From Candidatus Kuenenia stuttgartensis (GTDB taxonomy: Bacteria; Planctomycetota; UBA11346), in assembly GCA_945872305.1 (NCBI GenBank), contig CAMCAC010000007.1:1-32922 (forward strand): a stretch of DNA of 32,922 nt, read 5' to 3'. This document shows positions 1 to 32,922 of the stretch, piece after piece. The notes beneath the pieces are model-generated. The model saw only the letters and a list, made by a program, of their open reading frames with translations. It was not told the DNA's origin and did not search any database. Made by a program: the position numbers and the translations under genes. Numbering within the stretch: the first letter of the stretch is position 1; each line of letters opens with the position of its first letter.

Positions 1-1
1 G

Positions 2-1321
2 GCGGGGCTGGCGGTGGGGGTGGGCGGGCCCTGGTGGCTGGCGCCGCTGCTCGGCCGGGCGGCGGAGGGGGTCGCGGGGCAGGGGGTGGTGCCCGGCTGG
101 ACGCCGCTTCCCGGGGCCTGGGGCGCGGTGGCGGGGGCCGCGGGGGTGATTGCCCTGGGTCTGGCGGTCGCCTGGCAGCGGCCGCGGCTGGCCCGCTGGC
201 TGGCGCTGCTGCCCACGGACCTGTGCGCCCGGCTGTGGGATGCGGGTCTGCACGGGCTGATCGCCCTGGGCCGCGCCTGCGTGCATGTGACCCAGCACGG
301 GGATCTGCGCGGGTATCTGGCGGTGACGGTGCTCGCGGCGGTGGCGCTCGCGGCGCCGGGATTGGCGGCCATGGACCTGCCGGCGATGGGCGGGATGCCG
401 ACCCTGGCCATGGCGGTGGTGAGCCTGTTGCTGGTGGTCGGGGCCGTGGTCGCCGCCACCGCCCGGACCCGGCTGGCGGCGGTGGCGGGGCTCGGGGCGG
501 TGGGCTACGGCATGGTCCTGCTCTTCATCTCCGCGGGGGCGCCGGATCTCGCCCTGACCCAGATCCTGGTCGAGACCCTGGTGGTGGTGCTGCTGGTGCT
601 CGCGTTCCGCCATCTGCCGGACCTCACGGTGCCGGCGACCCCCGCCGGCCGGCGCACCGCCACCGCGGTGACCGCGGTGCTCGCGGGGTTGTTCGCCGGC
701 GGGCTGGTCCTGGCGGCCCAGGGCACCCAGGCCGCCGCCCCGGTGGGGCCATCGCTGATCGCGGCCGCCTGGGAGCGGGGTCTCGGGGCCAATGCGGTGA
801 ATGTCATCCTCGTCGACATCCGCGCCCTCGACACCCTGGGCGAGATCACCGTGTTGCTCATCGCCGCGATGGGGGTGGCGGCGCTGGTGCTGCCCGCGGA
901 GCGGCCGGGGCCGCTGCTCGCCCGCTCGCCGATCCTGGCCGGGGCGAGCCGGTTCATCCTGCCGGTGGCGGCGCTGCTGGCGCTCTTCCTGTGGTACCGC
1001 GGCCACCACCAGCCTGGGGGCGGTTTCGCCGCCGGGCTGTGCCTGGGGGCCGGGGTGGTGCTCTTGGCCGCGGCCTGGGGCGGGGCCGCGGCCCGGCGGG
1101 CCCTGCGCCTGCCGCCCCTGGCCTGGGCTGGGGGAGGGCTGGCCATCGCCCTGGCCGCCGGACTGGTCGGGGTGGTCAGTGGCGACGGCTTCCTGGCCCC
1201 GCTGTGGCTCGGTCCGGTGGGCACGCCGATCCTGTTCGATCTCGGGGTGTTCGCCCTGGTGGTGGGCATCACGATCATGGCGGTGGAGCGCCTGCTCGAA
1301 GCCGAGGAGGGCGACCGATGA
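2..1321 (+). CDS. mnhA: Na+/H+ antiporter subunit A C-terminal region fused to subunit B (Mrp/Mnh/Pha AB fusion), 5' truncated by window edge
   Basis: Hydrophobic multi-pass protein; DUF4040/MnhA C-terminal motif 'AAVAGLGAVGYGMVLLFISAGAPDLALTQILVE', MbhE-like 'GANAVNVILVDIRALDTLGEITVLLIAAMGV', then MnhB-like 'YRGHHQPGGGFAAGL'. Frame is open at the left edge; followed by overlapping C-D-E-F-G genes. Confidence 0.9.
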   Translation, partial: AGLAVGVGGPWWLAPLLGRAAEGVAGQGVVPGWTPLPGAWGAVAGAAGVIALGLAVAWQRPRLARWLALLPTDLCARLWDAGLHGLIALGRACVHVTQHGDLRGYLAVTVLAAVALAAPGLAAMDLPAMGGMPTLAMAVVSLLLVVGAVVAATARTRLAAVAGLGAVGYGMVLLFISAGAPDLALTQILVETLVVVLLVLAFRHLPDLTVPATPAGRRTATAVTAVLAGLFAGGLVLAAQGTQAAAPVGPSLIAAAWERGLGANAVNVILVDIRALDTLGEITVLLIAAMGVAALVLPAERPGPLLARSPILAGASRFILPVAALLALFLWYRGHHQPGGGFAAGLCLGAGVVLLAAAWGGAAARRALRLPPLAWAGGGLAIALAAGLVGVVSGDGFLAPLWLGPVGTPILFDLGVFALVVGITIMAVERLLEAEEGDR

Positions 1322-1689
1322 CCTGGCTGCTCGCGCTCCTGACTGCGGTGCTCGTCGGTGCCGGCGTGTGGCTGGTGCTCCAGCGCCGGGTGCTGCACCT
1401 GGTGCTCGGCATCGGCCTGCTCGGGCACGGGGCGAACCTGCTGGTGTTCGCCGCCGGCGGGCTGTCGTCGGCCCCGGCCTTCGCCCCCGGCGGCACGCCC
1501 CTGCCCGGGGCGGCGGATCCCCTGCCCCAGGCCCTGATCCTGACCGCCATCGTCATCGGCTTCGGCGCCACCGCGTTCCTGCTCGCCCTGGCGTGGCGGG
1601 CGTGGCGGGAACTGGGCGACGATGATCTGCCCCGGTGGACCGGCAGCGAGCCGCCGTTGGAAGACGATCACCAGGAGCCCAAGCCATGA
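1318..1689 (+). CDS. mnhC: Na+/H+ antiporter subunit C
   Basis: MTWLLALLTAVLVGAGVWLVLQRRVLHLVLGIGLLGHGANLLVF...ADPLPQALILTAIVIGFGATAFLLAL; NuoK-like MnhC signature; ATGA overlap with the upstream gene. Confidence 0.93.
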   Translation: MTWLLALLTAVLVGAGVWLVLQRRVLHLVLGIGLLGHGANLLVFAAGGLSSAPAFAPGGTPLPGAADPLPQALILTAIVIGFGATAFLLALAWRAWRELGDDDLPRWTGSEPPLEDDHQEPKP

Positions 1690-3164
1690 CCGGGCTCCTG
1701 ATCATCCCGCCGCTCACCGCCCTGCTCGCCCTGCTGTGCTGGCGCCGGCCGGCGCTCCAGGCCTGGAGCGGGCTGGCGGGAACGGTGGCCCTGGCGATGG
1801 CGGCGGTCGGCCTGCTGGTGGCGGTCAACCATGGCGGGGTGCAGGTCCTGCACGTGGGCGGCTGGATCGCGCCCCAGGGCATCGCCCTGGTGGCGGATCC
1901 CCTGGCGGCGGCGCTGTGCGTGGTGGCGGCGGTGGTCGGGATCGCGGCGGTGCTCGCGGCCCGGGCGGACCACGACGATCAGGCCAAGCACCCGGCTTGG
2001 CAGCCCCTGGTGCAGCTCCTGCTGTGGGGCGTGTGCGGGGCGTTCACCACCGGGGACCTCTTCAACCTGTTCGTATGGTTCGAGGTCATGCTCATGGCCT
2101 CGTTCACCCTGCTCGCCCTGGGCGGTGGCAGAGAGCGGCTTGAAGGCGCCGTGAAATATGTGGCGATCAACCTCGTCGGCTCGGCGCTCTTCCTGTCCGG
2201 CTGCGGCATCCTGTACGGACTGTGCGGCACCCTGAACATGGCGGATCTCGCCCGGGTCATCGCCGCCGCCGGGACCGGGCCGGGGATCCAGGCGGCCCTC
2301 GGCTGCCTGCTTGCGGCGTTCCTGCTCAAGTCCGCGGCCTTCCCGCTCTTCGCCTGGCTGCCCGCCAGCTACCACACCGCGAGCCCGGCCACTGCTGCGC
2401 TGTTCTCGGCGCTGCTGACCAAGGTCGGGGTGTACGCGGTGCTGCGTCTGACCGTGACTATCGCGCCGCTGAACGGCACGCCCCTGGCCCCGGTGCTCGG
2501 GGTGGTGGCCCTGGCGACCATGGCGGTGGGGGTGCTCGGGGCGGCGACCCAGATGGAGCTGCGTCGGATCCTGGCGTTCCACATCGTCAGCCAGGTGGGG
2601 TACATGCTGCTTGGCATCGCCATGGGATCGGCCCTCGCCTTGGCGGCGACCGCATTCTACCTGATCCACCACATCCTGGTGAAGAGCGCCCTCTTCCTGG
2701 CGGTCGGGGTGGCGGCGGCCCGGGGCGGCGGCGAGGACGTGCGCGGGCTCGGCGGCCTGCGCCATGCGCCATGGCTGTACGCGGGCTTCCTGGTCGGCGC
2801 CGCCAGCCTGGCGGGGATCCCGCCCCTGTCGGGATTCTTCGCCAAGCTCGCGGTGGTGCGGGCGGCGGTGGAGGCCCAGGCCTTCGTCGCCCTGGCGGTG
2901 GCCCTGGGGGTCGGCTTCCTGACCCTGTATTCGATGATCAAGATCCACCGCGAGGTCTTCGCCAAGCCCGGTCGCGACGGTGACGCGGCCCCGGCGCCCC
3001 GGCCCGGGGACCGCTGGTCCGTGGGGGCGGTGCTCCTGCTTGCCGCGGGGACGGTGGCCATCGGCGTGCTGGCCGGACCGTTGTGGGCGTGGTGCCTGGA
3101 GACCGGTGCCGGGCTGGTGGAACGCCGGCCGTACCTGGACGCGGTCCTGGGAGGTGCCCCGTGA
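1686..3164 (+). CDS. mnhD: Na+/H+ antiporter subunit D
   Basis: NuoN/MnhD-like multi-pass protein with 'KSAAFPLFAWLPASYHTASPATAALFSALLTKVGVYAVLR'; ATGA overlap with mnhC. Confidence 0.95.
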   Translation: MTGLLIIPPLTALLALLCWRRPALQAWSGLAGTVALAMAAVGLLVAVNHGGVQVLHVGGWIAPQGIALVADPLAAALCVVAAVVGIAAVLAARADHDDQAKHPAWQPLVQLLLWGVCGAFTTGDLFNLFVWFEVMLMASFTLLALGGGRERLEGAVKYVAINLVGSALFLSGCGILYGLCGTLNMADLARVIAAAGTGPGIQAALGCLLAAFLLKSAAFPLFAWLPASYHTASPATAALFSALLTKVGVYAVLRLTVTIAPLNGTPLAPVLGVVALATMAVGVLGAATQMELRRILAFHIVSQVGYMLLGIAMGSALALAATAFYLIHHILVKSALFLAVGVAAARGGGEDVRGLGGLRHAPWLYAGFLVGAASLAGIPPLSGFFAKLAVVRAAVEAQAFVALAVALGVGFLTLYSMIKIHREVFAKPGRDGDAAPAPRPGDRWSVGAVLLLAAGTVAIGVLAGPLWAWCLETGAGLVERRPYLDAVLGGAP

Positions 3165-3502
3165 TCCGACTCGTCGCCCTGGTCCGCCTCATCAGTCTGC
3201 TCGCCCTGGACACGGTGCGCTCGTCGGTGCTGCTCGCCTGGGATGTGCTCACCCCCCGGGACCTGAGCCGGGTGCGGATCCTGACCTTCCCGACCCGGGC
3301 GCGCACGGACCGGGAACTGTTCTGGCTGTCCACCGCCATCACCCTGACCCCGGGCACCCTGACCCTGGATGTGGCGGACGACCGCACCCATCTCGTCATC
3401 CACGCCATGTACGCCCAGGATCCGGAGGCCTTGCTCGCGGACCTGCGCGACCGGGTCGAGACGCCGCTGCTCCAAGTGCTGCGCGGGAAGGCGACGCCAT
3501 GA
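3161..3502 (+). CDS. mnhE: Na+/H+ antiporter subunit E (GTG start)
   Basis: VIRLVALVRLISLLALDTVRSSVLLAWDVLTP...STAITLTPGTLTLDV; MnhE family pattern; GTGA overlap with mnhD. Confidence 0.9.
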   Translation: MIRLVALVRLISLLALDTVRSSVLLAWDVLTPRDLSRVRILTFPTRARTDRELFWLSTAITLTPGTLTLDVADDRTHLVIHAMYAQDPEALLADLRDRVETPLLQVLRGKATP

Positions 3503-3783
3503 CCCTGCTCACCGGGATCCTGACCGTGGTGATCAGCGTGGCCATGACCCTCGCCCTGTGGCGGCTGGTGCGCGGACCGGGGCTCGCGGACCGGGTGGTG
3601 GCGTTGGATCTGCTGGCCAGTCTGACCGTTGGCTGGCTGGTCGTGCGGGCCGCGGCCACCGGCCACTGGATGTATGTGGATGTGGCCCTGGGCATCGGCC
3701 TGGTGTCGGTGGTCGGCACCGTGGCCTTCGGGGCCTTCACCGAGCATCGGGCCCGGGAAGCGGCCGGGGAGGACCGGCCGTGA
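3499..3783 (+). CDS. mnhF: Na+/H+ antiporter subunit F
   Basis: WRLVRGPGLADRVVALDLLASLTVGWLVV... MnhF signature; ATGA overlap. Confidence 0.93.
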   Translation: MTLLTGILTVVISVAMTLALWRLVRGPGLADRVVALDLLASLTVGWLVVRAAATGHWMYVDVALGIGLVSVVGTVAFGAFTEHRAREAAGEDRP

Positions 3784-4070
3784 TCCTCACCATCCTTGGT
3801 GCGGTCTTCGCCGTGGTCGGCGCCGGTTTCATGCTCGTCGCCGCGATCGGCGTCGTGCGCTTCACCGACACCTTCGCCCGGCTGCACTGCGCCGGGAAAT
3901 CCGCGACGCTGGGGGTCGCCTGCCTGCTCGCCTCTGCCGCCCTGTGGTCCGCGGACCCGGGGCTGGCCCTGCGGGCGGGACTCGCTTCGCTGTTCTTCCT
4001 GGTCACCGGCCCGGTGGGCTGCCACGCCCTCGCCCGGGCGGTGTGGCGGAATCGGGAGCGGGCCGGGTGA
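3780..4070 (+). CDS. mnhG: Na+/H+ antiporter subunit G (GTG start)
   Basis: VILTILGAVFAVVGAGFMLVAAIGVVRFTDTFARLHCAGKSATLGV; MnhG signature 'R.PD.f.RLH..~K..TLG'; GTGA overlap with mnhF. Confidence 0.93.
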   Translation: MILTILGAVFAVVGAGFMLVAAIGVVRFTDTFARLHCAGKSATLGVACLLASAALWSADPGLALRAGLASLFFLVTGPVGCHALARAVWRNRERAG

Positions 4071-4088
4071 CCGTGGCGGTGGTGAGAC

Positions 4089-4196
4089 GCCTGCGGCGGG
4101 CCTTGCGCAGAGGCGCAGAGGTCCGCAGAGGCGGGGCCACCCGCTGGGTCAGTGACGGGCTATCCTCTGCGCCTCTGCGCCAAGCCCGCCGCAGGC
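4089..4196. repeat. Long imperfect inverted repeat with GCAGAGGC units (33-nt arms, 42-nt spacer)
   Basis: Left arm 4089-4121 gcctgcggcgggccttgcgcagaggcgcagagg; reverse complement of right arm 4164-4196 gcctgcggcgggcttggcgcagaggcgcagagg; 31/33 identical. Spacer contains another ccgcagaggcg unit. Confidence 0.9.
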
Positions 4197-4224
4197 ATCC
4201 GTGGCCGGCCGCGGTTTCGGATCG

Positions 4225-4809
4225 TCAGCGCTTGGCCGTGGGCTTCGCGGCGGGCTTGGCCTTTGCCGTCGGCTTCGCCTTGGCCGCGGGCTTGGTCTTG
4301 GCGGTCGGCTTCGCGGCGGCTTTCGCCGGCTTCGCGGCGGGTGTGGCCGGGGCCGCGGGGGCGGCGCCGCCGAGGGCGGCGACGACCTCTTCGACGTGGC
4401 CGGGGACCTTCACCGCGCGCCACTCGTGGAGGATCGTGAGATCGGGGCCGATGATGAAGGTGGAGCGGTCGATGCCCATGTACTTCCGGCCGTACATCGA
4501 CTTCTCGATCCACACCCCGAGGGCCTTGGCGAGGACCTGTTCGGTGTCCGCGAGGAGCGGGAAGTTGAGGGATTCCTTGGCGATGAACTTGGCGTGGCTG
4601 GCCAGGGAGTCGGGGCTGATCCCGAGCACCTGGGCGCCCTTGGTGGTGATCGCGCCGTGGTGGTCGCGGAACCCGCAGGACTCCACCGTGCAGCCGGGGG
4701 TCATGTCCTTCGGGTAGAAGTAGAGCACGGTGGTCCGGCCCTTGAGGTCGGCGTGGGTCCAAGTGCGGCCGTCGCTGCCGGCCAGGGAGAATGCGGGAAG
4801 GGTGGCCAT
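4225..4809 (-). CDS. bcp: Peroxiredoxin (PrxQ/BCP family) with Ala/Lys/Pro-rich C-terminal tail
   Basis: MATLPAFSLAGSDGRTWTHADLKGRTTVLYFYPKDMTPGCTVESCGFRDHHGAI; PGCTxE(x)C BCP active site; tail ...AAKPAKAAAKPTAKTKPAAKAKPTAKAKPAAKPTAKR. Confidence 0.93.
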   Translation of the reverse strand: MATLPAFSLAGSDGRTWTHADLKGRTTVLYFYPKDMTPGCTVESCGFRDHHGAITTKGAQVLGISPDSLASHAKFIAKESLNFPLLADTEQVLAKALGVWIEKSMYGRKYMGIDRSTFIIGPDLTILHEWRAVKVPGHVEEVVAALGGAAPAAPATPAAKPAKAAAKPTAKTKPAAKAKPTAKAKPAAKPTAKR

Positions 4810-4908
4810 GGGGGTGTCCTTGCGGCGCGGGGATAGCGCCCGGCGGTGTCGCCGCCAGGGCCACGCCGCCAAGCCTTGTCGCATGCCCGGGCGCGGCACC
4901 ATGCCGGC

Positions 4909-5754
4909 ATGCTCACCGCCAGCTTCATCGTCGGCAAAGGGATGACCGAGGACCTCGAACGGGCCCTGTGGGCGCGGGGGATCCTCGACTGGGACCTGGC
5001 CCGGGAGCATGCGGTCGAGGTCGGCGAGATCCTGGGCACCCAGCGGGCCAACAAGCTGCTGGAGACCTTGGCCCTGGCCCGGACCGCCCGGGACAAGGGC
5101 GATGCGGCGTGGTTCCACGCCCACTGGCCCAAGGAGCACCTGTGGCGGATGTGGCGGGGCTGGTGCGAGCCGGTGCAGTGCGGCCTGCTCGACATCGAGA
5201 CCACCGGCCTGACCGCGGGCTTCGATCAGGTGACGGTGATCGGGCTGGTCTGCGCCGAGGGCAAGGCGGCCTATGTGGCCGGCGCCCCCCAGGACGGCCA
5301 CGAGCCCCTGGACCGCTTCCCGGAGCGGCTGCGCCAGCTCCGCCTGCTCGGGACCTTCAACGGCATCAACTTCGACCTGCCGTTTTTGGAAAAGCACTTC
5401 CGCGGCATCAACCTGAAGTTCGACCTGCCGCACATCGACTGGATGTACCCGGCCCGTCAGGCCGGGCTGAACGGCGGGCTCAAGGACATGGAGAAGCAGC
5501 TCGGCATCGGCCGCGAGGCGGACATCAAGGACGTGCGCGGCAACATCGCGGTCCAGCTCTGGGCCCAGTGGAAGCAGCAGGGGGATCTGGCGGCCTACCG
5601 CCGGCTGACCACCTACTGCATCGCCGACTGCGCCAACCTGCGGCCGTTCGCCGACGCGGTGTACGACCGGCTGTGGGCCAAGGCCTATGGCCAGCACGCC
5701 CGCCAGGTGGACTTCGCCGCCATCAAGGGGCAGCAGCAGTCGATCTTCGGCTGA
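4909..5754 (+). CDS. YprB-like DEDDy 3'-5' exonuclease (RNase H-like fold)
   Basis: ExoI 'LLDIETTGLTAGFDQVTVIGL', ExoII 'GTFNGINFDLPFL', ExoIII 'TTYCIADCANL' (YxxxD). Confidence 0.88.
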   Translation: MLTASFIVGKGMTEDLERALWARGILDWDLAREHAVEVGEILGTQRANKLLETLALARTARDKGDAAWFHAHWPKEHLWRMWRGWCEPVQCGLLDIETTGLTAGFDQVTVIGLVCAEGKAAYVAGAPQDGHEPLDRFPERLRQLRLLGTFNGINFDLPFLEKHFRGINLKFDLPHIDWMYPARQAGLNGGLKDMEKQLGIGREADIKDVRGNIAVQLWAQWKQQGDLAAYRRLTTYCIADCANLRPFADAVYDRLWAKAYGQHARQVDFAAIKGQQQSIFG

Positions 5755-5760
5755 ATCCGC

Positions 5761-6810
5761 TCACTTGCTGGCGGTGTGTCCCGCCCACGTGATCACCAGC
5801 ATGACCAGGATCGGCGGTTCGGCAGGGTCCGCAGCAGGTTCTTCGTACAGCAAACGGGTGCCGTCGTGGTTCCACAGGGGGCCGCGGGCGCCACTGGCCA
5901 ACCGGCGGGGCGTGCTGCCGGCGAGATCCGCGAGGACGAGGCTGCCATCCCGATCCACCGCAGCCAGCAAGGGGAAGCGCGGATGGGGCGCGGGGCTGTG
6001 CCCACCGGCCACCACCACCAACGGCTTGGCGCCGGGTTTCGCCACATGGACCACGTCGGTGCCGATCCGCAGGTACCAGTTCTGCCGGGTGCTACCGGCG
6101 GGGGGCGTGCCGGCGAGTCGGGTGGCGACGATTCCACCGGTGGCGGTCCAGCGCGGCATGATCAACCCGGGAAGGCTGTCCGCTGTGCCCGGGCGCCAGC
6201 GGATGACCAGGGAACCCGTGCCGGCCCGGCCGGTCCACCAGTCCTCTTCGACCACCGGCTGCTCCTGCCACGCCAGACCCGGTCCACCCCGTTGCGGCTC
6301 GGCAAAGAATCCCGGGGCGAAATCCACCGGATCGTTGCCCCGGGATACGAGGCGGATGCGGTCCTCGACCTGCGCATAGACGGCGTCGTCGCCGACCCGA
6401 GGCCGGTAACCGCCCGGCGCCAGGGTGAACTTGTCGGTGGCACCCTTGGGGCCCACCGTCACGGCGGTCAGTCCTTCCGTGGTCGGTACGATGCGTCCGT
6501 CGGTGGTGCGCACCGCATTCGCCGCCGGTCCGAACACGACCCGATCCGGGGTGAGCCATTGCGGGGCGCCGGTGGTGCGCCGGTCCTCGGCAACCAGGTA
6601 GATGGGCCGCAGGCCCTCTTCGAGGATGGCGAATCCATTGGCGGATCGCACGACGATCCGGTTGGCGGTGGGGTTCCAGGCCGGCTCCGGATCGGGAACC
6701 GTGGTGGGCAGGCGGACCGTGCGGACCACGGTGGCCTCGGCGGAGGTCGATGTGGGCCGGGGTGCACAGGCGGCCAGGGCCGCCAAGGCCAGGCACAGGA
6801 TCAGACGCAT
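5761..6810 (-). CDS. Predicted lipoprotein, possibly beta-propeller (TolB/WD40-like)
   Basis: MRLILCLALAALAACAPRPTS lipobox (LAAC); repeated blade-like segments (PEPAWNPTANRIVVRSANGFAI, GARGPLWNHDGTRLLYEEP). Confidence 0.7.
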   Translation of the reverse strand: MRLILCLALAALAACAPRPTSTSAEATVVRTVRLPTTVPDPEPAWNPTANRIVVRSANGFAILEEGLRPIYLVAEDRRTTGAPQWLTPDRVVFGPAANAVRTTDGRIVPTTEGLTAVTVGPKGATDKFTLAPGGYRPRVGDDAVYAQVEDRIRLVSRGNDPVDFAPGFFAEPQRGGPGLAWQEQPVVEEDWWTGRAGTGSLVIRWRPGTADSLPGLIMPRWTATGGIVATRLAGTPPAGSTRQNWYLRIGTDVVHVAKPGAKPLVVVAGGHSPAPHPRFPLLAAVDRDGSLVLADLAGSTPRRLASGARGPLWNHDGTRLLYEEPAADPAEPPILVMLVITWAGHTASK

Positions 6811-6848
6811 GGCACCACCGTGGTGCGGCCCGGTGGCGGGCAAGGCGG

Positions 6849-7487
6849 TCAGGGGACCGCCAGCCATCCCTGGATCACCAGCGCAACGCCCGGCCCATCC
6901 AGGGCGGCAAGGCGGCCGTCCGCATCCGCACGGGCGGTCAGAATGGTGCCCGCGAGATCGACCCGGGGGCCATCCCAGCGGATCCGCAGGTCCTCGCTGA
7001 ACCGGGGACCGAAGAAGTCCACCACCCGGGCCTCTCCATGGCCGTCAGCTCGCCAAGCAAGGGCGAGATGAAAGGCGGCCAGACGCAGATCCCAGGCCCG
7101 GGGCCCGCGGTCGTGGCGGATCTCCTCGGCCGGTCGTGCATCATCCCCGCTTCCAGTCTGGATCTCGCGCACGATGCGATAAGCCCCGGTCGCCGTCGGC
7201 AGGATCCGGCCGAGGGTCGAGCGGGCGTTGTGGGCCACGGTCAATCCCTGGGGATCGAGCAGGATGAAGGGCACATCTCCGAGATGGGCTCCCTGCACCG
7301 TCTCCGGTGCCGGGGGTGTCCACACGATCTGCCACAGGCGGTTGCCGCCCAGGGTCCGGTCGGTGGGCCCCAGACGCATCCAGAACCGCTCGCCATCCAG
7401 CGAACCGTGGCAGGCGACAGGATCCGGGGCGAGATCGGCACCCAGGAGCAGGCCGGCAAGGAGCAGGAGCGGGGCGCAACGCATCAT
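6849..7487 (-). CDS. Hypothetical secreted protein
   Basis: Signal-like MMRCAPLLLLAGLLLGADLAPD; start overlaps the stop of the upstream gene; no family recognised. Confidence 0.6.
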   Translation of the reverse strand: MMRCAPLLLLAGLLLGADLAPDPVACHGSLDGERFWMRLGPTDRTLGGNRLWQIVWTPPAPETVQGAHLGDVPFILLDPQGLTVAHNARSTLGRILPTATGAYRIVREIQTGSGDDARPAEEIRHDRGPRAWDLRLAAFHLALAWRADGHGEARVVDFFGPRFSEDLRIRWDGPRVDLAGTILTARADADGRLAALDGPGVALVIQGWLAVP

Positions 7488-7939
7488 CCCGCCCGCCGCC
7501 GGAGGAGGAGGAACAGGCCCGCCGACGCCGCGAGCCCGCCGAGAACATACCTGCGCCATGGCCGCTCCTGATCCACGGCAAGGATGAACGCACTGCCCGC
7601 CGGATCGTTCGCTTGGTACCAGACCTGGGCGTACGGCCGGGCGGTGAGCGTCTCGCGCAGGGCTTCCGCCTCGATGGTGGGCAGGATCGGGTCATCAGTC
7701 GGCCGGAAGAACCCGTCCCCTTGGCCCCACGCCACCTGCTCCATCCGGCCGCTGCCCTTGACCCGGAACAGATAGGCCACGGAGACCCGTGCACGCTCCT
7801 CGTCAACCGGGGTCAGGACGATGTCCAGGATCTGGCCTGGAGTCCGCTCCAGTTCCGCCGCCGCCCGGGCGAACGGCACGCAGGCAAGGATCCCTCCTGC
7901 CGCGAGGGCCAGTCCAAGCAGGCGGAGGATCCGGTCCAT
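7484..7939 (-). CDS. DUF3592-like membrane protein (two predicted TM segments)
   Basis: MDRILRLLGLALAAGGILACVPF ... VSVAYLFRVKG ... YAQVWYQANDPAGSAFIL ... YVLGGLAASAGLFLLLRRRAG; DUF3592-like organisation. TGATG overlap with upstream FAH gene. Confidence 0.6.
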   Translation of the reverse strand: MDRILRLLGLALAAGGILACVPFARAAAELERTPGQILDIVLTPVDEERARVSVAYLFRVKGSGRMEQVAWGQGDGFFRPTDDPILPTIEAEALRETLTARPYAQVWYQANDPAGSAFILAVDQERPWRRYVLGGLAASAGLFLLLRRRAG

Positions 7940-8787
7940 CAGCCGGCGACCACAGGATTGCGCAGGGCGCCGAGGCGGTCGATGGCGCACTCGACGACCT
8001 CGCCGGGGCGCAGGAAGCGCGGCGGGGTGCGCCAGACGCCGACCCCGGCCGGGGTGCCGGTCAGGATGAGATCCCCGGGTTCCAGGCGCATGGTCCGGCT
8101 GATCCAGGCGAGGACCGCGCCGACCGGATGGATCAGGTCCGCGGGGGTGCCGTCCTGCAGCCGCTCGCCGGCGATGGTGGTGGTCAGGCGCAGCGTGCGC
8201 TCATCACCGACCTCGTCGGCGGTGGTCAGCCAGGGGCCGCAGGGCAGGAATCCATCGCAGGACTTGGAGCGGAACCACTGTCCGTCAGCCTTCTGCCAGC
8301 GGCGGGCGCTGACGTCGTTGGCGACCATGAATCCCGCCACCGCGGCCCGGGCCACCGTCGCATCGGCCCGGTGCAGGGGCCGGCCGAGGACCACCGCGAG
8401 CTCCACTTCGTAGTCCGGGCCGCAGTCCGGATCCGGGATCACGATGGCGTCGGTCGGGCCGGACAGGGTGTTGCGCCCCTTGGCGAAGAGCAGGGGGCGC
8501 TCCGGGGGCACCGCCTTCTGCTCCGCCGCATGGCCGTGGTAGTTGAGGCCCACGCAGATGATCTGGCCGGGGTCGGTCACCGGAGGTCCGAGCCGCACGC
8601 TGTCGAGGGCAAGGCCGCCCGCCGGGGCCGCCGCCACCGCCGCTGCAAGCCGGTCGTGGAGCCCCTCCACGAGGATCCGGCGCACCGAGGTGCACCCGGG
8701 AAGCAGGTCTGCCACCGGGAGGATGCGATCGCCGCGGACCACGCCCGCCTGCTCCGCGCCCGGGGCTCCGAACGAAACGAGGCGCAT
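7939..8787 (-). CDS. Fumarylacetoacetate hydrolase (FAH) family protein
   Basis: ICVGLNYHGHAAEQ...PLLFAKGRNTLSGPTDAIVIPD...DYEVELAVVLGRP...GFMVANDVSARRWQ...GDLILTGTPAGVG; canonical FAH motifs. Confidence 0.95.
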   Translation of the reverse strand: MRLVSFGAPGAEQAGVVRGDRILPVADLLPGCTSVRRILVEGLHDRLAAAVAAAPAGGLALDSVRLGPPVTDPGQIICVGLNYHGHAAEQKAVPPERPLLFAKGRNTLSGPTDAIVIPDPDCGPDYEVELAVVLGRPLHRADATVARAAVAGFMVANDVSARRWQKADGQWFRSKSCDGFLPCGPWLTTADEVGDERTLRLTTTIAGERLQDGTPADLIHPVGAVLAWISRTMRLEPGDLILTGTPAGVGVWRTPPRFLRPGEVVECAIDRLGALRNPVVAG

Positions 8788-9551
8788 CAGCCACCCCACA
8801 GGCCGCTGCGGGTCACCGCGCGGCCGGTCTCGTCGCTGAGCGGACAGGCGTCATCCAGGTCGTCGGCCTCGAACTCGCCGAGGGCGAGGCGCAGGCGCAG
8901 CCCGGCCTGGATCTGGGACGGCACTGCCCGGGCGGCGTGTTCGAGCAGGCATGCCTGGTGGACGCCGCCCCAGAGGTCCACGGTCCGGCGGTCGGCGCGG
9001 ACGAGATCGAGGTTCCGGCTCCAGCCGTGCTCGAAGAGACCGCCCGTCAGGCGGGCCAGGGTGCGGGCGTGGATGCGGACCTGCCGCCAATCGATCTCCA
9101 GGGGCCGCTGGCAGCAGAACCAGGCGATGAGCCGGGTGGTCTGGTCCTTGTCGAGGCCTCCCCAATAGGCGACCTCGTTGTCGACGATCTCGACCCAGGG
9201 CTGGTGCTGGGTCTCGGCCCATTCGCGCAGGGGCCGATCGGTCGGAGGACGGGGTCCACCGGCGGCGCCGGCGGCGAACACCAGGCTGCCCGCCGACATC
9301 CCCTCGGTACGCGCGACGCGCTGCTCATTCATCAGGTCGCGCAGGCTCACGGCGGTGGCGGCGCCGCGTTTGACCAGTTCGATCTGCGGGCTCGCCCCCT
9401 CGGTCAGCAGCCATCCGGTCCGCACGCCGATCTCCTCTGCGAAGCGCATGGCGGCAAACGTCGACATGTGGGAGATGCCGACCACCGGCCCGCCGGAACG
9501 GGTGTGGGCGGGATAGCCCAGGGCGGTCATCGACCAATTCAGGCGGGACAT
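8787..9551 (-). CDS. Hypothetical protein of unknown family
   Basis: Full-length ORF (MSRLNWSMTALGYPAHTRSGGPVVGISHMSTFAAMRFAEEIGVRTG...), TGATG-coupled to the FAH gene; no family recognised. Confidence 0.65.
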   Translation of the reverse strand: MSRLNWSMTALGYPAHTRSGGPVVGISHMSTFAAMRFAEEIGVRTGWLLTEGASPQIELVKRGAATAVSLRDLMNEQRVARTEGMSAGSLVFAAGAAGGPRPPTDRPLREWAETQHQPWVEIVDNEVAYWGGLDKDQTTRLIAWFCCQRPLEIDWRQVRIHARTLARLTGGLFEHGWSRNLDLVRADRRTVDLWGGVHQACLLEHAARAVPSQIQAGLRLRLALGEFEADDLDDACPLSDETGRAVTRSGLWGG

Positions 9552-9601
9552 GCGGCCATGGTGGCCCCCAGCCCGCCGCGGCAACCGCCCGGCCCCCGGG
9601 A

Positions 9602-12211
9602 TCAGGGCAGCGGGGTCGCGGTCTCCGTCCGCCGCCGGGCGATCTGGCGGACGGCGGTCATGGACGAGGAAGACCCGTCATCCCGCTCGCCGGACATGGC
9701 CCCGGACAGGGCGCGCCCGAGCTGGCCCCGGTCGAAGGGCTTGGCCAGGAACCGGGTATGGCCGTCGGTCAGCTCGGTGGTGAGGTCCGCCGAGGTGAGC
9801 ATCCCGCTGATCAGGACCACCGGCAGACGGGAACCACGGTCACGCAGGCGGCGGAGCAGGGCCAAGCCGCTCGCTCCGGGCATGCGGTCATCAAGCACCG
9901 CTGCCAGCAATGGCTGATCGAGCATCCCCGTGGCGGTGGTGCCATCGACTGCGAGGACGACCCGGTAGCCCAGGCTGCGCAGCAGGTCCGCGGTGGCCTC
10001 GCGCATCAGGTCCTCGTCATCGGCGACCAGGATCGGGAGGTCCTGGCCACTGCTCGGCGACCGCCGTTCGATCCGGGTGGTCGCCGGCCGCGGAGGGGCT
10101 ACCGGCAGGCTGACCGCAAAGGTGGTTCCGTTCCCCGGCCGGGACCGGCACTGGATGGAACCGCCCCGCTCGCGGACGATCCCATGCACCGCCGCAAGCC
10201 CCAACCCATGGCCCTTGGGCTTGGTCGTGAAGTAGGGGTCAAACATCCGTGCCTGGGTTTCGGGATCCATGCCGCAGCCATGGTCGGTCACATCGATGAG
10301 CAGGTGGTTGCCGTGGGGACGCACGGTGATGTCGACCACCCCGGGGCGGCCTTCATAGGCCTCGGCGGCATTGATGATCAGGTTCATGGCCACCTGATGG
10401 AATTGCGAGATGTCGAAGGTGATGCGCGGCAGGTCGGGGGCGAGATCGAGGCGGAGCTCCACCCCCCGGGGCAGCGACGGCGCCAAGAGGTCCTGGAGCG
10501 AGGCCAGCTCGCGCCCGGGATCCAGATCGCGCAGCTCGATCCGGCCACGGCCGGTGTAGGCGAGCAGCTGGCGGACCAGGCCGGCGGCCCGGTCGACGCC
10601 CTCGATGGCCCGGGTGCAGCGCCGTTGCGCCGTTTCCTCGGTGATGGCGGTGCGCACCAGTTCGACCTGGCCGCGGATCGCCCCGAGCAGGTTGTTGAAG
10701 TCGTGGGCGATCCCCCCGGCGAGCAGTCCCAGGCTTTCATGCCGGCGGGCCTGGGTCAGCTCCTCGCTCAGCCGGCGGCGGTCGTCCTCGGCCTCGTTCT
10801 CGGCGCTCACGTCGATGAGGATGCCGTCCCAGGCCTGGGTCTCGCCTTCGTCGTTGCGATGGGCATGGAGGAGCACCGTCGTGATCTGCCCGTCCGGGCG
10901 GGACAGGCGCAGCCTGACCCGGATCGGGTCGCCCAGGCGGCGGGATCCGGCGACCGCCTCGGCAAATGCCGGGCGGTCGGCATCGACGATGACCTCGGTC
11001 AGGCGGCTCGGATCCTCGGCGAACCAGGTGAGCGTGCGTCCGGTCAGGTCCTGGATCGATGGGCTGGCCACCTCCAGGCGCAGGTCGTGGGCCCCGCTCG
11101 CGGTGGCCCGGAGCAGGGCGAACCCCTGGGCCATGTCGACCAGGCCGCGGTAATGACGGCGGCTGCGGCGCAGGGTGTTGAGCTGGGTCCTGGTCACCAG
11201 GATCAGCATGGTGGTGGCGAGCAGGGCCGCCCCCAGGCAGACGAGCAGGATGCGCGCGAGCTGGGCCTGATGATCCGGGGGCGCCCACACCTGGTCCCGA
11301 TCCAGGTGCCCGGGCAGGTCGGCGGCACGCATGAGCGCGGCCGAGGATTCCAGACGGTCGTAATCCACCGCGCCGATGGGGAAACGGTCGGGGTCGATGT
11401 GTTCGATGACCACCCGCGCCTCGGCCAAGAGGTGGTCCCGGTCGAGCCCATGCGCTGGGCCATCGAACCGGGTCAGGATCAGATCGATGATCCGGCCAGG
11501 ATCGCGCACGGCGGTGGTCCACCCCTCCAGGGTCGCGGCGCGGAATGCGTCCATGGTCGGCCGGTCCTCGCGCCAGCGTCGGCCAGAGACCACCAGCAGC
11601 GTGCCGGGAAACGCGAAGGGCCGCTCGGTCAGGGACAGTTCCCGCACCGGCACGCCCCAGGACTGGAGGACCAGGGGTTCATTGGCGCGGAAGGAGGGGA
11701 GCACCGCAATCTCGCCGCGGGCGAACCGCTCCAGGTCGTCGGGCCGCTTGCTGCGCGGGAATATCCGCTCCGGCATCAGGCCGGCCAGGCGCAGGCCGGT
11801 CCACAAGGAGGCATCGACGCCATTGGCCGGGCCGACCAGCCGGTCCGCCGGCTGGTCGGCAAGATCGCGCAGGGACTGGATCGGACCCTGGGCGTGGACG
11901 AGCAGGCAGAACGGATTGCGCTGCTGGATCTGGGCGAGGATCGCGAGATCCGCACCGCGTCCAAGGTCGATGAGCACCTCGCCCGCGGTCACCGTGGCGT
12001 CGGCGGTGCCGCGGACCACCCCGTCCACCGCCCGCAGCCCTGGTTGCCACGGGATCAGTTCGACCTTCAGGTCGTGACGGGCGTAGATCCCATCCGCCAC
12101 CGCGGCATAGAAGCCCGCGTGGGCGAACTGCGGATGGTACGGCAGTTGCACGCGGATGGGATCCGCGGCGGCAGCCACGGTCACGGCGAGAAGAAGGACG
12201 CACCAACGCAC
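9602..12211 (-). CDS. Hybrid sensor histidine kinase: N-terminal NMT1/THI5-like periplasmic domain, TM, PAS-like, HisKA/HATPase, C-terminal receiver
   Basis: Signal peptide then IRVQLPYHPQFAHAGFYAAVADGIYARHDLKVELIPW (NMT1-like); TM ILLVCLGAALLATTMLILV; H box GGIAHDFNNLLGAIRGQVELV; N box NLIINAAEA; G boxes DHGCGMDPET / GHGLGLAAVHGI; receiver ILVADDEDLM...VLDDRMPGASG...FLAKPF. Confidence 0.92.
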   Translation of the reverse strand: MRWCVLLLAVTVAAAADPIRVQLPYHPQFAHAGFYAAVADGIYARHDLKVELIPWQPGLRAVDGVVRGTADATVTAGEVLIDLGRGADLAILAQIQQRNPFCLLVHAQGPIQSLRDLADQPADRLVGPANGVDASLWTGLRLAGLMPERIFPRSKRPDDLERFARGEIAVLPSFRANEPLVLQSWGVPVRELSLTERPFAFPGTLLVVSGRRWREDRPTMDAFRAATLEGWTTAVRDPGRIIDLILTRFDGPAHGLDRDHLLAEARVVIEHIDPDRFPIGAVDYDRLESSAALMRAADLPGHLDRDQVWAPPDHQAQLARILLVCLGAALLATTMLILVTRTQLNTLRRSRRHYRGLVDMAQGFALLRATASGAHDLRLEVASPSIQDLTGRTLTWFAEDPSRLTEVIVDADRPAFAEAVAGSRRLGDPIRVRLRLSRPDGQITTVLLHAHRNDEGETQAWDGILIDVSAENEAEDDRRRLSEELTQARRHESLGLLAGGIAHDFNNLLGAIRGQVELVRTAITEETAQRRCTRAIEGVDRAAGLVRQLLAYTGRGRIELRDLDPGRELASLQDLLAPSLPRGVELRLDLAPDLPRITFDISQFHQVAMNLIINAAEAYEGRPGVVDITVRPHGNHLLIDVTDHGCGMDPETQARMFDPYFTTKPKGHGLGLAAVHGIVRERGGSIQCRSRPGNGTTFAVSLPVAPPRPATTRIERRSPSSGQDLPILVADDEDLMREATADLLRSLGYRVVLAVDGTTATGMLDQPLLAAVLDDRMPGASGLALLRRLRDRGSRLPVVLISGMLTSADLTTELTDGHTRFLAKPFDRGQLGRALSGAMSGERDDGSSSSMTAVRQIARRRTETATPLP

Positions 12212-12268
12212 CCCTCAGCCTACACCAAGGGCGGCGGTGCCGGCAAGGGCCGGTCCCGCCACCGTCGG

Positions 12269-13993
12269 TCAGGCCATGCCGAGCTTGCGCTTGATGTATT
12301 TGATCTCGACCGTCGAGATGATCGCCTGGACGGTGAAGTAGAGGACCAGGCCCGACGGCATGTTGTAGAAGATCAGACCGAAGATCGCCGGCAGCCAGCG
12401 CATCATCTTGGCCATCTGGACCTGCATCTCGTCGGCGCCGGGGGCCGGCTTCTGTTGGAATCCCATCCACAGCGACACGGCGATGTAGATGATCGGCAGC
12501 GGGTTGAGGGACAGGATCCAGCCGCCGAGGAATGCCACCGGGGTGCCCCAGACCTGATCCGGGAGGGTCAGGTCGCTGATCCACAGGAACGAGACGCCAC
12601 GCAGGTCGGCGCTGTGGCTGAACGCCTGGTAGAGGGCCATGAAGATGGGGATCTGGATGAGCAGGGGCAGGCAGCCGGCGAGGGGGTTCACCCCGTGCTT
12701 CTTGAACAGCTCCATCTGCTTCATCGCCGCCTGCTGCTTGTTGCCGCCGGCGGTCTCCTGAAGGCGCTTCAGCTCGGGGGCGAGCTGCTGCATCTTGAGC
12801 ATGGACGAATACTGCTTCCAGGTCGTGCGGAACAGGGCCGCCTTGACCAGGAAGGTGAGGAGCACCACCGCCAGGCCATAGTTGAACACCACCGCCGCGA
12901 TGACGCCGAGCAGCCAGATCACCGCCTTGGCGAGGATCTTGAAGAATCGGTAGAATCCGTCGGTGTATTCGACCCGGCGCTCGATGGGGGTGAAGCGCTC
13001 CAGCTCATCCCGGGTCATGCCCGAGGCGGACAGGGTCCAGCCGCGGGAGAAGGTGGCTCCGGCGGCCAGGGCGGACGGCTCCCAATCGACCGCGATCAGG
13101 GCATGGACCTCATGCCGGGGTTCGTTCTGGAAGCCGGTCAGGGTGGCGGTGAAGCGGGCGGCATCCCCGGCGGTGACGGGGGTGGCGGCTGGTTCGTCGA
13201 GGGGCGAGGCACCGGCCACGACCGGGGCCTGGGCCCGCTCGGCGGGGCTCCACCAGGCGGCGAAGAAGCGTGACTTGAGACCGATGTAGTCGGTGCGCGC
13301 ACTGTCCTCGCCGGTGGCGACCAGGGGGGCCGAGGTCTTGGGCGAGGGCAGGGAATGGCTCTCAATGCCCCCGGCTTCGCCACCCTGGTGGCGGAAACCC
13401 GCCAAGTAGTAGCCCTCGCCAACGCCATAGTCCTGGTGCAGCCCGTTCAGGGGCATCAGGCGTGGGCGCAGGGTGGCCGCATCGCCCAGGTTGGTCACCG
13501 ACAGACGGGTGTGCAGGGTGGGCCGGGCCGCATCGAGCCGGTGCTCGATGCTGTAGGCGAAACGGGGGTTGCGGAAGGTCAGGACGACCCGGTCTCCGTC
13601 CCGGACCGCGACCGTCCACGGAGCGGTGTCCTCGCGATCCAGGCCCACCCGCACCGTCCGGGTCCCGTCGGCGGCGAGCACGTCGTTGTACAGCCACCCA
13701 TGCACGCCGTCCTCGGCCCGGGGCTGATACGCGTCGAGCACGGCCAGCGGCGGCTCGCTGCGGCGGGCGCCGGCATAGGGTTCCAGGTGCGAGGGCAGGC
13801 GGATCGCCCGCTGCTCGACGAGTTCGAAGCGCTTGATCACACCACGGTTGGTGCTGATCACCACCCGGGCGGTGGACGTCGACAGGACCACCTCCTCGTA
13901 GGCCGGCGCCTCCAGGGCGACGGTGATCGCGGCGGTGGCGGGGTCGGCGGCGGACGCGGCGACGACGGCAAGGAACAGGAGCAGGGCGCGCAT
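12269..13993 (-). CDS. yidC: Membrane protein insertase YidC
   Basis: FNYGLAVVLLTFLVKAALFRTTWKQYSSMLKMQQLAPELKRLQE...GVNPLAGCLPLLIQIPIFMALYQAF...FYNMPSGLVLYFTVQAIISTVE; large N-terminal periplasmic domain. Confidence 0.96.
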   Translation of the reverse strand: MRALLLFLAVVAASAADPATAAITVALEAPAYEEVVLSTSTARVVISTNRGVIKRFELVEQRAIRLPSHLEPYAGARRSEPPLAVLDAYQPRAEDGVHGWLYNDVLAADGTRTVRVGLDREDTAPWTVAVRDGDRVVLTFRNPRFAYSIEHRLDAARPTLHTRLSVTNLGDAATLRPRLMPLNGLHQDYGVGEGYYLAGFRHQGGEAGGIESHSLPSPKTSAPLVATGEDSARTDYIGLKSRFFAAWWSPAERAQAPVVAGASPLDEPAATPVTAGDAARFTATLTGFQNEPRHEVHALIAVDWEPSALAAGATFSRGWTLSASGMTRDELERFTPIERRVEYTDGFYRFFKILAKAVIWLLGVIAAVVFNYGLAVVLLTFLVKAALFRTTWKQYSSMLKMQQLAPELKRLQETAGGNKQQAAMKQMELFKKHGVNPLAGCLPLLIQIPIFMALYQAFSHSADLRGVSFLWISDLTLPDQVWGTPVAFLGGWILSLNPLPIIYIAVSLWMGFQQKPAPGADEMQVQMAKMMRWLPAIFGLIFYNMPSGLVLYFTVQAIISTVEIKYIKRKLGMA

Positions 13994-14061
13994 GGGAGCG
14001 CGGGAGCATCGGTGCCCGCCGCCGGGCACAACCCAGGGCCCCGGCACCCCCCCGCAGGGGG

Positions 14062-14313
14062 TCAGCCGAGGCGGGCGATGTGCTGGCGCATCCCGGTGAT
14101 GACGCCGTCGAGGTAGGTCCGTTCCTCGTCGCTCAGGTTGCCCTGGGTCTTCTCCTGGAGGAGTTCCAGGACCCGCAGGGTCGCCCGGGCAAAGGCCGGG
14201 TTGGCCTCCCGTTGGCCGGTGATCGGGTGGGGGATCATGCCGAGCTGCATGAGGCCCTGGGATCCCATGCCCTGGAGGAAGGTCAGGAAGGACATCTGGC
14301 CGGGTTCGCTCAT
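14062..14313 (-). CDS. DUF1844 domain protein
   Basis: MSEPGQMSFLTFLQGMGSQGLMQLGMIPHPITGQREANPAFARATLRVLELLQEKTQGNLSDEERTYLDGVITGMRQHIARLG matches the DUF1844 pattern (LG, L.LLQEKTxGNLSxEE). Confidence 0.85.
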   Translation of the reverse strand: MSEPGQMSFLTFLQGMGSQGLMQLGMIPHPITGQREANPAFARATLRVLELLQEKTQGNLSDEERTYLDGVITGMRQHIARLG

Positions 14314-14417
14314 GGCGCGGCACGGTGGGCCGGCGGGCGGGTGGGCAACGGGCGGGCGATGGGGCGGGACTGCGGAGGAACCGGCACATCCGGGGATGGC
14401 ATCGGCTGCCGCGGCCC

Positions 14418-15017
14418 ATGCTGACTTCCATGTCCCGCTGCCTGCTCCTCGCCCTGGCCGCCGTCTGGGCGACCGCCGCCGACCCTTCGTCCTCAGGAAC
14501 CCGCGCCATGACCCCCGCCTCCGCCACCTCCGCCCATGCTTTCACCCTCACCGCCAATGATGGCACCCCGGCACCCCTGGCGGCCTGGTCCGGAAAGGTC
14601 GTCCTGCTGGTGAACACCGCCTCCCGCTGTGGCCTGACCCCCCAGTACGCGGCGCTCCAGGCCCTCCATGAGAGCCGGGCGGCGAAGGGTCTGGTGGTGG
14701 TGGCGGTGCCCGCCAACGACTTTGGAGCCCAGGAGCCGGGGACCGACGCGCAGATCCGCGAGTTCTGCCAGACCCGGTTCCAGGTCTCGTTCCCGCTCAT
14801 GCGCAAGATCACGGTCAAGGGCGCCGGCATCGATCCGCTCTACGAGTTCCTGACCGTCCGCTCACCAGTCCCCGGCCCCATCGCCTGGAACTTCACCAAG
14901 TTCCTGGTCGGGCCCGATGGCCGGGTCCTCGGCCGCTTCGAGCCCAAGACCACGCCGGACGACCCCGCGCTCACCGCCGCCGTCGATGCGGCCTTGGCCG
15001 CCTTGCCAGGCCGCTGA
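14418..15017 (+). CDS. Glutathione peroxidase family protein, probably exported, Cys-type
   Basis: Signal-like MSRCLLLALAAVWATAAD; VVLLVNTASRCGLTPQYAALQALH; FPLMRKITVKG; IAWNFTKFLVGPDGRVLGRF. Cys, not Sec, at the catalytic position. Confidence 0.93.
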   Translation: MLTSMSRCLLLALAAVWATAADPSSSGTRAMTPASATSAHAFTLTANDGTPAPLAAWSGKVVLLVNTASRCGLTPQYAALQALHESRAAKGLVVVAVPANDFGAQEPGTDAQIREFCQTRFQVSFPLMRKITVKGAGIDPLYEFLTVRSPVPGPIAWNFTKFLVGPDGRVLGRFEPKTTPDDPALTAAVDAALAALPGR

Positions 15018-15020
15018 CCG

Positions 15021-15938
15021 TCAACCGCCCCGGCTGGCGAGGAATGCCGCGACCGTCGTGCTGTCGGGCATCGACGGCAGGGCGCCTTTGCCCTGCACGC
15101 ACAGGGCGGCGGCGGCACAGGCCCGGCGCATGCGCTCCTGCTCCGGCAAGCCGCCGATCAGGGCGGCGGTGTAGGCGCCGGTGAAGCAGTCCCCGGCGCC
15201 GGTGGTGTCCACGACCGGCACGCGGAAGGCGTCCTGGGCCAGCACCTCGCGGCCGACGAGCAGGCAGCCGCGGGCGCCGAGCTTGACCAGCACCGTGCCG
15301 CAGCCGCCGGCCTGGAGCGTCCGGGCGGCGGCCAAGACCTCCCCGTGGGTTCCGGTGGGCATCCCGGTCAGGCGGGCCAGCTCGCTCTCGTTCGGACTCA
15401 CCACCGTCAGCAGCGGCAGCAGCTCCGCCGGCAGGGGGCCGTCGTCGCCGCCGGCGTCGAGCACCACCGGGATCCCGGCGGCCCGGGCCGCCCGGGCCGC
15501 GGCGAGATTCACCGGCTCCGGCACCTCGCGCTGGAGGAGCAGGGCCCCGGCCCCGGCGAGGATGGCCGCGAAGCCCGCCGGCGGCGCCTCCCAGGCCCGG
15601 TTGGCGCCACCGACGATGATGATCGAGTTCTCGCCGCCCCGCTGCAGGAGGATGAACGCCTGGCCGGTGGGCCCGGAAACGGTGGCGAGGGCCTGGGTGT
15701 CGACCCCGGCTCCCGCGAGGGCGGCGCGCAGATCCCCGGCGAAGGGGTCTGACCCGACCTGGCCGACAAACCGCACCGGGCAGCCGAGCCGGGCGGCGGC
15801 GGCGGCCTGGTTGGCGCCCTTGCCGCCGGGCCGCACCGCGGCGGCACCCCCGGGCAGGGTCTCGCCGGGGACCGGCAGGCGGTCGATCTCCACGTACAGG
15901 TCGGCGTTCACGGAACCCAGGACCACGAGGGGGCGCAT
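15021..15938 (-). CDS. rbsK: Ribokinase (PfkB family)
   Basis: VLGSVNADLYVEIDRLPVPGETLPGG...RPGGKGANQAAAAARLG...VVSPNESELARLTG...VPVVDTTGAGDCFTGAYTAAL. Confidence 0.9.
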   Translation of the reverse strand: MRPLVVLGSVNADLYVEIDRLPVPGETLPGGAAAVRPGGKGANQAAAAARLGCPVRFVGQVGSDPFAGDLRAALAGAGVDTQALATVSGPTGQAFILLQRGGENSIIIVGGANRAWEAPPAGFAAILAGAGALLLQREVPEPVNLAAARAARAAGIPVVLDAGGDDGPLPAELLPLLTVVSPNESELARLTGMPTGTHGEVLAAARTLQAGGCGTVLVKLGARGCLLVGREVLAQDAFRVPVVDTTGAGDCFTGAYTAALIGGLPEQERMRRACAAAALCVQGKGALPSMPDSTTVAAFLASRGG

Positions 15939-16002
15939 GGCCGGGAGCATGGCGGTCCGCCCCCGCCGGCCACCCGGCCATCGACCGCCGGCGGGCGCCG
16001 TG

Positions 16003-17145
16003 ATGCTCGCGGCCATGGACCTTGGGGACCCGGTGGATCTGGACTGGAACGCCACGGCGCCGCTGCTGCCGGCGGCCCGGTCGGCGTGGCTCGATGCCTA
16101 TGACCGGGCCGGTGGCAATCCGGCGAGCATCCATGGCCGCGGCCAGGCGGCTCGGGAGCTCCTCGACGCATCCCGGGCGCGGATCGCTGGGCATCTCGGC
16201 TGCCGCGCCCACGAAGTGGTGCTCACGAGCGGCGGCAGCGAGGCGAATGCCACCGCCATCGCCCACGCCCTGTCCGAGGGCGGTCCCGCCGCCGCCCTGG
16301 CGGTGGAGCACAGCTCCATCCTGCGTGCCTGCCGGGCCCGGGTGGATTCGGTGGAGCTGCCGGTGGACGGCGACGGGCTGGCGGATCCGGACATGGTCGC
16401 CGACCGGATCCCCCCGGGCTGCCGGCTGGTGTGCGTCCAACTCGCCAACAACGAGAGCGGCGTGATCCAACCGGTGGCGGCGATCCTGGCGGCGGTGCGC
16501 GCCCGGTATCCGGACATCCACGCCCATGTGGATGCCAGCCAGGGGGCGGGGAAACTCGCGTGGGCCTTCAAGGACCTGGGCGCCGACACCCTGGCGGTGG
16601 CCGGGCACAAGCTCGGCGCGCCCAAGGGTATTGGTGTTTTGATGGTGCGTGCCGGCTGCCGTCTGCGCCCGCTCATCCACGGCGGCCGCCAGCAGCAGGA
16701 CCGGCGCAGCGGCACCGAGGATCCCGCCCTGGCGGCGGCCCTGGCGGCGGCGCTGGACCACCATGCGGCCCACCGGGAGGCGGAGGCGGCCCGCCAGCGG
16801 GACCTGCTCGCCGGCGCGTTCGCCACCATCCGCGCCGGGGCCCCGGATGCGGTGTGGCTCGGCGCCGGGGCGCCCCGGCTGGCGAACACGCTGCTCCTCG
16901 CCCGGCCTGGGTTCGATGCGGAGATCCTGGTCCAGCGGCTCGATCTCGCCGGCTACGCGGTGAGCCGGGGCGCTGCCTGCATGGCGGGCCGGGGCGAGGC
17001 CAGCCATGTGGTGCGGGCCATGGGGATTCCGCCGGAACTGGCCCGGTCCGCCCTGCGGGTGTCGATCGGCGTCGGGACCACCGCCGCGGATCTCGCCGGC
17101 TTCGCCGCGGCCTATCTCGCGATCACGGCATCAGCCGGGCGGTGA
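16003..17145 (+). CDS. Cysteine desulfurase / NifS-IscS-like aminotransferase (start could be 16015)
   Basis: DLDWNATAPLLPAA...NPASIHGRGQAARELLDASR...VVLTSGGSEANATAI...HVDASQGAGKL...AVAGHKLGAPKGIGVLMV...GAAC active-site loop. Confidence 0.92.
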   Translation: MLAAMDLGDPVDLDWNATAPLLPAARSAWLDAYDRAGGNPASIHGRGQAARELLDASRARIAGHLGCRAHEVVLTSGGSEANATAIAHALSEGGPAAALAVEHSSILRACRARVDSVELPVDGDGLADPDMVADRIPPGCRLVCVQLANNESGVIQPVAAILAAVRARYPDIHAHVDASQGAGKLAWAFKDLGADTLAVAGHKLGAPKGIGVLMVRAGCRLRPLIHGGRQQQDRRSGTEDPALAAALAAALDHHAAHREAEAARQRDLLAGAFATIRAGAPDAVWLGAGAPRLANTLLLARPGFDAEILVQRLDLAGYAVSRGAACMAGRGEASHVVRAMGIPPELARSALRVSIGVGTTAADLAGFAAAYLAITASAGR

Positions 17146-18229
17146 CCTCGTCCTGGACCAACCGTCCGGCGGGGGTCAGGGCGAGCCGGCCGTCCCGCTC
17201 GACCAGCAGACCCAGGTCGATCAGCGGGACGGCCAACGGCCGCCAGCGGGCGGGATCGTCGCCCAGGTCCGCGAGGCGGGCGGGATCGACGCCTTCGGCC
17301 AGGCGCAGGCCGAGCATCCAGGCCTCCGCCAGGTGGTCCTGGGCAGTCAGTGCCTCGCGCCGCCAGACCGCATCCCCACCGGCGGTGATGGCGGCGATGT
17401 ACTGGGCCGGGTGCTTCTCCCGGGTCAGGCGGACCCCGTCCACGGTGCTCACCGCCCCGGCCCCGGCGGCCTGGTAGTCGCGGCCCCGCCAGTAGGCGAG
17501 GTTATGCTGGGATTCCTGGCCCGGTGCGGCGAAATTGCTCGTCTCGTAGGGCTCCAGTCCGAGGGCCGCGAGCCCGTCGGCCACCGCGCTCCACAGCCGG
17601 CGCGAGTCCTCGCTCGGAATCTCGGCCAGCTCGCCCCGGGACCGGCGGGCGTGGAACTCGGTGCCGGGCTCGTAGGCGAGGTGATACACGGATGCATGGC
17701 GCAGCCCGTGCCGCCGGTACAGGTCCAGGTCCCGGGCCACCGCCGCGGCGTCCTGTCCTGGCAGGCCGAACATCAGGTCCGCGCTCACCCGGGGCACCGC
17801 GGCGCAGGCTGCGGCCACCGCCCGCTCCGCGGCGGCGCCGTCGTGGATCCGGCCAAGCCAGCGCAGGGTCGCATCATCCGTGGACTGCACGCCCAGGCTC
17901 AGGCGGTTGACCCCGTGCTCGGCGAGGATGCGGAACTTCTCCGCGTCGGCGGAACCGGGATTCGCCTCGCAGGTCCACTCCGCCTCCGGGGCCAGGCGGA
18001 TGTGGTCGCGGATCCCCGCCAGGCAGCGGGCCAGCTCCCGGTGGTCGAGAGCGGTCGGGGTTCCGCCGCCGATGAACACCGTGGCGTAGGGTCCCGTGGG
18101 CAGCCGGCGCACCTCGGCGAGCAGCGCGTCGACGTAGGCCGCGTGCTCGCCATCCCGGCCGGCGATGGAATTGAAGTCGCAGTACGGGCACTTCGCCGCG
18201 CAGTAGGGGATGTGCAGGTACAGGTGCAT
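17123..18229 (-). CDS. hemW: HemW-like radical SAM protein (coproporphyrinogen III oxidase-like / heme chaperone)
   Basis: MHLYLHIPYCAAKCPYCDFNSIAGRD (CxxxCxxC), YATVFIGGGTPTALDHREL, LSLGVQSTDDATLRWLGRIHDGAAAERAV, ADLMFGLPGQD, YETSNFAAPGQESQHNLAYWRGRDYQAAGAGA. Confidence 0.93.
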   Translation of the reverse strand: MHLYLHIPYCAAKCPYCDFNSIAGRDGEHAAYVDALLAEVRRLPTGPYATVFIGGGTPTALDHRELARCLAGIRDHIRLAPEAEWTCEANPGSADAEKFRILAEHGVNRLSLGVQSTDDATLRWLGRIHDGAAAERAVAAACAAVPRVSADLMFGLPGQDAAAVARDLDLYRRHGLRHASVYHLAYEPGTEFHARRSRGELAEIPSEDSRRLWSAVADGLAALGLEPYETSNFAAPGQESQHNLAYWRGRDYQAAGAGAVSTVDGVRLTREKHPAQYIAAITAGGDAVWRREALTAQDHLAEAWMLGLRLAEGVDPARLADLGDDPARWRPLAVPLIDLGLLVERDGRLALTPAGRLVQDEVTARLMP

Positions 18230-18270
18230 GGATCGATCCGGCCACCGACCCGCCGGGCGGGCGGGCGGAG

Positions 18271-20160
18271 TCACCGCACCAACTGATCCCAGCCCACCGG
18301 ACAGACCGGAGGCTCGGTGCTGAGCAGACCGCCCAGGGTGGGATCCGGCAGGGTGATGCGGATCCGCACCAGCCGGCCATCGGCGACCTGGACCGGGAGA
18401 TTCTCAACCGGGGCCGCGGAGCCGACGGCGGCACAGGGCCACTCGGGCAGGACCGGTTCGACAGTCGCGTCGGCCACCACAGTGCCGGGGGGATACAGGA
18501 GGACGAACGAACGGTCCGCGAGCCGGCGCACGAGCAGGCCGGAAGCCCCACCGATGCGCACCGGCACATGGAGGAGGATCTCGGTGCCCTGGACCAGCCC
18601 GCGCACGCTGAAGACCTCGACCGGTTCGGCCTTGTTGCGGGCGACCAGGGGCGGCATGCGCACGCCGAACGCACCGTTGGCCGCGTCCCAAGTGGCTCGC
18701 GAGGCGAGCACCTGGCCGGCCATCGCGGCATGCTCGATCCGCGAGGCGGTATTCACCGTGTCGCCGAGCAGGGTGTAGCTGATGGTGCTCGCCTGGGATC
18801 CGATGTTGCCGGCGACCACCGCGCCGGTGTTCAGGCCGATGCCGTGCGCGAGGGGCGATTCGCCGGCGGCCTGGCGCTCGCTGTTGAAGCCGACCAGCAG
18901 GGTCTGCATGGCGAGGGCCGAGGCGATGCCGGAACGGGCGTGGTCGGCGGCGCCCTCCTTTTCCGGCGGGATCCCCCAGAAGGCCATGATCGCATCGCCG
19001 ATGAACTTGTCGATGGCGCCGCCATCGTTCTGCACGGCGCGGACCATGCTGTCGAAATAGGCGTTCATCACCGCGATGACCTGCTCGGGGGTCAGCCGCT
19101 CGGACATGGCGGTGAAGCCGATCACATCGCTGAACAGGACCGTGCCCTGGTATGACCTGCCGCCGAGACCGACATCGATGGCGCCGCTGCGGGCCTGTTC
19201 GGCCAGGGGGCCGGGCAGGAAGCGCAGCAGGTTGGTGCGCATCGCCGCATCGCGCTCGGTCTTCTGCAGGAGGAAGGCGTTGTGCAGGGCGATGGCGGCC
19301 TGGCTGGCCACCGCGGCGGCCAGGGCGAGGTCATCCTTCGTGAACGCCCGGCGGGCGTCAGTGGTGTCGATCTGGAGCACGCCCAGGGGCTCGTCGCCGG
19401 CGACCAGGGCGACCGCCATGGCGTGGCGGATCGACAGACCGACCAGGGACATGCCGGCGGCGAAGTCGGCGCCGCCGCCTTCCTGCCAGAGCACGGCCCC
19501 GAGCTTGGCCAGGGCGTTGGCGCACAGGCTGCGGGAGGCGGTCGGCGGCGGGCCGCCGGGCTTGCGCTCCTTGACCGCCCGGGGGACCATGGCCTCGGGG
19601 TCCTTGCCGAGCATGAGGAAGCCGCGGTCGGCCTGGGGGAAGACCTCGAACAACGCGCTCAGGATCTCGGCAAGCACCGCGTCGATCTGATCGATCCGGA
19701 CCAGGGCCGTGGACACCCGTTGGATGGCATTGAGACGGGCCCGCAGGGCGTCGGGATCCAAGACCTGGTCCCGGGCCTCGTCCATGGACATGACCAGGCT
19801 GGCGCCCAGATCGCCCTCTGCCGCATCGCGGAAGGCGAAGATCGAGGAATTGCCGCCGTCATCCTTCTGGGCACCGTGGGTGACCACCTTCAGCTTGGTC
19901 TCGCCCAGCCGCACCACGTCGTTGGCGCGCAGGACCGTGGGTGCCGCAATGCGCGTCTCGTTGACGAAGGTGCCGTTGGCCGAGCGGTTGTCGGCCACCG
20001 TCAGGTGGGTGCCATCGAAGATGAAGTGGGCATGCTGGCGGCTGGCGTTCGGATCAGGGACCTCAAGTCCGCAATCGGGGCTGCGCCCGCTGACGAACGG
20101 GCCGTTGACCCGGAAGGGTTCGCCGGCGCGCGGCCCGTTGATGAAGACCAGTTCGTACAC
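18271..20160 (-). CDS. FHA - GAF - class III adenylate/guanylate cyclase with extra C-terminal domain
   Basis: FHA: VSGRSPDCGLEVPDPNASRQHAHFIFDGTHLTVADNRSANGTFVNE; GAF-like middle; cyclase: VLFSDVIGFTAMSERLTPEQVIAVMNAYFDSM, DKFIGDAIMAFWG, GIGLNTGAVVAGNIGS, YTLLGDTVNTASRIE. Confidence 0.93.
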   Translation of the reverse strand: MYELVFINGPRAGEPFRVNGPFVSGRSPDCGLEVPDPNASRQHAHFIFDGTHLTVADNRSANGTFVNETRIAAPTVLRANDVVRLGETKLKVVTHGAQKDDGGNSSIFAFRDAAEGDLGASLVMSMDEARDQVLDPDALRARLNAIQRVSTALVRIDQIDAVLAEILSALFEVFPQADRGFLMLGKDPEAMVPRAVKERKPGGPPPTASRSLCANALAKLGAVLWQEGGGADFAAGMSLVGLSIRHAMAVALVAGDEPLGVLQIDTTDARRAFTKDDLALAAAVASQAAIALHNAFLLQKTERDAAMRTNLLRFLPGPLAEQARSGAIDVGLGGRSYQGTVLFSDVIGFTAMSERLTPEQVIAVMNAYFDSMVRAVQNDGGAIDKFIGDAIMAFWGIPPEKEGAADHARSGIASALAMQTLLVGFNSERQAAGESPLAHGIGLNTGAVVAGNIGSQASTISYTLLGDTVNTASRIEHAAMAGQVLASRATWDAANGAFGVRMPPLVARNKAEPVEVFSVRGLVQGTEILLHVPVRIGGASGLLVRRLADRSFVLLYPPGTVVADATVEPVLPEWPCAAVGSAAPVENLPVQVADGRLVRIRITLPDPTLGGLLSTEPPVCPVGWDQLVR

Positions 20161-20191
20161 ACCCGAAGGTGTCGCTGCCGCCAGCCGCCGG

Positions 20192-20740
20192 TCAAGGCGT
20201 GCCGGGGGGGAGCACCAGGAGGTGATCCAGGCGCAGGATGCGCAGGGAGCCGGCGATGCGGGTCGAGGGGTTGATGACGTGGATGCGACCGCCGGCGGTC
20301 TTGCCCGCCAGGGTGACCAGCCAGGCGATGACCGTCGAGGAGGTGTCGGTGAGCCGGCGCATGTCGACCGTCACCCGGGCGGGGTTCAAGGTGGTCAGCC
20401 ACTCGGTCCCCTCGCGGTTCCACAGGCCCTTCCAGTTGGCGATCCGCGGCGACAGGGTGACCAGGGCGTGGCCGGGCTCCGGGAGCTGGACTCCAAACGG
20501 ACGGATGTCGCTGCCTTCGTCATTGACCTGGAACTGGCGCAGGCATCCGAGGAGCCGGATGAGCGGCTGCATGTGGTCGCGGATCAGGGCGAGTTGATGG
20601 GCTGCGTCGGCGTCGCCGGGATGGGCATCGCCAGGGAGGCTGCTCAGGCATTCGCCCAGCAGGCGGTGCAGGTAGACCCGCTGGTGCTCATCCAGGCGGC
20701 CGGCGAAGAACGCCACCTCATCTTCTTGCAGTCCGCCCAT
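20192..20740 (-). CDS. STAS-like (anti-sigma-factor-antagonist-like) domain protein
   Basis: C-terminal half VTVDMRRLTDTSSTVIAWLVTLAGKTAGGRIHVINPSTRIAGSLRILRLDHLLVL resembles STAS; adjacent to and co-directional with the cyclase. Confidence 0.6.
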   Translation of the reverse strand: MGGLQEDEVAFFAGRLDEHQRVYLHRLLGECLSSLPGDAHPGDADAAHQLALIRDHMQPLIRLLGCLRQFQVNDEGSDIRPFGVQLPEPGHALVTLSPRIANWKGLWNREGTEWLTTLNPARVTVDMRRLTDTSSTVIAWLVTLAGKTAGGRIHVINPSTRIAGSLRILRLDHLLVLPPGTP

Positions 20741-20822
20741 GATGGGACAGGTCTAGCGTGACCGGAGGTTGACCGCAAGGCCACATCCGGTGCGGGCTGA
20801 CAAGTGGGCAGCCGTATCGGGA

Positions 20823-22256
<1,434 letters not shown>

Positions 22257-22402
22257 GGCCATGGCAGGGTACCCGCAACGGCGTGGGGCGTAAAGGGCGG
22301 GCGCGCACATGCCCCCCAGCCGGCCGGTGCATGGCCGTCGAGGGCTGGCCCGGTCCGGGTTGACGGTGGCGCAAGCCCGCACAATGCCCCGCGGGAGAAC
22401 CC

Positions 22403-24028
22403 ATGCCGCTCTTCATTCTCGGACTCATCGCCGCCCTCGTGGCGGTGGTCCTGCTCGCCGCCCCGTCCATGATGCGCGAGCGCGCCCTTGGCATCCTCGC
22501 CGGAATCGCCGGCCTGCTGCTCTCAGCGGTCCTCATCGGCTTCTCGTCCGCAGTGAGCGTGGATGACAACCAGCGGGCGGTGGTCATCCGCACCTTCGGC
22601 GAATCGATGCCCCAGGGTCGTGTCGTCGCCCTCGACGGCCAGGCCGGCGCCCAGGCCCGGCTCCTCGGCCCCGGCTGGCACTTCGGCTACTGGCCCTGGA
22701 TGTACGAGTTCGAGGTCGTGCCCACGGTGACTATCGACCAGGGCAAGGTGGGCGTGCTCACCGCCCTCGACGGCCGTCCCCTGCCCGAGGGCCAGGTCTT
22801 CGCCCCCGCCTGGTCGTCGGCCAACGACATGCTCGACGGCGACCGCTTCCTTGCTCCGGACGGCGGCTTCAAGGGTCCCCAGGCCACGGTCCTGACCCCC
22901 GGCAGCTATCCGTTCAATCCCAAGCTGTTCCGCATCGACCAGGTCCCCGCGACCCTGGTCAATGTCGGCGAGGTGGCGGTGATCAAGGCGAACGCCGGAC
23001 CCGAGTGGAAGCCCGGTGCCGAGGAGAAGATCATCGAGATCAACGGCACCCGCCTGGTGCCCAACGGCAACCAGGGCATCTGGAAGACCGCCCTCGCGCC
23101 CGGCCTTTACAATCTGCATCCGGGCCTGTTCCAAGTGACCAAGGTGCAGACCACCAACCGGGTCTACACCTACCAGGATGACAAGTGGGCGATCAAGGTC
23201 CGTTCCCGGGACGGCTTCACATTCCCGGTGGATGTGCGTGTCGGCGTCACCGTGACCGCCGACCAGGCGCCCTTCCTGGTCGCCATGCTCGGCAACCCGG
23301 ACCTGCTGCAGAAGGACGAGCAGGAGGACGAGCCCCTGTCGCGCATCGAATCCAAGATCATCCTGCCACTCATCCGCACCCACTTCCGCAATGTGGCGGA
23401 GACGATGAATGCGCTCCAGTTCATGAACTCCCGCACCCAGGTCGAATCCGATGTCAGCCGGCGCATGCGCGACGAGCTGGCCAAATACCGGTTGGAGACC
23501 GACGGCGTGTTCATCGGCCAGATCGAGCTCGACGCGACCCCCGAGGGCAAGACCCTTCTCGCCACCCAGACCGACCGCGAGGTCGCCCTGAACCAGCAGA
23601 AGACCTTTGAAGAGAAGAAGCGCGCCGAGGAGAGCCGGGCCACCTTCATCAAGGCGCAGGAAGAGGCGGAGCAGCAGCGCAAGGTCGTCGCCGCCACGTA
23701 CCAGGTCCAGGTCCGCGAGCAGGAAGGCAAGGCCTTCGAGATCGCCGCCAGCTACACCGTGAAGGTCAAGGAGCAGGAGGCCAAGGCCCGCGAGGCCGAG
23801 GCGCGCGGCGAGGCGAGCTTCATCGAGATCACCTCGGCGGCGAAGCGGAAGGCCTACGCCGACATCTCCGCCGCCATCGGACCCCAGGGCCTGGTCACCA
23901 TCGAGGCCCTGCGGCTGGTCGGCGAGAACAAGATCCAGATCACCCCGCAGGTGATGGTCGGCTCCGGTGGCAGCGCCCTGGATGCCCTGGCCGGGACCAT
24001 CCTGGGCCGCGGAGTGGAAAAGAAGTAG
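22403..24028 (+). CDS. SPFH (band 7/flotillin-like) membrane protein with repeated N-terminal modules and coiled coil
   Basis: N-terminal TM segments; [32 protein letters not shown]...; coiled-coil [33 protein letters not shown]...; [25 protein letters not shown]. Confidence 0.85.
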
Positions 24029-24032
24029 CCGT

Positions 24033-25961
24033 TCACCCCCGGCACCGTCCGGCCCAGGCTGCGATCAATCGGCGCAGGTCCTCGGGTCGGTACGGCTTGG
24101 CGAGCAGGTCGTCCATCCCGCTTGCGGAGCAACGGTCGCGTTCCTCGGCCATGGCGCTGGCGGTCAGGGCGACGATCGGCACCTGCCCGCCGGCGGCCCG
24201 GATCCGCCGGGTCGCTTCGTAGCCGTCCATCACGGGCATCAGGCAGTCCATCAGGATCAGGTCGAACCCGCCTGCGGACCAGGCATCCACCGCCTGCTGC
24301 CCGTCCTCGGCGACGACCACCACGTGCCCGGCGCGACTGAGCACGGTCGTGGCCAGACGCTGATTCACCGGGTGGTCCTCGGCGACCAGGATGCGCAGCC
24401 GGGTACCATCCGCGGTCGGCGCGTGCGGCCCGACCGGCCTGCCCCCGGCGGAGGGGAGCAGGGCGACCAGGCCCTGGGCCAGGCGGTGGGGGTCCGTCGG
24501 CAGCAAGAGCACATCATCCCCGGACCGCAACGCAGGTCGCCGACCCGGCCGGATCAGATGCAGCGTCGGCAACTGCGAGGATTCGCCGGCGCAGGCGATG
24601 ACCAGATCGGCATCATCGGTGGCAAGGATGCCCCACCGCACCAGGTGGCGTCGTGCCCAGGCCGCGTCGGGTCCGTCCCCCGGTACGGCAACCCGCCGTC
24701 CGGCCAGCCCCGCCGGCAGGGCATGTGGCTGGCCGGCTGCGATCTGTGGCAGGTCGACCGTGAAGCGTGAACCCTGCCCGGGGGTCGAGGCGACGGTGAT
24801 GTCACCCCCGAGGGCCTGGGCCAGGCGACGGGAGATGGCGAGCCCGAGACCGGTGCCGCCGAACCTGCGGACGGTGCTGGCCTCGGCCTGGACGAAGGGT
24901 TGGAACAGGCGCTCAAGCACTGCGGGTTCGATGCCCACACCCGTATCCTCGATCGAGAAGCGCAGTCGACCCTGCGCGGCCGAGGCGCGCAGGGACACAG
25001 ATCCGTCATCGGTGAATTTCACGGCATTGGCCACCAGGTTGACCAGCACCTGGCGCAGACGGGCTGGATCCCCCTCGATGCTGCCAGGCAGATCATCATC
25101 CTGATCGATGGTCAGAAGCAGGCCCTTCTCGACGGCCCGTTCGGCAACCATGGCTGCTGCCTCGGCGAGGATCCGCCCCGGGTCGCAGGGGATCGACTCC
25201 AGCGCCATGCTTCCGGCCTCGATCCGCGACATGTCGAGGATGTCGTTGATCAGGGTGAGCAGATTCCCGGCGCTGCCCAGGACCGTGTCGGTGTATTGCC
25301 GCTGCTCGGCGTCGAGGTCGGTTTCCGCAAGCAGACCCGTCATGCCCAGGATGCCGTTGAGCGGAGTGCGCAGCTCGTGGGTCATGGTGGCCAGGAACAT
25401 CCCCTTGGCCTTGGTGGCGTCCTCGGCCGCATCCCGCGCCCGGGCGAGTTCCGCCGTCCGGACCGCGACCTCCTGCTCCAGAGAACGGTTGCGGGTGGCC
25501 AATTCCAGCGCCAGCCGACGATTGTCGGCGGTCAGGGCGATGGCGGCTGCAGCCGGTCCGCAGGCGTCGAATACCATCGCGGCCGGATCCACATCGGGGG
25601 CCAGCTGCACCACCAGCAGCCAGGCGGCCTCGTCGGTGGCTGGGACATGGACCAGCGCCAACCCTTGGTCCACCACCGGTCGCAGCCGACGCAGGGCGGT
25701 GGCGATCATCCCCGCGGTGGTCAGCCGCAGGACGGAGGCGGCAAGGTCCACCGCCGATTCCTCAGGAAGGGGCAGGGTCAGGTCCGGCACGAAATCCGGC
25801 GGCCCAACCCGGACCCAGGCCGAGGCGGTGGACGGGGGAAGCAGGCTCAGCAGATGCAGGCGCCCGCGTTCAAGCACCTCCGCCGGGGTCGCATCGGAAC
25901 CGAGCCGGGCGAGATCCGCCTGGAGGTTCGAAAGCGCATCGGCAAGGTCGCCCGGGGTCAT
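24033..25961 (-). CDS. Cytoplasmic hybrid histidine kinase with C-terminal receiver (and probable degenerate receiver in between)
   Basis: H box [29 protein letters not shown] box [14 protein letters not shown] box [15 protein letters not shown] / [14 protein letters not shown]; receiver [24 protein letters not shown]...[22 protein letters not shown]...LAKPY. Confidence 0.94.
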
Positions 25962-26827
25962 GTCACGGGCTCCATCAACGCCGCGCAGATGTCATCGACC
26001 GCGAGGTCGACCTCGCTGGCCAGTCCCGTCAGGTCCTTGGGCCCCAGGCCGCACAGGTCCCAGCCCGCCGGCACGAGGGCCGGAAGCGCTCCTGCGGATC
26101 CGGCGGGGCCGTATTCAAGCCCATGGCAGACCAGGTCGGCCACATGCACGGTCGCCGATTCGATGGCGTGCCCGCTGCCGGTGAGCATCGCATGGTGGTT
26201 GCCCACGGCCCGCGCCATGGTCGCCGGCAGCCGCCAGGTCTCAAGCAGGACCTCCCCCATCCGCGCGTGGTCGAAGCCGAACGCCGCCCGTTCCGCATCA
26301 CCGGCCAGCACCTCGCCGGTGCGGACCCGGTCGAGGCAGCCGGCGAGGGCTTCCGGCATGCGCAGGGCGAAGATCAGCCGACCGACATCATGGAGCAGGC
26401 CGATGGCGAACATGCGCTCGGGGTTGGCCTCGCCGCGCCGGGCCGAGATCGACCGGCTGGCGATGGCCGTGGCGATCGCGTGGCGCCAGAAGGCGCCCAT
26501 GTCGAGGAGATGGGCCGGCACGCCCTGGAAGCGCTCCACCACCGAGCAGGCGAGGGCGAGATCACACATCTGTCGGGTACCGAGCAGGGCGACGGCCTGG
26601 GCGATGGTCTCGACCCGTCGGCTGAGGCCATACATGGCACTGTTGGCCATGCGGAGCACACGCACCACCAGATCGGGATCACGGCTCACGGCGGCGGCGA
26701 TCTCGGCGGTGGTCGCCCCCGGGCGTTCGACCGTATCGCGGATGGCGAGCCAAGTGGTGGGCAGGGATCCCAGGGCACCGACGCCCTGGAGGAGCGTCTC
26801 GGGACGCAGGGTGGTGCCGGCCATCAT
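25958..26827 (-). CDS. HDOD domain signalling protein
   Basis: [54 protein letters not shown]...[22 protein letters not shown]...[21 protein letters not shown]. Confidence 0.93.
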
Positions 26828-27147
26828 CGCAGTCTGGCTCGTGCCTGGCGGAGGAGGGCGATGCGGAACAGCTCCTTGACCGCCGGATGGCCGAGATCGT
26901 TGTGACGGAAGCGTGGGACCAGTCCGGAATGGAGTTCCTGGAGCACCGCCGTTGGAGTCGTGGTCTGACGGCTCTCATCCTGGGCGTGACGGGCCTGGAT
27001 GCTGGTGATGCCGAGGGCGCGCAGGGCGAGCAGGTGCCGGTCGCCGATGATCTCACCCTTGCGCAGGAACACCCTGCCTCCGGGACCGCAGACATCCTCG
27101 CCGGCGATCATGCCGGCCATGATCTGGGCCACCGATGTCGTCGCCAT
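26824..27147 (-). CDS. Small protein resembling the N-terminal domain often attached to HD-GYP/HDOD proteins
   Basis: VAQIMAGMIAGEDVCGPGGRVFLRKGEIIGDRHLLALRALGITSIQA resembles 'L..GM.la.dV....G.~Ll.~G..lt.~hi..L...GI..v.V'; ATGA overlap with the HDOD gene. Confidence 0.7.
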   Translation of the reverse strand: MATTSVAQIMAGMIAGEDVCGPGGRVFLRKGEIIGDRHLLALRALGITSIQARHAQDESRQTTTPTAVLQELHSGLVPRFRHNDLGHPAVKELFRIALLRQARARLR

Positions 27148-27226
27148 GGCTAGAGCGTACCTCCGGTTTGGATCGTTCGGCAAGAGGCTGGAATCCGTCG
27201 GCCTTGCAGAAGCCGGATTGCGCGCT

Positions 27227-27242
27227 ATGGAAGCGCTTCCAT
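27227..27242. promoter_or_regulatory. Predicted LacI-family operator (perfect 16-bp palindrome) overlapping the lacI-type start codon
   Basis: atggaagcgcttccat equals its own reverse complement; core TGGAAGCGCTTCCA fits the cre-type LacI/GalR operator pattern TGNAANCGNTTNCA; ATG start is 27241-27243. Confidence 0.75.
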
Positions 27243-28251
27243 GAGCGGCGATCCCACCATCTACGATATCGCCGCCCGCGCCGGGGTGGGGATCGCCACG
27301 GTCAGCCGGGTCCTCAATGCCCATCCCCGGGTGAAGGTAGAGACCCGCGATGCGGTCTTGAAGGCCTGTGCGGACCTGGGATTCCGTCCCAACCGTGCCG
27401 CCCGACGGCTCGCCGCCGGCGGACCGAACCGGCCCCGGGTCGCTGCTCTCGCTCCGCTCTTCGCCACTGCCTTCGCCTATGGCGTGACCCGGCCCCTGGC
27501 CGCGGGGCTGGCGGCGGCGGGCATCGATCTGGTGCTCTACGACATCCCCGACCGGGAGACGAAGCAGCGCACCCTCGACCGTTTGCTCGGCGAGCGGGCG
27601 TGCGAAGGGTTGGTCCTGTGCTCCATGGGCATCGGCCCCGAGCGCGCCGCCCAGTTCGCCGCCGCGCGCATCCCGGTGGTCGCCGTGGACCATCCCTGCG
27701 ACGGCCTGCCCGCGGCCACCATCGACAACCGCGCCGCCATGCGCCTGGCGGTCGAGGTCCTGCGCGAGCGCGGCGCCCGGCGCATCGCCCATCTCGCCGG
27801 CGGCGACGCCCTGGCCTACCGGGAGCGGCGGGCCGGCTTCGTCGCCGCCGCCGGGGCCGCCGCCCCGGTGGTTCCCGCCGAGACCCCGACCCGGGAGGGG
27901 GGCGCCGCCGCGTGCGGCATCCTGCTCGACGCCCACCCGGACATCGACGCCATCGCCTGCGCCAGCGACGCCATCGCCGTGGGTGCCCTCGAGGAATGCC
28001 GCCGGCGCGGCCTCGCCGCCCCGGACCGGATCCAGATCATGGGCTTCGACGACCAGCCGTTCATGGACGTGATCGGCCTGAGCACCGTGCGCCAGCCGGT
28101 GGCGGGCTTCGGCGCCTGGGCCGCCCAGGCGGTAGCCGCCCTGTGCGCCGATCCCGGCGCCGCCGTCACCCCGGTCCTGCTCCCCGTCTCCGTCGTCGAG
28201 CGTCAGACCACCCGAACCCCCGCGGCGCCATCCCGGCGCCGTGGCCGCTGA
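27241..28251 (+). CDS. LacI-family transcriptional regulator
   Basis: [56 protein letters not shown]; periplasmic-binding-like C-terminal domain ending [21 protein letters not shown]. Confidence 0.96.
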
Positions 28252-28261
28252 AAGGAATCCC

Positions 28262-29047
28262 ATGCCCATCCGCGTCACCGTCTGGGGCGAGAACGTGCAC
28301 GAGCACAAGAACGCCACCGTCGCCCGCATCTATCCCACGGGGATGCACACCTGCATCGCCGATGCCCTCAACCAGGATGCCCGTCTGGTCGCGCGCACCG
28401 CCACCCTGGACCAGCCGGAGCACGGCCTGACCAAGGAAGTCCTCGACCAGACCGACGTGCTGACCTGGTGGGGCCACTGCGCCCACGGCAAGGTCGACGA
28501 CGCCATCGTCGACCGGGTGCAGGAGCGGGTGCTCCAGGGCATGGGCCTGATCGTCCTCCATAGCGGCCACTTCGCCAAGATCTTCAAGCGTCTGCTCGGC
28601 ACGTCGTGCGCGCTCACCTGGCGCGAGGTCGGCGAGCGCGAACGGCTGTGGGTGTGCAATCCCGGCCACCCGATCGTCCAGGGCCTGCCCCGCTCGATCA
28701 CCATCCCGAACGAGGAGATGTACGGCGAGCCGTTCGGCATCCCCAACCCGGACGAGGTGGTCCTGGTGTCCTGGTTCGAGGGCGGCGAGGTCTTCCGCTC
28801 CGGCTGCACCTTCACCCGCGGCGCCGGCAAGATCTTCTACTTCCGGCCCGGCCACGAGACCTACCCGACCTACCACATCCCGGAGATCCAGCAGATCATC
28901 CGCAATGCGGTGGCCTGGGCCGCGCCCGCCGGCGCCGCCTGGCGCGACGTGCTGAATGCGCCCAACGCGAAGAATCCGCCCGAGACGATCCGCACCCCGG
29001 ATCCCAACGCCCACGGCGAGTCCGCCGGCGGCGGCGGATTCCGTTGA
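28262..29047 (+). CDS. ThuA-like domain protein (trehalose-utilisation type)
   Basis: [36 protein letters not shown]...[13 protein letters not shown]...[18 protein letters not shown]...[28 protein letters not shown]; 'aaagga' RBS-like sequence upstream, about 10 bp after the lacI-type stop. Confidence 0.92.
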
Positions 29048-29055
29048 ATCCCCGC

Positions 29056-29085
29056 GGTGCGGGTCCGCTCCGGCGGGCCCGCACC
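29056..29085. terminator. GC-rich hairpin between convergent genes, candidate bidirectional terminator
   Basis: ggtgcgggtccgc-tccg-gcgggcccgcacc: 13-bp stem with one mismatch, 4-nt loop, directly after the ThuA-like stop and before the convergent FHA-RDD stop; no clear T tract. Confidence 0.55.
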
Positions 29086-29090
29086 GACGC

Positions 29091-30335
29091 TCAGCGCAGG
29101 CGGTCGTGGATCCGGGTGCCGGCCAGCCGGTCGTGCAGTCCGGTGATGCCGGCCAGGGCGGTGACCGCCGCCAGCGGCAGGGTGGCGCCGAGCAGCACCC
29201 AGCGCAGGGTCGCCCGGGGCCAGGAACAGGTGCTCCCGTCCGCGGCGCGGACGATGACCAGGCCGAGCCGGCGATGCCAGGGCGGCGCCCCCGCGTGCAC
29301 GGTCGCCGAGATCACCCAGGCATGGGCCACGGTCCAGGCGAGCAGGCCGAGCATGGTCCCGGCGAACAGCCATGCGAACGGCGCCCCGGTCCCGCGCAGG
29401 TGCGGTACCAGGGTCCAAGCCCGCTCCCAACCCGCGGGGCTGGTCAGCGTCATCACGATGGGCCACCAACCGGCGGGTTCGCCGGTTCCCGAAAGCGTCG
29501 GCAGGCCAGCGTCCAACCGGCCACCGGCGGTGACCAGGGCGATGGCATACCCCGAGGCGGTGGCTGCCAGCAGTCCGCCCCACGCGAACATCGCCACGGT
29601 GCCGGCCTCCAGGGCGCCGGCGGCGACGCGTCGGCCGCGCCATCCGGGTCCGTGTTCCCAGGTACCGGGTCCGGCGGCCAGCGGCGATCGCTCCCCCGGC
29701 AGGAATTCCATCGGGGCCAGTCCCGTCGACCGGCTTGGGGATCCGGGCGTGGCATGGGTGGGCGGTGAACGGATCTCGGACGAGGTGAGTGCGGAGCCCG
29801 GGCGCAGGGGTTGCTCATCAGGGATCATCGTCGAGCCGGTGCCTGGCCGGTGCGCCGATGGTCCGGTCCCCGGCAGGCCCGGAGCGGGAACATGGATGCC
29901 GCTGACCGCGGCGGCGATTTCCGGGGCGAGTCCCCGCCGGTGGCCGTCGGACAGGCCGGCGACCTCGACCGGATCCATGGTGTCGGTGCCGGCCACCGCC
30001 GCCTGGGCCGCATCCCCGGATCCCCCGCGCAGACAGGTGATCACCGGCGGGTCGGGGCGGTCGTCGAGGGCGACGGTGAAGGCCACCGGCCCGCACACCA
30101 CGACATCGCCATGGCGGACCGGGGCCGAGCGGACCCGGTCCCCGTTGACCAGGACGCCATTGGTGGAGCCCAGTTCCTGGACGGTGCATCCGGTGGCGGC
30201 GACAAAGAAACGGGCATGGGCCCGGCTCAGCCGTGGATCGGCGATGCGCAGGCCGGCCTTGTCACCCCGGCCAAGGATCGTCTCGCCGACGGGCAGGGTC
30301 CAGTCGCCATGAGTTCCGCGCAGGGTCACCGCCAT
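29091..30335 (-). CDS. FHA domain - RDD membrane domain protein
   Basis: FHA: ILGRGDKAGLRIADPRLSRAHARFFVAATGCTVQELGSTNGVLVNGDRV; Pro/Gly/Ser-rich linker; RDD-like C-terminal TM region (RRVAAGALEAGTVAMFAWG...AWVISATVHAGAPPWHRRLGLVIVRAADG). Confidence 0.82.
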   Translation of the reverse strand: MAVTLRGTHGDWTLPVGETILGRGDKAGLRIADPRLSRAHARFFVAATGCTVQELGSTNGVLVNGDRVRSAPVRHGDVVVCGPVAFTVALDDRPDPPVITCLRGGSGDAAQAAVAGTDTMDPVEVAGLSDGHRRGLAPEIAAAVSGIHVPAPGLPGTGPSAHRPGTGSTMIPDEQPLRPGSALTSSEIRSPPTHATPGSPSRSTGLAPMEFLPGERSPLAAGPGTWEHGPGWRGRRVAAGALEAGTVAMFAWGGLLAATASGYAIALVTAGGRLDAGLPTLSGTGEPAGWWPIVMTLTSPAGWERAWTLVPHLRGTGAPFAWLFAGTMLGLLAWTVAHAWVISATVHAGAPPWHRRLGLVIVRAADGSTCSWPRATLRWVLLGATLPLAAVTALAGITGLHDRLAGTRIHDRLR

Positions 30336-30344
30336 GGGGGAAGC

Positions 30345-30629
30345 CTACCCCGCGGACGCCGCCAGGGCCAGGGCCCGCTCCGGTGCACAGGCGCAGCACA
30401 CCGTCTTGCGTCGGTCGCCGTGCCCCTGGACCACCGTGCAGCGGCAGCCCAGGGCCGCACCGAGGATCTCCTCCAGGGCGGCGTTGGCGCGGCCGTCCTC
30501 GGGCGGGGCGCGCACGGCGACCTTCAGGCGGTCGCCGTGGACGCCGACCACCCCGTCCCGCCGCGCCCCCGGCTGGGCGAGGACGCGGAGCAGGCAGCCC
30601 GCCGGGTCCGGCCTCAGCCAGTCCGGCAT
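30345..30629 (-). CDS. DUF167 (YggU-like) protein
   Basis: LLRVLAQPGARRDGVVGVHGDRLKVAVRAPPEDGRANAALEEILGAALG; DUF167 motif; TGATG-coupled to glyS. Confidence 0.9.
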   Translation of the reverse strand: MPDWLRPDPAGCLLRVLAQPGARRDGVVGVHGDRLKVAVRAPPEDGRANAALEEILGAALGCRCTVVQGHGDRRKTVCCACAPERALALAASAG

Positions 30630-32368
30630 CAGGCCTGGAGCTTGCGGGCGATCAGGTCCACCACCGCGTCCACCGCCACCCGCACCTGTTCGGTGGTGTC
30701 GCGGTCGCGCAGGGTCACGGTGCCGTCCTCAAGGGTCTGGCCGTCGACGGTGATCGCCCACGGGGTGCCGATCTCGTCGTGCTTCGCGTAGCGCTTGCCG
30801 ATCGAGGCCTTTTCATCGACCTTGGCGAGGATGCCTCGGGCGCGGAACAGGGCGGCGATGGCGTCGGCCTTCTCCGGCATGCCGTCCTTCTTCACCAGGG
30901 GCAGCACCGCGACCTTGATCGGGGCCAGGCGCGGGTGGAGCTTGAGGACCGTGCGGACCTCCTTCTCCCCGGCGGCGGTGGTGCGCTCCTCCTCGTGGTA
31001 GGCGTCGAGCAGGTAGACCAGCACGCCGCGGGTGGCGCCAGCGGCGGGCTCGATCACGTACGGGGTGTACTGCCAGGGCTTCTTCCCGGTGGCCGGGTCG
31101 GCCTTCTCCTGGTCGGTGTAGCGCAGCTTCACGCCGCTGTTCTTCTCGTGCTGCTTGAGGTCGTAGTCGGTGCGGCTGGCGATGCCTTCGAGCTCGCCGT
31201 AGCCCCACGGGTACTCGAAGTCCACGTCGTAGCAGTCGTCCGCGTAGTGGGCGAGCTCGTCCTTCGCATGCTGGCGGAAGGCGAAGCGCTCCGGGTGGTT
31301 GGCGTAGCGCTTCCACCACTGCATGCGCTGATCCTTCCAGTACTGCATCCACTCCTTCTGGGTGCCGGGCTCGCAGAAGAACTCCATTTCCATCTGCTCG
31401 AACTCGCAGGAGCGGAAGATGAAGTGCTCGACGGTGATCTCGTTGCGGAACGACTTGCCCATCTGGGCGATGCCGAAGGGCGGCTTCTGGCCGCTCGATT
31501 CGAGCACGTTCTTGAACTGCACGAACATCGCCTGGGCGGTCTCGGGCCGCAGGTAGGCCATGGCGGGGGCGGTGAGCAGCTCGATGGCGGCGCGCAGGAT
31601 GCGGCCCCGGTCGCCGCTCTCGATGGCGGTCTTGAGGGCGCCCTCGTCCGCGGCACGGCCGAAGCGCGACTTCACCGCCGCCGCCAGGTCCGGCTCCGCG
31701 GTCAGGCGGGCCAGTTCCGCCGCCACCTCGTTCATCGGGTCCACCGAGCCGAGGGCGGTGCGGAACATCAGGTTGAACTGGCGCTCGTCGCCCAGGAACG
31801 GCGAGCCGAAGGTGGGTTCGACGTAGCCGCGCCAGGGCCACACCTGGGCCGGGGCGGCGGCGCCCTTGGGGACGAATCCGAACTCGGTGGCGCTGACGGC
31901 CTTCAGCCCGCTCAGGATGTTGCCGTCGCGCTCCAGGGCCACGCCAAAGCGCTTCTCGATCTGCTCCGCCCAGTCCTTGGCCACGCCCTTGTCCGGGCAG
32001 GTGATCGGCAGCTCGGCGCCGACCGCGGGCCGGGGGGCCTTGTCGGCGCGGAAGCGCTCCTTGGAGACCAGGCAGTCGACCAGGGGGTCGGCGAAGCCGG
32101 CGGCGTGACCGGACGAGCGCCAGACCTGGGGGTGCATGATGATCGAGGCGTCGATGCCCACGACGTTGTCGCGGCTGTGGACCATGTCCCGCCACCACTC
32201 CGCCATGAGGTTGCGCTTCAGCTCGGCGCCCAGGGGGCCGTAGTCGTAGGCGCTCTTCAGGCCGCCGTAGATTTCGGACGACTGGAACACGAAGCCGCGC
32301 TGCTTGCACAGCGAGATCAGCTTCTTCATCACGTCGGCGGGGTAGTTGGCGCTGGACTGGTCGGACAT
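30629..32368 (-). CDS. glyS: Glycyl-tRNA synthetase (class II homodimeric type)
   Basis: LISLCKQRGFVFQSSEIYGGLKSAYDYGPLGAELKRNL; YLRPETAQAMFVQFKNVL; PFGIAQMGKSFRNEITVEHFIFRSCEFEQMEMEFF; ELEGIASRTDYDL. Confidence 0.96.
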   Translation of the reverse strand: MSDQSSANYPADVMKKLISLCKQRGFVFQSSEIYGGLKSAYDYGPLGAELKRNLMAEWWRDMVHSRDNVVGIDASIIMHPQVWRSSGHAAGFADPLVDCLVSKERFRADKAPRPAVGAELPITCPDKGVAKDWAEQIEKRFGVALERDGNILSGLKAVSATEFGFVPKGAAAPAQVWPWRGYVEPTFGSPFLGDERQFNLMFRTALGSVDPMNEVAAELARLTAEPDLAAAVKSRFGRAADEGALKTAIESGDRGRILRAAIELLTAPAMAYLRPETAQAMFVQFKNVLESSGQKPPFGIAQMGKSFRNEITVEHFIFRSCEFEQMEMEFFCEPGTQKEWMQYWKDQRMQWWKRYANHPERFAFRQHAKDELAHYADDCYDVDFEYPWGYGELEGIASRTDYDLKQHEKNSGVKLRYTDQEKADPATGKKPWQYTPYVIEPAAGATRGVLVYLLDAYHEEERTTAAGEKEVRTVLKLHPRLAPIKVAVLPLVKKDGMPEKADAIAALFRARGILAKVDEKASIGKRYAKHDEIGTPWAITVDGQTLEDGTVTLRDRDTTEQVRVAVDAVVDLIARKLQA

Positions 32369-32462
32369 GGTCGGTTCCCGGAAAGGACGCGGAGGCTAGG
32401 TCCGGACCCCCGGCGGGAAAGGGGAGGATCGCTCCCGGCTCCCGCCCATGCGCCGTCGGCGG

Positions 32463-32922
32463 TCAGCCGGCTCCGGCCAGGGACGACTCGTACATCTCCA
32501 GCAGCTCCAGATCGTTGTAGAACTGGTTCAGCCACGCTTCCAGGTGCGACACGGTCAAGGACCAGCGGTTGAGCACCGTCTCGTCGATGGGGCCCATGTA
32601 GACATCCCCGTCGGCGACAAAGCCCACCGAGCGGACCAGGGCCCGGGACAGGTGGACCACCGCGACCAGGTCGTTGAACGGCCCGCCGTCGTCGGCGGTG
32701 GCCGTCGGCTGGTCGTGGTAGCGCATGGTCATGGTCAGGGCCGGCGGCAGGTGCCAGGCCCGGGCCAGGATCAGGGACAGTTCGGAGGCGGTGGTGCCCA
32801 GCTCGGCGCGCAGCAGTTCCGCATAGGTGCCCTCGCCCAGGTCGCAGCGCTCCGCGGCCCGGCGGTGCTCCGTGGGAAAATGCAGGAGGGCGAGGCCGGT
32901 TCCGACATCGTGGAGCTGGGCG
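32463..32922 (-). CDS. HDOD domain protein, C-terminal part (truncated at right window edge)
   Basis: Frame is open to the edge: AQLHDVGTGLALLHFPTEHRRAAERCDLGEGTYAELLRAELGTTASELSLILARAWHLPPALTMTMRYHDQ...; 'LHDVG' and following pattern match the HDOD C-terminus. The ORF track shows only the internal ATG ORF 32463-32732. Confidence 0.8.
   Translation of the reverse strand, partial: AQLHDVGTGLALLHFPTEHRRAAERCDLGEGTYAELLRAELGTTASELSLILARAWHLPPALTMTMRYHDQPTATADDGGPFNDLVAVVHLSRALVRSVGFVADGDVYMGPIDETVLNRWSLTVSHLEAWLNQFYNDLELLEMYESSLAGAG

What the first reader, a model, noticed from the sequence alone, without database searches (positions are those of the whole stretch)
22556..23155. SPFH protein with three related N-terminal modules, reminiscent of vault-protein repeat architecture
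Upstream of the SPFH core, the translation shows a recurring pattern of a short beta strand after a turn (AVVIRTFGE / VGVLTALDG / VAVIKANAG), a variable insert, then a loop-strand unit ([22 protein letters not shown] / [21 protein letters not shown] / [21 protein letters not shown]). Approximate units are aa 52-110, 111-184 and 185-251. Units 2 and 3 are the clearest pair. Tandem small beta-modules before an SPFH-like domain and a long coiled coil is also the general layout of eukaryotic major vault protein (established knowledge); any relationship here is inference.
Basis: partly seen in the sequence, partly recalled or inferred. Interest (0 to 1): 0.6.

Follow-up and report, generated by a model that had tools for sequence, protein, structure and literature searches.

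The report
Membrane SPFH protein with stacked beta-modules
This planctomycete gene makes a membrane-anchored cage-forming (SPFH) protein whose front part carries three real copies of one small beta-module, a layout resembling the vault of complex cells; the module looks like a copied piece of the protein's own SPFH domain, and whether it is related to vault repeats is unproven.

Summary
An HMM built only from distant relatives finds all three (E 5e-17, 6e-22, 9e-13), and profile comparison pairs modules 1-2 and 2-3. Relatives were found in 71 of 294 Planctomycetota genomes and in phages; among those read, copy number is 3, 4 (one clade) or 5. The modules come from the SPFH fold itself: modules 1-2 alone match only Pfam Band_7, positions 2-44, and module 3 is the front lobe of this protein's SPFH domain. 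Canonical SPFH proteins of related genomes carry no such array. A membrane anchor precedes the array; charge patterns place the modules outside the cytoplasm.

The vault comparison is partly supported. The full-length model matches major vault protein (E ~2e-9, 564-610 columns). A module-only model ranks vault chains first, but not significantly. No Pfam vault model matches and profile comparison fails, although it also misses the known SPFH core of MVP, so it has little power.

Best reading: a new variant of membrane-anchored SPFH cage, heightened by duplicated lobes; not a vault protein by membership. Common descent of the two repeat arrays is open.

The parts
22403..24028 (+). ORF of the SPFH protein, 541 aa (stop codon included); Shine-Dalgarno-like GGGAG at about 22393-22397
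   Evidence: the start aligns with the starts of relatives; upstream sequence
22406..22546 (+). Membrane anchor: two hydrophobic helices (aa 2-19 and 27-48) joined by a short loop with net positive charge
   Evidence: AlphaFold helices; hydropathy and charge pattern across relatives
22559..22726 (+). Module 1 (aa 53-108)
   Evidence: module HMM E 3e-21; distant-only HMM E 5e-17
22733..22951 (+). Module 2 (aa 111-183), long subtype with an insert
   Evidence: module HMM E 1e-22; distant-only HMM E 6e-22
22802..22867 (+). Insert in module 2 (about aa 134-155, ...MLDxxxFL...), two short helices in the model; pattern conserved in the family
   Evidence: alignment, model (low confidence at the edges)
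22958..23152 (+). Module 3 (aa 186-250), continuous with the SPFH domain: it is that domain's own N-terminal lobe
   Evidence: module HMM E 5e-18; Band_7 match begins inside it, and in relatives L024, L032, L033 covers the last module from profile position 2-6
23087..23623 (+). SPFH / Band_7 domain match (aa 229-407)
   Evidence: Pfam PF01145, E 2.9e-17
23567..23878 (+). Long helical region, predicted coiled-coil wall of the dome (about aa 389-492)
   Evidence: model helices 389-433 and 443-492, low pLDDT; pattern conserved
23687..23794 (+). Tandem 18-aa (54-bp) duplication in the helix (23687-23740 and 23741-23794), absent from 14 aligned relatives
   Evidence: 72% DNA identity between copies; gap in all other rows of the alignment
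23879..24007 (+). Conserved C-terminal tail (GPQGL...ITPQVMV...ALAGTILG), predicted dome cap
   Evidence: alignment

Best explanation
A membrane-anchored SPFH cage protein whose N-terminal SPFH beta-lobe has been duplicated in tandem, giving an array of three lobes (two extra plus the SPFH domain's own). Proposed working: the two-helix hairpin anchors each subunit in the inner membrane with the bulk on the outer (periplasmic) side; the SPFH domains and long helices of some two to three dozen subunits join side by side into a ring closed by a helical dome, as in known SPFH complexes; the extra lobes stack as additional beta-ring tiers between membrane and SPFH ring, making a taller enclosed space over a membrane patch, much as MVP repeats lengthen the vault wall. 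The enclosed space would hold or shield membrane proteins or lipids. Shown: the repeat, its kinship with the SPFH lobe, the ancient fixed copy number, the hydrophobic anchor. Inferred: topology (charge pattern only), oligomer, tiers, cargo role.
For: Three modules by a non-circular HMM and profile comparison. Modules 1-2 without module 3 or the core hit only Band_7, positions 2-44, among all Pfam models (E 7.3e-4); other fragments from relatives agree, L026 at E 0.0025 and L037 at 0.01, more weakly in others; the tandem module consensus hits Band_7 3-39 three times. Band_7 covers the last module in relatives. No tandem modules in 16 canonical SPFH ORFs of related genomes. Same-position modules are more alike between proteins (0.40-0.45) than different positions within one protein (0.22-0.34), so the array is old and maintained; the 4-module proteins form one clade, 99/98 support. 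Anchor before module 1 in all relatives with an intact start; positive loop in hairpin types and, in most, a positive N-flank in single-helix types point to modules outside the cytoplasm. Solved SPFH relatives at E down to 3e-10 are rings or domes (PMC12624060). No gene is conserved next to it across the 16 planctomycete neighbourhoods and six phage loci compared.
Against: No oligomer was modelled or seen. The AlphaFold model rests on six rows (mean pLDDT 63, most of the C-terminal helix region below 50) and the module-only model is poor (45.6). Topology rests on charge counts alone, and in L032, L033 and L043 the N-flank has no positive charge. Most Band_7 matches of modules without the SPFH core are below Pfam's cut-off. 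No partner gene points to a function.
Confidence: 0.62

Rival explanations
1. Vault kinship: the module array and the MVP repeats descend from the same duplicated SPFH front lobe, so this family is a membrane-anchored cousin of the vault protein.
For: Full-length model aligns to MVP over 564-610 columns, E 2.4e-9. Module-only model: MVP is rank 1, 2, 5, 7 and 9-14, including R1-R7 crystals without SPFH. In a phage MVP the last vault repeat (Vault_3, 454-503) sits just before the part of the SPFH fold that Band_7 recognises (507-645 = profile 49-166), the slot that module 3 fills here. MVP shoulder and Band_7 overlap in that protein.
Against: No Pfam Vault hit at E<=10. Profile-profile comparison gives probability below 2%, best score reached by 1 of 80 and 8 of 80 shuffles. 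Module-only Foldseek E-values are 0.35 or worse from a low-confidence model.
Confidence: 0.3
2. Convergence: MVP and this family each lengthened the wall of an SPFH-type cage with small beta-modules of separate origin; only the SPFH core is shared.
For: Modules are sequence-related to the SPFH lobe but not detectably to MVP repeats; the layouts differ in anchor and copy number.
Against: MVP, of all solved folds, ranks first for the isolated module model; the comparison fails even for the known SPFH core, so absence of sequence signal says little.
Confidence: 0.4
3. An HflK/HflC-like regulator of the FtsH protease, the extra lobes being a spacer or docking surface.
For: Anchor and predicted periplasmic side as in HflK/C; HflC and prohibitin are among the fold matches; some planctomycetes carry two such genes side by side, like hflK-hflC.
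Against: The window's gene is single, with no conserved neighbour; no FtsH link was tested.
Confidence: 0.25
4. The repeat is an artefact: an ordinary SPFH protein with an unrelated N-terminal extension.
For: Unit 1 vs unit 3 alone is not detectable.
Against: Non-circular HMM, shuffled controls, cleaner repeats and other copy numbers in relatives.
Confidence: 0.02

Closest known systems
SPFH / Band_7 superfamily: stomatin, prohibitin, erlin, HflK/C, QmcA
   Same: Band_7 domain E 2.9e-17; membrane helix before the domain; long helical C-terminal region; structural matches to E 3e-10
   Different: Two extra copies of the N-terminal lobe between anchor and SPFH core; canonical SPFH proteins of related genomes have none
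Major vault protein (MVP)
   Same: Tandem small beta-modules, then an SPFH-like (shoulder) domain, then a long helix; model alignment over 564-610 columns
   Different: Membrane anchor present; three to five modules, not nine; no Pfam Vault or MVP_shoulder hit; no significant profile match to MVP repeats
Phage SPFH proteins (PHROG 200, labelled 'lipoprotein'); Vibrio phages 207E48.1, Kuja, VPALA; a 642-kb phage
   Same: Same module array: three in the Vibrio phages, four in LR756502; tree places them within the family
   Different: Carried by phages; module 1 of the Vibrio phage copies is weaker; role in infection unknown
Prokaryotic SPFH subfamilies SPFH1-SPFH12 (PMC2636767)
   Same: General layout of N-terminal hydrophobic stretch and C-terminal coiled coil
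   Different: The passages read describe no tandem N-terminal modules, and no conserved operon partner is found here

Membership tests
SPFH / Band_7 superfamily | Band_7 (PF01145) domain above the curated cut-off | tested here: met
   63.7 bits against 23.6; all 15 members of A1 match
SPFH / Band_7 superfamily | N-terminal membrane attachment | tested here: met
   two hydrophobic helices, by prediction
SPFH / Band_7 superfamily | long helical, coiled-coil C-terminal region | tested here: met
   model helices 389-492, low confidence
SPFH / Band_7 superfamily | assembly into ring or dome | not testable with these tools
   no multimer prediction or experiment available
Major vault protein | Vault repeat domains (PF01505 and related Pfam models) | tested here: not met
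   no hit at E<=10 in 15 family members or selected relatives and fragments
Major vault protein | MVP_shoulder domain (PF11978) | tested here: not met
   not listed for any member, while a phage MVP scores 1.2e-28
Major vault protein | soluble, no membrane helix (PMC13100048) | tested here: not met
   anchor before module 1 in all relatives with intact start
Major vault protein | nine N-terminal repeats | tested here: not met
   three here; three to five in relatives read
Major vault protein | repeat fold | tested here: inconclusive
   MVP ranks first for the module-only model but E 0.35 or worse and pLDDT 45.6
HflK/HflC (FtsH regulators) | paired adjacent genes | tested here: not met
   single gene in the window; no conserved neighbour; pairs occur in other planctomycete families
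HflK/HflC (FtsH regulators) | binding to FtsH | not testable with these tools
   needs co-purification

The most novel reading that the evidence does not exclude
The vault's repeats and these bacterial modules share one origin, a duplicated front lobe of the SPFH domain, so this family preserves a membrane-anchored intermediate between ordinary SPFH cages and the vault and shows how the vault wall arose.
Probability: 0.28. Interest if true: 0.82.

Novelty: new variant of a known kind. Interest (0 to 1): 0.55.

Why it matters
A 2026 study (PMC13100048) calls the MVP domains unique to the vault and contrasts them with SPFH proteins that have membrane motifs in that place. Here a bacterial and phage family has both: a membrane anchor and a tandem beta-array before the SPFH core, built from the SPFH lobe itself. 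That gives a concrete, testable route by which a vault-like wall could arise, offers variants with three, four or five modules for testing whether copy number sets cage height, and names an apparently undescribed SPFH architecture with relatives in about a quarter of the sampled Planctomycetota genomes. Papers describing it outside the searched library cannot be excluded.

Tried and rejected
Pfam, NCBIfam and Vault-family searches for a named N-terminal domain: none. hhalign of family, module region and pooled module profile against MVP profiles from human, rat and phage sequences: not significant; the same test also misses the known SPFH core, so it has little power. Module-only structure prediction: poor model, matches not significant. 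Full-length search of viral models: mainly ordinary band-7 proteins plus two long Harvfovirus proteins. Operon partner: none conserved in the neighbourhoods compared. Human MVP as query in viral contigs: nothing. Reading the phage copy L027 under TAG=Q does not open the frame; its internal stop is TGA, which table 25 reads as Gly. The ring-size estimate from helix length (regression in PMC12624060, y = 0.1782x + 10.22) gives about 29 subunits for aa 389-492 and about 25 without the 18-aa duplication; the helix limits come from a low-confidence stretch, so this is only a prediction to test.

Full report
WHAT IS THERE. The window lies in a 2.9-Mb, 275-contig draft genome whose named matches are Planctomycetota. 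The finding's coordinates are aa 52-251 of a 541-aa ORF at 22403-24028 on the + strand, with a Shine-Dalgarno-like GGGAG before the ATG. Pfam finds Band_7/SPFH at aa 229-407, E 2.9e-17, and nothing convincing before it; NCBIfam finds nothing. Neighbours on the other strand are a glucose-6-phosphate dehydrogenase (20823-22382) and a hybrid histidine kinase (24033-25961), so the gene stands alone.

THE REPEAT IS REAL. Profile comparison of the three units within the close family gives probability 96.6% (E 5.6e-10) for 1 vs 2 and 95.2% (E 2.6e-8) for 2 vs 3; shuffled columns score at most 20 against 49 and 43; 1 vs 3 is not detected directly. A module HMM gives three full-length domains, 53-108, 111-183 and 186-250. 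Because that model was trained on the same family, a second one was built from 65 modules of distant relatives only: it still finds all three at E 5.3e-17, 6.4e-22 and 8.9e-13, against a best of 11.6 bits in 500 shuffles. The distant consensus is IPPGEVGVVTALVGEPLPSGEIIAEPGQKGVQREVLGPGKYFLNPYAYDVEIVPA. The AlphaFold model repeats the same strand order in each unit. Module 2 carries a conserved helical insert, and similar long modules occur in relatives.

FAMILY. P0001 matches 71 of 294 Planctomycetota genomes at E <= 0.001. Among relatives read, three modules is the rule; L023, L025, L033, L034, L036 and phage L043 have four, L032 five. The tree puts the four-module proteins in one clade (99/98), and same-position modules are more alike between proteins (0.40-0.45) than different positions within a protein (0.22-0.34): the array is ancient and maintained, and the identity table suggests growth by copying the middle type (inference). 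Some families carry two such genes side by side (L024, L026, and near L035, L037, L038, L040). Phages carry it too: Vibrio phages 207E48.1, Kuja and VPALA, a 642-kb phage, and two IMG/VR contigs.

ORIGIN OF THE MODULE. Modules 1-2 alone (window:22550-22957), without module 3 or the core, match one family of all Pfam at E <= 10: Band_7, positions 2-44, E 7.3e-4; L026 (0.0025) and L037 (0.01) fragments agree and others do so more weakly, while L024, L033 and L038 fragments do not. The tandem consensus hits Band_7 3-39 three times, E 1.8e-5, and in L024, L032 and L033 Band_7 starts at or inside the last module. Module 3 is thus the SPFH domain's own front lobe and modules 1-2 are most simply copies of it. 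As a control, 16 canonical SPFH ORFs of related genomes have no tandem modules; one (L088) has a single weak hit where its lobe should be.

TOPOLOGY. All relatives with an intact start have a hydrophobic anchor before module 1. Hairpin types have a loop with more positive than negative charge, apart from L019 (equal), and uncharged N-termini in most; most single-helix types have a positive N-flank. By the positive-inside rule (established knowledge) this places the modules outside the cytoplasm. Exceptions with uninformative flanks are L032, L033 and L043.

HOW IT PROBABLY WORKS. Solved SPFH complexes are domed rings at membranes (PMC12624060). The full-length model matches prohibitin, stomatin, erlin and HflK/C at E 3e-10 to about 1e-8. 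With the modules between anchor and SPFH core, the simplest picture is a taller dome with two extra beta tiers. The assembly, the tiers and any cargo are inferences. No conserved neighbour appears in 16 planctomycete neighbourhoods and six phage loci, several cut short by contig ends.

THE VAULT QUESTION. For: the full-length model aligns to MVP at E 2.4e-9 over 564-610 columns, far longer than to other SPFH proteins, which must include the module region (inference; the output gives no alignment coordinates); the module-only model ranks MVP first and ten of the first fourteen hits are MVP, three being R1-R7 crystals without SPFH; in a phage MVP the last vault repeat sits directly before the Band_7-recognised stretch, the slot of module 3 here. 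Against: module-only E-values are 0.35 or worse from a model with pLDDT 45.6; no Pfam Vault or MVP_shoulder hit; pooled module profile vs MVP is not significant, 1 of 80 and 8 of 80 shuffles reaching the score. That comparison also fails on the SPFH core, where kinship is known, so the negative carries little weight. The search of 246 Planctomycetota genomes for PF01505 was empty, but nothing rang in its controls either. By membership it is not an MVP; by working it may be vault-like.

LITERATURE. PMC13100048 (2026) calls MVP domains unique to the vault and says canonical SPFH proteins have membrane motifs in that place. Bacterial and phage MVP homologues have been reported (cited in PMC13404743: Sokolskyi 2019, Santos 2023); the huge-phage MVPs found here are of that kind and differ from the window's family. 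PMC2636767 divides prokaryotic SPFH proteins into twelve subfamilies; the passages read mention no tandem modules.

VERDICT. Observation confirmed; interpretation partly supported; a new variant of a known kind, with a real but unproven chance of a deeper link to the vault.

Noticed in passing
window 23687-23794: An 18-aa (54-bp) tandem duplication in the long helix, absent from 14 aligned relatives; if helix length sets ring size it would change the subunit number.
   Followed up: partly
L042 1874-4300, L047, L048, L049: True MVP homologues (PF11978 E 1e-28 and Vault_3 in L042) in huge phages of 735 and 462 kb and in two viral contigs.
   Followed up: partly
L027 4001-5605: Phage-contig copy, 47% identical, broken by a single in-frame TGA at a position where close relatives mostly have Gly; table 25 (TGA=Gly) reads through. 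Point change, assembly error or recoding not settled.
   Followed up: partly
L028 4001-5803; L044-L046: Modular SPFH genes in a 223-kb viral contig and in Vibrio phages of 130-163 kb, next to ribonucleotide reductase genes in phage 207E48.1.
   Followed up: partly
L024, L026; near L035, L037, L038, L040: Two modular SPFH genes side by side, like hflK-hflC, in several planctomycete families.
   Followed up: no
PHROG 200: The PHROG family that these proteins match is labelled 'lipoprotein' although the matches cover the SPFH region.
   Followed up: no
BFVD A0A3G5A4K1 and A0A3G5A5B7 (Harvfovirus): Two giant-virus proteins align over about 570 columns with the full-length model, as MVP does, which suggests extra modules there too.
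   Followed up: no
window 18271-20160 (-): FHA + GAF + adenylate/guanylate cyclase fusion protein.
   Followed up: no
window 9602-12211 (-): Hybrid sensor kinase with an NMT1/THI5-type binding domain and PAS domain.
   Followed up: no
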